From Pseudomonas saudimassiliensis (GTDB lineage Bacteria; Pseudomonadota; Gammaproteobacteria; Pseudomonadales; Pseudomonadaceae), in contig NZ_LK391969.1 in NCBI RefSeq assembly GCF_000939975.1, positions 310,001-374,000 of the forward strand: 64,000 bases of DNA, read 5' to 3'. The position numbers and the translations under genes were made by a program. The notes under the pieces are model-generated. The model was not told where the DNA came from, did no database searches, and was given only the letters and a program-made list of their open reading frames with translations. Positions 1-64,000 of this stretch are shown piece by piece. Positions within the stretch are counted from its first letter, which is position 1; each line of letters begins with the position of its first letter.

Positions 1-1
1 C

Positions 2-1609
2 GCCCGCCGGGTGGAGGAGATGCTGCGTGAGTACGAGCGCGTCGCCGACGGCAAGCTGAAGCTGCAGATCATCGACCCGCAACCCTTCTCCGAGGCGGAG
101 GACCGGGCTGCCGAGTTCGGGCTGCAGGCCGTGCCGCTGACCCAGACGGGCGAACAGCTGTATTTTGGCCTGGCCGGCACCAATGAGCTGGCGCAGCAGG
201 AGATCATCCCATTCTTCGCCCTGGAGCAGGAAGGCCTGCTGGAATACGAGTTGAGCCGCCTGATCAACAGCCTGGCGAACCCCGAGAAGCCCCAGATCGG
301 GCTGATCTCCGGGTTGCCCATGGGCGGCGGCATGAACCCCATGACCGGTCAGCCGGCTGCGCCCTGGGTGGCGTTCGAGCAGATGCAGCAGATGTTCGAA
401 GTACAGCAGCTGGAAGCCGATATCGATACCATTCCAGAGGACATCGACGTCCTGCTGCTGGTCCATCCCAAGGCTCTGAGCGAGGCGGCCCTGTTCGCCA
501 TTGACCAGTTCGTGCTGGGCGGCGGCAAGCTGCTGGCCTTCATTGATCCGCTGGCCGAATCGGACCAGAGCATGGAGGCGATGATGGAAGGCATGGCCGA
601 CGGCAAGGCGTCGGATCTGGGTCCGCTGCTGGCCGCCTGGGGGGTTAACTACAATCCCGAGCAGGTGGTGCTGGACAGCCGCCTGGGCATGTCGGTCAGT
701 CGTGGCCAGGGCCAATTGCCGGCGCGGCATATCGGCTGGCTGGAAGTCGAGCCGGCGTTCATGAGCCGCGAGGATATCGTCACCGCACCGCTGCAACTGC
801 TGACCGTAGCCACCGCGGGTGCCCTGCAGCCGCAGGAGGGTGCCAGCACCCAGTTCCTGCCGTTGCTGTCGAGCAGCCCCCACAGTGCGCTGGCGCCCAG
901 CAGCCGTTTCAGCCGCATGCAGGATCCGGAAATCCTGCTTACCGGATTCAAGGCTGACGACCAGATCTACCACTTCGCCGCCCGTCTGCAGGGCCCGGCG
1001 CGTACTGCCTATCCGGATGGCCTGGAAGGGCGTGAACTTGAACTGAGCGAGACCGACAACATCAACGTGCTGCTGGTGGCCGATACCGATCTGCTCACCG
1101 ACCGCATGTGGGTGCAGGTACAGGATTTCTTCGGCCAGCGCGTTCCCCAGCCCTGGGCGGACAATGGTGGTCTGTTGATCAATGCCCTGGATAACCTCTC
1201 CGGTTCCGAAGCGCTGATCAGCGTGCGTTCGCGGGGCGATTTCAGCCGCCCGTTCACCGTCGTCGAGGATCTGCAACGCAAGGCTGAGCGCCGTTATCGC
1301 GCCAGTGAGCAGCGGCTGCAGCAGCAGCTGGAGCAAACCGAGCAGCGTCTGCGCGAACTGCAGCAGGGCCAGGATCCGACCCAGCTGACCGAGCTGAATG
1401 CCGAGCAGGAGCAGGCGATCCAGCGCTTTCTGGATGAAAAGCTGGCGATCCGCAAGCAGCTGCGGGATGTGCGCTATGAGCTGAACGCCGATATCGAGCG
1501 CCTGGGTAACCTGCTCAAGGTGATCAACATTGCCCTGGTACCGGCCCTGCTGACCCTGGGCGTGCTGCTGTGGTGGCTGATCGGCCGGGCACGCCGGCGC
1601 GCGGTGTGA
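2..1609 (+). CDS. GldG-family ABC-type transport auxiliary protein, 5'-truncated by window edge
   Basis: The reading frame is open from base 2, so the true start lies upstream and about 535 residues are visible. The visible part begins inside the auxiliary domain typical of GldG proteins, which are extracytoplasmic partners of gliding-type ABC transporters. A glutamine-rich coiled coil occupies roughly the last quarter and is followed by one C-terminal membrane segment and a basic tail (RARRR). A DUF4340 gene follows after 13 bases, the usual partner in pseudomonads. The ATPase and permease genes are expected just upstream, outside the window. The exported substrate is unknown; the family assignment is by recognition of the sequence and the pairing. 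Confidence 0.8.
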   Translation, partial: ARRVEEMLREYERVADGKLKLQIIDPQPFSEAEDRAAEFGLQAVPLTQTGEQLYFGLAGTNELAQQEIIPFFALEQEGLLEYELSRLINSLANPEKPQIGLISGLPMGGGMNPMTGQPAAPWVAFEQMQQMFEVQQLEADIDTIPEDIDVLLLVHPKALSEAALFAIDQFVLGGGKLLAFIDPLAESDQSMEAMMEGMADGKASDLGPLLAAWGVNYNPEQVVLDSRLGMSVSRGQGQLPARHIGWLEVEPAFMSREDIVTAPLQLLTVATAGALQPQEGASTQFLPLLSSSPHSALAPSSRFSRMQDPEILLTGFKADDQIYHFAARLQGPARTAYPDGLEGRELELSETDNINVLLVADTDLLTDRMWVQVQDFFGQRVPQPWADNGGLLINALDNLSGSEALISVRSRGDFSRPFTVVEDLQRKAERRYRASEQRLQQQLEQTEQRLRELQQGQDPTQLTELNAEQEQAIQRFLDEKLAIRKQLRDVRYELNADIERLGNLLKVINIALVPALLTLGVLLWWLIGRARRRAV

Positions 1610-1622
1610 GAAGGAGAAGGAC

Positions 1623-2606
1623 ATGCGTAACAAACCACTGATTTTTACCCTGGTGCTGACAGCGGTACTGGTCGCCCTGGCGCTGAACCTGCGTGACCAG
1701 GGCCGGGTGGCGGATCTGGCCACCCGCAACCTGCTGTCGCCGATGCAGACCAAGCAGTTGGCCCAGGTAGATCGCATCACCCTGGCGCGCGGTGAGGGGC
1801 AGGTGGAACTGGCTCGCGAAGGGGAAGAATGGGGCGTGGCCAGCCACGCCGGCTTCCCGGCGCAGCGCGAGCGGCTGGCCGCGCTGCTGCACGCATTGCG
1901 CGGTGCTCGGGTAGTCGAGGAGAAGACCGATAACCCGGAACACCATGCTCGCCTGGGCCTGGATCCGCACGCGACAGACAGCGAAGCGCTGCAGGTCAGC
2001 CTGCATAGCCCCGAGCTGGACTTCGGCCTGGTCTACGGTAACCGGGTGGGCAACGGTCAGTTGGCGCGCTTCAGCGACAGCGACCAGGTATTGCTGCTCA
2101 ACCGGCCTCTCAGCATGTCGGTCAACCCCAAGGACTGGCTGGCGCTCAATGTCGTGGATATCCCCATGACGCAGGTGGCATCGGCCCGATGGACCCACGC
2201 CGACGGCGAAACCCTGGAGCTGGACAAGCGCAGTGAGGGTGATTACAACCTGCGCCTGGTGGGTCTGGCCGACGAGCAGCAGGGCGGCAATGAGCGGTGG
2301 ATCAACAGCATGGTGTTGGCGCTGATCAACCTGACCGCGCAGGATGTGGTTGAGCGCGATGAGCTGACCCTGGCCGAGCCCATGTTGCGGATGCAGGTTA
2401 CCACCTGGTCCGGCGCCGAGCTGGCGGCTTCCCTGCATGAGCTTGAGGGTCGTTACTGGTTGTTGATCGACAGCTACCAGGCCGCCGAGGGCGAGGAACA
2501 AGAGCAACTGCAGGTCAACGCCGACCCGCGCTGGGCCTATCAGCTGGGGATTGCCCAGTTGGAAGAACTCAACAAGCGGCAGGCCGATATCGTTCGGGAA
2601 CCCTAG
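1623..2606 (+). CDS. DUF4340 domain protein (partner of GldG-type ABC module)
   Basis: A 327-residue protein with a short basic N-terminus and one hydrophobic segment (about residues 5-22), then a soluble, probably periplasmic domain. An AAGGAG-type ribosome site sits just before the ATG. DUF4340 proteins regularly follow GldG genes and are thought to belong to the same envelope-associated ABC complex. Biochemical function is unknown. The spacing from the upstream gene indicates one operon, and the unit ends here because a separate cold-shock gene with its own leader follows. Confidence 0.75.
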   Translation: MRNKPLIFTLVLTAVLVALALNLRDQGRVADLATRNLLSPMQTKQLAQVDRITLARGEGQVELAREGEEWGVASHAGFPAQRERLAALLHALRGARVVEEKTDNPEHHARLGLDPHATDSEALQVSLHSPELDFGLVYGNRVGNGQLARFSDSDQVLLLNRPLSMSVNPKDWLALNVVDIPMTQVASARWTHADGETLELDKRSEGDYNLRLVGLADEQQGGNERWINSMVLALINLTAQDVVERDELTLAEPMLRMQVTTWSGAELAASLHELEGRYWLLIDSYQAAEGEEQEQLQVNADPRWAYQLGIAQLEELNKRQADIVREP

Positions 2607-2629
2607 ACTTTTGTCCGGCTGCCGGCTAC

Positions 2630-2659
2630 TTGCGGTCAGGTGACAACTGGTCCTAGAAT
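2630..2659 (+). promoter_or_regulatory. Possible sigma-70 promoter for the cold-shock gene
   Basis: TTGCGG (2630-2635) and TAGAAT (2654-2659) are separated by 18 bases. This would give a leader of roughly 175 bases before the cold-shock start codon. Long structured leaders are known for csp mRNAs, which adds some plausibility. The -35 match is only partial. Confidence 0.35.
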
Positions 2660-2840
2660 CCAGACACGGCCTCTATAACAGTATTCCAAGCTGGGGCGCG
2701 TCCGGTTGTACGGTGGAGTCCTCGTTGACGACTGCCGGTCAGGTTCGCACCAGATTCCGAATCAAGGTTGGACGGAGTGTCGCTGTCGCCACTCCGGTCT
2801 TGCCGGGTGGCGGATCATGGGTGATGTGGAGATTGTGGGA

Positions 2841-3050
2841 ATGTCTGATCGGCAAACCGGTACGGTTAAGTGGTTCAACGACGCCAAGGGTTTTGGTTTC
2901 ATTCAACGTGAATCGGGTCCAGATGTGTTTGTGCACTTCCGCGCCATTCGTGGCGAGGGGCACCGCACGCTGGTTGAAGGCCAGAAGGTGGAGTTCACTG
3001 TGACGCAGGGCCAGAAGGGCCTGCAGGCAGAGGACGTGAACGCCCTTTGA
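2841..3050 (+). CDS. Cold-shock domain protein (CspA family)
   Basis: A 69-residue single cold-shock domain that binds single-stranded RNA or DNA. The RNA-binding motifs are KGFGFI (RNP1) and VFVHF (RNP2), and the opening TGTVKWFN is typical. The ATG at 2841 is chosen because the domain begins within a few residues; the frame stays open upstream to 2706, but that extension has no cold-shock similarity. The C-terminal half is slightly divergent ([16 protein letters not shown]), as in CspD/CapB-like paralogues. It lies at the end of a 234-base leader region, and the next small gene overlaps its stop codon. Confidence 0.92.
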
Positions 3051-3343
3051 CCGCCGAAGCGAAAGCAAGCTGGTATTGTCTGGCGTTGGGCGATGGTCTG
3101 CTGGCCACCGTCCCGCTGAATGATATCGAAGCGGCTTTCCGGCAATTGCATCCGGCGGGCCCCCCGCCGGATGCAGCTATCTTCAGCCGCCACCGGCTCG
3201 ATGGCTTGCAGTGCCAGGTGACCGCCTACTTTTCCCCCGCGTTGGCTGATCTGGCGCGCCGGTTCAATGCCCGCCCCTGCGACAAACCCGCAACCGGTGA
3301 GCTGCAATTGCTGGCAGGCTCGGCTGCGGCCCTGGATAGCTGA
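3047..3343 (+). CDS. Conserved-looking small hypothetical protein coupled to csp
   Basis: A 98-residue ORF whose best start is a TTG at 3047 overlapping the cold-shock stop codon, suggesting translational coupling. The sequence is amphipathic and proline-rich in the middle, with no membrane segment or known motif. Similar proteins are, as I recall, found next to cold-shock genes in pseudomonads, but I cannot name a function. It converges on trxC with a two-base gap. The rare start codon and lack of a domain keep confidence moderate. Confidence 0.55.
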
Positions 3344-3345
3344 CC

Positions 3346-3786
3346 TTATACCCTCGGCAGATTGCCATCGACCCAGCGCTGGAATTCTGCCGGCGGCAGG
3401 GCGCCGTTGAGCCGGGCGACCTCCTTGCCCCGATGCATGATCAGCAACGTTGGAATACTGCGGATGGCGAAGCGTGCCGCCAGGTCCTGGGCGGCTTCGG
3501 TATCCACCTTGGCCAGGCGCGCCCGGGGCTCGACGGTGGCCGCGGCCTGGGCGAACACCGGCGCAAATTGACGGCAGGGCCCGCACCAGCTCGCCCAGAA
3601 GTCCACAATCAGCGGCAGGTCGGCATTGGCGTGGGCGTTGAACTGGGCGCTCGCCAGGTCCACCGGCGCGCCGGAGAACAGCGGTTCCTTGCAAGCACCG
3701 CAGCGGGGCGCCTGGTCGAGCCGTTCACCCGGTAAGCGGTTGCGGCGATGGCAGTGGGGGCAGGCCAGGGTCATGGGTTCGCTCAT
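3346..3786 (-). CDS. trxC: Thioredoxin 2 (TrxC)
   Basis: A 146-residue cytoplasmic disulfide reductase. It has an N-terminal zinc-binding module with two cysteine pairs (C9/C12 in CPHC and C29/C32 in CGAC), then a thioredoxin fold with the WCGPC active site (C68 and C71) and the cis-proline region SIPT. The N-terminal zinc module separates TrxC from TrxA. The start chosen is the ATG at 3786 (MSEPM); an upstream ATG adds eight residues that the family lacks. It is probably the last gene of the dapE-rlmA unit. Confidence 0.92.
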   Translation of the reverse strand: MSEPMTLACPHCHRRNRLPGERLDQAPRCGACKEPLFSGAPVDLASAQFNAHANADLPLIVDFWASWCGPCRQFAPVFAQAAATVEPRARLAKVDTEAAQDLAARFAIRSIPTLLIMHRGKEVARLNGALPPAEFQRWVDGNLPRV

Positions 3787-3822
3787 GGTCGGCTCCTGTT
3801 CAGCAATCAACGAATGGCAGTT

Positions 3823-4206
3823 TCAGGGCTTCTGCGCCCAGATGAATTCTTCCTCACCGGCACTGGTCACCTTGAGCCAGCGGTCGGCATCCGCCTCACC
3901 CTGTTCCTCTTCCCAGCCGCCGATCGAGCAACGCACTTCACGGTCGATGCCGCTCGCCACGGCGCGGGCGCAGTCGAGGTCGGTTTCCCAGGGGGTGCGG
4001 TCACTTTCAAACCAGACACTTGCCCACTTGCCGGCGGCCTTGCGCACTATCATCAACGGAATGGCGCTGTCGCCGTGCAGCGTGCCGCGGCGGGTGGTGC
4101 CCGACCAGGGGCCCAACTCCACCCGGCCCACCTGCTGGTCCAGCCAGGCAGTCAGGTCGTCCAGGAAGTCTTCCTTCAGGTAGATCTCGATATCTGGTTG
4201 GCGCAC
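3823..4206 (-). CDS. Hypothetical protein (pseudomonad-type)
   Basis: A 127-residue acidic soluble protein with several tryptophans and no signal peptide, membrane segment or recognised motif. It follows rlmA by 11 bases and precedes trxC by 36, so it is almost certainly co-transcribed with dapE and rlmA. Its coding character is supported by the tight spacing and a normal high-GC codon pattern. No function can be assigned. Confidence 0.7.
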   Translation of the reverse strand: MRQPDIEIYLKEDFLDDLTAWLDQQVGRVELGPWSGTTRRGTLHGDSAIPLMIVRKAAGKWASVWFESDRTPWETDLDCARAVASGIDREVRCSIGGWEEEQGEADADRWLKVTSAGEEEFIWAQKP

Positions 4207-4217
4207 GCAAATTCCTC

Positions 4218-5021
4218 TCAGTGGCGTTGCAACATGACCATGCGCATGGCGACTTCCAACCCGCTCAGACCGCTTTCGCGCAGCGCCTGCTGGCGCTCGG
4301 GGCGACTGCGGAAGCCGTGGGGCGTCATGCCGATCAGGTTATCCAGTGCCGTTGGCTCCAGATCCAGAGCATAGCGCAGGACCTGATCATTGACGATCTC
4401 CAGGCCCTCGGGCAGGGCCCTGATCAGTTCGGGGGTAGGGTGAATGGCGTCGTACAACTGTTCCCGCAGGGCCAGCAGATGGTCGGCATGGGGACCCACC
4501 AGCAACAGGTGGCCACCCGGCCGCAGAGTACGCAGGCATTCATCCCAGGACCAGGGGCTGAAGACACACAGGGCGGCATCGAGGCTGGCGTCGGCCACGG
4601 GCAGACGGGCGCTGGAGCCAACCAGCCATTGGATGTCGCGGTTGCGCCGGCAGGCCTTGATCACGGCGTCCTTGCTGATATCCAGCCCAGCGCAATCGGC
4701 CCCGGCCAGCGCCCGGGCCAGCCGGTCGGTGTAATAGCCCTCGCCGCAGCCCATGTCGAGCAGCGCGGAGGGCGCCTGTGCGGTGAACAGGCGGTTGATT
4801 TCATCGCTGACCGGCTGGTAGTGCCCGCCGTCGAGGAAGGCCTGGCGGCAGGCAAGCATGGCCGGGGTATCGCCGGGCTGGCGGCTGTTCTTGTGCTGCA
4901 CCAGCAGCAGGTTCAGATAACCCTGGCGGGCCTGGTCATAGCTGTGGCCATTGCTGCAGGACCAGGTACGGCCAACGGCTTCCAGGGCATCCTGGCAATG
5001 TGGACAGATCAGGTGTGGCAT
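4218..5021 (-). CDS. rlmA: 23S rRNA (guanine-N1)-methyltransferase RlmA
   Basis: A 267-residue SAM-dependent methyltransferase expected to methylate the base equivalent to G745 of 23S rRNA. The N-terminal zinc knuckle is visible as C6, C9, C22 and H26, and the SAM-binding motif is LLDMGCGEGYY near residue 94. The length matches the RlmA/RrmA family. The start codon overlaps the dapE stop codon by one base (TGATG), indicating translational coupling. The related enzyme TlrB/RlmAII confers macrolide resistance in some Gram-positives, but the zinc knuckle and host group favour the housekeeping form. Confidence 0.9.
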   Translation of the reverse strand: MPHLICPHCQDALEAVGRTWSCSNGHSYDQARQGYLNLLLVQHKNSRQPGDTPAMLACRQAFLDGGHYQPVSDEINRLFTAQAPSALLDMGCGEGYYTDRLARALAGADCAGLDISKDAVIKACRRNRDIQWLVGSSARLPVADASLDAALCVFSPWSWDECLRTLRPGGHLLLVGPHADHLLALREQLYDAIHPTPELIRALPEGLEIVNDQVLRYALDLEPTALDNLIGMTPHGFRSRPERQQALRESGLSGLEVAMRMVMLQRH

Positions 5022-6160
5022 CAGGTAAGCAATCTCTGCAGCGTGGCCTGGTAGATAGCCGTGAGGGTTTCCAGGTCGGCAATGCTGATATGTTCGTTCA
5101 ACTGGTGGATGGTGGCATTCACCGGGCCAAGCTCGACCACCTGGGTACCCATAGTGGCGATAAAGCGGCCATCGGAGGTGCCGCCCGAGGTTGAAGGCTG
5201 GGTGTCACGGCCGGTCACCTGGCGAATGGCGGCTGCGACACCGTCCAGCAATTCACCCGGTTCGGTGAGAAAGGGCAGACCGGACAGGGTCCATTCCAAC
5301 TCGTAATCCAGCCCGTGGCGGTCGAGTATGTCACACACCCGTTGTTGCAGCCCTTCCACGGTGGATTCGGTGGAGAAGCGGAAGTTGATCAGCGCTTCGA
5401 GGTGGCCGGGCACCACATTGGTAGCGCCAGTGCCAGCGTGGATATTGGAAATCTGGAAGCTGGTAGGCGGGAAGAAGGCATTGCCCTGATCCCAGGTTTC
5501 CGCAGCCAGCTCCGCCAGCGCCGGCGCCGCCAGGTGAATGGGGTTACGCGCCAGATGCGGGTAGGCCACATGGCCCTGCTTGCCGCGTACCAGCAGGCGG
5601 GCATTCAACGAGCCGCGGCGGCCATTCTTGACCACGTCGCCGACCAGTTCGGTGCTGGAGGGCTCGCCCACTATGCACCAGTCCACCTGTTCACCGCGTT
5701 CGACCAGGGTCTCCACGACCTTGACCGTCCCCTCGGTGGCGGGGCCTTCTTCATCACTGGTGATCAGGAAGGCGATTGAGCCCCGATGATCGGGGCAGGC
5801 GGTGACAAATTCCTCCACGGCTACCACCATGGCGGCGAGACTGCCCTTCATGTCCGCCGCACCGCGCCCATGGAGCATGCCATCCCGAATTACCGGCGCG
5901 AAAGGCGCGGTGTCCCACTGCTCCAGCGGGCCGCAGGGAACGACATCGGTGTGACCGGCGAAGCACAGCACCGGCGACTCGCTGCCGCGGCGTGCCCAAA
6001 GATTGTCGACATCACCGAAGCGCATGCTTTCCAGGGTGAAACCGCAGGCCGCCAGGCGCGCGCCGATCAGCTGTTGGCAACCGGCATCATCGGGGGTGGT
6101 GGAGTCCCGGGCGATCAGCTCGCAAGCCAGGGCAAGGGTGGGGGAGAGCGTGGTGGTCAT
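5021..6160 (-). CDS. dapE: Succinyl-diaminopimelate desuccinylase (DapE)
   Basis: A 379-residue M20-family dinuclear zinc amidohydrolase. It converts N-succinyl-LL-diaminopimelate to LL-diaminopimelate for lysine and peptidoglycan synthesis. Metal-site motifs are [16 protein letters not shown] and TSDEEGPA. The ATG at 6160 (MTTTLSP) is preferred to an in-frame GTG two codons upstream. It is the first gene of a minus-strand unit with rlmA, a hypothetical protein and trxC. Confidence 0.95.
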
Positions 6161-6238
6161 GGTCACGGGCCGGATGGAAAATCGGCGGCCATGATAGCAG
6201 AATCAACTGCTGCCACGCTCCCCCGCAGCGCAGGGCGG

Positions 6239-6577
6239 TTACGGCGTGTTGGGGCGGGCTTCATGGCCCATGGGCGTGCTGTCCGGCAGCGCCTTCTGGC
6301 TCTGGAAGTCGGGGCTGTGGGTTTCCGAATCCAGCGGCATATGGCTGTAGCGCTGGATATCGTTGGAGTTGGAGTGCTCCTTTTTCTCCTCGATAATGCG
6401 CTTGAGCTCGCAATGACCGGTAGCGCCGCGGAAGATGGCCATACCGCCGACCGCCATCTGCAGCACGCCACTCAAGCCGCCGGTGCGTATGCCGTTGCCC
6501 AGCAGGGCCAGGCCACCAATGATCGATGCAGCGCGCTCGGCGCCTTGTACGTTCTTGGGTGAAGTGAGATTGAGCAT
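6239..6577 (-). CDS. DUF2892-type small inner-membrane protein
   Basis: A 112-residue protein with two hydrophobic stretches in the first 50 residues (AASIIGGLALLGNGI and VLQMAVGGMAIF), as in DUF2892/YgaP-like proteins. A charged hydrophilic tail of about 55 residues follows. A GGAGGA ribosome site lies about seven bases before the ATG. The tail is longer than in minimal DUF2892 proteins and has no recognised motif. Function is unknown; it appears to be a monocistronic gene upstream of dapE in transcription order. Confidence 0.7.
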   Translation of the reverse strand: MLNLTSPKNVQGAERAASIIGGLALLGNGIRTGGLSGVLQMAVGGMAIFRGATGHCELKRIIEEKKEHSNSNDIQRYSHMPLDSETHSPDFQSQKALPDSTPMGHEARPNTP

Positions 6578-6641
6578 GGGAAAATCCTCCGGTGAAGAGC
6601 AGGTTGCCCGCTGCGACAGTCGCCGTCAGCGGGCCGGGTGG

Positions 6642-7415
6642 TCAGCGCGCGGGAACACCCTGCGCGTCGTGGGAAATGGTGACCTCAACGCGGCGATTCA
6701 TCGCCCGGGAGGCCGCCGTACTGTTATCCGAGACGGGATGAGCTTCACCCAGACCGACTGCGTCGATGCGACCGGGATCGATACCCTCGCGAATCAGCGC
6801 CCGCCGTACCGAGTCTGCCCGGGCCTGGGACAGGGTGAGGTTGTAGGAATCGGCACCGGTGCTATCGGTGAAGCCTTCAATCAGCACCTTGCGTTGATCA
6901 TGCTCCTTGAGGAAATCTGCCAGCTTGCGGACGTTGGCATTGGCGGCGGGCTTCAGGTCGGCCTTGTCATGATCGAACAGCACGTTGCCGAAGGTCACCA
7001 CTGACCCGCGATCGGTCTGCTTGGCGTTCAGTTCTTCCTGCAGCTTGCGGATCTGCGCATCGCGGGCTTCCAGGCGAGTCCGGGCACGCTTTTCCGACAC
7101 GCCTTCAAGCTCCTGTTCGGCGGCGCGCAAGGCGATAGTCTCGCGGGCCAATTCAACGCGGCGCTCGGCCAGATAGGCGAGGTGCTCCACTTCCGGCGGT
7201 TCGGCACCGGCCCGTTCGGCCATCTCGGCGCGGCCAAATGCCTCGCGGGCATCTTCAGTCTCGACGGCGGCGAATTGCCGTGCCTGGGGGTGATTCTGCA
7301 ATTCGGTCACGCTGGCGCGAGCCTGTTCGATTGCCGGGTTGGGGCCTTTGGAAGCACAGCCCGTCAGCACCAGGCCCATGGCCAGGCAGGCAGGAATAAT
7401 CAGTTGAGTACGCAT
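6642..7415 (-). CDS. OmpA-family lipoprotein with DUF4398-like N-terminal region
   Basis: A 257-residue lipoprotein with lipobox LTGC (C19). The N-terminal half is helical and resembles DUF4398; the C-terminal half (about 135-245) is an OmpA peptidoglycan-binding domain with the conserved stretches LIEGFTDSTG and ALIREGID. A good AGGAG site precedes the ATG. It is expected to sit in the outer membrane facing the periplasm and anchor to peptidoglycan. It follows a second DUF4398 lipoprotein gene by 40 bases on the same strand, so the two probably form an operon and may interact. Confidence 0.88.
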   Translation of the reverse strand: MRTQLIIPACLAMGLVLTGCASKGPNPAIEQARASVTELQNHPQARQFAAVETEDAREAFGRAEMAERAGAEPPEVEHLAYLAERRVELARETIALRAAEQELEGVSEKRARTRLEARDAQIRKLQEELNAKQTDRGSVVTFGNVLFDHDKADLKPAANANVRKLADFLKEHDQRKVLIEGFTDSTGADSYNLTLSQARADSVRRALIREGIDPGRIDAVGLGEAHPVSDNSTAASRAMNRRVEVTISHDAQGVPAR

Positions 7416-7455
7416 GGGATCTTCTCCTCACAATTGGATAGGTGGGCCTGGGTGA

Positions 7456-7845
7456 TCACTGGAGGCCGCGCATGGTTTCTTCGCGCAGTTCCTGGGTGCC
7501 TCGTTCGGCTTGTTCCACCATCTGCCGCGCTTTCTCCGCTCGGGCCTTGCGCTCCGCAACGCGGGCATCCCATTCGGCTTGTTCGGCAAGGTAACGCGCA
7601 CGCTCATGCTCTTCTGCGACGTTGGCCTGTTCCGCTTGCAGCATCTTTTCCCGCGCCTTGCGCAGCTCAACCGGGGCGTAACGGGCGCTGTCGGCAGTAT
7701 CGGCCGCGTTGAGTGCCTGCTGGGCGGTGGCCAATTGACTGGTGGGCGGGGAGGTGCTCGCGCAGCCCGTCACCAGGGCGGCGGCACTCAGCGTGGCAAT
7801 GGCAATCACGTGTTTAGGGACGTGCAAAAGGGCGTGTTTTGGCAT
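7456..7845 (-). CDS. DUF4398 lipoprotein
   Basis: A 129-residue lipoprotein. The signal peptide ends in the lipobox VTGC, and the mature part is almost entirely helical with Lys/Glu/Ala-rich heptads, consistent with a coiled coil. The ATG at 7845 (MPKHALL) is chosen because it puts the signal peptide close to the N-terminus; an upstream ATG adds 12 residues. Its helical region resembles the N-terminal half of the OmpA lipoprotein encoded next, suggesting related folds or a hetero-complex. Function is unknown. Confidence 0.8.
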   Translation of the reverse strand: MPKHALLHVPKHVIAIATLSAAALVTGCASTSPPTSQLATAQQALNAADTADSARYAPVELRKAREKMLQAEQANVAEEHERARYLAEQAEWDARVAERKARAEKARQMVEQAERGTQELREETMRGLQ

Positions 7846-8051
7846 GGTTCCGACTCCAGATTGAATGCATTGCGTCAACAATGGTTACGGAAAACGAACA
7901 GTGCTTCCCTTGCTGGCGGACCGTCCGGGCCATGGAGATTGCGCTGCCGATGCGCTGTAACAACCAGTCGAAAGAACTGTTGCAGTCACAGTATGGACAA
8001 AGGTTCTGACCGCTTCGGAGTGGGGCTGTTCAACAAACCTTGACCTGGAGG

Positions 8052-9035
8052 TCAGGCGGGGACCTTGGCGCTCCAGCGGGCCTTGCGCCAGGCGCGCCGC
8101 TGTTTCTTGTCGAGGAAGGTCCAGGCCAGCAGCCGGCTCTGCTTGTGTCCCTGGGCCATGGGGATGATTCGCAAGTCGGTAATCGGCAGGGCCCTGAGCT
8201 GCTGTTGCAACGCCGGCAGGCTGGCCGCTCGGGACACCAGGCTGGTGAACCAGAACACCTGACCGGCAAACTCGGCGCTCTCCTCGATCATCCGGGCCAG
8301 GAACCCGGCCTCGCCGCCCTCGCACATGAGTTCATTGGCCCGCCCGCCGAAGTTCAGCTTCGGCCTATTACCAGCCTGCGTCTTGCCGAGGTTGTTCCAC
8401 TTGCGCTGGGCGCCCGAGATCGCCTCGGTCTGGCTGGCATGGAAGGGCGGATTGCACAGGGTGAAGTCGAACTGTTCCTGCGCCCCGACCAGCCCGTGAA
8501 AGATATGGGCCGGGGTGGTTTGCTGGCGCAGCTCGATGCCGGCGGCCAGCTCGGGGTTGGCGCCAAGGATACGGCTGGCATTGGCCAGGGCGGTGGCGTC
8601 GATATCCACGCCGACGAACCGCCACTGATACTCCGCACGCCCCAGCAGGGGATAGATGAGGTTGGCCCCGGTACCGATATCCAGCCCCACCAACGGGTCG
8701 CCTGTGGGTATGTTGCCATCATGACTTTCCCCCAGCAGGTCAGCCAGCGCATGGATATAGTCCGCGCGGCCGGGCACCGGCGGGCAGAGATAGCCGGTGG
8801 GGATGGCCCAATCCCTGATGCCGTACTGCTGCAGCAGCAGGGCCTGGTTCAATAGCGTTACCGCCTGCGGATCGGCGAAGTCCAGTGTCTCCTGGCCGTC
8901 TGCAGCCCTGATGATATGGGGCTTGAGCGCCGGGCAGACCCGCGCCAGCGCCCGCAGGTCGTAATGCCCCTGGTGGCGATTGCGTGGATGCAGCCCGGGT
9001 TTCTTCGGGCGCGGCTGCTTGAGCTTGGACGACAT
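8052..9035 (-). CDS. rlmF: 23S rRNA (adenine1618-N6)-methyltransferase RlmF
   Basis: A 327-residue SAM-dependent N6-adenine methyltransferase. The opening LHPRNRHQGHYD is typical of RlmF; DIGTGANLIYPLLG is the SAM site and NPPFH the catalytic N6-MTase motif. The ATG at 9035 (MSSKLKQ) is chosen over a longer open frame because the family begins with a short basic tail just before LHPRNRH. It is divergent from tcdA, with DnaA-like boxes in the interval. Confidence 0.92.
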   Translation of the reverse strand: MSSKLKQPRPKKPGLHPRNRHQGHYDLRALARVCPALKPHIIRAADGQETLDFADPQAVTLLNQALLLQQYGIRDWAIPTGYLCPPVPGRADYIHALADLLGESHDGNIPTGDPLVGLDIGTGANLIYPLLGRAEYQWRFVGVDIDATALANASRILGANPELAAGIELRQQTTPAHIFHGLVGAQEQFDFTLCNPPFHASQTEAISGAQRKWNNLGKTQAGNRPKLNFGGRANELMCEGGEAGFLARMIEESAEFAGQVFWFTSLVSRAASLPALQQQLRALPITDLRIIPMAQGHKQSRLLAWTFLDKKQRRAWRKARWSAKVPA

Positions 9036-9095
9036 GCTGGTGTTCCTCGGCTGGGCAGGCGATTGTCCCATAGTGGCGCTGGGGGAGCATCCGGC

Positions 9096-9130
9096 TTGTG
9101 CACAAATTACGTGGATGAAACTGTGGATAA
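9096..9130. promoter_or_regulatory. Cluster of DnaA-box-like sequences between rlmF and tcdA
   Basis: Three sites lie in 35 bases: palindromic TTGTGCACAA (9096-9105), CGTGGATGA (9110-9118) and TGTGGATAA (9122-9130). The last is a perfect reverse complement of the DnaA box TTATCCACA. DnaA binding is inferred only from sequence. Confidence 0.4.
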
Positions 9131-9257
9131 CCCTGTGATAGAAAGGGCAAGGCCACGTCCACGGTGGCGTTGCGGGTGCTGGTGATTTATTGACCAGCTG
9201 CAGAACAGGCCCGTCACCATGCGGTATACTGCGCCGTCTTTTTTCTGCGAGGTGGGC

Positions 9258-10034
9258 ATGGCCATTGATGATCCCCGTTTCGGTGGTATAGCACGGCTCT
9301 ACGGTACCGAGGCGCTCGGCCGGCTGCAGGCCAGTCATGTGGCGGTCGTCGGTATCGGCGGGGTGGGCAGCTGGGCGGCAGAAGCATTGGCGCGTACCGG
9401 GCTGGGACGCATCACCCTGATCGATATGGATGATATCTGCGTCACCAACACCAACCGCCAGTTGCCGGCCATGAAGGGCAATATCGGTCGGTTGAAGGTC
9501 GAGGTCATGGCGGAACGGTTGCAGGCCATCAACCCCGCCTGCGAAGTGCGGCCGATCATGGGCTTTGTGACGCCGGACACCCTGGCCGACTACATCACCG
9601 ATGACATCGATTGTGTGGTCGATTGCATCGACAGTGTCGCCTCCAAGGTCGCGCTGATCGCCTGGTGCCGTCGCCGCAAGATCGGCATCGTGACCACCGG
9701 CGGGGCCGGCGGCCAGATCGACCCGACCATGATCAAGGTCGCGGACCTGTCGAAAACCGTGAACGACCCGCTGGCTGCCAAGGCCCGCTCACTGCTGCGC
9801 CGGGATCACAACTTTCCCCGCGCTGACAGCAAACGTAGTTTCGGCGTGCCCTGCGTGTATTCCACCGAGCAACTGCGCTACCCCAAGCCCGATGGCTCGG
9901 TGTGCCAGCAGAAAACCTTTGTCGGCGAGGGCGTGAAGCTGGACTGCTCCGGCGGCTTCGGCTCGGTCACCATGGTCACCGCCACCTTCGGCATGGTAGC
10001 GGCCTCGAAGACGGTGGAGCGGCTGCTGCGCTAG
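9258..10034 (+). CDS. tcdA: tRNA threonylcarbamoyladenosine dehydratase TcdA
   Basis: A 258-residue E1-like adenylating enzyme that converts t6A to its cyclic form ct6A in ANN-decoding tRNAs. The ATP-binding glycine loop is GIGGVGSW near residue 33, and the segment GVPCVYSTE carries the conserved cysteine. The ATG at 9258 follows a GAGGTG ribosome site. An in-frame start at 9219 would add 13 atypical residues and overlap a TATACT -10-like sequence (9225-9230). The gene stands alone. Confidence 0.93.
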   Translation: MAIDDPRFGGIARLYGTEALGRLQASHVAVVGIGGVGSWAAEALARTGLGRITLIDMDDICVTNTNRQLPAMKGNIGRLKVEVMAERLQAINPACEVRPIMGFVTPDTLADYITDDIDCVVDCIDSVASKVALIAWCRRRKIGIVTTGGAGGQIDPTMIKVADLSKTVNDPLAAKARSLLRRDHNFPRADSKRSFGVPCVYSTEQLRYPKPDGSVCQQKTFVGEGVKLDCSGGFGSVTMVTATFGMVAASKTVERLLR

Positions 10035-10439
10035 CGCCGGGTTGCGGCGACTTTCTCGGCCGGGACTCGGCCATCCCGCCAAGCCCACGGCCGCATTGCT
10101 GCTAGCAGTAAACGAGAAACAGCCAGGATGTGAGGAACGGCACGCTTTCGTCCTGGGTTTTGCCAACTGACTCACAACCCTGCCTCCTTGTGGCGGCCTT
10201 CATTTCCCTGCTCTGCTATAACGGCCACTTTGTTTCGTCAGACAAAGGGAAACAGGATGTTCGCCCCGGCCAATACCGCCCATTTCACCCTCGCCATGCC
10301 CCACCTGGACCAAGACTTCAAGGTGCTGGCCTTCCAGGGTACCGAAGCCATCAGCCAGCCCTACTGCTTCGAACTGGACCTGGTGAGCGAACGGCCGGAC
10401 CTGGATATCGAAGGGCTGCTGCATCAGCCGGCGTTTCTC

Positions 10440-10696
10440 TCCTACGCCGGCCCCGACAAGGGCGTACACGGCCTGATCCACAGCGTCGCCCAGGGCGAAT
10501 CCGGCAAACGCCTGACCCGCTACCGGATCACCCTGGTCCCGCGTCTGGCCTACCTGCAGCACGCCACCAACCAGCGCATCTTCCAGCACCGCACCGTGCC
10601 GCAGATCATCACCGAGGTGCTCAAGGGCCACGGCATCTTTACCGACAGTTTCCGCTTCCAGCTGCGTGACGAAGGCCCGGAGCGGGTCTACTGCAC
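10440..10696 (+). repeat. Direct repeat copy 1 inside vgrG remnant
   Basis: This 257-base segment recurs without gaps at 10799-11055. I count about 20 differences, roughly 92% identity, mostly in the last quarter and often at third codon positions. The pattern suggests recombination with a paralogous vgrG rather than a recent simple duplication. Confidence 0.9.
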
Positions 10697-10798
10697 CCAG
10701 TACGACGAGACCGACCTGCATTTCATCCAGCGCCTGTGCGAAGAGGAAGGCATCCACTACCACTTCCAGCACAGCCCCGAGGGTCACCAGCTGGTCTT

Positions 10799-11055
10799 TC
10801 CTATGCCGGGCCTGACAAGGGCGTACACGGCCTGATCCACAGCGTCGCCCAGGGCGAATCCGGCAAACGCCTGACCCGCTACCGCATCACCCTGGTCCCG
10901 CGCCTGGCCTACCTGCAGCACGCCACCAACCAGCGCATCTTCCAGCACCGTACCGTGCCGCAGATCATCACCGAGGTGCTCAAGGGCCACGGTATTTTCA
11001 CTGATTCGTTCCGTTTCCGACTGCGCGACGAAGGCCCCGAACGGGTCTACTGCAC
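10799..11055 (+). repeat. Direct repeat copy 2 inside vgrG remnant
   Basis: This is the second copy of the 257-base vgrG segment, offset by 359 bases and in a different reading frame relative to copy 1. Its left junction falls in a TTTCCTATGCC sequence resembling the corresponding TCTCCTACGCC of copy 1, a plausible microhomology crossover point. Confidence 0.9.
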
Positions 11056-11099
11056 TGGGCCGATCAAGAAACCCATGGGGTAACAGGGGGTGAGGTTTG

Positions 11100-11567
11100 A
11101 TGAATGCATCCAGCTATCTATCTACCGCCTATTCATCCTCCTCACTTTCGCGCATGTCCGCAGCTATATCGCGCCCAGGTTTGAGCCGCTTGTCCGGCAA
11201 GCGCTTGCCATGGGGAAACACCCAGGAGTTGGTACCAGAAATCTTTATGCGGCCCGAGCCGGATAGCTTGCGCTTGATCGAGGAGGAATGTCGGCTCAGG
11301 GATGAACAGGAAACCCTAGGTATCTACAAGCCCAAGCCGATGGAGGATATCGACTTTCATTACCGTTGTGACCATGAACATTACCGTCATGCGCGCTGGG
11401 CCAAGCGATCACAATTCTCACCGCTGAGCATGACCGCCGTACCGGACGTAAACCGCGCTACTGGCAGCACGGAAAAATATGCGCGCCAGGGTGGACAGAA
11501 TCGACACTTTCAACCGACCAAACCTGATGGCGCAGTATGTCGAGTATGGCCAGTGAGCCCGCGCTGA
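11100..11567 (+). CDS. Orphan hypothetical ORF behind the vgrG remnant
   Basis: A 155-residue ORF with a G-rich ribosome-site-like stretch upstream and a base composition visibly less GC-rich than its neighbours. The N-terminal 45 residues are Ser/Arg-rich and low in information. The middle (about 60-115) is charged with many His, Tyr and Glu residues and looks genuinely protein-like. No signal peptide, membrane segment or known domain is recognised. Its position directly behind a vgrG remnant fits a captured cargo, adaptor or immunity gene or a fragment of one, but that is inference. Confidence 0.45.
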   Translation: MNASSYLSTAYSSSSLSRMSAAISRPGLSRLSGKRLPWGNTQELVPEIFMRPEPDSLRLIEEECRLRDEQETLGIYKPKPMEDIDFHYRCDHEHYRHARWAKRSQFSPLSMTAVPDVNRATGSTEKYARQGGQNRHFQPTKPDGAVCRVWPVSPR

Positions 11568-11578
11568 TGACGAACCAA

Positions 11579-12412
11579 TCAGCGCTTCTCTAACCTTATT
11601 CCCATCTCCGGCTGCGGCTCGCCAATCTCCAGTCGCTGCTGGTTGATACCGCGGTCCAACAGGCTTTGGACGAAAGCCGGAGCCTGGGCGCCGTTGACTT
11701 CGATCCGCAGGCGATTATCGGAGCGCAGCATGCGCGCGGTCAGGTCGAGCCAGGCCTCGGTTACTGCGCTGTCGCTATCATCCGGCGTGGCCGCCGAGAT
11801 CAGCAATTCACCTTCCGCGTGGATGATCTTGCCCAAGGTCGCTGGAGTGGGGTAAAGCATGTCGGTGACAGCTGGCTCGGGGGTCAGTTGATCCAGGTGC
11901 AGGTAGACCTGGCGGTTGCCCCGGGTGATGGCATACAAGCTGATGAACCGTTGTGGCTCGTCGTCGAGGCGCAGGGCGAGGTAGGACTGGTTCTCCTCAG
12001 GGCCGTACAGCCGGGAATAACCCAGCACCTGGTTGGCCCATAAACTGCTGCTGCCACATTCGCGCCCCTCGCAGAAAAACAGGGTGGTATGGGGATGCTG
12101 CTGCAATTGCTTGACGGCATGCGCCATGGCTTCCCTGGCGGTATGGCCGCTGGGGATCAGCCAGGAGATACGCAGCAGCTCACCTTCAGCGAAGACCTCA
12201 CGCTCGGCACGCACCTGGTTGTTGATGCGGCGAATATTGCCGATGACCACGGCATGTTCCGTGTCGGCCAGCACCCTTTCACGCGCCACTTCAGACCGCG
12301 GAAGAGGTTCTATGACAGGGGTGGCGGCAGCGCTGAGCGGCGCGATGCCGGAGAGTGCCAGCGTCAACAGCAGCGGTCGCCAGTCCCGGCGAACCTTCGA
12401 TTGCAGATGCAT
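11579..12412 (-). CDS. DUF4892 family exported protein
   Basis: A 277-residue protein with a Sec signal peptide ending near AAA, so it is probably periplasmic. It resembles DUF4892 proteins of pseudomonads. The C-terminal part (about 205-270) has an OmpA-like flavour, with LRIEVNGAQAP and GINQQRLEI, but lacks a full peptidoglycan-binding signature. The ATG at 12412 is selected because the signal peptide starts there; a longer frame extends upstream to 12607 without support. Function is unknown. The alpha/beta hydrolase gene lies 112 bases upstream on the same strand. Confidence 0.75.
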   Translation of the reverse strand: MHLQSKVRRDWRPLLLTLALSGIAPLSAAATPVIEPLPRSEVARERVLADTEHAVVIGNIRRINNQVRAEREVFAEGELLRISWLIPSGHTAREAMAHAVKQLQQHPHTTLFFCEGRECGSSSLWANQVLGYSRLYGPEENQSYLALRLDDEPQRFISLYAITRGNRQVYLHLDQLTPEPAVTDMLYPTPATLGKIIHAEGELLISAATPDDSDSAVTEAWLDLTARMLRSDNRLRIEVNGAQAPAFVQSLLDRGINQQRLEIGEPQPEMGIRLEKR

Positions 12413-12524
12413 CAATACTCCTATGAACAGACGGGTCGCTGCGCGTGAGACCGCAGCGACCCGGTGCCGGCAATGGAATTCCAGTGCGGGTTTCAGGGCA
12501 GCTTTGCCCAGCCACCCGCTGGGG

Positions 12525-13385
12525 TCAAGCAAGGGTTTTGAAAAAGCTGTTGATAATTGTTGCAACCGCGGGCGCCTGGGCTTCCAGATGCAGGTGATGG
12601 CCGCCATCCAATCGGTGGGTCTGGATATGCTTGAAACGCCCGATCCGCTCCAGCAATTCGGGACGTTTGGCCATCACGCCTTGATTGGCGAGGATCAAAC
12701 AGGTAGGCGTGCAAATCGCCTCGGCAAAAGCCACGGCATGTTCGGTGGTCAACCGCATCGGCGAAGGTAGCATCAGTTGCGGATCGGACCGCCAGGTCCA
12801 ACCACCCTGCTCCGGCATCAGCCCCCGCTCCACCAGCCTGCTGGCCGCATCGCGGGAAATGCTGAAGGTGCCGCCCATTATCCGCGCGGTAACCGCCTTG
12901 GTCGCATTATCGTAGATAGGTTTGCGCTTGGTGGTCAGGGCTCGGGTAGCCTTGAAGAACCGGGCCATCTGCTGCGGCGCGTCAGCCGCTTCGCCGGTGA
13001 CCGGCAGGATACCGTCAATCATTGCCGCTCCCAGCAAGCGCTCCGGCACGGTTCCGGACAGGATGCAGCTGATAATGCCGCCCATGGAATGACCCAGCAG
13101 GGCGAACCGGTCCCAGCCCAGGTCATCGGCCACCTGCAGCACTGTGGCTGCCTGCTGCCAAAGACTGTAACCACCCGCCGGCAGGTGGTCCGACAGGCCG
13201 TGCCCGGGCAGGTCCAGGGCGATCAGATGCACCCTGTCCAACGCTGGTCCAATCAGGTCGAACGTGGCGGCATTATCCAACCAGCCGTGCAAACCAATGA
13301 CGGGTAGCCCGCCCGGCTCCCCCCACACCTTGCCGGCGACTCCTATCGACGGCAGGTTGAAACGTATCTCATGACTCGCGCTCAT
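12525..13385 (-). CDS. Alpha/beta hydrolase
   Basis: A 286-residue cytoplasmic hydrolase. The nucleophile elbow is GHSMG, the oxyanion region is GLHGWLDN, and a late histidine sits in LDGGHHLHLEA. These match the catalytic layout of esterase/lipase-like enzymes; the substrate is unknown. The ATG at 13385 is the family-like start. It lies downstream of the acyl-CoA-ligase-like gene (98-base gap), consistent with a role on acyl esters or thioesters. Similar hydrolases lie near gpsA and AMP-ligase genes in Pseudomonas. Confidence 0.85.
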   Translation of the reverse strand: MSASHEIRFNLPSIGVAGKVWGEPGGLPVIGLHGWLDNAATFDLIGPALDRVHLIALDLPGHGLSDHLPAGGYSLWQQAATVLQVADDLGWDRFALLGHSMGGIISCILSGTVPERLLGAAMIDGILPVTGEAADAPQQMARFFKATRALTTKRKPIYDNATKAVTARIMGGTFSISRDAASRLVERGLMPEQGGWTWRSDPQLMLPSPMRLTTEHAVAFAEAICTPTCLILANQGVMAKRPELLERIGRFKHIQTHRLDGGHHLHLEAQAPAVATIINSFFKTLA

Positions 13386-13482
13386 GAATGTCCTAGAACG
13401 GTAATGAAAAGGCCTGAATGTACGGAGGGGGAACACGCGAGGCAAGCAGACGCCGGGCCATGAATGCAACTGTATAAGGTGC

Positions 13483-15153
13483 TCAATCAGCCCAGACGAC
13501 GGTCATGCCCCGGACCGACCAGTCTCCCAGTCGGTCATGATAGCGCGCACAGATCACGTTGCGCCGCAGCTGTTGGGTACCAGTAAGCGTGCCGTTGTCC
13601 GGGCTCCATTCCTCGTCAATGATGACCAGGCAGCCGAGCTGTTCAGCCCGCGGCTGGCCTTCATTCACGGCCCGCAGCAATATTTCCAGCTCCCGCTCGG
13701 TTTCATGCCGGGCGGCGGTATGCGCTTCCGGGGTCAGGATTATCAACGCCAGCGGCTGCGGCAACCCTTCCCCGACCACGCAGGCTTGCTGCACCAGGCC
13801 GTGCGCCAATAATCGCTGTTCGATTGGCTGCGGGACGACTTGGCGCCCTTCAGAAGTCTGGAAAAGATCGCTGATGCGCCCGGTCAGGCGCAGAAAACCA
13901 TCCGTGTCGATCTCGCCGCGGTCACCGGTATGCACGAAGCCGTGTTCATCAATCACCCGCGCGGTGCGCTCGGGGTCCCGATAATATCCGAGCATGGTGG
14001 CCCGGCTGCGCACCAGAATCTCCTGATTATCACCCAGGCGGCATTCCACCCCGGGATTGGGCAGGCCGCACCAGCCCGGACGCAGCCGCTCGGGCCGTCC
14101 AACATGGGAATAGCTGCAGTTTTCCGTCAACCCGTACAACTGGAACAGACGCACACCGAGCCGGTGATACCACTCCAGCAGCTCCACCGGCGCCACGTCA
14201 CCACCGGCCAGCCCGAACCGGAGCTGGTCCAATCCGAGTTGCTCCAGCAGGCCACCAGCCAGGTGCTTGCCGATAAGGGGAATCTTCAGCGCCGCATCCA
14301 GCACCCGCTGCTGCGAGCGGCGCATCGCGCCCTGGCGGATCTGGTGCCAGGCTGACGGGGTTCCGAGGAACAGGGTCGGCCGGGCTCGCCGCAGATCCTC
14401 GATGAAGGTCGCCCGACTGTGCGCGAAATAGACAGTCATGCCGGACAGCAGCGACTGCATCTCGATGAAATGACGCTCTGCCACATGGGCCAGGGGCAGC
14501 CATGAGAGCACGCGATCCTGCTCCACTGTCAGGAACAGCCGCAGGAAATTGCTGGCGGCAAACTGCATATTGGCAAAGCTCAGCATGCAGCCCTTGGGCG
14601 GTGCCGTGGTGCCGGCGGTATATATGATGGTGGCGAGCTCGGCGGGATCACGCTCGACCGCCTGGGAGAGCGGCTCGTTCGATTGCTGCAGGCCGGCCCA
14701 GTCCAGCAATCGTTCATCGGGTTGGGCCAGGGGCATGCCCACCCAGGGAATACCGGTAGGCAAACCGGGACGTACCTTTGCCCAGTCGTCCAGCTTGCCG
14801 ACAATGACCGCTCGGGCCTCGGCATGTTCAAGCGTGTGGCGGATGGCCTCGTCCGGCAGTGTGGGTGGCACCGGCACCGAGACGTGGCCAGCCATCCAGA
14901 TCGCCAGGTCAGAAATGATCCAGTGGGCGCAGTTCTTCGAGAGAATGGCGATATGGCTGCGTTCCGGCAGGTCCAATTGCTGCAGCCAGCCAGCCAGGCG
15001 ACGGGCCTGTTCTCCGGCCTGCCCCCAGCTCACCTCCTGCACCTGGCCTTCCGCCACCGGCTGGACCAGCCATACCCTGTCAGGATGTTGCCGCTCCCGC
15101 CGAAAAAACGCATCCAGTACCGAGACGTCGCCCGCCCCTGCCTGATTAGTCAT
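13483..15153 (-). CDS. AMP-binding acyl-CoA-synthetase-like protein
   Basis: A 556-residue member of the ANL adenylating superfamily. The phosphate loop is YTAGTTAPPKG (the usual Ser is Ala here), followed by YGLTENCSYSH and HTGDRGEIDTDGF. The C-terminal subdomain is divergent: the region near the end lacks the clear GK-containing motif seen in the other synthetase of this window, so CoA ligation should not be assumed. It resembles long-chain fatty-acyl-CoA synthetases in the N-terminal domain. It follows sixA by 61 bases. Confidence 0.82.
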   Translation of the reverse strand: MTNQAGAGDVSVLDAFFRRERQHPDRVWLVQPVAEGQVQEVSWGQAGEQARRLAGWLQQLDLPERSHIAILSKNCAHWIISDLAIWMAGHVSVPVPPTLPDEAIRHTLEHAEARAVIVGKLDDWAKVRPGLPTGIPWVGMPLAQPDERLLDWAGLQQSNEPLSQAVERDPAELATIIYTAGTTAPPKGCMLSFANMQFAASNFLRLFLTVEQDRVLSWLPLAHVAERHFIEMQSLLSGMTVYFAHSRATFIEDLRRARPTLFLGTPSAWHQIRQGAMRRSQQRVLDAALKIPLIGKHLAGGLLEQLGLDQLRFGLAGGDVAPVELLEWYHRLGVRLFQLYGLTENCSYSHVGRPERLRPGWCGLPNPGVECRLGDNQEILVRSRATMLGYYRDPERTARVIDEHGFVHTGDRGEIDTDGFLRLTGRISDLFQTSEGRQVVPQPIEQRLLAHGLVQQACVVGEGLPQPLALIILTPEAHTAARHETERELEILLRAVNEGQPRAEQLGCLVIIDEEWSPDNGTLTGTQQLRRNVICARYHDRLGDWSVRGMTVVWAD

Positions 15154-15214
15154 TCCTACTCCGCTGTACCGATGATGTTGTGATTGTTATATGGACCTGC
15201 CAGCGAACGTTTGA

Positions 15215-15694
15215 TTACCCCAGTTGCTCCCGGATACTGGCTGGATCATCCAGGCTGATCAGGCTGGCCACACCGGCAGCCGGCAGGACCATATCCAGAC
15301 AGGCCAGCCCGGCCGTCGGCATGGGGTAGTGCCGCTGCCGGTGGCCATCCAGCAGCAGGCTGAGCAGTTGCCCGACCAGGGGTTGGTGGCTGACCAGCAG
15401 GAGCTCCCCTTCGACGCGATCAGCCAGCTGGTCCAGCACCATCAAGGGATCACTGTCCGGAGTCAGCCAGTCCACGGTGATGATGCTGCGGCGAAACCCG
15501 AGTTCCTGACGCATCAGCTCGGCCGTCTGCTGGGCCCGGCGGTAGGGGCTGGCGATGATAGCCTCCAGCGCATGCCCCTCAAGCTGCGGGGCCATGCTCG
15601 CCACTTCGGCCCGCCCGTGGTCCGTCAACTGCCGTTCGGCGTCGCTGGCCGCCGTGGGCTCAGCTTCGCCGTGGCGCAGAATCCACAACCTCAC
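15215..15694 (-). CDS. sixA: Phosphohistidine phosphatase SixA
   Basis: A 159-residue histidine phosphatase with the N-terminal LRHGEAEP motif (catalytic His8 in RHG) and the second histidine in VSHQPLVG. SixA dephosphorylates phosphohistidine on Hpt domains or on phosphotransfer proteins of the nitrogen-related PTS. It overlaps the DUF4389 gene by four bases and is the third gene of the gpsA unit. A hybrid kinase that needs an external Hpt partner is encoded nearby, but a direct link is not established. Confidence 0.92.
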   Translation of the reverse strand: MRLWILRHGEAEPTAASDAERQLTDHGRAEVASMAPQLEGHALEAIIASPYRRAQQTAELMRQELGFRRSIITVDWLTPDSDPLMVLDQLADRVEGELLLVSHQPLVGQLLSLLLDGHRQRHYPMPTAGLACLDMVLPAAGVASLISLDDPASIREQLG

Positions 15695-16263
15695 GGCTTG
15701 AGCCTGCTGCCGTCACCGGGCGTGTCACCGAGATCATCCGCATCGGTGTCCGGCCGCAGGATCGGTGGCTCGACAATGATTTCCTGATCCGACGAGGACA
15801 CGGGCTCGGTTGTGGTAGTCGGCGCGGTCTCTTCCACAATGATCACCGGCTCTACCACCGCGGGCTCCGCTGGAACATCCGCCGCGGGGGTGTGGGTGTC
15901 CGGCACCACCGGCGTTACCGGGGGCACTGGCGCCGCCTCGGCGGGATCGACAACCACCGGCTCCTGCGCCGGGCGCGGTTGCCACTGGGCGTCCTCGTCG
16001 GGCCATTCCATGAAGGGCCAGGGCTTCTCTTCCGCGGCACCGGTGACATAACGCCCCATCTGCCAGGCGTACTGCGACAGGCTGTTGCCAAAACCGGCCA
16101 GTTGCGCGTTGGGCTCGCCGGTAAACAGCCGGAACACGATCTGCAAAACGAGGATGGCCGCCAGCAATACCTCGACCACCTGCCAGGCCAGGGCGAACAA
16201 CAGGGTGTAGATCAGACGCAGCCAGAAGTCGGCGGAGGTGATGTTCTCTTTGAAAGCGTTCAT
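15691..16263 (-). CDS. DUF4389 membrane protein with Pro/Val/Glu-rich tail
   Basis: A 190-residue protein. Residues about 15-50 form a hydrophobic membrane region ([11 protein letters not shown] and [12 protein letters not shown]), and [16 protein letters not shown] is the DUF4389 hallmark. From about residue 90 a low-complexity acidic tail rich in Pro, Val, Glu and Thr extends to the end, longer than in minimal family members. The ATG at 16263 overlaps the gpsA stop region by four bases. Function is unknown; it sits between gpsA and sixA, as I recall for Pseudomonas. Confidence 0.82.
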
Positions 16264-17309
16264 TTCTGCTCCTTGGTCAATGGGGTACACGCCATGAAGG
16301 CGGAAAACTCGACATCGTGTTTCTGCTCAGCGCTCATCAGCCGGCCGATGACATCCGTCAACGGCTGCTGCTCGAAGATGATGGCATGCAGGCCAGCCAC
16401 CAATGGCATATAGACCCCCTCATCCAGGGATTTCTGCCGGAGCACCTTGAGGGTATTCACCCCTTCGGCAACCTGGCCGAGCCGGGCAATGCTCTCTTCC
16501 AGCGTCTGCCCTTTGCCCAGCGCATGGCCCACCTGATAATTGCGAGACATCGGCGAGGTACAGGTGACAATCAGGTCGCCTACCCCGGCCAACCCCAGGA
16601 AGGTCAACGGATTGGCCCCCATATGCACGGCAAAGCGGGTCATTTCCGCCAGTGCCCGGGTGATCAGCATGCTCTTGGTGTTCTCACCTACCCCCATGGC
16701 CGCCGCCATACCGGAGATGATCGCATAGACGTTCTTCAGCGCCCCGCCCAGCTCGACCCCATAACGGTCCCGGCTGGCATATACCCGCAGACTCTTGCAG
16801 CCCAATACTGCCTGGACCTGGACGCTCAGCGCATCGTCTTCGGTGGCCACCACGGTCGCGGTCAAGGCGCCGGCGGCCATTTCCCGGGCGAGGTTGGGGC
16901 CGGACAGTACCGCCACGCGAGCTTCGGGCACTTCCTGCTCGACGATCTGGCTCATCATCAGAAAGCCCGGCTGCTCGATGCCCTTGGTGGTGCTGATCAC
17001 CCCTTTACCCGCCAGCCCCGGGCCGATCTGCTGCAGCACGCTGCGAAAGGCACTACTGGGAATGGCCAGAAAGACCAGTTCCGCTGCGTTCAGCGCCGCG
17101 GCCATATCGGTGCTTATGATCAACTGCGGGTCGAGTTTTATGCCCGGCAGATAACGGGTGTTTTCGCCCCGTTCACGCATCTCTCTGGCCTGCTCTTCGT
17201 TACGCAGCCACAGCGTTACCGGAACGCCATTGTTGGCCAGCAGATTGGCCAGCGTGGTACCGAAACTGCCGCCGCCCAGGACGGCGACGGGGACCTCGAG
17301 GTCGGTCAT
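16260..17309 (-). CDS. gpsA: Glycerol-3-phosphate dehydrogenase [NAD(P)+] GpsA
   Basis: A 349-residue cytoplasmic enzyme reducing dihydroxyacetone phosphate to sn-glycerol-3-phosphate, the backbone of phospholipids. The nucleotide-binding motif is LGGGSFGT; the catalytic lysine lies in [12 protein letters not shown], and the C-terminal domain includes [14 protein letters not shown]. The ATG at 17309 (MTDLEVPV) is the family start; the frame extends upstream without support. It heads a coupled unit with the DUF4389 gene and sixA, and the TonB receptor is divergent 125 bases away. Confidence 0.95.
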
Positions 17310-17434
17310 GCAAATTCCCTTAAGCCAGATAACAGCCGTCAGTATATGTCTGCGAACAATAACAGCGAAGCGCAGATGAAAAAACCTGGCTGGCCCGTTA
17401 CTATGCACCCTCGCCACATCTGACGCGCCAAGTC

Positions 17435-19624
17435 ATGCTCATACAGCCACAACCGCCACGTGCCTTCCTGACAGCTCTGATGCTCTTGCTGCCCTCAATG
17501 GCTGCGGCAGAAAGCCTGGGAGAGCTGCACCTGCCCACCGTTCTCAGTGCCACCCGGCTGAAACAGCCGCCTGCCGAGATTCCCGGCAGCATGACGGTAC
17601 TCAATCGTGAGCTGATCCAGGCCAGCGGCGCGCGCAGCGTGCCGGAGCTGCTGCGACTGGTGCCCGGGATGCACATCGGTTATCGACGGGGCAATCAAGC
17701 CAACGTGAACTACCACGGCACCAATGTCACCGAGGCCAGACGGTTGCAGGTACTGGTGGATGGGCGCTCGGTTTACCGCTCAGGGTTGGCCACGGTGGAT
17801 TGGGCCGAGTTGGCTCTGAACATCGAAGACATCGACCGCATCGAAGTCTTTCGCGGTCCGAATACCGCCGCGTACGGCGCCAATGCCTTGATGGGGGTGA
17901 TCAACATCATCACCCGACTACCGCTGGAAACCCAGGGCACCTCTCTGAAATATACCCACGGCAAGCGTGGCGTCCGGGACTGGTATGCCAGACATGGCGG
18001 CGGGGATATGCAGCATAGCTGGCGCTTGAGCCTCGCCAGCCAGCAGGATGACGGGTTTGACCATGACGAGGATGGCAATGACTATCGGGACAGCCTGCGC
18101 TCCAGCCGGATGAACCTGCGTCATCTGTGGAATTTGACCCCCAACCAGTCACTCGACTGGCAATTGTCAGCGAGCGAAACCAGTCGCCAGCACCCCTACG
18201 ACTACAGCACCTACCTGGACCATGAGGATGGCAATTCGCTCGTTGATCGCGCTATCAACGCGCATCAACCCGACGCCGACGTGCGCGGACGGGACTTTGC
18301 CACTCAGGGGCTATGGAAGCTCGATTTCAACCCTGACCATCAGCTGCAGGTCCAGGCGCACGCCCAGCATCTGGAGCGGCTGCGGGATTGGCGGGTGTGT
18401 GATTCCCCCGTGGTCTTTTCCGATCGGCTGCGGCAACTCAACTCCCTGAGCCAGCTGGCGGCACGCCGGGTCAGCAGCTACTTGGACAAACCCAACCGCC
18501 GCGAAACCCTGGACCAGTACATCGACCGCTACCTCAGTAGCGCCGGCGAGACCTATACGCCGCAGATGCAGGAACTGGCCAACCAGCTGCTGGCAGAGAC
18601 CACCCAGTACCGCGGCAGCGAGCCGGCCTGCTGGGATATCAACGAGAACATCCGGGAAACGCGGTTCCAGGTAGAGGTTCAGGACTCCCTGCGCCTTTCT
18701 CCGCGGCTGCGCCTACTCAGTGGCGGCAGCTATCGCTACGACCGGGTCGACTCGGAAACCTACTTCTCCGGTGCCCTGGACAACACCATTGTCCAGCTGT
18801 TCAGCAATCTGGAATACCGCCCCCATCGGCGCTGGTTGTTCCAGGCCGGCGGCATGTATGAAGACGACCACCTGATCGGCGGCTCCTTCTCGCCCCGACT
18901 GGCCACTCACTTCTTCATCGCACCCCAGCACAGCTTGCGGGCCGTCTATGCGGAAGCGGTGCGCTCCCCGGACATGTATGAAAACAACGCCGACTGGCGT
19001 TATCAGGTGCGCAACCTCAGCGGGCCGGTCAGCGGACCGGTAACCCTGTACAGCCACGCCCAGGGACCCGGCGACCTGGACCAGGAGCGCATGCGTTCCC
19101 GGGAGCTCGGCTATCATGGCAGCTTCCACCAGTTGGGCCTGCAGGTCGATGTTCGGGTCTTCCATGAGCGCATCACCGGCATGAACAGCGAACCCCTGAA
19201 GATCGACAACTTCCTGCCCAACAACGACTCACAGATCCGCTTCAAGGGTGTCGAGACCGAGCTCGACTGGCAGGCAACCCGCGCAGATCGGATTCGGCTG
19301 ACCCACTCCCGTATCGATTACGACGCTACCAGCCGTTACGACCAGCGTCTCACGGCTCACCATTCAGGCAGTGTCGCCTGGCTGCACCAGTGGCCGCATG
19401 GGGTCAATACCAGCCTTCTTTATTACGGCGCCGATCAGCTTAACGAACGGCGTTTCGAGCGCATCGACTCACGTATCGAGAAGAAACTGAATTTCCGGGA
19501 CGACACCAGTCTGACCTTCGCCCTGGTCTGGCAATACCGGCTCGATAATGAAGCCCTGACCTGGGATGAAAATTTATATGACAGTCCCAGTCACCTTTAC
19601 CTCAGTGCTGGGCTAAACTTCTGA
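17435..19624 (+). CDS. TonB-dependent outer-membrane receptor
   Basis: A 729-residue receptor with a signal peptide ending near AAA (about residue 25), a plug domain (about 40-155, with SVPELLRLVPG, RIEVFRGPNTAAYG and GVINIITR) and a 22-strand-type barrel ending in the outer-membrane signature LYLSAGLNF. The plug resembles receptors of the BtuB/CirA and catecholate type, but no ligand can be assigned. Two cysteines far apart in an extracellular-looking region (DWRVCD and EPACWD) could form a disulfide. No Fur-box-like sequence stood out upstream. A periplasmic binding protein and a hybrid kinase follow on the same strand. Confidence 0.9.
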   Translation: MLIQPQPPRAFLTALMLLLPSMAAAESLGELHLPTVLSATRLKQPPAEIPGSMTVLNRELIQASGARSVPELLRLVPGMHIGYRRGNQANVNYHGTNVTEARRLQVLVDGRSVYRSGLATVDWAELALNIEDIDRIEVFRGPNTAAYGANALMGVINIITRLPLETQGTSLKYTHGKRGVRDWYARHGGGDMQHSWRLSLASQQDDGFDHDEDGNDYRDSLRSSRMNLRHLWNLTPNQSLDWQLSASETSRQHPYDYSTYLDHEDGNSLVDRAINAHQPDADVRGRDFATQGLWKLDFNPDHQLQVQAHAQHLERLRDWRVCDSPVVFSDRLRQLNSLSQLAARRVSSYLDKPNRRETLDQYIDRYLSSAGETYTPQMQELANQLLAETTQYRGSEPACWDINENIRETRFQVEVQDSLRLSPRLRLLSGGSYRYDRVDSETYFSGALDNTIVQLFSNLEYRPHRRWLFQAGGMYEDDHLIGGSFSPRLATHFFIAPQHSLRAVYAEAVRSPDMYENNADWRYQVRNLSGPVSGPVTLYSHAQGPGDLDQERMRSRELGYHGSFHQLGLQVDVRVFHERITGMNSEPLKIDNFLPNNDSQIRFKGVETELDWQATRADRIRLTHSRIDYDATSRYDQRLTAHHSGSVAWLHQWPHGVNTSLLYYGADQLNERRFERIDSRIEKKLNFRDDTSLTFALVWQYRLDNEALTWDENLYDSPSHLYLSAGLNF

Positions 19625-19684
19625 ACCTAACGGATTGACAGGGATCGTCATCGTGCACCAACTTCACCGGGACCGGACCAGGCC

Positions 19685-20569
19685 ATGCGTATGCCTCGTC
19701 TGCTAATGCTGGCTCTGGCCTGGCTGCTCTCCATGGGTAGCTGGGCAGACACCATCGGGGTCGTCATCCCGCAGGATACCGTCCTGACGCGCAGTTTCGT
19801 CGAGGCGCTGGCCAGTCGCATGCCTGCGGACAGGCTCGAGGTCCATGTGCTGGGCATCCCACAGGTTCCGGATTCAGCCTCCCTGTTGGTGACCATGGGC
19901 CAGGAAGCCTTGCAGTGGCGCCTGGCGCAATCGTCCCAGATCCCGACGATTGCCACCTATGTCACCCTGGACGGGCTGCGCGAGCTGCACGACAGCGTGC
20001 GCCCGTCTTCGGTGCAGATATTGCTGGCCAGTGCCAAGCCCGACCGGCAATTGCGACTGGCTCAGCTGCTCATCCCGCACATGAACACCGCAGGACTGTT
20101 GTTCAGCGAGCAGCAGCAATGGCAGCAGCGCTTTTGGCAGGCCGCCGCCGCCCGCCAGGGCGTAACCCTCTATGCCCGCGGCGTCGCTCATGCGGATGAG
20201 CTGCCGCGCCGACTGAGTGACGTACTGAATCAGAGTGATGTGCTGGTGGGGCTGGATGATCCGGCCCTCTATAACGCCGAGAACCTCAAGACGCTACTGC
20301 TCACCAGCTACGCCCGGCGGCGGGTGCTGATCGGGCCGTCGGCGCCCTTTATCGCCGCTGGTAGCCTGAGTACCACCTATAGCACCCCGGAAAACATGGC
20401 CGAGAGCGTCATCGCCGCCTGGCGGCAGCCGTGGAAGCCCGCCGCCATCCGCTATCCTGAACAGTTTTCCGTACTGAGCAACGATCAGGTAGCCCATTCG
20501 CTTGGCTTGCCGCCCCCCGATGATGGAGAGCTGATGCGCCGCATCCTTGCCATGGAGCAAACCCGATGA
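19685..20569 (+). CDS. ABC-type periplasmic substrate-binding protein without transporter genes
   Basis: A 294-residue protein with a clear Sec signal peptide (cleavage near SWA-D, residue 22). The body resembles the ABC_sub_bind family, in particular [24 protein letters not shown] and [14 protein letters not shown]. No ABC permease or ATPase is adjacent. Its stop codon overlaps the start of the hybrid kinase gene by four bases, and the TonB receptor gene ends 60 bases upstream. The arrangement suggests that it presents a ligand to the kinase sensor domain rather than feeding a transporter; this is inference. Confidence 0.85.
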
Positions 20570-22467
20570 ACATCTTCCGCCGTGGCAGCATTAACCGCCG
20601 TCTGATCACCATCGCCCTCCTCCCGGCCACCCTGCTCGGCGTAGTACTGCTTGCCTACTTCACCCATGTGCGCCTCGAAGCCCTGAACCAGGAAATGGAA
20701 ACCACAGGGCAATTGATCGCCGACCAACTGGCGCCGGCAACCGAGTACGGCATCATCACCGGCAATATGGAGTTGCTGGAAAGTCTGATCCAGGGATCAT
20801 TGAAGATCCCCCATGTATACAAGGTGGAGGTGCTCGACCAGCACGGCAAGTTGCTGGCGATGGAGCAAAAGCAGCCTGCTGAAACCGGCCCGCTGCGGCT
20901 GTTCCATGCCGATATCGAGCGTCAGCGCATTCCGCTGCACTATGACCTGTTCCTGCTCAACACGCCGGCCACCGAAGCGGACCAAAGCCAGAAACTGGGG
21001 ATGGTCAGGATCAGCCTCAGCTACCAGCCCTTCGTCGAGCGCCAGCGCAGCATCCTGCTCCGCAGCCTGCTGCTCGGGGCGCTGGTCCTGCTCGCTGCGC
21101 TGTTGTTATCGACCCGCCTGGCCCGGGCGTTCGCCTTACCCCTGGTAGAAATGCGCAGGGCCGTCCAGGCGCTGCAGGACGGGCGTCTGGACACCCGGTT
21201 GAAGGTGCGCGAGCGCAACCAGATCGGCGAGCTGATGAATAACATCAACCGTCTGGCCACTACGTTGGAACAGACGCAGGCCCAGCAGCAGCAAGCCATG
21301 ACGGAACTCATCAATGCCCGGGAGCAGGCCGAACAGGCCAACCGTGCCAAGTCGGACTTCCTCGCCATGATGAGTCACGAACTGCGCACCCCAATGAACG
21401 GCGTGATGGGCATGTTGCAACTGTTGGAGACCACCGACCTGACCAGCGAGCAGGTTGAATATTGCCGGATAGCCAGCGAATCTACCGACCACCTGTTGAA
21501 GGTCATCAACGATATTCTCGACCTGTCCCGGGTCGAGCGGGAGGCCTTCGAACTCGAGCACATCCCCTTCAGCCTGCCCGCGCTGCTGGAACGGACCGCG
21601 GTTGCCTTTGAACACGCCACCAGCCAGAAGGGCCTGACCCTCGACACCGAATGGCATGGCCACCCCGCAGCGCCCGAGGTCATGGGCGATCCAACGCGGC
21701 TACGGCAGATCCTGGTCAATCTGCTGGGCAACGCGCTGAAGTTCACCGAGCACGGCCGGATCGCCCTGCGTGCCCGCTGGCAAGGGAATCCCGAAGGCAT
21801 GCTGCAGCTGGTATGCGAGGTGACTGACAGCGGCATCGGCATGGATCCGCAGCGCCTGGAACATATGTTCGACGCCTTCCAGCAAGGCGATAGCAGCACG
21901 TCACGGCGCTTCGGTGGCACCGGCCTCGGCCTGTCCATTGCCCGCAATTTTGCGCGCAAGATGGGCGGCGACCTGGCTGCCACCAGTCAGCCGGGCGCAG
22001 GCTCCTGCTTCACCTTGACCATTCCCCTGGCACTCTCCGACGGCCAGCGGCCTGGGCAGCAAGCCCAGCTCCCGGAGGTCGCCCGCCCCAGCGCCCTCCC
22101 GGTGTTGCTGGTAGAGGACAACCCGGTGAACCAGATGGTGATAGAAGGCATGCTGCGCAGCCTGTCCCTCCCGGTAGTGATTGCCGATGATGCGCAACAG
22201 GCACTGCAACTGCTCAAGGACCCGAACCAACCCTTCTCGCTGATCTTCATGGATATCCAGCTGCCGGACATGAACGGGTTCGACACCTTCCAGTGGTATC
22301 GGCAACACTGTGAGGAGCGTCACCTGCAGCCGCGACCCTGTATCGCGCTGACTGCCAGCGCCTCCGAGGAGGACCGCCGACGCAGCGAACAAGCCGGCAT
22401 GCAGGGCTTTCTCAGCAAACCGGTCACCCGCAAGGCGCTGCGGGAGGTACTCGACCGCTGGGCCTGA
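20566..22467 (+). CDS. Hybrid sensor histidine kinase (HAMP-HisKA-HATPase-REC, no Hpt)
   Basis: A 633-residue inner-membrane kinase. Membrane segment 1 spans about 14-32, a periplasmic sensor about 34-160, and membrane segment 2 about 162-182. HAMP (about 185-240) and a short coiled coil lead to HisKA with phospho-acceptor H271 in [12 protein letters not shown]. The HATPase contains [10 protein letters not shown] and the G boxes DSGIG and GGTGLGLSI. The receiver (about 512-630) has D563 in [11 protein letters not shown] and K618. There is no C-terminal Hpt domain, so phosphate must leave through a separate Hpt protein. The location next to fabA corresponds to PA1611 of P. aeruginosa, as I recall the map. 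Confidence 0.93.
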
Positions 22468-22580
22468 CCGCTGCATCAATCCGGCTGATCGACTGGCATT
22501 TCGTAACATCCGGGTAATGGATTCATCCGCGGCAACGCGCCACACTGATGCCTCTTCGTCTTTTCAGGAATTCACCAGGC

Positions 22581-24149
22581 ATGAGCGCTGTAGCCGATTA
22601 CCCGATCACGCTGGAATCACCCTTCACTACCCTGCCCGAACTGCTGGCCCTCAACGCCAGGCACCGGCCCGATCATCCTGCCGTCATCCAGGGGCCTCAC
22701 CATCTCAGTTACGCCGAACTCGATGCCCAGGTCGATCGAGCTGCCGCGGCGCTGCAACGTGATGGGCTGCAGCCCGGGGAGGCTATTGCCATCTGCGCCG
22801 CCAACTCGGCGCCCTACGTGGTTTTATTCCTCGCTGCCCTGCGCGCCGGCATGGTGGTCGCTCCCCTGGCGCCCTCGTCCACCGCCGCCAGCCTGGTGAC
22901 CATGGTGAAGGATTCCGCAGCGCGGCTGCTATTTGTCGATCAGCCCGTTGCCGAGGCGCTCGAGCCGGTAGCTGGGCAGCTGGAAACCCCACTGCTGCAT
23001 CTGGATGACAGCCAGCCAGCTACGGGTTTCAACGCGTGGCTGGCGGACACCCCGCCCGCACCGGTCGAGCTAACGCCCGAGACCCTGTTCAATGTGATCT
23101 ACTCCTCAGGCACCACCGGGGAGCCCAAGGGCATCGTCCATGACCACCGCATGCGCTGGGCGCATATCCAGCGTGGTATCGCCTTCGGCTACGGTCCCGA
23201 ATGCGTCACCTTGATGTCGACCCCGCTGTACTCCAACACCACCCTGGTGTCCTTTCTGCCGACCATCGGCCTGGGCGGCACCCTGGTGCTGATGAGCAAG
23301 TTTGATGCAAAGACCTACCTGGAGCTGGCCGAGCAGCATCGCGCCACCCACACCATGCTGGTGCCGGTGCAATACCAGCGGATCATGAGCCGTGACGATT
23401 TCGACCGCTATGACCTGTCCAGTTTCCAGATGAAGTTCAGCACCAGCGCGCCCTTCCATGGCGAGCTCAAGGCGGACGTGCTGGCGCGCTGGCCCGGCGG
23501 GCTGGTGGAATTCTATGGCATGACCGAGGGTGGTGGCTCCTGCATGCTGCTGGCCCACCAGTTCCCCGACAAGTTGGACACCGTCGGTCGCCCGCTGGAT
23601 GGCCATGACATGCGCGTCATCGATGAGGACGGCAACGAGCTTCCCCACGGGGAAATCGGCGAAGTAGTGGGTCATTCTGTGGCCATGATGAGCGGTTACC
23701 TGAACAAGCCCGAAAAGACCGCCGAAGCCGAATGGTACGACCACACCGGCAAGCGCTTCATCCGTACCGGGGATGTTGGTCGCTTTGATGAAGAAGGCTT
23801 TCTCACTTTGATGGACCGGCGCAAGGACATGATCATCAGCGGCGGTTTCAATATCTACCCCAGTGATCTGGAGGCTATCCTGCGGCAACATCCGGACCTG
23901 CAGGAAGTCACTGTCATCGGCGTACCCTCCACCAGTTGGGGCGAAACGCCGGTCGGCTATGGGGTACTCAAACCGGGAGCGGATACCCCCGCGGAGCAGA
24001 TCCTGCAGTGGTTCAACGGCCAGGTGGGCAAGACCCAGCGCCTGAATCGGCTGATCCTTACCGATGAGTTGCCGCGCAGCGCCATCGGCAAGGTACTCAA
24101 GCGGGAACTGCGCGATCAGTTCCACGGAGAGTTCGGCACCCTCGATTGA
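22581..24149 (+). CDS. Class I AMP-dependent acyl-CoA synthetase
   Basis: A 522-residue ANL-superfamily enzyme that should activate a carboxylic acid via acyl-AMP. All core motifs are intact: YSSGTTGEPKG, FYGMTEGGG, RTGDVGRFDEEGF, the hinge RRKDMIISGG and the catalytic-lysine region AIGKVLKREL. The ATG at 22581 follows an AGGAATTCACCAGG stretch; the frame also extends to 22548. It lies between the hybrid kinase and fabA, an unusual neighbour for fabA, and is followed by a strong hairpin. Substrate chain length cannot be read from sequence. Confidence 0.88.
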   Translation: MSAVADYPITLESPFTTLPELLALNARHRPDHPAVIQGPHHLSYAELDAQVDRAAAALQRDGLQPGEAIAICAANSAPYVVLFLAALRAGMVVAPLAPSSTAASLVTMVKDSAARLLFVDQPVAEALEPVAGQLETPLLHLDDSQPATGFNAWLADTPPAPVELTPETLFNVIYSSGTTGEPKGIVHDHRMRWAHIQRGIAFGYGPECVTLMSTPLYSNTTLVSFLPTIGLGGTLVLMSKFDAKTYLELAEQHRATHTMLVPVQYQRIMSRDDFDRYDLSSFQMKFSTSAPFHGELKADVLARWPGGLVEFYGMTEGGGSCMLLAHQFPDKLDTVGRPLDGHDMRVIDEDGNELPHGEIGEVVGHSVAMMSGYLNKPEKTAEAEWYDHTGKRFIRTGDVGRFDEEGFLTLMDRRKDMIISGGFNIYPSDLEAILRQHPDLQEVTVIGVPSTSWGETPVGYGVLKPGADTPAEQILQWFNGQVGKTQRLNRLILTDELPRSAIGKVLKRELRDQFHGEFGTLD

Positions 24150-24161
24150 ATTGCCCGTCGT

Positions 24162-24200
24162 TGCCAGCCAGGGGACAGAAATTTTTGTCCTCGGCTGGCA
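24162..24200. repeat. Long hairpin (REP/RAYT-like palindrome)
   Basis: The arms TGCCAGCC (24162-24169) and GGCTGGCA (24193-24200) enclose an inner GGACA/TGTCC stem (24173-24177 with 24186-24190), giving about 15 pairs with one bulge. The GGGGACAGAAATTTTTGTCC-like core resembles palindromes I associate with REP-associated transposases. No T-run follows, so it is a poor classic terminator. Confidence 0.6.
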
Positions 24201-24287
24201 TCACGGGTATCCTCAACGCCTCGCGTCTGCCCGGGTGTGACTTTCACCCCGTTGCAGCAGTCTGAGCTTACGCTGGCGGATTAACCG

Positions 24288-24317
24288 TTCATCAACCCCC
24301 CGCCATGCCGATATAAT
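24288..24317 (+). promoter_or_regulatory. Probable fabA promoter
   Basis: A perfect TATAAT -10 box lies at 24312-24317, about 34 bases before the fabA ATG. The best -35 candidate is TTCATC at 24288-24293 with an 18-base spacer, a weak match that would suit an activated or repressed promoter. I did not find a convincing DesT/FabR-type palindrome. Confidence 0.5.
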
Positions 24318-24351
24318 AGCGCCCCACCGAACGGGGAGAGCAGGAGCCTCT

Positions 24352-24867
24352 ATGTCAAAACAAAATGCGTTCAGCCGGGAAGATCTGCTTAAGTGCAGTC
24401 GTGGCGAGTTGTTCGGCCCCGGTAACGCACAGTTGCCAGCCCCCAACATGCTGATGATCGACCGCATCACCCACATCAGCGACACGGGCGGCCGCTTCGG
24501 CAAGGGCGAAATCGTTGCCGAGCTGGATATCCATCCCGACCTGTGGTTTTTCGCCTGCCATTTCGAAGGCGATCCGGTGATGCCGGGCTGCCTGGGCCTC
24601 GACGCCATGTGGCAGCTGGTTGGCTTCCACCTGGGCTGGCTGGGCTATGAAGGCCGCGGCCGCGCCCTGGGTTCGGGCGAAGTGAAGTTTTTCGGTCAGG
24701 TTCTGCCAACCGCGAAAAAAGTCACCTATACCATACATATCAAACGCACCATCAACCGCGCCCTGACCTTGGGCATTGCCGATGGCAGCATGGCGGTCGA
24801 TGGCCGCGAGATCTACACCGCGGAAGGTCTGCGGGTGGGCCTGTTCACTTCTACTGATAGCTTCTGA
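24352..24867 (+). CDS. fabA: 3-hydroxydecanoyl-ACP dehydratase/isomerase FabA
   Basis: A 171-residue hot-dog-fold enzyme that dehydrates 3-hydroxydecanoyl-ACP and isomerises trans-2- to cis-3-decenoyl-ACP, the entry point of anaerobic unsaturated fatty acid synthesis. The active-site His70 (in [14 protein letters not shown]) and Asp84 are both present. The ribosome site is the AGGAG of GCAGGAGCC. fabB follows after 11 bases, the usual fabAB operon. Length matches the family. Confidence 0.97.
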
Positions 24868-24878
24868 GGATCACCACT

Positions 24879-26096
24879 ATGCGTCGTGTCGTGATTACCG
24901 GTATGGGCATTGTTTCCTGCCTCGGCCAGGATCTGGAAAGCGTGGCTGCCAGCCTGAAAGAAGGCAAGTCGGGCATTACCTACAACCCTGAATACGCCGA
25001 AATGGGTCTGCGCAGCCATGTTTCGGGCAGCGTGAAAATCGACCTGGAGGCTGCCATCGACCGCAAGGTCAAGCGCTTCATGGGCGATGCCGCCGCCTTT
25101 GCCTACCTGTCCATGCAACAGGCAATTGCCGACGCCGGCCTGACTGAAGAGCAGATCAGCAACCCGCGCACCGGCCTGATTGCCGGTAGCGGTGGCGCCT
25201 CCACCCTCAACCAGATGGAGTCGGTCGACATCCTGCGGGAAAAGGGCGTGAAGAAGATCGGGCCGTACCGCGTGCCGCGCACCATGGGCAGCACCGTTTC
25301 CGCCTGCCTGGCGACCCCCTTCAAGATTAAGGGCATCAACTATTCGATCTCCTCCGCCTGCGCCACCAGTGCCCATTGCATCGGCAGCGCCATGGAGCAG
25401 ATCCAGTTGGGCAAGCAGGATGTGGTGTTTGCTGGCGGCGGCGAAGAGGAGCACTGGAGCCAGTCCATGTTGTTCGACGCCATGGGCGCGTTGTCCACCC
25501 AGTACAACGACACCCCGGAAAAGGCTTCCCGTGCCTACGACGCCAAGCGTGACGGTTTCGTCATTGCCGGCGGTGGCGGCATGGTGGTGGTCGAGGAGCT
25601 GGAGCACGCCCTGGCCCGCGGTGCGAAGATCTACGCCGAAGTGGTCGGCTATGGCGCCACCTCCGACGGCTACGACATGGTCGCCCCCAGCGGTGAAGGC
25701 GCGGTACGCTGCATGCAGCAAGCCATGGCGACCGTCGAGGGCACCATCGACTACCTGAACACCCACGGCACCTCCACCCCGGTGGGCGACGTGGCCGAGC
25801 TCAAGGCCATCCGTGAAGTGTTCGGCGACAAGGCACCGAAGATCAGCTCCACCAAGAGCCTGTCGGGCCACTCGCTGGGCGCCGCGGGTGTCCAGGAAGC
25901 CATCTACTGTCTGCTGATGATGCGCGACAACTTCCTCGCCGCCTCGGCCAACATCGAAGAGCTGGACGAGAACGCTGCTGATCTGCCGATCCTGCGTGAG
26001 CGCCTGGACCAGGCCGTTGACCTGATCATGTCCAACAGCTTCGGCTTCGGTGGCACCAACGCCACCCTGATCCTCAAGCGCTGGAACGGCGCCTGA
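24879..26096 (+). CDS. fabB: 3-oxoacyl-ACP synthase I FabB
   Basis: A 405-residue beta-ketoacyl-ACP synthase that elongates cis-3-decenoyl-ACP and keeps the double bond. The Cys-His-His triad is visible: C161 in SSACATS, a histidine in [11 protein letters not shown] and another in [10 protein letters not shown]. The conserved C-terminal loop SFGFGGTNA is intact. It is co-transcribed with fabA and closed by a strong terminator. Confidence 0.97.
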
Positions 26097-26103
26097 GACT
26101 GAT

Positions 26104-26137
26104 GGCGGGCAGAGCCCTCTGCCCGCCTTCTTTCTTT
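26104..26137. terminator. Rho-independent terminator after fabB
   Basis: A 10-base GC stem (GGCGGGCAGA at 26104-26113 with TCTGCCCGCC at 26118-26127) encloses a GCCC loop and is followed by a pyrimidine-rich TTCTTTCTTT run. It lies between convergent fabB and the exporter gene. Confidence 0.85.
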
Positions 26138-26148
26138 CCCTTCTTCCG

Positions 26149-27345
26149 TTACCGCAGCTGCAGAGCAGCCTGCTGCGCGCGCTCCACCCGGCGCGCCAAC
26201 AGTGCCATGGTAGCGGCGCCTATTCCGCACAGAGTGATCATACCGGTCATCGGTAACGCCGTGCCGTTGTGCAGCGTGCCCACCAGTGCCGATACCACCC
26301 CAGCGATGGCGAACTGCAGTGTCCCCATCAGCGCCGAGGCGACCCCGGCCTGGTGTCCGTGGCCCGCCAAAGCGCAGGCCGAGGAGTTGGGCAACACCAG
26401 CGCCAGCAAAGCCATGCAGCAGAACAGCGGCACCAGCAGCGGCCACAGCGAGGGCGGTTCGAGCAGCGCCACCGCGGACAGTGCAATGGTGCTGCCCATG
26501 AACAGCAAAGTGGTGACTTTCAATAACTGGAGGGGCGTGCGCTTGCGCAGCAGCCGGCTGTTGAACTGCGCCGCCAGTACAAAGCCCGCCGAATTCATGC
26601 CGAAGAACCAGCCGTAATGTTCAACCGGCACGCCATACAGCTCGATAAAGACAAAGGGGGAGCCGGCGATATAGGCAAACATCCCAGCCATGGCAATCCC
26701 CCCGGTCAGCGCGTGAAACATGAACTGAGGTTCCTTCAGCAGCCGACCATAGCGCCCCAGGGCACTGGACAATCGGCTGGGAGGAAGATGCGCGGGCAGG
26801 GTTTCCGGTAACCGGAAGAACACCAGGAAACCGAAGACACCGGCAAAGATCGCCAGGAAGACGAAGATCACCTGCCAACCACCGAGCAGCAACATCCAGC
26901 CACCGGCCAACGGCGCCAATATGGGCGCCACCCCCATTACCAGCATCAATTGGGAGAAAGCTCGCGCCGCTTCGATGGGCGTGCAGATATCCCGGACCAC
27001 CGCCCGGTTGACCACCATGCCCGCGCAGCCACCCAGGGCCTGGGCAAAACGCGCGGCGATCAGCCATTCCAGGCTCGGCGCCAGGGCACAGGCGACCGAT
27101 GCCACGGTGAACAGACCGATACCAAACAACAGTGGCGGGCGGCGGCCAAAGCGATCCGCCAGGGGGCCATAAAAGAGCTGCCCCAGGGCCAGACCGATGA
27201 AATAGGCGGACAGGCTAAGCTGGACGTGCTCGGAATCGGTGGCAAAGGATTGCGCAATGGCAGGGAACGCGGGCAGGTAGAGATCGATGGCCAAAGGCCC
27301 GAAGGCACTCAAGCCACCCAGGATGAGAAGCAAGCGTAATGTCAT
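26149..27345 (-). CDS. Bcr/CflA-family multidrug efflux transporter (MFS)
   Basis: A 398-residue major-facilitator protein with 12 predicted membrane helices and the family motif GPLADRFGRRPPLL between helices 2 and 3. GPLAIDLYLPAFP in helix 1 is characteristic of Bcr/CflA drug:proton antiporters. The ATG at 27345 is preferred because it starts directly at helix 1; an alternative ATG at 27399 adds 18 residues. The gene is monocistronic, and the drug substrate is unknown. Confidence 0.9.
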   Translation of the reverse strand: MTLRLLLILGGLSAFGPLAIDLYLPAFPAIAQSFATDSEHVQLSLSAYFIGLALGQLFYGPLADRFGRRPPLLFGIGLFTVASVACALAPSLEWLIAARFAQALGGCAGMVVNRAVVRDICTPIEAARAFSQLMLVMGVAPILAPLAGGWMLLLGGWQVIFVFLAIFAGVFGFLVFFRLPETLPAHLPPSRLSSALGRYGRLLKEPQFMFHALTGGIAMAGMFAYIAGSPFVFIELYGVPVEHYGWFFGMNSAGFVLAAQFNSRLLRKRTPLQLLKVTTLLFMGSTIALSAVALLEPPSLWPLLVPLFCCMALLALVLPNSSACALAGHGHQAGVASALMGTLQFAIAGVVSALVGTLHNGTALPMTGMITLCGIGAATMALLARRVERAQQAALQLR

Positions 27346-27451
27346 GTAACGTCCAGGAAGCGGGGGCCGAACGACAGCGGGTTCGACGCAAGCGGACATG
27401 ATGCCAGATCACGCCGAACCAGTTAAACCTTCATCAGGTCATGCTGCCGGT

Positions 27452-27685
27452 TTAATGCTCATGCAAACGGACATTCAGCTCATCGACAATGGGCGCCCAC
27501 TCGGCATCTTCGCGAAATTCCTCCTTGAGGAACTGTGACTGACCCGGCGTCCAGAACGGCGCATCGACCAGTTTCACATCCTCGGGCAAGCGATGGCTCG
27601 CGATAAAGGCCTCGATATCTTCGGGCGTGGAAGACAGGCCAAGCTGGTCAAACAGGTCACTCAATTGCTTGTTGGGTAATTCCAT
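27452..27685 (-). CDS. DUF2789 small protein
   Basis: A 77-residue acidic cytoplasmic protein matching DUF2789, with LSDLFDQLGLSS, FIASHRLPEDVKL and FWTPGQSQFLKEE. A GGAG ribosome site precedes the ATG. No function is known to me. It stands alone between the exporter gene and the divergent ankyrin gene. Confidence 0.85.
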   Translation of the reverse strand: MELPNKQLSDLFDQLGLSSTPEDIEAFIASHRLPEDVKLVDAPFWTPGQSQFLKEEFREDAEWAPIVDELNVRLHEH

Positions 27686-27831
27686 GGGTAGCTCCTCTGG
27701 TTGCTAGTCTTGTATTCATTGAAGCAGAAGTTGCCGTTTGGTTCCGGCTAACTTCCTTTCCTGGCCGTTTACCGGGCGTGACCTGCCCGCGAGGCGAAGG
27801 CACAATGGGATTTTTCCCGGGAGTAACTGTG

Positions 27832-28338
27832 ATGGCTGACCGACCTACTCTGGATGACGAAACCCTCGCCTTTGCCGAGCGCATGTTCGACCTGGCCCGC
27901 CATGGCGACGCCGAGCAGCTGCAGAACATGCTGAAAGCTGGCCTACCCGCCAACCTGCGCAACAGCAAGGGTGACAGCCTGCTGATGCTGGCCTGCTACA
28001 ACGGTCACCTGGATGCCGCCCGCGTGCTGCTCGCCCATGGCGGCGACCCGGAGCTGGCAAATGACCGCTGCCAGACGCCCCTGGCGGGCGTCGTGTTCAA
28101 GGGCGACATGGACATGCTGGAGCTGCTGCTGACCAGCGGTGCCGATGCCAATGGCTGCCCAACCGGGGGCAAGCCACCCCTGATGTATGCCGCCATGTTC
28201 AATCGGGTGGACATGCTGGAGCGCCTGCTGCAGGCCGGCGCCGACCCACAGGCGACCGATGCCGATGGCAAGACGGCGCTCGAACTGGCCCGCACCATGG
28301 ACGCCGGTGACGCCGTCACCCGCCTCGAACAGCTCTGA
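27832..28338 (+). CDS. Ankyrin-repeat protein
   Basis: A 168-residue protein made largely of four ankyrin repeats (about residues 20-160), with consensus pieces such as GDSLLMLACYNGHLDAARVLL, here divided by short loops, and TALELAR near the end. There is no signal peptide, so it is probably a cytoplasmic protein-interaction module. The ATG at 27832 is chosen because the acidic lead-in to repeat 1 starts there; an upstream ATG at 27778 lacks support. The FAN1 gene starts 92 bases downstream on the same strand. Confidence 0.87.
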   Translation: MADRPTLDDETLAFAERMFDLARHGDAEQLQNMLKAGLPANLRNSKGDSLLMLACYNGHLDAARVLLAHGGDPELANDRCQTPLAGVVFKGDMDMLELLLTSGADANGCPTGGKPPLMYAAMFNRVDMLERLLQAGADPQATDADGKTALELARTMDAGDAVTRLEQL

Positions 28339-28429
28339 GAGATCGGTTGCCCTGCGCGCCGCTCCCGCGCAGGGCTCCATCTGTCACCCAGGGCTTGAAG
28401 CGCGGGCGGTAGCGCAGGCAGAATACTGT

Positions 28430-30091
28430 ATGCCCAACCAGCCCACCTCTCCAGCTACCGCGAACCAGCCGGCGCCGTTCTACTACCTGCACAACTTCCG
28501 GCAGGCAACGACCTGGCTGCGGCAACGCTATGCCGACCTGCTCAACGACGAGGAACAGGTCTTCCTGACCTGCTTCGATGCCCTGCCCCAGGCCTCGCAG
28601 GCGCTGCTGGTCAGGTTGATCATGCGCAAGGGGCCACATTTTCGCAGCAGCCGCCTCAACTATCCGGAAATCGGCGATCTCGACGCCGCCGCCGCGCCCT
28701 TGCTGGAACTGGGCTGGCTGGATGATTGCCACCCATTGGGCGCCGCCGAGCTGGGTACCTTGCTGCGCCGGGACGAAATCATCGCGCTGCTGTCTCCCGC
28801 GCCTGAGCTGCGCACCCTGCGCAAACCCGAGCTGGTGCAACGCCTGTCGACCGCAACCGAAGCTCGCGGCTTTCACCAATGGTGTCCCGCCAGCCCGGAA
28901 CGCCTGCTGACGCTGCGGATCGGCGACCTGTGCGAACGCCTGCGGCTGATGTTCTTCGGCAATCTTTCCCAGGGGTGGGAGGAGTTCGTGCTCGCCGAGC
29001 TGGGTATCTTCCGCTACGAGCAAGTGGCGCTGACCCCGGAGTCCCGGGGTTTTTCCTGCCGCCTGGATATCGAGTTGTATCGTCACCTGCACCAGTGCCG
29101 CACCCAACTGGAAGCGGGGCAACCCTGCCTGGAGGTACTCGAGTTGCTCGGCCAGCAGGAGTACGCCAATCCCTGGCTGCGCAGCCGCCACGATCGCTTG
29201 TTGTTCGACCTCGCCCGCCAATTGGAGCGGGAAGCAGACCTGCAACAGGCCCTGGCGTTATACGCACGCAGCGGCTGGAGCGGTGCCCGCCAGCGGCAGA
29301 TTCGTATACTCGAGAAGCTGCAGCAGCATGAACAGGCCTGGGCGTTGGTCCAGGATTCCCTCGATGCCCCAGAAAGCGAGGCGGAGCTGCAGCTCGCCCT
29401 GCGGGTGCAACGACGCCTGGCGCGCAAGCTCGGCCAGCCGGCTCACCCGCCAGCTGTTGATGGCATCACCACGCGGCTCGACCTGAACCTCCCGGGTCCC
29501 CACGCGCTGGGCGTGGAGGCTGCGGTACGCGAGCATCTGGATTCACCCCAGGCTCCCGTGCATTACGTGGAAAACAGCCTGATCACCGGCCTGTTCGGCC
29601 TGCTCTGCTGGGACGCCATTTTCGCGCCCCTGCCCGGCGCCTTCTTTCACCCATTCCAGAGCGCCCCAGCCGACCTGCACAGCCCCGACTTCCAGCACCG
29701 GCGGCGTCCGCTGTTCGAGCGTTGCCTGGTCCGACTGGACAGCGATGCCTGGCAGCACAGTATCCGCCGTACCTGGCAGGCCAAGCAGGGCATCCAGAGC
29801 CCCTTCGTCCACTGGTCGCTGCTGACCGAAACGCTGCTGAACCAGGCTCTACAATGCCTGCCGCCCGCCCACCTGCGAGCCTGGTTCCTGCGCCTGCTGC
29901 AAGATATCCGCGCCAATCGCGCCGGCATGCCCGACCTTATCCAGTTCTGGCCCGAGCAGGGCAGTTACCGGATGATCGAGGTAAAAGGCCCCGGTGACCG
30001 CCTCCAGGACAACCAGCGGCGCTGGTTGGAGTTCTGCCATCGCCACGACATGCCGGTCGCGGTCTGCCATGTCCAGTGGGCCAACCCGTGA
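28430..30091 (+). CDS. fan1: FAN1-type VRR-NUC structure-specific nuclease
   Basis: A 553-residue homologue of the bacterial FAN1 nucleases, which cut 5' flaps and process interstrand crosslinks. A SAP-like segment lies near residue 125-140 (LRTLRKPELVQRLS), a helical TPR-like middle follows, and the C-terminal VRR-NUC domain carries PDLIQFW-x-EVKG-type catalytic residues D502, E517 and K519. Spacing matches the D-14-E-x-K pattern known for P. aeruginosa FAN1. The ATG at 28430 gives the family length; the frame is open further upstream inside the ankyrin gene. Its stop overlaps the next start (GTGA). Confidence 0.92.
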   Translation: MPNQPTSPATANQPAPFYYLHNFRQATTWLRQRYADLLNDEEQVFLTCFDALPQASQALLVRLIMRKGPHFRSSRLNYPEIGDLDAAAAPLLELGWLDDCHPLGAAELGTLLRRDEIIALLSPAPELRTLRKPELVQRLSTATEARGFHQWCPASPERLLTLRIGDLCERLRLMFFGNLSQGWEEFVLAELGIFRYEQVALTPESRGFSCRLDIELYRHLHQCRTQLEAGQPCLEVLELLGQQEYANPWLRSRHDRLLFDLARQLEREADLQQALALYARSGWSGARQRQIRILEKLQQHEQAWALVQDSLDAPESEAELQLALRVQRRLARKLGQPAHPPAVDGITTRLDLNLPGPHALGVEAAVREHLDSPQAPVHYVENSLITGLFGLLCWDAIFAPLPGAFFHPFQSAPADLHSPDFQHRRRPLFERCLVRLDSDAWQHSIRRTWQAKQGIQSPFVHWSLLTETLLNQALQCLPPAHLRAWFLRLLQDIRANRAGMPDLIQFWPEQGSYRMIEVKGPGDRLQDNQRRWLEFCHRHDMPVAVCHVQWANP

Positions 30092-32397
30092 ACTACCGCA
30101 TTGCGGTACGCGCGCTGTGTGAGTTCACCGCCCGGGAAGGCGACCTCGATCTGCGCTTCACCCCGGCACCCAGCGCCCAGGAGGGCATGGCGGGCCACCG
30201 GACAGTGGTCGCCCGGCGTGGGCCCGACTACCTGAGCGAGGTCGCCTTGGTCGGCAGCTACCAAGGTCTGCTCGTCGCCGGCCGCGCCGACGGCTATGAC
30301 CCCGCGCTCAATCTGCTGGAGGAAATCAAGACCCACCGGGGCGACGTCAAGCGCATCCCGCACAATCACCGCCTGCTGCACTGGGCGCAGGTGAAGGTCT
30401 ATGGCTGGCTGCTCTGCGCGGAGTACGAGTTAGACGAGATCGACCTGGCGGTAGTCTATTTCAACGTACTCAGCCAGCAGGAAACGCCCTACCGCGAACG
30501 CTTTGGTGCCGCGAGCCTGCGCGAGTTCTTCGAGCTGCAGTGCCGCCGCTTCCTCACCTGGGCCGAGCAGGAAAGCGCCCACCGCCTGGCCCGCGACGCT
30601 TGCCTTGTGCAGCTGCAGTTTCCCTGGCCGTCCTTTCGCACCGGGCAGCGCCAACTCGCCAACCAGGTATACCGCGCCGCCCGGGACGGCCACACCTTGA
30701 TGGCCCAGGCCACCACGGGCATCGGCAAGACCCTGGGCACGCTCTTCCCGCAGCTCAAGGCCTTTCCCGAGCAGCAGCTCGACCGGCTGTTCTTTCTCAC
30801 GGCCAAGACGCCCGGGCGCCAGCTGGCCCTGGATGCCCTGGCCAGCCTGCGCGCGCAGCAGCCAGAAATGCCGCTACGCGTACTGGAGCATGTCGCCCGG
30901 GACAAGGCCTGCGAATACCCGGAGCGTGCCTGTCACGGCGACTCATGCCCCCTTGCCAAGGGGTTCTACGACAAGCTGCCGGCGGCCCGGGAGGCAGCGC
31001 TCGGGCGGCGCTGGCTGACCCGTCAGGCCGTCCGCGACACCGCCCTGGCCCACGGGGTGTGTCCCTACTACCTGAGCCAGGAGCTATGCCGCTGGACCGA
31101 TATCGTGGTGGCTGACTACAACTACTACTTTGATATGACCGCCCTGCTCTACAGCCTGACGGTGGTGAATGACTGGCGAATAACCCTGCTGGTGGACGAG
31201 GCCCATAACCTGATCGACCGGGGCCGCGGCATGTATACCGCTGAGCTCGACCAGGGCAGCTTCAATGCCTTGCGCAAGACGGCGCCCAGCGCACTGAAAT
31301 CGACCCTGGACCGGGTGAGCCGCCATTGGAACCAGCTGCACCGGGACCAGCAGGACGACTACCAGATCCATCCGACGATCCCGGATCTCTTCGTGCTCAG
31401 CCTGCAGAAAGCCGTCAGTGCGATCACCGACCACCTGAGCGACCAGCCGGAGGGCAACGACGCGGCGCTGCTGCGTTTCTATCTGGACGCCATGCTGTTC
31501 TGCCGCCTCGCCGATCACCACGGGCCCCACTCCCTGTTCGATATCACCCGGCTTCAGCTCGGCCGTCGCACCCTGTCGACCCTGTGCCTGCGCAACATCG
31601 TCCCGGCGCCCTTTCTCCGCGACCGTTTTACCGCCGCCCACAGCAGCACCCTGTTCTCCGCCACGCTCAGCCCCCAGCATTACCATGCCGACTTGCTTGG
31701 CCTGCCGGCGGACACCCAATGGCTGGATGTGGAGTCCCCGTTCAGCGCCGAGCAGTTGCAGGTGCGTTTTGTCAGCAACCTCTCGACCCGCTATCAGGAC
31801 CGCGCCCGCAGCCTGCTGCCCATCGCCCAGGTGATGGCGCAGCAGTTTCGCGAGCGCCCCGGCAATTACCTGGCGTTTTTCAGCAGCTACGCCTATCTGC
31901 AACAGGTACTGGATACCTTCCGTGCGAGCTGGCCCGAGATCCCCGTGCGCGAGCAATCACGGCAGATGAATGAAGCACAGCGGGAGGCCTTTCTCGAGGA
32001 ATTCACCGACGACTCCCGCTGCATCGGTTTCGCGGTGCTGGGTGGCGCCTTCGGTGAGGGGATAGACCTGCCGGGCAAGCGCCTGGTCGGCGCCTTCATC
32101 GCCACCCTGGGGTTACCCCAGGTCAACCCGGTCACTGAAGAAGTAAAAAGCCGCATGGAACAGATGTTCGGCCAGGGCTACGACTACGCCTATCTGTACC
32201 CGGGTTTGCAGAAGGTGGTGCAGGCAGCCGGACGGGTCATCCGCACCACCGAGGACGAAGGCGTGGTCTGGCTGCTCGATGACCGCTTCGGCCAGCTGGC
32301 CGTACGGCAATTATTGCCTCAATGGTGGCAGCCCGAGCGGTACCGACTGGAACACCAGCCTGCGCCAGGCACCAGTCAATCCCTGTTTCCCGGATAG
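30088..32397 (+). CDS. Fe-S superfamily-2 helicase (DinG/Rad3-like) with N-terminal PD-(D/E)xK nuclease motif
   Basis: A 769-residue protein. The N-terminal 110 residues carry a RecB-like nuclease pattern: D68 in GRADGYD, E79 and K81 in EEIKT, and Q101/Y105 in WAQVKVYGW. The helicase follows with Walker A ATTGIGKT (208-215), VDEAHN box II and C-terminal motifs including QAAGRVIRT. Cysteines C275, C282, C287, C325 and C334 lie where Rad3/DinG enzymes hold an Fe-S cluster. The start GTG at 30088 overlaps the FAN1 stop. It is likely a DNA-repair partner of FAN1. Confidence 0.9.
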   Translation: MNYRIAVRALCEFTAREGDLDLRFTPAPSAQEGMAGHRTVVARRGPDYLSEVALVGSYQGLLVAGRADGYDPALNLLEEIKTHRGDVKRIPHNHRLLHWAQVKVYGWLLCAEYELDEIDLAVVYFNVLSQQETPYRERFGAASLREFFELQCRRFLTWAEQESAHRLARDACLVQLQFPWPSFRTGQRQLANQVYRAARDGHTLMAQATTGIGKTLGTLFPQLKAFPEQQLDRLFFLTAKTPGRQLALDALASLRAQQPEMPLRVLEHVARDKACEYPERACHGDSCPLAKGFYDKLPAAREAALGRRWLTRQAVRDTALAHGVCPYYLSQELCRWTDIVVADYNYYFDMTALLYSLTVVNDWRITLLVDEAHNLIDRGRGMYTAELDQGSFNALRKTAPSALKSTLDRVSRHWNQLHRDQQDDYQIHPTIPDLFVLSLQKAVSAITDHLSDQPEGNDAALLRFYLDAMLFCRLADHHGPHSLFDITRLQLGRRTLSTLCLRNIVPAPFLRDRFTAAHSSTLFSATLSPQHYHADLLGLPADTQWLDVESPFSAEQLQVRFVSNLSTRYQDRARSLLPIAQVMAQQFRERPGNYLAFFSSYAYLQQVLDTFRASWPEIPVREQSRQMNEAQREAFLEEFTDDSRCIGFAVLGGAFGEGIDLPGKRLVGAFIATLGLPQVNPVTEEVKSRMEQMFGQGYDYAYLYPGLQKVVQAAGRVIRTTEDEGVVWLLDDRFGQLAVRQLLPQWWQPERYRLEHQPAPGTSQSLFPG

Positions 32398-32618
32398 GCA
32401 TCAGCCGCGCGCTGCAACCAGGGCTCCAATTCCTTGCGGCCGACCTTGCGCCGCTGCGCCTCGGCCAGTTGCTCGAGCATGTAGTCGCGCTTGGCCTGAT
32501 CCTCGCCCGCCATGGACAGCGCCAGGTCCCGGTTGCTCCAGCGGCGGATGCGCACCATCAACCACCAGTGAAAATACAACCCGCTGAGCACGGCGAAGGC
32601 GATGATGAAATATTCCAT
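32376..32618 (-). CDS. Small hypothetical membrane protein
   Basis: An 80-residue protein with one N-terminal membrane helix (about residues 3-22, YFIIAFAVLSGLYFHWWLMV) and a basic/charged cytoplasmic tail containing a helical segment. The ATG at 32618 puts the helix at the N-terminus; the longer frame is not supported. Its last 22 bases overlap the convergent helicase gene. No family is recognised. Confidence 0.65.
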   Translation of the reverse strand: MEYFIIAFAVLSGLYFHWWLMVRIRRWSNRDLALSMAGEDQAKRDYMLEQLAEAQRRKVGRKELEPWLQRAADAYPGNRD

Positions 32619-32691
32619 GGTGTTCAGTACCTGCTTGAAAGGACCGCCGATTCTAGCGCGGGCCCCTGCCACTTTCATCTTCTCCTGTTGG

Positions 32692-32735
32692 TTGTAGGAG
32701 CGCTGCCCCGGCGCGATGCGGGCCCCCAAGCCCGC
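32692..32735. repeat. REP-like palindromic element
   Basis: TTGTAGGAGCGC, a loop of TGCCCCG and GCGCGAT resemble the Pseudomonas REP consensus beginning GTAGGAGCGG. A second small stem, GCGGGC (32718-32723) with GCCCGC (32730-32735), abuts it. It lies in the interval upstream of the small membrane-protein gene and downstream of the phosphoesterase gene. Confidence 0.6.
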
Positions 32736-32787
32736 CGCTTAGCCGGAAAACGTCGCGGCGGGCCGATGAACGCCGGGCCGGGTCGAC

Positions 32788-34485
32788 TTAGCGCTCGACC
32801 GCCACCCTTACCACCTTGTTGTACTGACGATGGGCAAACTCGCCGGTGGCCGCGCCCTGCTCATCCATCAACGGAAAGGCATAGCGGGGCGTCATGACGA
32901 CTTCATAATCCTGACCGTCGCTGGGCCGCACTTCCACTTCCAGGAAGCCGTAGTGCTTGCCGCCGTCGATCAGTTGATTGCCGTTCCAGATTTCCGGCGC
33001 ATCGCCATGGGCACTCCAGTGGCTGGCCTGGGCTTGGGCTGGCAACTGGTCGAAGGGCACGTAGTCGGTGGTGGGCGCGTAGCCTGGGCCCCGCAGGCCG
33101 TCTCCCGCAAAGCCCACGTCCCAGTAATGCACGCCATCGATCTCAACGTACTCGAGCAGCTCATCATGCCCGGCGAGTACCGCGGTCACGCCATAACGCT
33201 CGAACAGCTCATGGTAGATGCGCATCGGCTGGCCGGACTGGCTGTCCTCATTGCTGGCGATACCGGCGCTCCCCGACGGCAGACTGTGGACACCGGTCCC
33301 GAAGGGTGTGTGGTGGAACTGGACGAAGATCACCTGGCCCCGGGCCTGGGCATCCGCCAGCTCACTCGCCGCCCAGTTCCATTGTTCGCTACCGCGATTG
33401 AAATCCGGCACCCGGGACTGAACGCCATCGATGGCCAGGTTGGTATCCTTCAGCGGGTCGCTGTCATCGCCATTGGACGAGTCGAGGGTGATCAGCGTGA
33501 CCGGACCATAGTCCACCCGGTAGTACCGTTTCTCGTAGCGCTCATCGGTGCCGTAGTTGCGGGGCAACTCCCAGTAGCTGTTCCACTTGTCATAGGAGCG
33601 CATCACCGCCGGCGGGGAATAGGAACCGCCCTCGGGATGCCAGTAGTTTTCATGGTTGCCCAGGGCTGGGAAGATCGGCGTGCGGGAGGCAAAGTCACTC
33701 CACTCGCCCGCGGCGTGGCGCCAGAACTCATCCCAGTCCAGCTGCCGACCGCCCTTCTCCACCAGGTCACCGGCGATCAGCCAGAAATCCGGTTGGCGCT
33801 CCATGGCGTACTGGATATTGGCGCGGTAGCCGGTGGTCTGGTCGACCGGGTACTGCCGGTCGTAGGTCGCGGTATCGGTAGCCAGCTTGTCACCACCGCC
33901 GGCCGCAGCGCTGGCCCCCCAGGCCACGGTCTTGCCGGTAGACTCCGGCTCGGTTTCCATGTCGGACATGGCCAGGAAGCGCACGCTGGCACGCTCGCCG
34001 ATAGCGGGTGCGGTAGTGAACTGCGCCGTCATCGCCGTCTCGCTGCCAGGCTGGCGAACCTCATAGTCATAGCGGGTCGCTGCGCTCAGCCCCTCAACCC
34101 GCACCAGATGCCGGTATGGCAACGCCGGCGCCTGCCCATCAACCACCTCGGCATGGATACCACCGACATTCTTATCGCCGTGGATATAAGCTATCTCGCT
34201 GTCGCCATAACCCAGTGCCTCGACCAGCTCGGGCGTGGAAGCAAAACGGCCAACCCCCTCCACCACCAGCTCACCCGGCACCTGCGTATCGGTAAACCAG
34301 ATGACGCTGATGGCGTCGTCAGTCGGGTTCTGCAGGTAGGGCTTCACCAGAACGCGGGTAGCCGGGGCAGTCTCGCCCGGCGGCGTCACGGTTTTATCGC
34401 TGGAGGAGCTGGAGCTGTCCAGGCAGGCGGTCAGCCAGAGGCTGGAAGCGGCGACAATCAAGGTCGCCAGGGCGGTCTTCTGCAT
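32788..34485 (-). CDS. Lipoprotein metallophosphoesterase (purple-acid-phosphatase-like)
   Basis: A 565-residue exported protein. The signal peptide ends in lipobox LTAC (about C21), followed by a Ser-rich linker. A fibronectin-like N-terminal domain (about 45-160) precedes the calcineurin-type domain, with GNHENYW, FHHTPFG and AGHDELLEY as metal-site motifs. This layout is that of purple acid phosphatases and related phosphodiesterases. It probably acts on phosphate esters in the periplasm or at the cell surface; the substrate is unknown. No Pho-box was identified. Confidence 0.87.
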   Translation of the reverse strand: MQKTALATLIVAASSLWLTACLDSSSSSSDKTVTPPGETAPATRVLVKPYLQNPTDDAISVIWFTDTQVPGELVVEGVGRFASTPELVEALGYGDSEIAYIHGDKNVGGIHAEVVDGQAPALPYRHLVRVEGLSAATRYDYEVRQPGSETAMTAQFTTAPAIGERASVRFLAMSDMETEPESTGKTVAWGASAAAGGGDKLATDTATYDRQYPVDQTTGYRANIQYAMERQPDFWLIAGDLVEKGGRQLDWDEFWRHAAGEWSDFASRTPIFPALGNHENYWHPEGGSYSPPAVMRSYDKWNSYWELPRNYGTDERYEKRYYRVDYGPVTLITLDSSNGDDSDPLKDTNLAIDGVQSRVPDFNRGSEQWNWAASELADAQARGQVIFVQFHHTPFGTGVHSLPSGSAGIASNEDSQSGQPMRIYHELFERYGVTAVLAGHDELLEYVEIDGVHYWDVGFAGDGLRGPGYAPTTDYVPFDQLPAQAQASHWSAHGDAPEIWNGNQLIDGGKHYGFLEVEVRPSDGQDYEVVMTPRYAFPLMDEQGAATGEFAHRQYNKVVRVAVER

Positions 34486-34600
34486 ACGGGTATCTCGGTA
34501 GGATTGCGGTGAAGCGCAGCATGGCAGCGCTTCATGTCATCCCTGTTGCACTTCCGAGAACATTTGATACCGCTGGCGGGCCTGCCCCAGCGGCTCCCCG

Positions 34601-35494
34601 TCAATGCCGAGTCGGCATCGCCGCCGCTTTCGGCTGGTAGAACATCACCACGTTACCCACCAGGATCAGCACCAACCCGAGCACCGCCGCGCCGGTCCAC
34701 TGATAACCCTCGAACAGCGTCGACATGCCCAGCGCGATCAATGGGAACATCACCGTGGTGTAAGCCGCCGGGCCGGCGCCGATCCGACCGATCAGCGAGA
34801 AGTAGGTAGCAAAGCCGATAACCGAACCGATCAAGGCCAGGTACAGCAGCGAGCCGATATAGCCCGGGGTCTGCTCGATGGTGAAGCTGGCCCCGGTGAC
34901 CAGCGCCAGTACCAGCATGGTCAACGCGCCGTAGCCCATGGCCCAGGCGTTGGTCGACAGCAGGTCGAGTTTACGCTGCTGGAAGCGCACGCTGATCATG
35001 TTGCCCAGGGAAAAGCCGTAGGTACCCAGCAGGCTCAGGCCAATACCCAGCAAGGTGCCATTGGACATCTCCCCACCGGTAAGGTCATGCCAGAACAGGC
35101 TGATGATGCCGGCGAACCCCAGCAGGTTGGCCAGCATCAACCGCCGGGTAATCCGCCGACCGAAGAAGATCACGCCATTGAGCGCGTTGAACAGGATCGC
35201 CAGGGAAAACAGCACCGACTCCAGGCCGCTGTTGATATAGGCATTGGCGGTATAGAAACACACGAAATTGAAGCCGAAGACGCACATCCCCTGCAGCAGG
35301 CAGAACAGATGGTCGCCGCGCCCCAGTTTCTGCAACCGTCCACTCAAGCCCAGCACCAGCAGCATCAGGCCGCCGGCGATAGCAAAGCGGTAGAACACCG
35401 ACACCAGCACCGGCACCGGGCCGGTCTGCATACTGATGGCAATCCAGGTGGTGCCCCAGATCAGCACAGTGGCCGCATATAGAAAAACGTTCAT
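34601..35494 (-). CDS. EamA-family (DMT superfamily) transporter
   Basis: A 297-residue protein with ten predicted membrane helices in two EamA repeats, opening WGTTWIAIS and with the second repeat around YGFSLGNMISVRF. These are drug/metabolite exporters of the inner membrane; the substrate cannot be inferred. It appears monocistronic and is divergent from the mechanosensitive channel gene. Confidence 0.88.
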   Translation of the reverse strand: MNVFLYAATVLIWGTTWIAISMQTGPVPVLVSVFYRFAIAGGLMLLVLGLSGRLQKLGRGDHLFCLLQGMCVFGFNFVCFYTANAYINSGLESVLFSLAILFNALNGVIFFGRRITRRLMLANLLGFAGIISLFWHDLTGGEMSNGTLLGIGLSLLGTYGFSLGNMISVRFQQRKLDLLSTNAWAMGYGALTMLVLALVTGASFTIEQTPGYIGSLLYLALIGSVIGFATYFSLIGRIGAGPAAYTTVMFPLIALGMSTLFEGYQWTGAAVLGLVLILVGNVVMFYQPKAAAMPTRH

Positions 35495-35685
35495 CGATAG
35501 TCTCGAAAAAGGCGGAGGTTACCCGGCGCATACGGCCCATGGACACTGGCGTCTGGCGCCGTAGTCGATAAGGACGGAAGGTCGAGCAGGTCAAACTGCC
35601 GGAACTAATCCGCTTCGTCAACGACAGAATTAGGAGACTTAATGGCCGGAAAACCGCCGGCCAACCACCTGACTGGAGATGTGAC

Positions 35686-36804
35686 ATGCCCTATTGGGAG
35701 ACCCTCACCGACCGCTCACTCTGGCTGCAACTGGGCCTTCTGGTTGCCGTCACCCTCATCACCTACCTGCTGTTGTCGGTTGCGCTGCGGGTAGTGAGCC
35801 GACAGTTGGCACAGCGCAACAAGACGAGCCACTCCCGCTTCTTCCACTTCGCTTCGGAGTTGCTGCGTACCACCAGCCAATTGCTGATCTTCGCCTTCGC
35901 CCTGATGATCGGTCTCAAGACGGTGGAGCTGTCACCCCGCTGGGAATCGGCCATGTCCCATGGCTGGTTCATCGTCCTCGCCTTCCAGATCGCGCTCTGG
36001 CTGGACAACGCCGTCAGGCTCTGGACCGATAGTCTGACCCGCGATGGCAAGGCGCGCAATCCGGTCACCACGACGCTGCTGGGCATCATCATGCGGATCG
36101 TGATCTGGACCATGATGTTGCTGTCGATCCTGGCCAACCTGGGTGTAGATATCACTGCGATGGTTGCGAGTCTGGGGGTGGGCGGTATCGCCATCGCCCT
36201 CGCGGTGCAGACGCTGCTCAGCGACATGTTCGCGTCCATGTCCATCGGCATTGACAAGCCGTTCGAAATCGGTGACTTCGTGGTATTCGGCGAGGTGGCC
36301 GGCAACATCGAGCACATCGGCCTGAAAACCACCCGCATTCGCGCCTTGAGCGGTGAGCAGATCGTGATCGCCAACGCGGACCTGCTCAGCCAGATAGTGC
36401 ATAACTACAAGCGCATGAATACCCGCCGCATCGTCTTCACCTTCGGCATCAGCTACCACACCCCCGCCGACAAGGTTCGCGAGGTGGGAGCGCAGGTCAA
36501 ACGCATCATCGAAGGCGTAGAACAAACCAAGTTCGACCGCGCACACTTTTTCGCCTTCAATGAACACCAGCTGACTTTCGAGGTGGTGCATATCGTCCAG
36601 ACGGCTGACTACAACCAGTACATGGACATCCAGCAGGAAATCAACCTGCAGCTGCTGCAGGCCCTGCGGGATATGGACGTGGCCTTTGCCTTCCCCATCC
36701 GTCAGGTGGAATTCATCGGCGGCGACCTGCCGGAAGTGAAGGTCGCCGGCATGCCGGAAAAAACCGCGGCGGCCAATGGCTCGCCCTACGGCGGTGTTTC
36801 CTGA
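35686..36804 (+). CDS. Mechanosensitive channel of the MscS family
   Basis: A 372-residue channel with N-terminal helices (about 15-35, 58-78, 92-112, 135-160) leading to the pore helix and the MscS core VASLGVGGIAIALAVQTLLS. It continues with DKPFEIGDFVV and VGKTTRIR-type beta-domain sequence (here IGLKTTRIRAL). Such channels open under hypo-osmotic stress. The C-terminal cytoplasmic cage is present. A GGAG ribosome site lies before the ATG, and the gene is probably transcribed alone. Confidence 0.93.
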   Translation: MPYWETLTDRSLWLQLGLLVAVTLITYLLLSVALRVVSRQLAQRNKTSHSRFFHFASELLRTTSQLLIFAFALMIGLKTVELSPRWESAMSHGWFIVLAFQIALWLDNAVRLWTDSLTRDGKARNPVTTTLLGIIMRIVIWTMMLLSILANLGVDITAMVASLGVGGIAIALAVQTLLSDMFASMSIGIDKPFEIGDFVVFGEVAGNIEHIGLKTTRIRALSGEQIVIANADLLSQIVHNYKRMNTRRIVFTFGISYHTPADKVREVGAQVKRIIEGVEQTKFDRAHFFAFNEHQLTFEVVHIVQTADYNQYMDIQQEINLQLLQALRDMDVAFAFPIRQVEFIGGDLPEVKVAGMPEKTAAANGSPYGGVS

Positions 36805-36868
36805 TACCCGCTCGACGTAACCCGCGGGATCGGGCAGCATGTGCGCGATTCCGCCTACTGGAGATACC

Positions 36869-37330
36869 ATGAGCACCCTTCGTATGCTGCTGCCCGCCGC
36901 TCTGGCGTGCACCCTGTTGGTCGCTGGCTGCGCCAGCACCGGCCCGAGTGTGAACCCCGAAGCGCTTACCGGCCACACCTGGACACTGGTCGAAGCGACC
37001 GATGCCGATGGTCGACTGGACACCGCCCTGACCGGCGGCGAACGCCCGCCCATCGAGTTGAGCTTCCATTCCGATCGCCTGGGCGTACGCAACGCCTGCA
37101 ACGGCATGGGCGGCGATTACCAACTCAAGGGCGACACGCTGGAGATCGGCAACCTGATGCAGACCATGATGGCCTGTGAACCCGCCTTGATGGCCAGGGA
37201 GGATGCCATCAAGCAGCGCCTGCAACAGCCGCTACAGCTGCAGTTTGACGAGGCTGGCAACCGGTTGACCCTGCGCAACGGTGCCGGGATCATGACCTTC
37301 CAGCCAGCAGCCGCGCAGCCGGCCCCCTGA
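36869..37330 (+). CDS. META-domain lipoprotein (HslJ-like)
   Basis: A 153-residue lipoprotein with lipobox VAGC (about C20), then a META domain: GHTWTLVEA, NACNGMGGDYQL, MMACEP and a final beta segment RNGAGIMTFQ. META/HslJ proteins are outer-membrane-associated and linked to stress or novobiocin resistance in E. coli. The ATG at 36869 is the proper start of the signal peptide. It lies 64 bases after the channel gene. Confidence 0.9.
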   Translation: MSTLRMLLPAALACTLLVAGCASTGPSVNPEALTGHTWTLVEATDADGRLDTALTGGERPPIELSFHSDRLGVRNACNGMGGDYQLKGDTLEIGNLMQTMMACEPALMAREDAIKQRLQQPLQLQFDEAGNRLTLRNGAGIMTFQPAAAQPAP

Positions 37331-37336
37331 CCCCTC

Positions 37337-37356
37337 CGGCAGGCCTAGGCCTGCCG
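37337..37356. repeat. Perfect 20-base palindrome after the META gene
   Basis: CGGCAGGCCT and its complement form an uninterrupted palindrome directly behind the META stop codon. Without a T-run it is at best a weak terminator; it may stabilise the mRNA 3' end. Confidence 0.6.
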
Positions 37357-37449
37357 ACCACTCGTCCTGCAGCCTGAACTCAGCGCATCGCCTCCCATCA
37401 CATTAATGAACGCCATAGTTATGGCTGATTCACCATCGATGGAGGACTC

Positions 37450-38085
37450 ATGATCAGATTGCGTAACCTCACCTACGGGCTGCTGGCGTTCGGCGCTGCA
37501 GCCGCCCTCTACCGCAAGTACACCGACACCCAGCATGCCGCGCCCGCTCGTTTTATCGACGAGGCCATGCTGCAGAGTCTGGGGGAGATCGAGGCGGCCC
37601 GGCTCGCACGGGAGCGAACCAACAATGAGCAGGTCAGAATCTTCGCCCGGCAGATGATCGACGACCATACCGCGCTCAATGGCGAACTCGAACGCCTGGC
37701 CAGTAACGGTGGCTATCAGATCGCCGGGGCGGGCAGCCTCACCGCCAAAGCCCGCGAGACCCTGGCCAACCTCAAGTCATCACGGTCGTTCGATCGCGCC
37801 TACGCCGAACACCAGATCACCAGCCATCGCCAGGCCATCGACCTGTACCGCCGCGGCACCCGCCTGGATGATTTCGACATCGGCAATTTCTCCCGGACCA
37901 CCCTGGACAAGATGCAGCATCACCTGGTGATGGCCGAGCAACTGGCGGAAGCGGTCAACTCCGGTCTGGCTCCGGCCACCCCGGCCGATGCGGCAGCCAC
38001 TGCGGAAGTGGACGCGAACGAGGCCGGCCTGAGCAGCGGCAGTCCGCAACAGAATCGCGGCAACGCCACCAACCCACACCATTGA
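37450..38085 (+). CDS. DUF4142 domain protein
   Basis: A 211-residue protein with a short hydrophobic N-terminal stretch and a four-helix ferritin-like DUF4142 domain (about 38-165), with IDEAMLQSLGEIEAARLA, QMIDDHTALNGEL and LDKMQHHLVMAEQLAE. It is probably periplasmic or membrane-anchored. The C-terminal 40 residues are Ala/Gly/Asn-rich and disordered. A GGAGG ribosome site precedes the ATG. Family function is unknown, although stress roles are proposed. Confidence 0.85.
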   Translation: MIRLRNLTYGLLAFGAAAALYRKYTDTQHAAPARFIDEAMLQSLGEIEAARLARERTNNEQVRIFARQMIDDHTALNGELERLASNGGYQIAGAGSLTAKARETLANLKSSRSFDRAYAEHQITSHRQAIDLYRRGTRLDDFDIGNFSRTTLDKMQHHLVMAEQLAEAVNSGLAPATPADAAATAEVDANEAGLSSGSPQQNRGNATNPHH

Positions 38086-38100
38086 TGCAAGGGGGCAACC

Positions 38101-38550
38101 ATGACGCAGACTCCGAAGAAACCCGCCGGCCTGGCCGTATACCTGAACTTCTCCGGCAACTGCCGGGAAGCACTGCAATACTATGCCCAGGAGCTGGGTG
38201 GCACCCTGGGCGAGATCCACAGCTACCGTGACGCCCCGGAGGGCACTGGCGTACCCGATGAGTGGCTGGATCAGGTCATGCATGGCGAGGTCACCGTGGC
38301 CAACCAGGTCATCATGGGTTCGGACGCCCCGCCCGGCTCTTACGAACCATCACAGGGCATGTTCATCCAGCTCTACTACGATGATGTGCTGACCGCTGAG
38401 CAGGCCTACAACCGGCTATCCGATGGCGGCACCACGCGCATGCCGTTTGGCCCGAGCTTCTGGGCCAAGGGCTTTGGCATGTTGACCGACCGCTTCGGCA
38501 TCGGCTGGGTCATTACCAGCTGCTACATCGAAGCGAAAGACTGGGGTTAA
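38101..38550 (+). CDS. VOC-fold protein (PhnB/glyoxalase-like)
   Basis: A 149-residue protein with the vicinal-oxygen-chelate pattern of PhnB-like proteins: VYLNFSGNCREALQYYAQEL at the start and FWAKGFGMLTDRFGIGW near the end. These proteins are small soluble dimers of mostly unknown function. It begins 15 bases after the DUF4142 gene, so the two may be co-transcribed. Confidence 0.9.
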   Translation: MTQTPKKPAGLAVYLNFSGNCREALQYYAQELGGTLGEIHSYRDAPEGTGVPDEWLDQVMHGEVTVANQVIMGSDAPPGSYEPSQGMFIQLYYDDVLTAEQAYNRLSDGGTTRMPFGPSFWAKGFGMLTDRFGIGWVITSCYIEAKDWG

Positions 38551-38567
38551 CCAAGGGGCGCGCCGGT

Positions 38568-39188
38568 TCAGACCCGGCGCACCGTTGCCAGCAAGCCGGC
38601 GGCAACTCCGAACATGACCGCGAAACTGCGGTTGAGCATGCGCTGCTGGCGCGGTGAGTTCAGCAAGCGCAGCGCCCGCGCCGCCAGGCCGGTGTATCCC
38701 GCCATCACCACCAGATCCACTGTTACCATGGTCGCGGTCAATATGAGGTATTGCGGTAGCAGGGGCCGGGCGGGATCGATGAACTGGGGCAGCACCGCGA
38801 GAATGAAGATGATCGCCTTGGGGTTGCTGAAGTTGATGACAAAGCCGCGCAGCACCAGACTCAAGGGCCGCCCGATCGGCCGGTGATCCAGCGCCATCAC
38901 CTGGGGCGGCGCCCACCACTGCCGGACCGCCAGATACAGCAGGTAGGCCACGCCGAACCACTTGATCAGCGCAAAGGCCAATGCCGAAGTGGCCAACAGC
39001 GCTCCCACCCCCGCCGCCACTATGATGATCTGCAATACCAGCGCCAACTGCAGCCCCAACGCATTCCAATAACCCCTGGCAAAGCCGTAGTTCATGCCAC
39101 TGGCCATGGACGCCACCGCCCCGGCGCCCGGTGACAGGCTGATGATCCAGCACGCAAGAAAATAGGCCAGCCAGATGTCGAGGTTCAT
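38568..39188 (-). CDS. LysE/RhtB-family amino-acid exporter
   Basis: A 206-residue inner-membrane protein with about six helices and the family signature SPGAGAVASMASGMNYGF; NFSNPKAIIFILAVLPQF is also typical. LysE/RhtB proteins export amino acids such as homoserine or threonine; the substrate here is not known. The ATG at 39188 (MNLDIWL) gives the normal length. It is divergent from yebG. Confidence 0.92.
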   Translation of the reverse strand: MNLDIWLAYFLACWIISLSPGAGAVASMASGMNYGFARGYWNALGLQLALVLQIIIVAAGVGALLATSALAFALIKWFGVAYLLYLAVRQWWAPPQVMALDHRPIGRPLSLVLRGFVINFSNPKAIIFILAVLPQFIDPARPLLPQYLILTATMVTVDLVVMAGYTGLAARALRLLNSPRQQRMLNRSFAVMFGVAAGLLATVRRV

Positions 39189-39258
39189 GGGAGGTTCCGG
39201 TCGAAAGAAGCGACGGATTCTAGCAGGGTTGCAAGGGGATGGTGACGAAGCCCCAAAA

Positions 39259-39274
39259 CTGTATAAAAAACCAG
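39259..39274 (+). promoter_or_regulatory. LexA (SOS) box upstream of yebG
   Basis: The site reads CTG-TATAAAAAAC-CAG, matching CTG-N10-CAG with an AT-rich centre, 70 bases before the yebG start. YebG is a known SOS-regulated gene in E. coli, which supports the site. Confidence 0.8.
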
Positions 39275-39343
39275 TATACTGTCGACCGTCCGCGGCAGCG
39301 CTGCCGCCGACCCAACGAATCATCTTCAAGCCAGGGGTAAACA

Positions 39344-39604
39344 ATGGCCGTTGAAATAGTCTACCGAAGCAGCAGAGACCCGGAGCGCCTGTTCATGGAT
39401 AAAGCCGAAGCCGACCGTCACGACAAGATGCTAGAGCTGGCCGAGCTGCTGAGCGAGGTCCTGCGCCAGGCGGTACCGTCACTTACCGAAGCGCAGTCGG
39501 AAGAAGCAGGCATCTACATGGCCAGGCACCGCGAACTGTTCGCCAAGGCCTTCAAGAGTTCGCCCGATGCCCTGGCGCCGCTGTTGGAAGAGGAGCCGGC
39601 CTGA
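39344..39604 (+). CDS. yebG: YebG family DNA-damage-inducible protein
   Basis: An 86-residue protein. The N-terminal AVEIVYRSSRDPERLFMDKAEADRHDKML is the YebG signature (split here only for reading), and the C-terminal half is helical. In E. coli the gene is LexA-regulated, and a good LexA box is present upstream. Function is not well established. It is divergent from the LysE exporter gene. Confidence 0.9.
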   Translation: MAVEIVYRSSRDPERLFMDKAEADRHDKMLELAELLSEVLRQAVPSLTEAQSEEAGIYMARHRELFAKAFKSSPDALAPLLEEEPA

Positions 39605-39634
39605 AGCCGGTTGCACCCTCAACAACAGCCTTGC

Positions 39635-39649
39635 GTAAAACCGGGTAAA
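39635..39649 (+). promoter_or_regulatory. Possible CpxR box
   Basis: GTAAA-N5-GTAAA fits the CpxR consensus of two direct GTAAA repeats with a 4-8 base spacer. A reversed TTTAC half-site follows at 39656-39660. The downstream gene encodes an exported protein, the class often under Cpx control. Direct evidence is lacking. Confidence 0.35.
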
Positions 39650-39816
39650 AGCGTCTTTACAAAACGCCCCTCCGCTCCGCCATGCCCTATGCTCGGTCTC
39701 GTGTGGGCAGGCTTTATGCCGAAGCGGCCGAGCAAGGCTTTCGTAAAAGGAAGTTTCTTGCCGGAATTTCGGGCATCGGCGCTGCTCTAAGCATTATCAG
39801 CGCGAGGGTACCCGTC

Positions 39817-40356
39817 ATGAAATTACGCCACCTGTTTGTCAGCATCTGCGCCGCAGCGGCGTTGCTGGGCTCCTTGGCCCAGGCCGCGCCGGGACCCTTT
39901 GCACCCGGGAAATCCCAGGATCACCGCCGGAGCTTCCAGCACCATCAGCAACAGCGGGATCATCACCGTGACCAGATGTTGCGCCGGGACCACAATCGCC
40001 ATGGCCAGCAGCACCCGGGTTCGGGCTACCGGCCCCGTGACCATGCGCTGCCCCCCGGGCATCGGCAGATCTATCAGCAACGACACCAGTACCGCGCACC
40101 CGACCGGGACCAACTGCGCCGCCAGATATATCAGCAGCGCCATAATATGGGCCGCGGTCCGGGCAGGCCACCCCGCTCCCATCTGATCATCGGCCGGCCG
40201 ATCCCCCATGGTTGGAGCCAGCGGGTGCCGCATCAACACGTTCGCCACCTGCCACAGTATCCGGGCTACGAATGGCATCGGGCAGGCAGTGACCTGGTGC
40301 TGGTCGCAGTCACTACCGGCCTGATCTACACCGTCGTGGAAAATGTCCTGAACTGA
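39817..40356 (+). CDS. RcnB-like exported His/Arg-rich protein
   Basis: A 179-residue protein with a signal peptide ending AQA, then a long region very rich in His, Arg and Gln (about 35-140), and a C-terminal segment (WHRAGSDLVLVAVTTGLIY) resembling RcnB-family proteins. The histidine-rich part could bind metal ions, but this is inference. The ATG at 39817 has a GAGGG ribosome site; the longer frame from 39682 has no signal peptide. Confidence 0.75.
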   Translation: MKLRHLFVSICAAAALLGSLAQAAPGPFAPGKSQDHRRSFQHHQQQRDHHRDQMLRRDHNRHGQQHPGSGYRPRDHALPPGHRQIYQQRHQYRAPDRDQLRRQIYQQRHNMGRGPGRPPRSHLIIGRPIPHGWSQRVPHQHVRHLPQYPGYEWHRAGSDLVLVAVTTGLIYTVVENVLN

Positions 40357-40435
40357 GCCAGCGGCGACCCGCCGCTCTTGCGGTGTGCTGGGGCTGCCCC
40401 TACCATCTGGCGGTTCCCTTCGCCCCTGGATGCCC

Positions 40436-41590
40436 ATGAAAGCCCCAGCCAAACGTCCGGCCTTCCTGTTGTTCTTTCCCCTCGCCGCCCTGCTGGCTGC
40501 GCTGACCGTACCGCTGTCGGTCTGGGCGGTGTTGTCGGGCAGCGGCTGGCCGCCCGGTTTGCTCGGCAGTGGCCATGGGCATGAAATGGTCTTCGGCTTC
40601 GCCCTGGCCTTGATTGCGGGGTATACCCTGGGCAATCAGCCGCAGTCGGTGCTGTATCCCCTGGTGGGCCTCTGGCTGGCGGCCCGCCTGGCCTGGATGC
40701 TGATACCCGACAGCTGGCTCGCCCTGCTGCTCTCGCCGGCCTTCGCCCTGCTGCTGGCCTGGCATGTGGTGCCCCGCTTCAACGCCGCGAAGAAGTGGCG
40801 CAACCGGATTACCGGCCCGCTGATACTGACCGTCTGCCTGCTGCCCTTGGCGTGGCTGGGGCTTCTTGCCGCGTGGCGCTACTGGCCGGACCTGGCGCGC
40901 GGCCTCGAGTTCAGCGCCGGCCGCCTGTTGCATGCCGGGGTGCTCTGCCTGTTACTGCTGATGATGTTCATGGGCGGGCGCATCATTGCGCCGGCAGCGA
41001 CCGTCACCCTGGAGCGCAAGGGGATCGAGCCCAGGGCCCGCCTGCAGCCGCATATGGAATCGGCCCTGATCATACTGCTGGGCCTGGCTATCCTGCCGTT
41101 GTTGTTACCGGGAGTGGATAGCAGCCTGGCTTATCGCTGGTCCGGCCTCTGCCTGCTGGCAGCGGCCGGTGTGCTGGCGGTACGCTGCTGGCGCTGGGAG
41201 TTGTGGCGCTGCATTGAGCGCCCTGACCTGCTGGCCTTCGGTATCGGCTACGCCTGGCTGGCCGTCGGTAGCCTGCTCTGCGGTGTTGCCTTCCTCGGCC
41301 AACACGCCGCTGCCCCGGCCCTGCATCTGATCACCATTGGCGGGTTGGGTACCTTGTCTACCGGGGTCATGTTGCGGCTGTACTTCCAGCGCGCCAGCAA
41401 GACGCCACCGGGCACGGGCTGGGTCTGTTGCATCACCACGCTGGTCGCCATCGCGGCGCTGAGCCGCTTTGCCAGCGGCCCCGCTGCGTTCGGCCAGCCA
41501 ATCCTGCTATGGATCTCCGCGGCCAGCTGGGCGCTGGCCTATATTGCCTTGCTGGCAAAGATGCTTGAGTTGAACCATCGGCTGCGCTAG
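40436..41590 (+). CDS. nnrS: NnrS family membrane protein
   Basis: A 384-residue polytopic membrane protein with about 12 hydrophobic helices and the NnrS marks GHGHEMVFGFALALIAGY and RIIAPAATVTLERKG. NnrS proteins are haem/copper-binding membrane proteins associated with nitric oxide metabolism and NO tolerance. The conserved histidines are visible (GHGHE and HLITIGGLG). The ATG at 40436 is used; ATG 40430 is a possible alternative. There are no denitrification genes nearby and no Anr/Dnr-type TTGAT-N4-ATCAA site was seen. Confidence 0.9.
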   Translation: MKAPAKRPAFLLFFPLAALLAALTVPLSVWAVLSGSGWPPGLLGSGHGHEMVFGFALALIAGYTLGNQPQSVLYPLVGLWLAARLAWMLIPDSWLALLLSPAFALLLAWHVVPRFNAAKKWRNRITGPLILTVCLLPLAWLGLLAAWRYWPDLARGLEFSAGRLLHAGVLCLLLLMMFMGGRIIAPAATVTLERKGIEPRARLQPHMESALIILLGLAILPLLLPGVDSSLAYRWSGLCLLAAAGVLAVRCWRWELWRCIERPDLLAFGIGYAWLAVGSLLCGVAFLGQHAAAPALHLITIGGLGTLSTGVMLRLYFQRASKTPPGTGWVCCITTLVAIAALSRFASGPAAFGQPILLWISAASWALAYIALLAKMLELNHRLR

Positions 41591-41606
41591 CGCCCGTTAA
41601 CGGGCG
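41591..41606. terminator. Stop-spanning palindrome between nnrS and the DUF2147 gene
   Basis: CGCCCG-TTAA-CGGGCG forms a perfect 6-base GC stem. It starts directly after the nnrS stop codon and contains the stop codon of the convergent DUF2147 gene. No T-run is present on either side, so termination strength is uncertain. Confidence 0.5.
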
Positions 41607-42058
41607 GTGCCAGGGCTATCGGCGCGGGTCCAGGTGGAGGTCCGGCCAAAGATCGGCGCCCCGACAAAACCACGCAGCTTGAGCACATCGGCGCCGTCCA
41701 GGGTCATCTTGCCCTGATAGGTCTTGCCGCTTTCCGGGTCGTAGACCTTGCCGTTTTCCCAGGTCTTGCCGTCACCGGCGGACTGCATGTCCCAGAGGAT
41801 GCGCAGGCCTTCCACTGGGCGGTCGCGCAGGCTCTCGTCGGGGTTATGCTGGTCGCGCTTGGGTTGTCCATCGGCGGCCAAGGGCTCGGCCAACCACACC
41901 AGTTCGCCACACAGCTTGTCGCCACAGGGGCTGACCTGCACCTGCCCCTGATTGTCTTCGGTATTCCACAGCCCGACCGGCTCGGCCGAAGCTTGCGCAC
42001 TGAACAACATCCCGGTTACCAAGGCGGATACGCCTAACACTTGTTGCAGACCTTTCAT
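41597..42058 (-). CDS. DUF2147 exported protein
   Basis: A 153-residue protein with a signal peptide ending ASA (about residue 25) and a DUF2147 domain with GLWNTEDNQGQVQV, CGDKLCGELVWL and LKLRGFVGAPIFGRTSTW. Two cysteines in the CGDKLC segment are the family's disulfide pair. It is probably periplasmic; function is unknown. It converges on nnrS. Confidence 0.88.
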   Translation of the reverse strand: MKGLQQVLGVSALVTGMLFSAQASAEPVGLWNTEDNQGQVQVSPCGDKLCGELVWLAEPLAADGQPKRDQHNPDESLRDRPVEGLRILWDMQSAGDGKTWENGKVYDPESGKTYQGKMTLDGADVLKLRGFVGAPIFGRTSTWTRADSPGTAR

Positions 42059-42088
42059 GGATCGATTCCTTTATGTCGAGCGGCCATT

Positions 42089-42706
42089 CTACGACAGGAT
42101 AACCAGCCGGTTGGGCAGTTCGTTGCGTTGCTGAGTGGCCGGCACGGCACGCTGCAGCTCCGCTCCGCATGCCTCGATACAACCCAGGAAGCCCTCCAGC
42201 GTCTGGCCCTGCCGTACCTTCTGGGTGAAGTCAGCGATGATGGACTGCCAAACGCTATCATCAATACGCTGGGAAATGCCCCGATCCACCATGATTTCCA
42301 CATAGCGCTCGGCTTCCGAGACGAAAATCAGCATGCCGGTTGCGCCAGAGGTATGGTGCAGCCCAAGCTGCACGAATTGCCGGTGAGCCAGATTACAGGC
42401 CCGCCAATGCCGTACCGAGCGCGGGATCAAGCGGGTGGTGAGGCTGGGAATCCGAAATACCATGGCCAGCACGACGAACGTCAGCCACTGGGCCAGCAGC
42501 AGTTCACCGCTGCTCCACCAGCCGGTCGCGACCAGCACGATGCCCGGCACCAGCAGGGCCGCTAGCCCCGCCCATAGCAAGGGTATGTAGTGATAATCGT
42601 CCGCCCGCGCGGCCAGTACCGTCACCACTTCGGCATCGGTATGCTGCTCGATGCGGTCAATGGCGGCAGCAACCTGTTGCTGTTGATCCTGCGTTAAAAG
42701 CGTCAT
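42089..42706 (-). CDS. TPM-domain membrane protein
   Basis: A 205-residue protein with a TPM-fold region split around two membrane helices (about 50-70 and 75-90) and the later VSEAERYVEIMVDRGISQ, typical of the second TPM-phosphatase protein in LemA clusters. It lies 19 bases downstream of the first TPM gene. Such proteins are inner-membrane associated; their function is not established, although TPM domains of plants act in photosystem repair. Confidence 0.85.
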   Translation of the reverse strand: MTLLTQDQQQQVAAAIDRIEQHTDAEVVTVLAARADDYHYIPLLWAGLAALLVPGIVLVATGWWSSGELLLAQWLTFVVLAMVFRIPSLTTRLIPRSVRHWRACNLAHRQFVQLGLHHTSGATGMLIFVSEAERYVEIMVDRGISQRIDDSVWQSIIADFTQKVRQGQTLEGFLGCIEACGAELQRAVPATQQRNELPNRLVILS

Positions 42707-42725
42707 TGTCTTTCCCTTGTCTGCA

Positions 42726-43475
42726 TCACCATCCACCCGAGGCACCGCCGCCACCGAAGCCGCCACCACCCCCGCCGAAGCCGCCGCCCCCCATGCCACC
42801 CATGCCGCCACCCCGGCCCATGCCACCAAGCAAGGCGCCCGCCAGCACCGCCCGGCCGAAGCGCCCGCGTCCACCGCGACCGCCGCCAATGAGAAACAGG
42901 ATGATCATGAAGAAAAACGTCAGCCCGCCGATCAGCGGCGCTGGCGGCCGTTCGCCCACCACCGGGGTGGCGGAGCGCAGCGGGTCACCGCCCAGCACCT
43001 GGATCATCGCCTCGGTACCGGCGACGATCCCGCCTTCGAAATCACCGCGCCGAAACGCCGGCGCAAGAATCTGGTTGATGATGATCGATGACTGCGCGTC
43101 GGTGAGCCGGTCCTCGAGGCCGTAACCGACCTCGATACGCATGCGGCGGTCATCCCAGGCGACGATCAAAAGCGCGCCATTGTCCTCCCCCTCCTGGCCG
43201 ATGCCCCAGGTCCGCCCCAATTGAACACCGAATTCCTCGATGGTCCGCCCCTGGAGGTCGGGTACCGTCACCACCACGACCTGCTCGGTGGTTGCCTGTT
43301 CATGACCGGCCAGCATCTGGGTGAGCTGTGCTTCCACCGGCGCGCTGAGCAATTCCGCCTGATCAACCACCCGCCCGGTCAACGGCGGGAAGGTGGGCTC
43401 GCTCGGCGCCTGCTGGGCCGCCGCTCCCCCAACCCAGAACAGCAGCCCCAGCGTCAGTATCTGCGCGAATTTCAT
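42726..43475 (-). CDS. TPM-domain protein with Gly-rich C-terminal tail (YgcG-like)
   Basis: A 249-residue protein with a signal peptide ending AAA-Q, a periplasmic TPM domain (about 28-150, with GRVVDQAELLS, WDDRRMRIEVGYGLE and RRGDFEGGI), one membrane helix (about 180-200) and a Gly/Phe-rich low-complexity tail of about 45 residues. It overlaps lemA by four bases (ATGA). The glycine-rich end is normal for YgcG-type proteins. It is part of a LemA/TPM/TPM operon. Confidence 0.9.
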   Translation of the reverse strand: MKFAQILTLGLLFWVGGAAAQQAPSEPTFPPLTGRVVDQAELLSAPVEAQLTQMLAGHEQATTEQVVVVTVPDLQGRTIEEFGVQLGRTWGIGQEGEDNGALLIVAWDDRRMRIEVGYGLEDRLTDAQSSIIINQILAPAFRRGDFEGGIVAGTEAMIQVLGGDPLRSATPVVGERPPAPLIGGLTFFFMIILFLIGGGRGGRGRFGRAVLAGALLGGMGRGGGMGGMGGGGFGGGGGGFGGGGASGGW

Positions 43476-44080
43476 TCGAACTGCACCTGCGGCGCCTGCT
43501 CGGCGTTCTCGGTGGTCGCCTCGAAGTTTTCCCGGATCGGCATATCGCTATACAGCACGCTATGCCAGATACGGCCAGGGAAGGTGCGGATCTCGGTGTT
43601 GTACTGCTGCACCGCGCTGATGTAATCGCGCCGGGCAACGGCGATGCGGTTTTCCGTGCCTTCGAGTTGCGACTGCAAGGCGAGGAAGTTCTGGTTGGAC
43701 TTGAGGTCCGGATAGCGCTCTGATACCGCCATCAATCGGCTCAGCGCGCCGGTCAACTGGGCCTGGGCCTGTTCGAAGGCCTGCATCTTGGCTGGATCAT
43801 CCAGATCATCCACCGAAACCTGGATGGAGGTCGCCCGAGCCCGGGCTTCAACCACGGCGGTCAGCGTTTCCTGCTCCTGGCGCGCGAAACCCTTCACGGT
43901 TTCCACCAGGTTGGGGATCAGGTCGGCGCGGCGCTGATACTGGTTCTCCACCTGCGCCCAGGCGGACTTCACCTGTTCATCGTAGCGGGGAATATTGTTG
44001 ATGCCGCAGCCCACCAACAAGCTGCCCATGAGCACCAGGATCGCTACCTGCCAGATACTGCGGAATGATGTCGGAGCCAT
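43472..44080 (-). CDS. lemA: LemA family protein
   Basis: A 202-residue protein with an N-terminal lipobox-like LVGC (about C26) following a hydrophobic stretch, then the helical LemA domain with QVENQYQRRADLIPNLVETV and RYPDLKSNQNFLALQ. LemA proteins are membrane-anchored with the coiled part facing out; their function is unclear. It is the first gene of the three-gene LemA/TPM unit. Confidence 0.92.
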   Translation of the reverse strand: MAPTSFRSIWQVAILVLMGSLLVGCGINNIPRYDEQVKSAWAQVENQYQRRADLIPNLVETVKGFARQEQETLTAVVEARARATSIQVSVDDLDDPAKMQAFEQAQAQLTGALSRLMAVSERYPDLKSNQNFLALQSQLEGTENRIAVARRDYISAVQQYNTEIRTFPGRIWHSVLYSDMPIRENFEATTENAEQAPQVQFE

Positions 44081-44133
44081 GTTCTATCCCATCCATTGAC
44101 GTTGTATAAGTGACCTTCGGGCGATACGGGAGT

Positions 44134-44460
44134 TCAGCGTTTGCTACCGTTGCCGCCTGGCTTCACCACCCACTCCGGGTCCTCGAACTCGCCGATCGGG
44201 CGAATCTCGCAGAACGGCGCGGCACTCCTGATGATCGCCGCCACCGTCGGGTCATGCTGCCCTTCCATGGCATCCCGTTGCGCCTTGCTGTCCCAGCTGG
44301 CGATGGCGATCAGGGTATCGGGATCATCGGTCTTGCGGTGCAGTTCGGTGCCCCGGGCACCCGGCGCGCGCTGGATGATTTCGCTGGCTCGCACCCAGGC
44401 ATCAGCGTATTCCTCAGCTGTGTGCCCTGCCTTGATATGTACCTCGAAGATGTATTTCAT
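44134..44460 (-). CDS. Antibiotic-biosynthesis-monooxygenase-like (ABM) protein
   Basis: A 108-residue soluble protein with a dimeric alpha-beta barrel pattern: FEVHIKAGHTAEEYADAW, then GARGTELHRKTDDPDTLIAIASW. ABM-fold proteins act as small oxygenases or as unexplained stress proteins; no active site can be pointed out here. It is 54 bases downstream of lemA's start, on the same strand and transcribed before it, so it could be part of that transcript. Confidence 0.75.
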   Translation of the reverse strand: MKYIFEVHIKAGHTAEEYADAWVRASEIIQRAPGARGTELHRKTDDPDTLIAIASWDSKAQRDAMEGQHDPTVAAIIRSAAPFCEIRPIGEFEDPEWVVKPGGNGSKR

Positions 44461-44601
44461 GCCTGCCCCCTTCGCAAACGGGCCGAACCAAACGGCCCCG
44501 TAGTCAGTCTAGGCAATAGAACCGGGAACGCACCCCGGTGCAGGCAAGCGGTGGACTTGTCTGCTTTACTGAAGCTACATCACTTTGTGAAGGAGAGAGC
44601 A

Positions 44602-44856
44602 ATGAGCTGGATCGTTTCCCTGATTATTGGTGGCATCGTCGGCTGGCTGGCCAGCATCATCATGAAAACCAACGCGCAGATGGGCATCATTGCCAACGTT
44701 ATCGTCGGCATCATCGGGTCCATGCTCGGCTTCTGGATCGCCGGCATGCTGGGCTTTGCGGAAGGGGGTGCGATCATCCGCTTCATCATTTCCATCGCCG
44801 GCGCGGTATTGCTCATCTTCATCCTCAGGGCGCTGGGTTTCTTCAAGAAAGCCTGA
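44602..44856 (+). CDS. GlsB/YeaQ/YmgE-type small membrane protein
   Basis: An 84-residue protein with three hydrophobic helices and the Gly-rich pattern IIGGIVGWLASIIMKT and IVGIIGSMLGFWIAG of the transglycosylase-associated family. It is an inner-membrane protein often induced in stress. The ATG at 44602 follows an AAGGAGAG ribosome site; a longer frame on the same strand starting at 44110 is not coding. Confidence 0.9.
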   Translation: MSWIVSLIIGGIVGWLASIIMKTNAQMGIIANVIVGIIGSMLGFWIAGMLGFAEGGAIIRFIISIAGAVLLIFILRALGFFKKA

Positions 44857-44860
44857 GCCC

Positions 44861-44904
44861 GGGCCGGTAGCGGGTGTAGCGCCTCGGCGCTACGCCTTCG
44901 GCCC
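44861..44904. repeat. Nested palindrome upstream of metG
   Basis: An inner 8-base stem GTAGCGCC (44876-44883) with GGCGCTAC (44886-44893) sits inside outer arms GGGCCG (44861-44866) and CGGCCC (44899-44904). There is no T-run. It could terminate or protect the preceding mRNA, or be a REP-type element. Confidence 0.6.
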
Positions 44905-44977
44905 ATCTGATGACCTCCCCCCGCCAAACAGGTACAATTACCGGCTTTGACCTGTCACCCAACAGAAGCCGAGTCCC

Positions 44978-47035
44978 ATGTCCAGCAACGCCGATTCCCG
45001 CCAGATCCTCGTCACCAGTGCCCTGCCCTATGCCAACGGTTCGATCCATCTGGGGCACATGCTTGAATACATCCAGACCGACATCTGGGTGCGTTTCCAG
45101 AAGCTGCGCGGCAATCAATGCATCTACGTCTGCGCGGACGACGCCCATGGCTCGGCGATCATGTTGCGCGCCGAGAAGGAAGGCATCACCCCCGAACAGC
45201 TGATTGCCAACGTCAAGGCAGAGCACACCGCCGACTTCGCGGACTTCCTGGTGGATTTCGATAACTATCATTCCACCCACTCCGAAGAGAACCGTGAACT
45301 GTCCGAGCTGATCTACGGCAAGCTCAAGGCGGCCGGGCATATCAACACCCGCTCGGTGACCCAGTACTTCGATCCGGAAAAGGGCATGTTCCTGGCCGAC
45401 CGTTTTATCAAGGGCACCTGCCCGAAATGCGCGGCCGAGGACCAGTACGGTGATAACTGCGAGAAGTGCGGCGCGACCTACGAGCCCACCGAGCTGAAGG
45501 ACCCGCGCTCGGCCATCTCGGGCGCCACGCCGGTACTGAAGGAGTCCAAGCACTTCTTCTTCGCCCTGCCCGACTTCCAGGACATGCTCAAGCAGTGGAC
45601 CCGCAGTGGTACCCTGCAGGACGCCGTGGCCAACAAGATTGCCGAGTGGCTGGAGTCTGGCCTGCAGGAGTGGGACATCAGCCGCGACGCGCCCTACTTC
45701 GGCTTCGAGATTCCCGGTGAGCCGGGCAAGTATTTCTACGTCTGGCTGGACGCCCCGGTCGGCTACATGGCCAGCTTCAAGAACCTTTGCGCCCGCCGTC
45801 CTGAATTGGATTTCGATGCGTTCTGGGGCAAGGACTCCACCGCCGAGCTGTATCACTTCATCGGCAAGGACATCATCAACTTCCACACCCTGTTCTGGCC
45901 GGCCATGCTCGAGGGCGCCGGCTTCCGCAAGCCGACCGCGGTCAACGTGCATGGCTACCTGACGGTCAACGGGCAGAAGATGTCCAAGTCCCGCGGCACC
46001 TTCATCAAGGCCCGCACCTACCTGGACCACCTGTCGCCGGAATACCTGCGCTACTACTACGCCGCCAAGCTGGGCCGGGGCGTGGAAGACCTGGACCTGA
46101 ACCTGGAAGACTTCGTGCAGAAGGTCAACTCCGACCTGGTCGGCAAGGTAGTCAATATCGCCAGCCGCTGCGCAGGCTTCATTCACAAGGGCAACAGTGG
46201 CGTGATGGTCGCGGCCAACCCGGCGCCGGAACTGACCGACGCCTTCATCAGCGCCGCCCCGTCCATTGCCGAGGCCTACGAGAAGCGCGACTTCTCCCGC
46301 GCCATGCGCGAAATCATGGCCCTGGCCGACAAGGCCAACGCCTGGATCGCCGACATGGCCCCCTGGGCACTGAACAAGCAGGAAGGCAAACAGGATGAGG
46401 TGCAAGCAATCTGCTCTTTGGGCATCAACCTGTTCCGCCAGCTGGTCATTCTGCTCAAGCCGGTGCTGCCGACCCTGGCGGCCGACGCTGAGGCCTTCCT
46501 GAATGTTGAACCGCTGTGCTGGAACGACCTGGGCACGATGCTGGCGGACCATCAGTTGAACGCGTTCAAGCCGCTGCTCACGCGCATCGAACCTGCCAGA
46601 ATCGATGCCATGGTGGAATCCTCCAAGGAAGACCTGGCCGCCACGGCCACCGATACCGACACCGCTCCGGCCGGTAATGGCGAGCTGGAAAAGGATCCGC
46701 TGGCGGATGAAATCGACTTCAACACCTTTGCCGCGGTGGACCTGCGGGTGGCGCTGATCGAGAAGGCCGAGTTCGTCGAAGGCGCCGATAAACTATTGCG
46801 CCTGACCTTGAACATCGGCGACGCCACGCGCAATGTTTTCTCCGGCATCAAGAGCGCCTACCCCGATCCGAGCAAGCTGGAGGGCCGGCTGACGCTGTAT
46901 GTGGCCAACCTCGCGGCGCGCAAGATGAAGTTCGGCGTATCCGAAGGGATGGTGCTGGCTGCGGGGCCGGGTGGCGAGGAAATCTACCTGCTGAGCCCGG
47001 ATCAAGGGGCCAAGCCGGGGCAGCGAGTGCGCTGA
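44978..47035 (+). CDS. metG: Methionyl-tRNA synthetase
   Basis: A 685-residue class I synthetase that charges initiator and elongator tRNA(Met). HLGH (24-27) and KMSKS are the nucleotide-binding motifs, and the zinc knuckle has CPKC and CEKC. The C-terminal EMAP-like tRNA-binding domain (about 580-685, from [19 protein letters not shown]) is complete, as expected for the long bacterial form. The rnf operon follows after 55 bases, as I recall for P. aeruginosa. Confidence 0.97.
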
Positions 47036-47038
47036 TCC

Positions 47039-47074
47039 GGTTGGGGAAAGGGGGGATTTGCGTGCCCCCCAACC
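47039..47074 (+). promoter_or_regulatory. Alternative hairpins in the metG-rnfA interval
   Basis: GGTTGGGG (47039-47046) can pair with CCCCAACC (47067-47074), and GGGGGG (47050-47055) with CCCCCC (47065-47070). The two stems share their right arm and cannot form together. Position between the metG stop and the rnfA ribosome site suggests an attenuation or mRNA-processing role, unproven. Confidence 0.35.
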
Positions 47075-47090
47075 ACCAACGAGACCACCC

Positions 47091-47675
47091 ATGACTGAAT
47101 TTCTCCTGATTCTGCTCAGCACCGTCCTGGTGAACAATTTCGTGCTGGTGCAGTTTCTCGGGCTGTGTCCGTTCATGGGCGTGTCCGGCAAGCTGGAAAC
47201 GGCCATCGGCATGTCGATGGCCACTACCTTCGTGCTGACCCTGGCCTCGATCCTCAGCTACCTGACGTACCAGTACATCCTGCTGCCCTTCGAGCTGGAG
47301 TTTCTGCGCACCATTTCCTTCATCTTGGTGATCGCCGTGGTGGTCCAGTTCACCGAAATGGTCGTGCACAAGACCAGCCCCCTGCTGTACCGCGTGCTGG
47401 GCATCTTCCTACCGCTGATCACTACCAACTGCGCGGTGCTGGGCGTAGCGCTGCTGATCACCAATCGAGCCGAGCAGACTTTCCTCAAGGCGGCCACCTA
47501 CGGTCTCGGAGCGGCGCTGGGGTTTTCCATGGTGCTGATCCTGTTTGCCGGCCTGCGTGAACGGCTGGCCATCGCTGACGTCCCTGCCCCCTTCCGTGGC
47601 GCTGCCATCGGCATGATCACTGCCGGACTCATGTCCCTGGCGTTCATGGGCTTTACCGGGCTGATCAGGATCTGA
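47091..47675 (+). CDS. rnfA: Electron transport complex subunit RnfA
   Basis: A 194-residue integral membrane protein with six helices, starting [18 protein letters not shown]. RnfA and RnfE form the pseudo-symmetric membrane core of the Rnf/Rsx ion-pumping ferredoxin:NAD oxidoreductase. [11 protein letters not shown] and the glycine-rich helix 6 are conserved, and the pair of conserved half-helix cysteines is present (LGLCPF and TTNCAVLG). The ATG at 47091 is the family start. Confidence 0.95.
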
Positions 47676-47677
47676 GC

Positions 47678-48259
47678 ATGTCGATCGTTGTCACTGCAGT
47701 GCTCATTCTGCTGGTACTGGCGTCGATCTTCGGCGCGCTGCTGGGCTATGCGGCGATCCGCTTTCGGGTCGAGGGCGATCCCATCGTCGAGCAGATCAAC
47801 GCCCTGCTGCCCCAGACCCAGTGCGGCCAATGCGGCCACCCGGGCTGCAAGCCCTACGCCGAGGCGATCGCCAATGGCGAGCCAATCAACAAATGCCCGC
47901 CGGGCGGCGAAACCACCATCCAGGCGCTGGCCGATCTGCTGGATGTGGAAGTGCTGCCCCTGGATGGCGAGCATGGCGAGGAGAAGCCGCGCACGGTCGC
48001 CTTTATCCGCGAGGCCGAATGTATTGGCTGTACCAAGTGCATCCAGGCCTGCCCGGTGGACGCCATACTAGGGGCGGCCAAGCACATGCATACCGTCATC
48101 ATCGATGAATGCACCGGCTGTGACCTGTGCGTGGAGCCCTGTCCGGTGGATTGCATAGACATGATCCCCGTCCCCGTTACACCGCAGAACTGGGCCTGGG
48201 ATTTGCCGCGCCCGGCCTATCAACTGCTTGCCACCGACTCCCCGCGAGGCGCTCGCTGA
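47678..48259 (+). CDS. rnfB: Electron transport complex subunit RnfB
   Basis: A 193-residue iron-sulfur subunit with an N-terminal membrane helix (about 4-27). A four-cysteine cluster site (C49, C52, C57, C73) is followed by two ferredoxin-type CxxCxxCxxxCP motifs, [12 protein letters not shown] and [12 protein letters not shown], for two more 4Fe-4S clusters. RnfB receives electrons from reduced ferredoxin-like donors. It starts two bases after rnfA stops, and its stop overlaps the rnfC start (TGATG). Confidence 0.95.
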
Positions 48260-50010
48260 TGTCTGCACAGCCCCGCATCTGGGATATTCCCGGCGGCATC
48301 CACCCGCCCGACAACAAGGCCCAATCCACTGGCCGCGGGCTGGAGCAGATGCCGCTGCCAGCCAGGCTGGTGTTGCCGTTGTTGCAACATATCGGCAACC
48401 GGGCGGTACCGCTGGTGCAGGTCGGCGAGCGGGTGCTCAAGGGCCAGTTGATCGCCGAGGCCAATGGTCCGCTCAGCTGTCCGCTGCACGCACCTACTTC
48501 CGGAACCATCAGCGCCATTGCACCTGCGCCCTACCCCCATGCCTCGGGTCTAGCCGAACCGGCCATCATTCTGGAATGCGATGGACAAGAGGAATGGACG
48601 GCGCTGGAATCAATGGCCGACTACCGCGCCAGGGAGCCCCTCGAACTGCTCGACCATATCCGCGGCGCCGGCATCAGCGGGCTGGGCGGTGCCGGCTTTC
48701 CGACCGCGGTCAAGCTGGCCTCACGCCCGGACCACCAGATCGACACCCTGATCATCAATGGTAGCGAGTGCGAACCCTACATCACCGCCGACGACACGGC
48801 CATGCGCTACCGCGCGCCGCAGATCATCGCCGGTATTGAAGTGTTCATGCATATCCTCAAGCCAGAGCAGGTGCTGATCGGGATCGAGGATAACAAGCCG
48901 GAAGCGATCCAGGCCATGCGTGAGGCGGTGGGCGGACGCCCGATGCAGGTCGTGGTGATTCCCACCAAATACCCGTCCGGTGGCGAAAAACAGCTGATCC
49001 AGATCCTCACCGGCAAGGAGGTGCCCAGCGGCGGGCTGCCCGCCGACCTGGGCATACTCTGCCAGAACATCGGCACGACCCTGGCAGTGCATGATGCGGT
49101 AGTACTCGGCCGCCCGCTGATCAGCCGCATCACTACCCTGACCGGCGCCGCGCTGGAGCGCCCGACCAATGTCGAGGCGCTGATCGGCACGCCGATAGCG
49201 GACCTGCTGGCCTTCGCTGGGCTGCGCCAGGAGCGACTCCAGCGCCTGGTCCTGGGTGGCCCGATGATGGGCTTCACCCTGCCCGACAGCAGTGCGCCTA
49301 TCATCAAGACCAGCAACTGCGTGCTGGCCGGCACCAGCGAAGAACTGCCCCCGCCGCCCCCAGCGCTGCCCTGTATCCGCTGCGGCCTGTGCGCCGAAGC
49401 CTGTCCGGCGCAATTGCTGCCCCAGCAGCTGCACTGGTTCGCCATGGGCAAGGATTACGAACAGCTGCAGCGCCAGAATCTGTTCGACTGCATTGAATGC
49501 GGCGCCTGCGCCTACGTCTGCCCCAGCAGCATTCCACTGATACAGTACTTCCGCGCCGGCAAGGCGGAGATCCGCACCATCGAGCTGCAGCACAGCCGGG
49601 CCGAACACGCCCGGCAGCGCTTCGAACAACGCCAGGAGCGCCTGCAACGCGAAGCCGAACAGCGGGAGCTGGAGCGCCAGGCCCGGGCCGAGAAGGCCGC
49701 CCGCGCCAAGGCTGCCCGGGAAGCCCAGGCCGCCCAACCGCAAACCGCAACAGCTGAACCCGGCCCAGTGGCTAAGCCCGCCACGCCGGATCTGGCCCGT
49801 ATCCAGACTGCCAAGGCCCAGCTCAGCCCCGAGCACAAACAACTGAAGGTGGCTGCAGCCGCTGCGCGCATGGCACTGCAGAAGGCGCGTAAACAGCTGC
49901 AGGCCAACCCGGACAATGCTGCCCTGCAGGCGCAGATCCCCAAGCTGGAGCAGGCGTTTGAACAGGCCCAGCAAGCCTTCGATGAGCACGTCGCCAAGGA
50001 GACGCCCTGA
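48259..50010 (+). CDS. rnfC: Electron transport complex subunit RnfC with helical C-terminal tail
   Basis: A 583-residue soluble subunit that binds NADH and FMN. The Gly-rich region GLGGAGFPTAVKL and the motif SGGEKQLIQ lie in the nucleotide-binding part; two 4Fe-4S motifs are CIRCGLCAEACP and CIECGACAYVCP. From about residue 440 a long Ala/Glu/Gln/Arg-rich coiled coil extends the protein, longer than in the minimal enzyme but common in Proteobacteria. The start at 48259 overlaps the rnfB stop; an upstream frame to 48127 is not needed. Confidence 0.95.
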   Translation: MSAQPRIWDIPGGIHPPDNKAQSTGRGLEQMPLPARLVLPLLQHIGNRAVPLVQVGERVLKGQLIAEANGPLSCPLHAPTSGTISAIAPAPYPHASGLAEPAIILECDGQEEWTALESMADYRAREPLELLDHIRGAGISGLGGAGFPTAVKLASRPDHQIDTLIINGSECEPYITADDTAMRYRAPQIIAGIEVFMHILKPEQVLIGIEDNKPEAIQAMREAVGGRPMQVVVIPTKYPSGGEKQLIQILTGKEVPSGGLPADLGILCQNIGTTLAVHDAVVLGRPLISRITTLTGAALERPTNVEALIGTPIADLLAFAGLRQERLQRLVLGGPMMGFTLPDSSAPIIKTSNCVLAGTSEELPPPPPALPCIRCGLCAEACPAQLLPQQLHWFAMGKDYEQLQRQNLFDCIECGACAYVCPSSIPLIQYFRAGKAEIRTIELQHSRAEHARQRFEQRQERLQREAEQRELERQARAEKAARAKAAREAQAAQPQTATAEPGPVAKPATPDLARIQTAKAQLSPEHKQLKVAAAAARMALQKARKQLQANPDNAALQAQIPKLEQAFEQAQQAFDEHVAKETP

Positions 50011-51074
50011 TGGTCGCCATCAGCTCGCCCCACGCCCGGGGCAGCAACCGCACCCGCACCATCATGCTCCAGGTGCTGGGCGCGACCCTGCCCGGCGTTA
50101 CCCTGATGACCTGGTTCTTCGGCTGGGGCACGCTGATCAATATCCTGCTGGCCGGCAGCTGCGCACTGGCGGTGGAAGCCGCCATCCTGCGCCTGCGCCA
50201 GCGACCGGTCGGCTTTTATCTCAACGACGGCAGCGCCCTGGTCACCGCCTGGCTGCTGGCGCTCGCCTTGCCGCCCTATGCACCCTGGTGGCTGGTGCTG
50301 GTCGCCACCAGCTTTGCCATTGTTTTCGGCAAGCACCTGTATGGCGGCCTCGGGCAGAATCCCTTCAACCCGGCCATGCTCGGCTATGCCATGGTGCTGG
50401 TGTCCTTCCCGCTGGAAATGACCAGTTGGCCGGTGTGGCGCGGCATCGAGGACCTGCAGCCGGCATTTACCCCCACCCTGGGCCTGCTGGAAGGATTGCA
50501 GCGCGTATTCGCCCCCGGCAGCCTGCCGGCGGACGGCTGGAGCAGCGCCACCGTGCTGGATCTGCTGAAAAACAACACGGCGCTGACCATGGCCGAGCTG
50601 CAGCAAGCGCAACCGGCCTTCGGCGGCCTGGCCGGCCGCGCCTGGGAGTGGGTCGCCCTCGCCTACCTCGCCGGCGGCCTGTACCTGCTATACCAGCGTA
50701 TCTACAGCTGGCACGCCCCGGTGGGCATGCTCGGCGCCCTGGCGGTGATGAGCCTGCTGTTCTGGAACGGTTCCGGCTCGGGTTCCAACGGCTCACCGCT
50801 GTTCCATCTGCTCGGCGGCGCGACCGTGCTCGGGGCCTTCTTCATTGCCACGGACCCGGTCACCAGCGCCACCAGCAACCGCGGCCGACTGGTGTTCGGC
50901 ATCGGCATCGGTATCCTGGTCTACGCCATCCGGGTGTGGGGCAACTACCCCGATGCCGTGGCCTTTGCCGTGCTGCTGATGAATCTCTGCGCGCCCACCA
51001 TCGATTACTACACCACCCCACGCACCTATGGCCATCGCAAGGCCAAGCGCGGCGTGGGCAAGGGAGCGGAATGA
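50010..51074 (+). CDS. rnfD: Electron transport complex subunit RnfD
   Basis: A 354-residue membrane protein with about ten helices that carries a covalently bound FMN. The flavin attachment motif is SSAT with Thr181 (in DGWSSATVL), matching the known S/T-x-A-T site. GGLGQNPFNPAMLGYA is also conserved. The ATG overlaps the rnfC stop by one base. It forms the ion-translocating core with RnfG. Confidence 0.95.
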   Translation: MVAISSPHARGSNRTRTIMLQVLGATLPGVTLMTWFFGWGTLINILLAGSCALAVEAAILRLRQRPVGFYLNDGSALVTAWLLALALPPYAPWWLVLVATSFAIVFGKHLYGGLGQNPFNPAMLGYAMVLVSFPLEMTSWPVWRGIEDLQPAFTPTLGLLEGLQRVFAPGSLPADGWSSATVLDLLKNNTALTMAELQQAQPAFGGLAGRAWEWVALAYLAGGLYLLYQRIYSWHAPVGMLGALAVMSLLFWNGSGSGSNGSPLFHLLGGATVLGAFFIATDPVTSATSNRGRLVFGIGIGILVYAIRVWGNYPDAVAFAVLLMNLCAPTIDYYTTPRTYGHRKAKRGVGKGAE

Positions 51075-51075
51075 C

Positions 51076-51729
51076 ATGGACCCGGTGACCACGCCCAGCC
51101 GCTCGGTACTACGCAACAGTCTGATCCTCGGCCTGTTCGCCATTTTCACCGTGGGGCTGATCGCTATTACCCAACAGGGCACCGCCCAGCGGATCATTGC
51201 CGAACAGCAACGCATGCAGATGCGCGCCCTCAACGAGATCCTGCCCGACGACCAGCATGACAACGACCTGCTGAATGACAGCTTTACGGTCGATGACAGG
51301 AAATACCTGGGCTTGCCCGCCCCCGCTACCGCCTGGCGTGGGCGCAACGCCGGCAAGGTCAGCGCGGTGATCCTGCCGGTGGTCACCATGGACGGCTACA
51401 GTGGGCGCATCGATCTACTGGTAGGTATCCGCGCCAACGGCGAGCTGGCTGGCGTGCGGGTGGTCAACCATCGGGAGACCCCGGGCCTGGGCGACAAGCT
51501 GGAGCTGGCCAAGGCCGACTGGATTCTTGATTTCAACGGTAAAAGCCTGGCCATACCCGCCCCCGAGCGCTGGGCGGTCCGCAAGGATGGCGGCGACTTC
51601 GACCAGTTCACCGGCGCTACCATCACTCCCCGCGCGGTGGTACAGGCGGTACACAGGGCGCTCATCTATTTCAGCGAGCACCGTGAGGTCCTGCTGCAAC
51701 TGACGCCAGAGGAGCTTGCCCGTGGCTGA
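51076..51729 (+). CDS. rnfG: Electron transport complex subunit RnfG
   Basis: A 217-residue protein with one N-terminal membrane helix (about 15-32) and a periplasmic FMN-binding domain. The covalent FMN site is TGAT, with Thr182 in [15 protein letters not shown], and [12 protein letters not shown] is typical. The ATG at 51076 lies two bases after the rnfD stop. The earlier in-frame ATG at 51028 would give an unneeded extension overlapping rnfD. Confidence 0.95.
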
Positions 51730-52438
51730 GAAGAAACTCTCCAAACTGACCGCCGATGGCCTGTGGCATAACAACCCCGGCCTGGTACAACTGCTTGGCT
51801 TGTGCCCCCTGCTGGGCGTCAGCAGTACCACGGTCAACGCCCTGGGGCTGGGCATCGCCACCATGCTGGTACTGGTCAGCTCCAACGTCGCCGTGTCGCT
51901 GATCCGTAGCGCTGTGACCGATGCCGTGCGCCTGCCCGCCTTCGTCATGATCATCGCCGCGGTCACTACCTGTATCGAACTGCTGATGCAGGCCTATACC
52001 TACGAGCTGTTCCTGATCCTCGGCATCTTCATTCCGCTGATCGTGACCAACTGCGTCATCCTCGGGCGCGCCGACGGTTTTGCTGCAAGGAACCCGGTGC
52101 TGCCCGCCGCCGTCGACGGCTTCATGATGGGGTTGGGCTTCGCACTGGTGTTGCTCGTCCTGGGGATGCTGCGGGAATTGGTCGGTCAGGGCACGCTGTT
52201 CGCCGACATGCACCTGCTGCTTGGACCTATCGCCGCCGACTGGACCTGGGTGGTCTTCACCAATTACAAGGAGGTGCTGCTGGTCGTCCTGCCCCCCGGC
52301 GCCTTCCTGGTCATGGGGCTGCTTATCGCCCTGAAGAATGTCATCGACGCGCATATCAAGGCCCGCGCCGCCCTGCGCAGCAGCGCCCCGGCGGCCAGCG
52401 GCAGCAAGCGTGTGCGGGTTACCGGAACCATCAACTGA
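51722..52438 (+). CDS. rnfE: Electron transport complex subunit RnfE
   Basis: A 238-residue membrane protein with six helices, paralogous to Rnf[20 protein letters not shown] and [11 protein letters not shown] include the conserved cysteines. The GTG at 51722 is chosen over a TTG at 51716 because a GAGGAG ribosome site at 51709-51714 lies at the right distance. It overlaps the rnfG stop by eight bases. The unit closes with nth two bases later. Confidence 0.95.
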
Positions 52439-52440
52439 TC

Positions 52441-53076
52441 ATGAACAAAGAAAAACGCTACGAGATCTTTCGCCGCCTGCGGGAAGACAACCCCCACCCC
52501 ACCACCGAGCTGAACTTCAACTCCCCCTTCGAGCTGCTGATCGCCGTGATCCTCTCGGCCCAGGCGACGGACGTGGGCGTCAACAAGGCCACGGACAAGC
52601 TGTTCCCGGTGGCCAATACCCCCGAGGCCATCTACGCCCTGGGAGTCGAGGGGCTCTCGGAATACATCAAGACCATCGGCCTGTTCAACAGCAAGGCCCG
52701 GAACGTGATCGAGACCTGCCGCCTGTTGATCGAGCAGCACGGCAGCCAGGTGCCGGAGAACCGCGAAGCCCTCGAGGCCCTGCCCGGCGTCGGCCGCAAG
52801 ACCGCCAACGTGGTGCTCAACACCGCCTTCGGCCACCCGGTCATGGCCGTGGACACCCATATCTTCCGCGTCAGCAACCGCACCGGTATCGCCCCCGGCA
52901 AGACGGTGCTGGAAGTGGAGAAGAAGCTGATGCGCCATGTGCCGAAGGAATTTCTTCTCGATGCGCACCACTGGCTGATACTCCATGGCCGCTATGTCTG
53001 CCGCGCACGCACCCCGCAATGCGGCAGCTGCCGGATCGAAGACCTGTGCGAGTACAAGCACAAGACCTCCGATTGA
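52441..53076 (+). CDS. nth: Endonuclease III (base-excision repair)
   Basis: A 211-residue DNA glycosylase/AP-lyase for oxidised pyrimidines. The helix-hairpin-helix LPGVGRKTA contains K120 and VDTHIFRV contains D138, both catalytic and at the same positions as in E. coli Nth. The C-terminal Fe-S motif is C-x6-C-x2-C-x5-C (CRARTPQC to the last cysteine). It starts two bases after rnfE, as in the rnf-nth operons of enterobacteria and pseudomonads. Confidence 0.97.
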   Translation: MNKEKRYEIFRRLREDNPHPTTELNFNSPFELLIAVILSAQATDVGVNKATDKLFPVANTPEAIYALGVEGLSEYIKTIGLFNSKARNVIETCRLLIEQHGSQVPENREALEALPGVGRKTANVVLNTAFGHPVMAVDTHIFRVSNRTGIAPGKTVLEVEKKLMRHVPKEFLLDAHHWLILHGRYVCRARTPQCGSCRIEDLCEYKHKTSD

Positions 53077-53182
53077 CAGGGCGCGGCGTTTTCTATCAGA
53101 CCATAAAAAAAATCTATTTCCGCTTCCCCACGACTCTCGCTATAAGGTGCGCAAATGGCATCTTCAATAGTGGAGCGGAGTT

Positions 53183-53368
53183 ATGGCCAAAGCGAAAACC
53201 GATATTGAACTGGATGAAGACGACTTCCTCGTCGAGGATGATGACGCCCCCGAGACCGAGACGGGTAACACCAAGGCCAGTCTCACCAAGCGCCGCCAGA
53301 TCGATAATTATCTGGAGGAACGGCGCCTGCAGAAGCAGCTGTCTGACTACGATTTCGACCTGGATTAA
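53183..53368 (+). CDS. PA3496-type small acidic protein
   Basis: A 61-residue highly acidic protein with a basic KRRQIDNYLEERRLQKQL helix and a DYDFDLD end. It corresponds in sequence type and location (behind nth) to PA3496-family putative envelope-integrity proteins, from memory. It has no signal peptide or membrane segment. A TATAAG -10-like box lies at 53141-53146, so it may be transcribed on its own. Function is not established. Confidence 0.8.
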   Translation: MAKAKTDIELDEDDFLVEDDDAPETETGNTKASLTKRRQIDNYLEERRLQKQLSDYDFDLD

Positions 53369-53474
53369 CCCGATAGAACAGCTCGATCAGGGCCATTGAA
53401 AGGCTTTTATTCAGAGCGGTAGATGGCGCACGTAAGATGTGGCGAATAGAAACTATTCCCATTTGGAGTGCGCC

Positions 53475-53693
53475 ATGACCAAAACCCTCACCTTCGCTGT
53501 AATGCATTTCACCATCGCCTTCGGGGTGGTCTATCTGCTGACCGGCAGCGTTCTGCTCGGTGGTGCGGTGGCATTGATCGAGCCAGCACTCAATACCATC
53601 GCCTTTCATTTCCACGAAAAAGTCTGGAAGCGTATCGAGCGTCGCCGCCTGGTTGACCCGGTGCTCAGCCTACCGCCGGTATTTCGCGGCTAA
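53475..53693 (+). CDS. DUF2061 small membrane protein
   Basis: A 72-residue protein with two hydrophobic helices and the DUF2061 pattern: FAVMHFTIAFGVVYLLTGS, GGAVALIEPALNTIAFHFHEK and a basic end (VWKRIERRR). It is probably an inner-membrane protein of unknown function. The ATG at 53475 is the family start; the upstream in-frame ATG at 53439 is less likely. Confidence 0.88.
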   Translation: MTKTLTFAVMHFTIAFGVVYLLTGSVLLGGAVALIEPALNTIAFHFHEKVWKRIERRRLVDPVLSLPPVFRG

Positions 53694-53774
53694 CTGGCAT
53701 ATTGCCGCTGTATTGAGGAACTAAACGGCAGCAACTTGGGTATAGTTCATGAAGCCAACCGGGAATGTGCGCTC

Positions 53775-55064
53775 ATGAATCGATGTCTCCTGTTCTGCCT
53801 TACGCTGCTAACCCTGGGCAACCTTGCCCATGCCAATGATGACTTTGTCTACCCCGTGGAGAACCCCTTCCTGGCCACTATCGCCGGCACGCCTTCCGTG
53901 CTCGTCGCGCCGGTGCCAGAAGAGGTAGACGTACGGCAGACCGATCTTGCCGTTACCGTGATTCCCGAGCGCAAGTTGCCGCCGGTGCTGTCACGCTACC
54001 AGCAGCTGCATTACCGCCTCGCCTGGCAGGACACCCCTGCCCCGCTGGTATTTCTCATCGCCGGTACCGGCTCGAGCTACAGCAGTCCCCGCCTGGATTA
54101 CCTGAAACGGGTGTTTTGGCAGGCGGGCATGCATGTGATTGTGCTGTCCTCGCCGACCAATCATGACTTCATTGCCGCCGCCTCGCGCAGCGGCCTGCCG
54201 GGCCTCGGGAAAAACGATGCCCGCGACCTGCATACCGCTATGTCGGTAGCCGCCGAGCACGCGCGCAGCGAGAAGAATCTGGAGATCACCGAGTACCGTC
54301 TTGCCGGCTTCAGCCTCGGTGCACTCAACGCAGCTTTCGTCGCGCAGCTGGACGACGACCTGAAGCAGTTCAACTTTACCCGCACCCTGCTGCTCAACCC
54401 GCCGGTGGACCTCTATGCGTCGATCCGGCGCCTGGACGCCCTGGCGCGCACCCAGGTCGACGGGGTCAGCAGTGGCGACAGCTTCTATGAGCACATCTTC
54501 GAAAAGCTCGCCCGCCACTTCGAGACCGGCGCGACCGATATCGAGAGCAGCCTGTTCGCTGGCATCCAGCATTCCGACAATGCCCTGACCGATCCGGAAC
54601 TGGCAATGCTGATCGGCGCGGTCTTCCGTTTTTCCGCCGCTGACCTGAATTTCATGGCCGACGTCATTACCGAGGGCGGGCGCTATTCACCCCCACGGGA
54701 AGAACTCAAGGTCAGCACCTCCCTGACCCCCTACCTGCGGCGCGCGCTGTTCTGCGATTTTGGCTGCTACCTGGACAATCAACTGTGGCCCGCCTGGAGC
54801 AGCGCCAACCAGGGCAAGACCGTGGACGACATGGCCTGGGAGACCAGCCTGTACAGCATCGAGCCCTACCTGCGTACCAATAAGGACATTGCTGTCCTGA
54901 CCAACGCGGACGATTTCATCCTGACCGAGGAAAATTATCACTTCCTCGCCACCACCTTCGGTGATCGTGCGTTCCTGTACCCCCGCGGGGGCCATGGCGG
55001 CAATCTGCAACACCGGGACATCGTCACGCAGATTGTGACTTTCATGGGAGGGAACGCACTATGA
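53775..55064 (+). CDS. Exported alpha/beta hydrolase coupled to mlaA
   Basis: A 429-residue protein with a signal peptide (cleavage near AHA-N, residue 20), so it acts in the periplasm. The catalytic serine S180 lies in AGFSLGALN, and a likely acid and histidine are in NADDFILTEE and GGHGGNLQH. LVFLIAGTGSSY corresponds to the oxyanion-hole loop. The ATG at 53775 fits the signal peptide. The stop overlaps the mlaA start by four bases (ATGA), implying a lipid-related role at the outer membrane; substrate is unknown. Confidence 0.87.
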   Translation: MNRCLLFCLTLLTLGNLAHANDDFVYPVENPFLATIAGTPSVLVAPVPEEVDVRQTDLAVTVIPERKLPPVLSRYQQLHYRLAWQDTPAPLVFLIAGTGSSYSSPRLDYLKRVFWQAGMHVIVLSSPTNHDFIAAASRSGLPGLGKNDARDLHTAMSVAAEHARSEKNLEITEYRLAGFSLGALNAAFVAQLDDDLKQFNFTRTLLLNPPVDLYASIRRLDALARTQVDGVSSGDSFYEHIFEKLARHFETGATDIESSLFAGIQHSDNALTDPELAMLIGAVFRFSAADLNFMADVITEGGRYSPPREELKVSTSLTPYLRRALFCDFGCYLDNQLWPAWSSANQGKTVDDMAWETSLYSIEPYLRTNKDIAVLTNADDFILTEENYHFLATTFGDRAFLYPRGGHGGNLQHRDIVTQIVTFMGGNAL

Positions 55065-55837
55065 TTCGACTCAGCTCCGGAGTGCTGGCCGCTTGTGCAC
55101 TGCTGGCCAGCGTAGCCACCCAGGCCCAGTCCAACGACGCCATCCCCCCGTACCGTGACCCCCTCGCGCCCCTGACCATCGATACCGAGGGCACCAATTA
55201 CCAGTTCGAGCGCTCCAGTCTGGAAGCCCTGAAGATCCAGGATCCAATCGAGGGCTTCAACCGGCGGGTCTACCGTTTCAACGGCCAGTTCGATGAATAT
55301 GTTTACCTGCCGGTGGTGAACGCCTATGAATGGGCCACCCCGCGCTTCGTACGCACCGGGGTGTCGAACGTGTTCGCCAACCTGGCCGATGTACCAAACC
55401 TGGCCAACAGCGTGGCCCAGGGCAAATTCCAGAAAGGCGCCCGGACCACCGCGCGGCTGCTGTTCAATACCACCCTGGGTGTGCTGGGCCTGTTCGACGT
55501 GGCCAAGGCCATGGGCCTGCCCCAGGAGCCGGAGGATTTCGGCCAGACCCTAGGCCACTACGGCGTCCCCACTGGGCCCTACCTGGTGCTGCCCCTCCTG
55601 GGCCCTTCGACCCTGCGTGATGCCTCCGGCCGCGCGGTGGACTGGTCGATCGAGGATGCCGTGGAGTATCTCGACAACCGGCGACATATGAACCAGCACC
55701 CATGGTCCTATGGCCTCTATGTGGTGAACCTGCGGTACATAAACGGCTTCCGCTATGGCTCGCTGGACAGCCCGTTCGAGTACGACCAGATTCGCTATCT
55801 GTACATCAAGTTGCGGGAGTTGCAGATTCGCCAGTAA
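55061..55837 (+). CDS. mlaA: MlaA (VacJ) outer-membrane lipid asymmetry protein
   Basis: A 258-residue protein of the MlaA family, which removes phospholipids from the outer leaflet and passes them to MlaC. Family pieces are IQDPIEGFNRRVYRFN, GVSNVFANLADVPNLANS, NTTLGVLGLFDVA and FGQTLGHYGVPTGPYLVLPLLGPSTLRD (in separate short stretches). A LAAC near the N-terminus resembles a lipobox, but the preceding segment is very short, and cleavage after TQA is equally possible. The Mla transporter genes are not in the window. Confidence 0.95.
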   Translation: MIRLSSGVLAACALLASVATQAQSNDAIPPYRDPLAPLTIDTEGTNYQFERSSLEALKIQDPIEGFNRRVYRFNGQFDEYVYLPVVNAYEWATPRFVRTGVSNVFANLADVPNLANSVAQGKFQKGARTTARLLFNTTLGVLGLFDVAKAMGLPQEPEDFGQTLGHYGVPTGPYLVLPLLGPSTLRDASGRAVDWSIEDAVEYLDNRRHMNQHPWSYGLYVVNLRYINGFRYGSLDSPFEYDQIRYLYIKLRELQIRQ

Positions 55838-55945
55838 ACGCCCAGCCGTATCGGCACTGCGAGGCGCCTACATCGGGCGTCTCCCGTGCTTGGGCCCAGG
55901 GGTGATAAACTGCGCATTTTGCAGCCAGCAATCAAGGAATACCCC

Positions 55946-57772
55946 ATGTGCGGAATCGTCGGCGTTGTTGCCCAGCGCAATGTTACCCCCATCCTGCTCG
56001 AAGGCCTGCGCCGACTGGAGTATCGCGGTTACGACTCCGCGGGCGTGGCGGTGCTGGCCGATGACAATCACCTGCAGCGGGTACGGGCCGTCGGCAAGGT
56101 CGTGGAACTGGAGCGTACCCTGGAGGCCACCCCGGCCGTGGGCTGCCTGGGCATCGCCCATACCCGCTGGGCCACCCACGGCAAACCAGCTGAACATAAC
56201 GCCCACCCCCATGTTTCTGATGGGTTGGCAATCGTGCACAACGGGATCATCGAGAACCACTCACCGCTGCGCCGCAAGCTGACCGACCTCGGTTATGTAT
56301 TCACCTCGGAGACCGACACAGAGGTGGTTGCCCACCTGATGGCCTGGCACTACCGTCAGACTCCGGATCTGCTCACTGCCTTCCGCAACACCCTGGCTGA
56401 ATTACAAGGTGCCTACGCCCTGGCGATGGTGCACGAGGATGAGCCGCAGAACCTGTATTGCGCGCGCATGGGTAGCCCGCTGGTCATCGGCGAGGGCAGC
56501 GGCGAGTCCTATATCGCCTCCGATCCCCTGGCGCTGCTGCAGGTCACCGACCGCTTCCGCTATCTGGATGAAGGCGACCACGCCCGCCTGACGGTCGACG
56601 GCTGTACCCTCTGGGATCGGCAGCACAGTCCTGTCGAGCGGCCGGTCAAGCGTTACCAACACGCTGCGCTCAGCCTGGACAAGGGCGAGTACCGCCACTA
56701 CATGCTCAAGGAAATCTTCGAGCAGCCCGAGGCCATCGGCAATACCCTCAGCGGCATCCTCGGCGACAACCATGTGCTGACGGCGATCCTCGGCCCGGAC
56801 GCGGAGAGCCGCCTGGCATCGGTGGACAACATCCATATCGTCGCCTGCGGCACCAGCTACCACGCGGGGCTGGTGGCCCGTTACTGGATCGAGTCCCAGG
56901 TCGGCCTGCCGTGCCAGGTGGAAGTGGCCAGCGAATACCGCTACCGCACCGTCGCGGTGCCCGCCAATACCCTGCTGATCACCCTCTCCCAGTCGGGCGA
57001 AACGGCCGACACCCTGGCCGCGCTGCGCTTTGCCAAGGACCAGGGGTACCTTGCCACCCTCGCCATCTGCAACGTGGCCGGCAGCTCCCTGGTCCGGGAG
57101 GCCGACTGGCGTCTGCTGACCCAGGCCGGCCCGGAGATCGGGGTTGCCTCGACCAAGGCCTTCACCACCCAGCTGGTGGCGCTGCTGTGGCTGACCAGCG
57201 CCCTGCTCCAGGTGCGCGGCCGTGCAGCTGACCAGGTCGCGGCCAATGTCGCCGCCCTGCGCCAGCTGCCGGCCCTGATCGATCAGGTCCTGGCCCTGGA
57301 ACCGGCCATCGCCGCCCTGGCCGAACGCTTCGCCAACAAGCACCACGCGCTGTTCCTCGGCCGCGGGCCGCACTATCCGATCGCCATGGAAGGCGCACTC
57401 AAGCTCAAGGAAATCTCCTACATTCACGCCGAGGCTTACGCCGCCGGCGAACTCAAGCATGGTCCGTTGGCGCTGGTGGATGAAAACATGCCCGTGGTGA
57501 GCGTTGCCCCCAGCGACAGCCTGCTCGAAAAGCTCAAGTCCAACCTGGAAGAGGTCCGCGCCCGGGGTGGCCAGCTGATCACCTTCGCCTGCGAAACCGT
57601 CGAACAGCCGGGCGCCGATGGCGACACCATCCGCCTGCCCCAGGTCGACGACATCATCTCGCCGATCCTCTATACCATTCCGCTGCAGCTGCTCAGCTAC
57701 CACGTGGCGCTGGTCAAGGGCACGGACGTGGATAAACCGCGCAATCTGGCCAAGTCGGTAACCGTGGAATAA
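55946..57772 (+). CDS. glmS: Glucosamine-6-phosphate synthase
   Basis: A 608-residue enzyme that makes glucosamine-6-phosphate from fructose-6-phosphate and glutamine for peptidoglycan and LPS. Cys2 (the mature N-terminal nucleophile in MCGIVGVV) heads the glutaminase domain. Two SIS isomerase domains follow, with LSQSGETADT and the C-terminal DVDKPRNLAKSVTVE. The ATG at 55946 is required so that Cys is residue 2. Its end is the standard attTn7 target. It is not adjacent to glmU here. Confidence 0.97.
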   Translation: MCGIVGVVAQRNVTPILLEGLRRLEYRGYDSAGVAVLADDNHLQRVRAVGKVVELERTLEATPAVGCLGIAHTRWATHGKPAEHNAHPHVSDGLAIVHNGIIENHSPLRRKLTDLGYVFTSETDTEVVAHLMAWHYRQTPDLLTAFRNTLAELQGAYALAMVHEDEPQNLYCARMGSPLVIGEGSGESYIASDPLALLQVTDRFRYLDEGDHARLTVDGCTLWDRQHSPVERPVKRYQHAALSLDKGEYRHYMLKEIFEQPEAIGNTLSGILGDNHVLTAILGPDAESRLASVDNIHIVACGTSYHAGLVARYWIESQVGLPCQVEVASEYRYRTVAVPANTLLITLSQSGETADTLAALRFAKDQGYLATLAICNVAGSSLVREADWRLLTQAGPEIGVASTKAFTTQLVALLWLTSALLQVRGRAADQVAANVAALRQLPALIDQVLALEPAIAALAERFANKHHALFLGRGPHYPIAMEGALKLKEISYIHAEAYAAGELKHGPLALVDENMPVVSVAPSDSLLEKLKSNLEEVRARGGQLITFACETVEQPGADGDTIRLPQVDDIISPILYTIPLQLLSYHVALVKGTDVDKPRNLAKSVTVE

Positions 57773-57797
57773 AGCCGCCCCTCCCGCCCGGGAGGGA
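57737..57797. other. attTn7 site, unoccupied
   Basis: The glmS 3' end encodes the conserved DKPRNLAKSVTVE that TnsD recognises. Tn7-type elements insert about 25 bases behind the glmS stop (around 57797), and no element is present. The insertion point coincides with a hairpin and lies two bases from the stop codon of the convergent cadA gene. Confidence 0.6.
57779..57796. terminator. Terminator-like hairpin between glmS and cadA
   Basis: CCCTCCC (57779-57785) pairs with GGGAGGG (57790-57796) around a GCCC loop. The flanking sequence is only moderately T-rich (ACTTATTT), so strength is uncertain. It separates convergent genes. Confidence 0.55.
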
Positions 57798-57798
57798 C

Positions 57799-59973
57799 TT
57801 ATTTGCGCAACAGCCGCAATCCGTTTGCCACTACCAGCAGGCTCGCGCCCATGTCGGCGAATACCGCCATCCACATGGTCGCATCGCCGGTAATGGTCAA
57901 TGCCAGAAACACCGCCTTGATCCCCAGGGCCAGCACGATATTCTGCGTCAGCACCTGTGAGGTGGCCTGTGACAGCCGGATGAAGGCCGGGATCTTGCGC
58001 AGGTCGTCATCCATCAGGGCCACGTCGGCGGTCTCGATGGCGATATCGGTACCCGCCGCGCCCATGGCAAAACCGATGTTCGCGCGGGCCAGTGCCGGGG
58101 CGTCATTGATGCCGTCACCGACCATGCCGACCCGACCTTCACTGGCGAGGCGCTCGATCTCCCGGGCCTTGTCTTCAGGCAGCAGGTTGCCGTAGGCGCG
58201 GTCGATCCCCGCCTGCCTGGCAATCGCCTGTGCGGCGTGGACGTTGTCCCCACTGAGCATGACGGTGGCGATGCCCAGCCCATGCAGTTCGGCCACCGCG
58301 GCCCGGCTGCTGTCCCGGATGGTATCGGCCACGGCAAAGATGCCCTGCACCTCCCCGCCGGCTACCAGCAGCACCACGCTCTTGCCCTGAGCTTCCAGTT
58401 CGGTGATCCGCGGTGCCAGCTCTGCCGCTGCCATCCCCTGGGCCTCCAGCAGCCGCTGGCTGCCCAGGTAACATGGCACCCCATCGATCGAGCCGCCCAC
58501 CCCCTGCCCCGGCAACGCTGCAAACTCCGTCACCTCAGGCAACGCCAAGCCATCTGCCCGGGCGGCCACAGCGATCGCCCGGGAAACCGGATGATCGGAG
58601 CGCCCTGCCAGCGCGGCGGCCAGACGGCGGACCTTTATGCCGTCCTGCTCGCCCAGCGCCATGAAGTCTGTCTGCACCGGCTTGCCATGGGTGATGGTGC
58701 CGGTCTTGTCCAGGGCCAGCCAGCGCAACTTGCGGCCTTCTTCGAGGTAGACACCACCCTTGATGAGGATGCCCTGCCGCGCCGCTGCCGCCAGGCCACT
58801 GACGATGCTGACGGGGGTGGAGATGACCAGTGCGCAGGGACAGGCCACCACCAGCAACACCAGCGCCCGGTAGGCCCAGTCCAGCCAGGCGCCCGCGAGG
58901 AACAGCGGCGGCACCAGCGCCACACCCAGCGCCAATAGGACCACCACTGGAGTGTACCAGCGGGCAAACCGATCGACGGCGCGCTGGGTCGGCGCCCGGC
59001 TGGCCTGGGCCGTTTCCACCGCCCGGATAATGCGCGCCAGGGTCGATTGGTCGGCCGGGGCCGTCACCCGCAGCTCGAAGGAGCCGGACTGGTTAACGGT
59101 ACCGGCGAAGACCGGATCGCCTACCCCCTTCTCAACCGGCAGGCTTTCCCCGGTAATGGGCGCCTGGACGACCGTGGAGCGACCCGCGACGATTTCTCCA
59201 TCCAGCGCGATGCGTTCGCCGGGGCGCACCCGCACCCGGCTGCCGAGTGTCACCTGCCTCGCCGGCAATGCCTGCCAGCTGCCGTCTGGCTGCTGCACCG
59301 TGGCCTGTTCGGGGGTGAGATCCAGCAACTGGCGGATCGCATTACGGGCGCGGTCCAGGGACCGCGCTTCGATGACTTCCGCCAGGGAGAACAACACCAT
59401 GACCATGGCGGCTTCGGGCCAATGGCCGATCAGCATCGCGCCCGTGACCGCAATGGCCATCAAGGCGTTGATATTGAGGTTGCCATTGCGCAGCGCTATC
59501 CAGCCCTTGCGATAGGTGGACAATCCGCCGATCAGGATAGCGCCAAGGGCCAGCAGCATTACCAGCCAATGGTGGCCGCCCAGCACCCAGTACATGGCTT
59601 CGGCCGCGACTGCCGCCAGCAGCGCCGCGCCTAGCGCCCACCAACGGGTTCGATCCGGCACCGGTTCGGCAAGCTGATTGGACTCCTGTCGCACCGCCTG
59701 CATGCCGATGGCCGCCAGAGCTCGCTCTACCGGGTCCAGGGAGGCCAGATTGTGGCGTACGGTCAACTGCCGCTGCAGCAGATTGAAGTCAAGCCCGAGG
59801 ATGCCGGGTACGCTCGCCAGCTTGCCGCGAATCAACGCCTCCTCGGTGGGGCAGTCCATGTTGTCGATCCGATAGCACACGGCGGCCGCGCCCGGTTCAA
59901 CGGTGGGCGGCACAGCCGATGGCGCAGGCTGGGACGAATCACAACCACAGGCTCGAGACGGCATGTCGCTCAT
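57799..59973 (-). CDS. cadA: Cd/Zn/Pb-exporting P1B-type ATPase (CadA/ZntA)
   Basis: A 724-residue heavy-metal pump. The N-terminal region has a CGCDSS patch and one HMA-like domain with NMDCPTEE (about 38-45). The metal path motif is CPC in ACPCALVIST, the phosphorylation site is DKTGTITH, and GDGINDAPAL closes the nucleotide domain. The CPC motif and NMDCPTEE assign it to the Zn/Cd/Pb subgroup rather than copper. The ATG at 59973 is used; an upstream ATG adds seven residues. A MerR-type promoter precedes it. Confidence 0.93.
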   Translation of the reverse strand: MSDMPSRACGCDSSQPAPSAVPPTVEPGAAAVCYRIDNMDCPTEEALIRGKLASVPGILGLDFNLLQRQLTVRHNLASLDPVERALAAIGMQAVRQESNQLAEPVPDRTRWWALGAALLAAVAAEAMYWVLGGHHWLVMLLALGAILIGGLSTYRKGWIALRNGNLNINALMAIAVTGAMLIGHWPEAAMVMVLFSLAEVIEARSLDRARNAIRQLLDLTPEQATVQQPDGSWQALPARQVTLGSRVRVRPGERIALDGEIVAGRSTVVQAPITGESLPVEKGVGDPVFAGTVNQSGSFELRVTAPADQSTLARIIRAVETAQASRAPTQRAVDRFARWYTPVVVLLALGVALVPPLFLAGAWLDWAYRALVLLVVACPCALVISTPVSIVSGLAAAARQGILIKGGVYLEEGRKLRWLALDKTGTITHGKPVQTDFMALGEQDGIKVRRLAAALAGRSDHPVSRAIAVAARADGLALPEVTEFAALPGQGVGGSIDGVPCYLGSQRLLEAQGMAAAELAPRITELEAQGKSVVLLVAGGEVQGIFAVADTIRDSSRAAVAELHGLGIATVMLSGDNVHAAQAIARQAGIDRAYGNLLPEDKAREIERLASEGRVGMVGDGINDAPALARANIGFAMGAAGTDIAIETADVALMDDDLRKIPAFIRLSQATSQVLTQNIVLALGIKAVFLALTITGDATMWMAVFADMGASLLVVANGLRLLRK

Positions 59974-60005
59974 GGCAACTCCTTCACTGCACATTCGGTA
60001 TCAAG

Positions 60006-60036
60006 ATTAGAGCCCCTATCACCCTGTCGGAGTCAA
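60006..60036 (-). promoter_or_regulatory. MerR-type promoter with 19-base spacer for cadA
   Basis: On the minus strand TTGACT (60036-60031) and TCTAAT (60011-60006) are separated by exactly 19 bases. This long spacer is the hallmark of promoters activated by MerR-family metal sensors. The spacer contains an imperfect dyad (CCGACAGGG and GATAGGGGC). The start codon is 33 bases downstream of the -10 box. Confidence 0.75.
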
Positions 60037-60078
60037 GGGGCTCGCTCGGCAGATAACGAAAGTCGTGAACCGGAGGCC

Positions 60079-62139
60079 TCAGTTAGTGCGTGAATCCGGC
60101 AGGCGGACGCGGTCGGCCAGGCGTATTTCCCCAACTTGCATGGCCCGCTCCATCTCGTCCGCAAGAAAGCCGCTCAGGGACTTCATGTACACGGTGGAGA
60201 TATGGCTCTTGTCCTTGTAGATAAGGATATTCCCCGCCACTGCCGGACAGGTGTCCGCGGTACAGAAGTAGTCGCTCATATCGATGAACCGGACGTGTTC
60301 ACCCAGGTTCGGCGTCGGACTCAGCACCGAGCCCAGCGCCGCGCTGCGCGGTCGCGAACATAACGGTGAGTCCGCCCCGTTCATGTCGACACAGGTAGGT
60401 ACGTGAAAGCCCATGTACGGGGTATCCCGTACCGCCAGAACCTTCAGCCCCAGCTGCGCTACCTTCTGCCACTGCTGCACATAGCCAGCCGGCACATGCT
60501 CGGGCTGCTCCGCCGTCATCGCTACCGTGCCGGTAGTGAAGACAAAGTCCGGCTTGAGCTCGCCCAGGGCCGCAAGCACATTGTCATTCCACAGGGTGCA
60601 GGAATTCTCGCGATTGTCCGGTGACGCGTCGGCATCGGCGGTAAAGCGACAGCCGTTCTTGGTATAGCTCACCAGTCGCCAATTACGTTGTTGGGCGATG
60701 ACGTCCAGTGCCGGCACCCAATGGGTGGCATGGGAGCTGCCGGCCACGGCAATGGTCAGCGCCCCTTCGGGCCTGCCGTAATGGCAGGCCTTGGCCTCGG
60801 TGCCATACAGGCCCTGATGGCACCCTTCCTTGTAGGGTCCGGGTACGTCTCTGCTGGCCATGAACGGTTCGGGAATAATGCCCACGTCAGGCTGTGCGCC
60901 CCCGTCCTCGGCCAGTACCCGCGCGCCGGGGTACAGCGCGGCATCGACCGTCTCCGGCACGCGGTACTCCTCGGTCAGAGTCTGCACCTCGTTACGCCAT
61001 AACAGGATTACGACCACCAGCGGGGCCATCGCCGTCACCGCTGCGCCGTAGGCAAAGCCAGCAGAGCGGCGGCCGAGACGCGCCCGCAGCGGCTTCTCCA
61101 CCAACCGAGTCGTACCCCATGCCAGCACCAGCGACACTGCCATGATCGCCAGTCCGCCATACCAGGTTAGCGCCGGCTCCCCTGCGACCGCCCGCAGGAA
61201 GATCATCACCGGCCAGTGCCACAGATAAAAGGCGTAACTGATCCCGCCGAGCCAGAGCAAGGGACGCAGCGACAGCAGCTTCCGTGCACTACCGGGGAGC
61301 ATGCCCGCACCACTACCGAGCACTAACGCCGCCCCGAGGGAGGGCCAGAGCGCCGCGTAGCCGGGGAAACTCATCGAGACGTCCAGCACAAATCCACAGC
61401 TGATCACCGCCGCCAACCCCAGCCAAGCCAGTGCCCAGCGCAGCCCCTTGGGTACTGCCAGCCAGGGGCTGACGGCGATAATCCCGCCGAGTGCGAACTG
61501 CCAGACCCGGGCGAAGGTGTTGAAATAGGCAAAGGTCTGGTTGGCAGCGGTATGGATGACGGAAAAGCCCAGGGACACAGCGAAGATGCTACCGAAGATG
61601 AGCAGCAACCCCTGCCGTCGGCTCACCGCCAGCCGGGTGCTGGCATATAGCGCCAGCATGATCACGAAGGGCCACAGCGCGTAGAATTGCCCCTGGGTCG
61701 ACAACGCCCAGTAGTGCTGCACCGGACTTGGCAGGTTATCCCGGGCCAGGTAATCAACGGAATTGAGCGCCAGCGCCCAGTTTTCCATATACAGCATAGC
61801 GGCCAGGCTTTCCTTCATCGCCGCCATCCAGAGCGAGCGCGGTAGCAGCAGCCAGGTGCCCAGCAATACTGCGCTGATCACCAGCAGCGCAGCCGGCAAT
61901 AGCCGCCGCGCCAACCCGGCCCAGAACACCAGCGGACGCACCCGTCCCAATTGCTCCCGTTGCCGAAGCAGCGACAGGGTGATCAGGTAGCCGGACACCA
62001 CGAAAAAGACATCGACCCCACCGGAGACCTTGTTCATCCAGATATGGAAGATCGCCACCAGCAAGGCCGCCAACGCACGCAGGCCTTCGATATCGCCGCG
62101 GAAGCTGTCCGCTGCTGTTTTATCAGGGAAGTTGCCCAT
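60079..62139 (-). CDS. OafA/YrhL-type acyltransferase with SGNH domain
   Basis: A 686-residue protein. Residues about 12-365 form an acyltransferase-3 membrane domain with ten or so helices; the opening FRGDIEGLRALAALLVAIFH and the GGVDVFFVVSGYLIT motif are typical. From about 380 a periplasmic SGNH hydrolase-like domain follows, with GSSH at 467-470 and a DKSHIS motif near residue 640. Such fusions O-acetylate LPS O-antigen, peptidoglycan or exopolysaccharide. It begins two bases after the ATP-grasp gene, so they are co-transcribed. Confidence 0.9.
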   Translation of the reverse strand: MGNFPDKTAADSFRGDIEGLRALAALLVAIFHIWMNKVSGGVDVFFVVSGYLITLSLLRQREQLGRVRPLVFWAGLARRLLPAALLVISAVLLGTWLLLPRSLWMAAMKESLAAMLYMENWALALNSVDYLARDNLPSPVQHYWALSTQGQFYALWPFVIMLALYASTRLAVSRRQGLLLIFGSIFAVSLGFSVIHTAANQTFAYFNTFARVWQFALGGIIAVSPWLAVPKGLRWALAWLGLAAVISCGFVLDVSMSFPGYAALWPSLGAALVLGSGAGMLPGSARKLLSLRPLLWLGGISYAFYLWHWPVMIFLRAVAGEPALTWYGGLAIMAVSLVLAWGTTRLVEKPLRARLGRRSAGFAYGAAVTAMAPLVVVILLWRNEVQTLTEEYRVPETVDAALYPGARVLAEDGGAQPDVGIIPEPFMASRDVPGPYKEGCHQGLYGTEAKACHYGRPEGALTIAVAGSSHATHWVPALDVIAQQRNWRLVSYTKNGCRFTADADASPDNRENSCTLWNDNVLAALGELKPDFVFTTGTVAMTAEQPEHVPAGYVQQWQKVAQLGLKVLAVRDTPYMGFHVPTCVDMNGADSPLCSRPRSAALGSVLSPTPNLGEHVRFIDMSDYFCTADTCPAVAGNILIYKDKSHISTVYMKSLSGFLADEMERAMQVGEIRLADRVRLPDSRTN

Positions 62140-62141
62140 AG

Positions 62142-63146
62142 TTACCCCAGCTCATTCACGGCGTCATGAAAACGACCGCCCCGCACCACCACGGGCGCAT
62201 CCTGGGGCGGCACCGGCAGCTCGGGCCAGCGAAACAGTGCGCCGAGTTTCCGATCCCACTCCTCGGGGTAGAGCTTGAACGCCCCCGCGCCAGGCGTGAA
62301 GGTGATCTCGCCAACATAGATGCGCCCTTCGTACACATACATGTCCACCCGAGCGTAGCCGAACGGCTGGGCCAGCCGACGGGCTACATCCAGCAGTTCC
62401 GCCAACACAGCGGGGGGCCGGGTAACCTGGGCGTCCGTACTTGGCGACAACTTGTCGCCAAGCCTGAACGGCAGGCCCTGCCAATCCTCGGAGAACAGAT
62501 TTTGCGTCATGCGGCCAAACCGACCGTTGATCACCTGGATGAACAGGAAGCTTTCGCCTTCGGCGGGATTGAATACATGGACCTTGTAGTCTGCGGGCGG
62601 GCCGTCTGCCGTCAGCAACGCCTGCTCAAATAGCACCTGGGGGCGTATTGCCTTGTAATGACGCTCACCTCGACGGCGAGAAAAGTCTTCCCGTAACCAG
62701 GCATTGCCCAGTGCCGTCAACTCACTGACATCTTCCTTTGACTTGTCCGGCACGATACGTACGGAACCGCTGCTGTTATTTGTTTTCATAACAAAACTGT
62801 CAGGTAAATGCTCAAACTGTGACGCAGTTAACAATTCCGCAGCGGCATACAGAGGCACATTGAATCTTTCGCCTACAGTAGCGCCAATATATTCGCGCGC
62901 TAACACCTTGTCAGCCAGACGGGAGAAATGCGGCAGGGGGTAACGCATTCGATGGTGCAACTTTTCGGTCAGGCTTTGCGGATTACTGAAGCTGCAGAAA
63001 CGACCGTGCCGTTTCAGGTACCGGAGTTGGTATTCCGCCCACTCCGGGAGCACCTCCACTACCGAGGAAGTCAAGGAATAACGCATCGCGTTCATCAGTT
63101 TCTCGGCAAACTTGCCAGCAATGTCCATATCAACACCCCAATGCAT
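62142..63146 (-). CDS. ATP-grasp (TupA-like) protein
   Basis: A 334-residue protein resembling the TupA-like ATP-grasp family found in capsule and teichuronopeptide loci. MKTNNSSGSVRIVPDK and a late VDMYVYEGRIYVGEITFTPGAG fit ATP-grasp nucleotide and metal sites (with E in GEIT). It has no signal peptide, so the reaction, probably attachment of an amino acid or peptide to a sugar or polymer, would be cytoplasmic. The start is uncertain: ATG 63146 or 63128. The 5' part is visibly less GC-rich than the rest of the window. It precedes the acyltransferase. Confidence 0.82.
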   Translation of the reverse strand: MHWGVDMDIAGKFAEKLMNAMRYSLTSSVVEVLPEWAEYQLRYLKRHGRFCSFSNPQSLTEKLHHRMRYPLPHFSRLADKVLAREYIGATVGERFNVPLYAAAELLTASQFEHLPDSFVMKTNNSSGSVRIVPDKSKEDVSELTALGNAWLREDFSRRRGERHYKAIRPQVLFEQALLTADGPPADYKVHVFNPAEGESFLFIQVINGRFGRMTQNLFSEDWQGLPFRLGDKLSPSTDAQVTRPPAVLAELLDVARRLAQPFGYARVDMYVYEGRIYVGEITFTPGAGAFKLYPEEWDRKLGALFRWPELPVPPQDAPVVVRGGRFHDAVNELG

Positions 63147-63355
63147 GAGGACCCTTTAACTCGGCGCAGCAATTGCATCAATGCCTTTGCCATTCACGGA
63201 GACATTCAGGCATGGAACCCGGAGGAATGCCTTCACGAATCGGTAACGTCAGCAGGGAGATAACTGATCCATAACCGATCACTAACGGACCAAACTAAAT
63301 GCTGTTTTATCTGCCTTAATGTCCGGCGAGGATCAATGCAGCGAGGGAAACAAAA

Positions 63356-64000
63356 ATGGATTTACTGCAGAAAAGGCCCCTTAAGTTATACCGATATTTC
63401 TTCGGTACGGCAGAGTTTAACGAAGCGAGATTCGAACTCAGAATCAACGAGCGACCCGTAGCAATAGAACGCAGGCCTCTTGTTTTGCTGGCCAAGATCC
63501 TCGAGCACGCTGATCAGGTCGTAACCAAAGCCGAATTGCTGCATACCGTCTGGGGTGGGCGGATCACCGTCGAAAACGTCCTGGCCAATGCCATGGCCAA
63601 ACTGCGCAAGGCGCTGGGGGATAACGCCGGCCTACTGGTGACCATCCCTCGGGTGGGTTATCGCATCCAGGGTCCGGTAAAGAAGATGGAGGCGCAGGCT
63701 GACTGCGCCCTGATCCCAGCCCCACCGCGCCCCGAGTCAGTGTTCACCAGCGCCCGTATCGCACCGCCCGTCACCTCGTTTCATTATCTCGATGTAATCT
63801 CACTAAACCCCACCGAGTTTGATCGCTCCGGCACTACCCTGGACGCCGGTACCAGCGTAGCCGAGCGAACCGAACGCGCCGGAGGCAAGGCCTTCCACCC
63901 TGAAGGTGACCCGACCCTGGAAGCCTGGGCCGGGCGGCGTCACCTGGACATCATGCCGATCGAACAGCGGCTCAGCCTGTTCCTGGCCCTGGCAAAAGCA
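63356..64000 (+). CDS. Winged-helix transcriptional regulator, 3'-truncated by window edge
   Basis: The frame opens with an ATG at 63356 and runs to the window end without a stop (215 codons). Residues about 25-105 form an OmpR/CadC-type winged helix: ERRPLVLLAKILEHADQVV, LLHTVWGG, NVLANAMAKLRKALGD and IPRVGYRI. A linker of about 70 residues follows, then MPIEQRLSLFLALAKA at the edge, which resembles the segment before the catalytic loop of bacterial Ser/Thr kinases found in some winged-helix fusions. Only the DNA-binding domain is firm. Confidence 0.8.
   Translation, partial: MDLLQKRPLKLYRYFFGTAEFNEARFELRINERPVAIERRPLVLLAKILEHADQVVTKAELLHTVWGGRITVENVLANAMAKLRKALGDNAGLLVTIPRVGYRIQGPVKKMEAQADCALIPAPPRPESVFTSARIAPPVTSFHYLDVISLNPTEFDRSGTTLDAGTSVAERTERAGGKAFHPEGDPTLEAWAGRRHLDIMPIEQRLSLFLALAKA

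Follow-up and report, generated by a model that had tools for sequence, protein, structure and literature searches.

The question raised by this locus of Pseudomonas saudimassiliensis is whether a TonB-dependent outer-membrane receptor, a lone periplasmic binding protein and a hybrid histidine kinase encoded side by side form a single signal-input unit, and which pathway such a unit would feed. Within the 64,000-nucleotide stretch analysed here (the window), the plus strand encodes in succession the receptor (17435..19624; 729 aa), a periplasmic type-I substrate-binding protein (SBP) with a TrpX/PF04392-like fold (19685..20569; 294 aa) and the kinase (20566..22467; 633 aa), arranged according to Pfam as TM-sCache_4-TM-HAMP-HisKA-HATPase_c-receiver. 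The open reading frames confirmed the layout described in an earlier note on this DNA, with a gap of 60 bases between receptor and SBP and an overlap of 4 bases between SBP and kinase. Upstream lies gpsA on the minus strand (16260..17417; NCBIfam 544 bits for a cut-off of 455), whose boundaries are those of the mechanical open reading frame, the true start probably lying at some coordinate below 17417; downstream, two plus-strand frames (24352..26096) are presumably fabA and fabB, as named from synteny. Both neighbours are conserved, gpsA being present in 80/80 and the window's fabA matched in 79/80 of the loci considered among relatives (80 of 107 loci). Promoter and terminator scans gave results no better than shuffles, and no Fur box was found in the window with up to three mismatches allowed to the consensus, so that iron control of the trio is not suggested.

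The kinase, described in the earlier note simply as a hybrid kinase, is not one of an unknown kind: judged from its sequence, it is a PA1611-type kinase with a GacS-type sensor. The PA1611 REC structures (7c1j/7cfw) were the best of 151 PDB matches to its receiver (80 bits), the gene occupies the gpsA-to-fabAB interval in the window as in the relatives, and PA1611-type kinases form their own clade apart from GacS (18 rows, support 100/100) in a tree of 41 of 54 distant proteins and 13 chosen from GacS loci (L180 skipped; two candidates scored per genome in the GacS-locus search). Pfam revealed no Hpt domain in the window kinase, which separates it from GacS/BarA proper, and membership of the LuxQ family was rejected on a score of 298 bits against an equivalog cut-off of 1200, with a best stretch covering residues 249-630 only. 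The phospho-acceptor His271 (21376..21378) occupies an invariant column in an alignment of 50 kinases (49 of the 54 listed distant proteins and the window kinase), and the receiver phospho-acceptor Asp563 (22252..22254), nearly invariant in the same alignment, lies inside the stretch aligned to the PA1611 REC.

As a consequence of this assignment, work in P. aeruginosa already covers part of what lies downstream (HptB, RetS/GacS/Rsm); two papers report phosphotransfer from PA1611 to HptB and contact with RetS (PMC7467158, PMC4866733). The same genome encodes an HptB (L095:3982-4326), for which the HptB structure 7c1i was the only PDB match at E<=0.001 (65 bits) and next to which no gene partner was seen, a RetS-like kinase and a BarA/GacS-like kinase (L096; 816 bits, where 890 are required for BarA). 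No PDB match was obtained for a second 7TMR kinase (L100). Because a genome with 96% identity to the PA1611 receiver stretch holds the full trio (L194), PA1613-PA1612-PA1611 is likely its P. aeruginosa equivalent, the window receptor and SBP being the probable counterparts of PA1613 and PA1612, respectively. According to the passages seen of PMC3462791, PA1612-PA1611 form one operon co-transcribed with fabAB, to which they are called “seemingly unrelated”, and deletion of PA1611 left fabAB transcription unchanged.

Plug (78 bits) and barrel (64 bits) were the only domains above Pfam cut-offs in the receptor, with no match to an STN signalling domain. Its PDB matches cover mainly the plug of Cir/BtuB/PirA, and identification of a ligand from the receptor was therefore rejected. 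The SBP starts with a hydrophobic stretch that by eye resembles a signal sequence; no Pfam family matched it at E<=1, hence no YfiR domain, and it scored 17 bits against TrpX (NCBIfam NF041285), for an equivalog cut-off of 390. Its predicted model (pLDDT 92) has the binding proteins CD0873, 3lkv and the TrpX-like 3lft as nearest structures and can be aligned to ligand-bound two-lobed binding proteins across almost the entire mature length, LuxP (4yr7) coming at rank 13 (E 5e-7, TM 0.43) through the common type-I fold. By its title 3lft binds Trp, and CD0873, whose ligand is left unnamed there, is a Tyr-binding protein; as identity to these structures is just 12-16%, neither was accepted as the ligand of the SBP and both serve as a lead only. 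Apparent SBP-kinase fusions at two loci (L174, L188) were long open frames produced by overlapping frames, and a putative SBP fusion protein (P0172) appeared by eye to carry out-of-frame receptor sequence ahead of the SBP; all three were set aside.

The description of the SBP as a lone binding protein was borne out at the locus: neither the unit nor the seven surrounding proteins scanned include a permease or ATPase. Five matches to one permease family were found in the genome, together with a TrpXYZ-type permease/ATPase system (L094). The earlier note would have given up its proposal had the SBP been paired with an ABC transporter elsewhere; the sole ABC system found with a TrpX-like SBP is that of L094, which has an SBP of its own, 22% alike to the window SBP over 146 aa (E 0.05). 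A partner among the other permeases is conceivable.

The conservation and co-occurrence asked for at the outset are pronounced, and the other outcome that would have told against the earlier note, a trio not kept in relatives, did not occur. All three genes occur in the same order in 78/80 relatives found by the SBP (80 of 107 loci, some species possibly counted twice among the SBP-bearing loci), which places the trio beyond chance; the receptor was not found in the other 2/80, and the 4-base overlap between SBP stop and kinase start recurs in 75 of the 79 loci measured, one with a broken kinase frame (L051) standing outside this count. Among 119 Pseudomonadaceae genomes (taken to be G000-G118, including 19 without a match), 55 encode SBP and kinase, 0 the SBP alone, 25 the kinase alone and 39 neither (Fisher 1.8e-14, kinship ignored), with two genomes of weak SBP matches (G015 and G088, E about 1e-6) scored as SBP-less and 22 of the 25 kinase-only loci fetched (all except G070, G101 and G115). 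The SBP depends one-way on the kinase: it was always accompanied by this kinase (55/55 genomes), whereas of the 80 genomes that encode the kinase, 25 lack the SBP.

The periplasmic sensor domain of the kinase was placed at residues 34-162 (20665..21051), in agreement with the approximate residues 34-160 proposed before. It has a sequence-profile match to the GacS periplasmic domain 5o7j (E 3e-8); 5o7j is absent among the 50 Foldseek and 50 VIA-align matches listed for the sensor, whose nearest fold is the LapD-type periplasmic domain. Domains of the LapD type are known to bind a protein. The kinase model predicts a helix at residues 28-65 and a turn at 66-67, and the end of this first sensor helix carries the motif E-Y-G-I-I-T-G-N (residues 60-67; 20743..20766), a candidate contact site for the SBP. 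In the form E-Y-G-V-I-x-G-N this motif is intact in 99/101 SBP-bearing versus 3/27 SBP-less kinases. The 27 SBP-less kinases consist of 7 from one genus (g8; 2 of them among the 25 kinase-only genomes) and 20 others, and receptor and SBP are both missing from 27/27 of their loci inspected, while the motif is retained in 3/3 loci with the SBP and without the receptor; among GacS rows in the same comparison, 2/13 have an upstream extension hiding the motif site, and the loose motif pattern applied there had been composed after inspecting the sequences. The sensor motif decays where SBP and receptor are lost, and it tracks the SBP.

Independent losses are few: the best tree contains 7 changes of SBP state, with the motif never opposite in direction, and since only 3 losses fall on well-supported branches the corresponding sign test is not significant (p 0.25). 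When kinases of equal core divergence are compared, pairs of mixed SBP state (SBP-/SBP+) show a more divergent sensor than pairs in which both carry the SBP (SBP+/SBP+), in all five usable bins (those containing at least two pairs of both types). Outside the sensor, 8/218 columns also drop after SBP loss, among them 3/22 in TM2/HAMP and 3/65 in DHp. A mirror-tree analysis by partial correlation of distance matrices over 74 loci gave -0.02 for SBP and sensor, nothing beyond other proteins, all proteins tracking the species tree.

The idea of a sensing unit is partly supported, by an SBP that depends on the kinase and a motif that tracks the SBP. We lean towards the reading that the three genes constitute one signal-input unit. 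The TonB receptor would carry a ligand across the outer membrane, and the SBP would capture it in the periplasm and dock at the far end of the single-Cache sensor, possibly by direct contact around E60-N67. The docked SBP would then switch the PA1611-type kinase in one direction or the other, with phosphate presumably passing from His271 to Asp563 and on to HptB in this species, and the kinase may modulate RetS and hence GacS/Rsm, as reported for PA1611.

Other explanations of the trio deserve weighing against these data. The SBP could be a periplasmic brake or activator acting by titration in the manner of YfiR, with the receptor as an outer-membrane anchor or ligand gauge that would catch or let go of the SBP, and no import of a ligand. 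Loss of the receptor with retention of the SBP at three loci (L003, L036, L150) would fit, as would variants with GGDEF output, recalling YfiN in layout, and the logic is that of YfiB-YfiR-YfiN in the portions seen of PMC4887326; we nonetheless hold this unlikely in view of a receptor with both plug and barrel and of an SBP model that matches ligand-bound two-lobed binding proteins over almost its full mature length.

An uptake route made of receptor and SBP, completed by a permease elsewhere and merely regulated by the kinase, would find a possible partner in the TrpXYZ-type system of L094, to whose fold family the SBP belongs; its chances appear slim, since L094 owns an SBP, and both the company of the kinase in every SBP-bearing genome and the behaviour of the sensor motif speak against it. 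It is also quite improbable that the kinase senses its ligand directly while receptor and SBP merely persist through the stable gpsA-fabAB neighbourhood. The constancy of gpsA, the persistence of SBP-less kinases and a distance test devoid of specific co-variation are what this would predict, but the trio turns up in other genomic settings throughout the class, receptor and SBP are jointly absent from the SBP-less loci, and the motif decays after their loss.

In the distant gammaproteobacterial set (60 of the best 65 SBP places, leaving out G418, G474, G673, G751 and a second copy in G604), the same sensor-HAMP start follows the SBP in 56/60 loci, the receptor is present in 46/60 and both in 43/60. 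The receptor was not found in the other 14/60, one of which (L203) has a contig that begins too near, and no recognised sensor follows the SBP at L217, L229 and L236 despite downstream room; at 4 loci the output is GGDEF with the sensor-HAMP part retained. Many of the SBP-linked kinases have the complete BarA/GacS architecture, in some cases with their genes at the barA/gacS locus itself, and the SBP, with or without the receptor, precedes full-length kinases of this type, some of them in the E. coli BarA/Pseudomonas GacS clade. Neither an SBP nor a TonB gene adjoins E. coli BarA, and the SBP found in the window genome lies away from the GacS-like gene. Tentatively, and with more doubt than conviction, TonB receptor and SBP might be the ancestral input of the gammaproteobacterial BarA/GacS superfamily, kept by PA1611-type kinases, Pseudomonas GacS and E. 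coli BarA being derived orphans that lost the pair along with the E-Y-G-x-x-x-G-N contact motif. In that case the ligand bound by these SBPs would be akin to the GacS/BarA signal that has long been sought.

Should the SBP be the input partner, a purifiable soluble protein that can be screened for ligands would replace a membrane kinase with its difficult assays, PA1612 would gain a role, and TonB signalling, binding-protein-coupled kinases and Gac/Rsm lifestyle control would be joined in one operon. The trio makes the question of the PA1611/GacS/BarA signal testable and may help to find what these kinases sense. None of the cited passages names a signal for PA1611, and a 2020 review whose title calls the GacS signal evanescent has no mention of TonB in its main text as available (PMC7695008). 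Among the matches listed from the main texts of the open literature, in the parts visible, no paper appeared that joins the TonB receptor and the SBP with PA1611/GacS/BarA in a single system.

The closest known system is the PA1611/HptB branch of P. aeruginosa, with a common kinase type, the gpsA-fabAB neighbourhood and HptB, although the passages seen of PMC3462791 do not describe PA1612 or PA1613 as inputs. GacS/BarA have the sensor family in common with the window kinase, which differs by lacking an Hpt domain. The LuxP/LuxQ, TorT/TorS and AioX systems are not known to include a TonB receptor in the unit, and their sensor families differ from that of the window kinase. A periplasmic binding protein is likewise the first signalling component in LuxP/LuxQ and TorT/TorS, and in AioX, according to part of PMC5908839. 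The comparison with LuxP/LuxQ drawn in the earlier note may hold for the way of working but not for family membership, given the LuxQ score. FecA-FecR-FecI also ties a TonB receptor to signalling, whereas the window receptor has no matched STN domain and its partner is a kinase. In Bacteroidetes, one locus can combine SusC with hybrid two-component sensors bearing periplasmic-binding-protein-like domains; in these, kinase and SBP-like part make up one protein, and phylum and outputs differ from those of the trio. YfiBNR differs in its output, which is GGDEF, and has neither an SBP in the place of YfiR nor a TonB receptor in that of YfiB. As in the trio, YfiBNR nevertheless brings together outer-membrane, periplasmic and inner-membrane sensor proteins, as described in the portions seen of PMC4887326.

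The TonB receptor (17435-19624), the lone periplasmic type-I substrate-binding protein (SBP, 19685-20569) and the hybrid kinase (20566-22467), all on the plus strand, form a unit that recurs in near relatives. When species genomes were scanned using the SBP alignment, 107 relatives emerged, of which 80 were examined, and since the SBP was the starting point, the counts at these near loci are conditional on it: the trio is complete and in order in 78/80, gpsA is found in all 80 and fabA in 79, the remaining contig ending before fabA. The SBP and kinase genes overlap by 4 bases at 75 of the 79 loci measured, and the gap from receptor to SBP is 0 to 123 bases in 78 loci. According to an ORF and domain scan of the window, gpsA, a DUF4389 gene and sixA lie on the 5' side of the trio, and an acyl-CoA-ligase-type gene (22548-24149) on the 3' side, followed by a pair which we take, from synteny, to be fabA and fabB. 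The ligase-type gene stands between kinase and fabA at merely 19/80 near loci, the Halopseudomonas-like ones. The gpsA/fabAB surroundings call to mind P. aeruginosa PA1611, placed upstream of fabA in PMC3462791. Farther along the window (28187-32397), a DEAD_2 helicase gene is overlapped by a FAN1-type VRR nuclease gene.

The PA1611 receiver (7c1j/7cfw) was the top PDB match of the window kinase receiver domain. In a tree of 80 kinases, 18 PA1611-type sequences form one clade (support 100/100), separate from 13 Pseudomonas GacS (support 100/96). The sensor profile matched 5o7j, the periplasmic domain of GacS (E 3e-8), further matches being weak (4u64, E 0.03; AnkX chains, E 0.2-0.4). One genome (L194) encodes a receiver 96% identical to the PA1611 stretch together with a complete trio, so that PA1613-PA1612-PA1611 is, judging from sequence, probably the P. 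aeruginosa version of the trio. PA1613 is mentioned in a paper about iron-acquisition proteins (PMC9864456); another (PMC4199492) tabulates it with mutated genes, under the label ‘Membrane proteins’, and counts it among genes hit by several mutations in cystic-fibrosis lineages.

Among 119 Pseudomonadaceae genomes, the kinase is present in 80 and the SBP in 55, every one of which also has the kinase; in another 25 genomes the kinase occurs without the SBP, and 39 lack both (Fisher 1.8e-14, kinship not corrected). In one genus (g8), 25/25 genomes carry the kinase and 18/25 the SBP. The receptor is also absent from all 27 SBP-less kinase loci examined, one of which (L283) keeps a receptor remnant of 42 residues, and it alone is missing, the SBP being retained, at L003, L036 and L150. 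The losses are therefore nested, affecting the receptor by itself or receptor and SBP jointly. A receptor without SBP was not seen in these sets, none of which was gathered by receptor search. At L003, where the receptor gene is lost, a short receptor-C-terminus-like stretch (9800-10000) precedes the intact SBP gene. In genus g18 (e.g. L143), the PA1611-type kinase match stops near residue 495, without receiver domain, and the SBP is retained.

Across Gammaproteobacteria, the SBP was matched (E<=1e-5) in 88/369 genomes and 72/272 genera, the weakest matches being probably TrpX-type paralogues. At another place in the window genome (L094:1855-4568), a TrpXYZ-type ABC system is encoded together with an SBP of its own. 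Among 60 of the 65 best distant SBP places, counting neighbours on the same strand within 1500 bases, the same sensor-HAMP start lies downstream of the SBP in 56, the receptor upstream in 46 and both in 43. Of these 56 proteins, 51 match as kinases, four (L184, L189, L223, L233) are sCache-HAMP-GGDEF proteins, and one (L209) has a frame ending after HAMP. No sensor match follows the SBP at L204, where the contig end is reached; L217, L229 and L236 have room downstream, yet no recognisable sensor protein. Many of the distant kinases are of the full BarA/GacS type, since the 50 scanned, the window's included, comprise 43 with sCache_4 and 39 with Hpt.

At least one of rlmD, cysM, acpS, pdxJ, recO and an exonuclease-type gene (presumed names) is nearby in 32/60 distant loci, and at least two accompany a complete trio in 16/60; rlmD adjoins E. 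coli barA. A clade of 24 (support 97/99) unites Pseudomonas GacS, E. coli BarA, the trio kinases L205 and L210, the SBP-linked L201 and L228 and six SBP-less BarA-like sequences. With the window genome's GacS-like kinase as query, and just two candidates scored per genome, 14 genomes outside Pseudomonadaceae matched at E<=1e-150; the SBP adjoins the match in seven and was not found in seven. Together with the clade membership, this ties the SBP to BarA/GacS-family sensors, PA1611 not being its sole partner. The sensor motif E-Y-G-V-I-x-G-N (residues 60-67), a candidate SBP contact site, reads E-Y-G-I-I-T-G-N in the window kinase; a loose form of this motif, drawn up after the sequences were viewed, occurs in 34/41 distant SBP-linked kinases versus 1/21 SBP-less BarA/GacS, an extension hiding the site in two GacS sequences.

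Elsewhere in the window genome, HptB is encoded at L095:3982-4326 (7c1i as sole PDB match), within a flagellar cluster and flanked by what we presume to be fliJ- and fliK-like genes; no second regulator gene was seen adjoining it at this locus. A GacS-like kinase (L096) scores 816 bits with the BarA model, below the cut-off of 890, and another kinase (L099) carries a RetS-like sensor.

The pairing of SBP and sensor persists where the output module is exchanged (kinase or GGDEF), and this suggests that the SBP's partner is the sensor, of which the SBP is most likely the soluble half. As the earlier note proposed, the TonB receptor would supply a ligand that the SBP captures; the SBP would then signal to the distal end of the Cache domain. 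Because in P. aeruginosa the PA1611 kinase is reported to hand phosphate to HptB (PMC7467158) and to counteract RetS (PMC4866733), the ligand state would reach the Gac/Rsm switch. Against this reading stand the persistence of the kinase without the SBP in 25 genomes, the few independent losses, the receptor not found in 14/60 distant SBP loci, and a distance-matrix test in which nothing specific was found. Binding-protein-coupled kinases, TonB signalling and the kinase itself are already known; as far as the literature searched shows, what is new is an input unit made of three genes, its link with PA1611 as well as with relatives of BarA/GacS, and a sensor motif decaying upon SBP loss.
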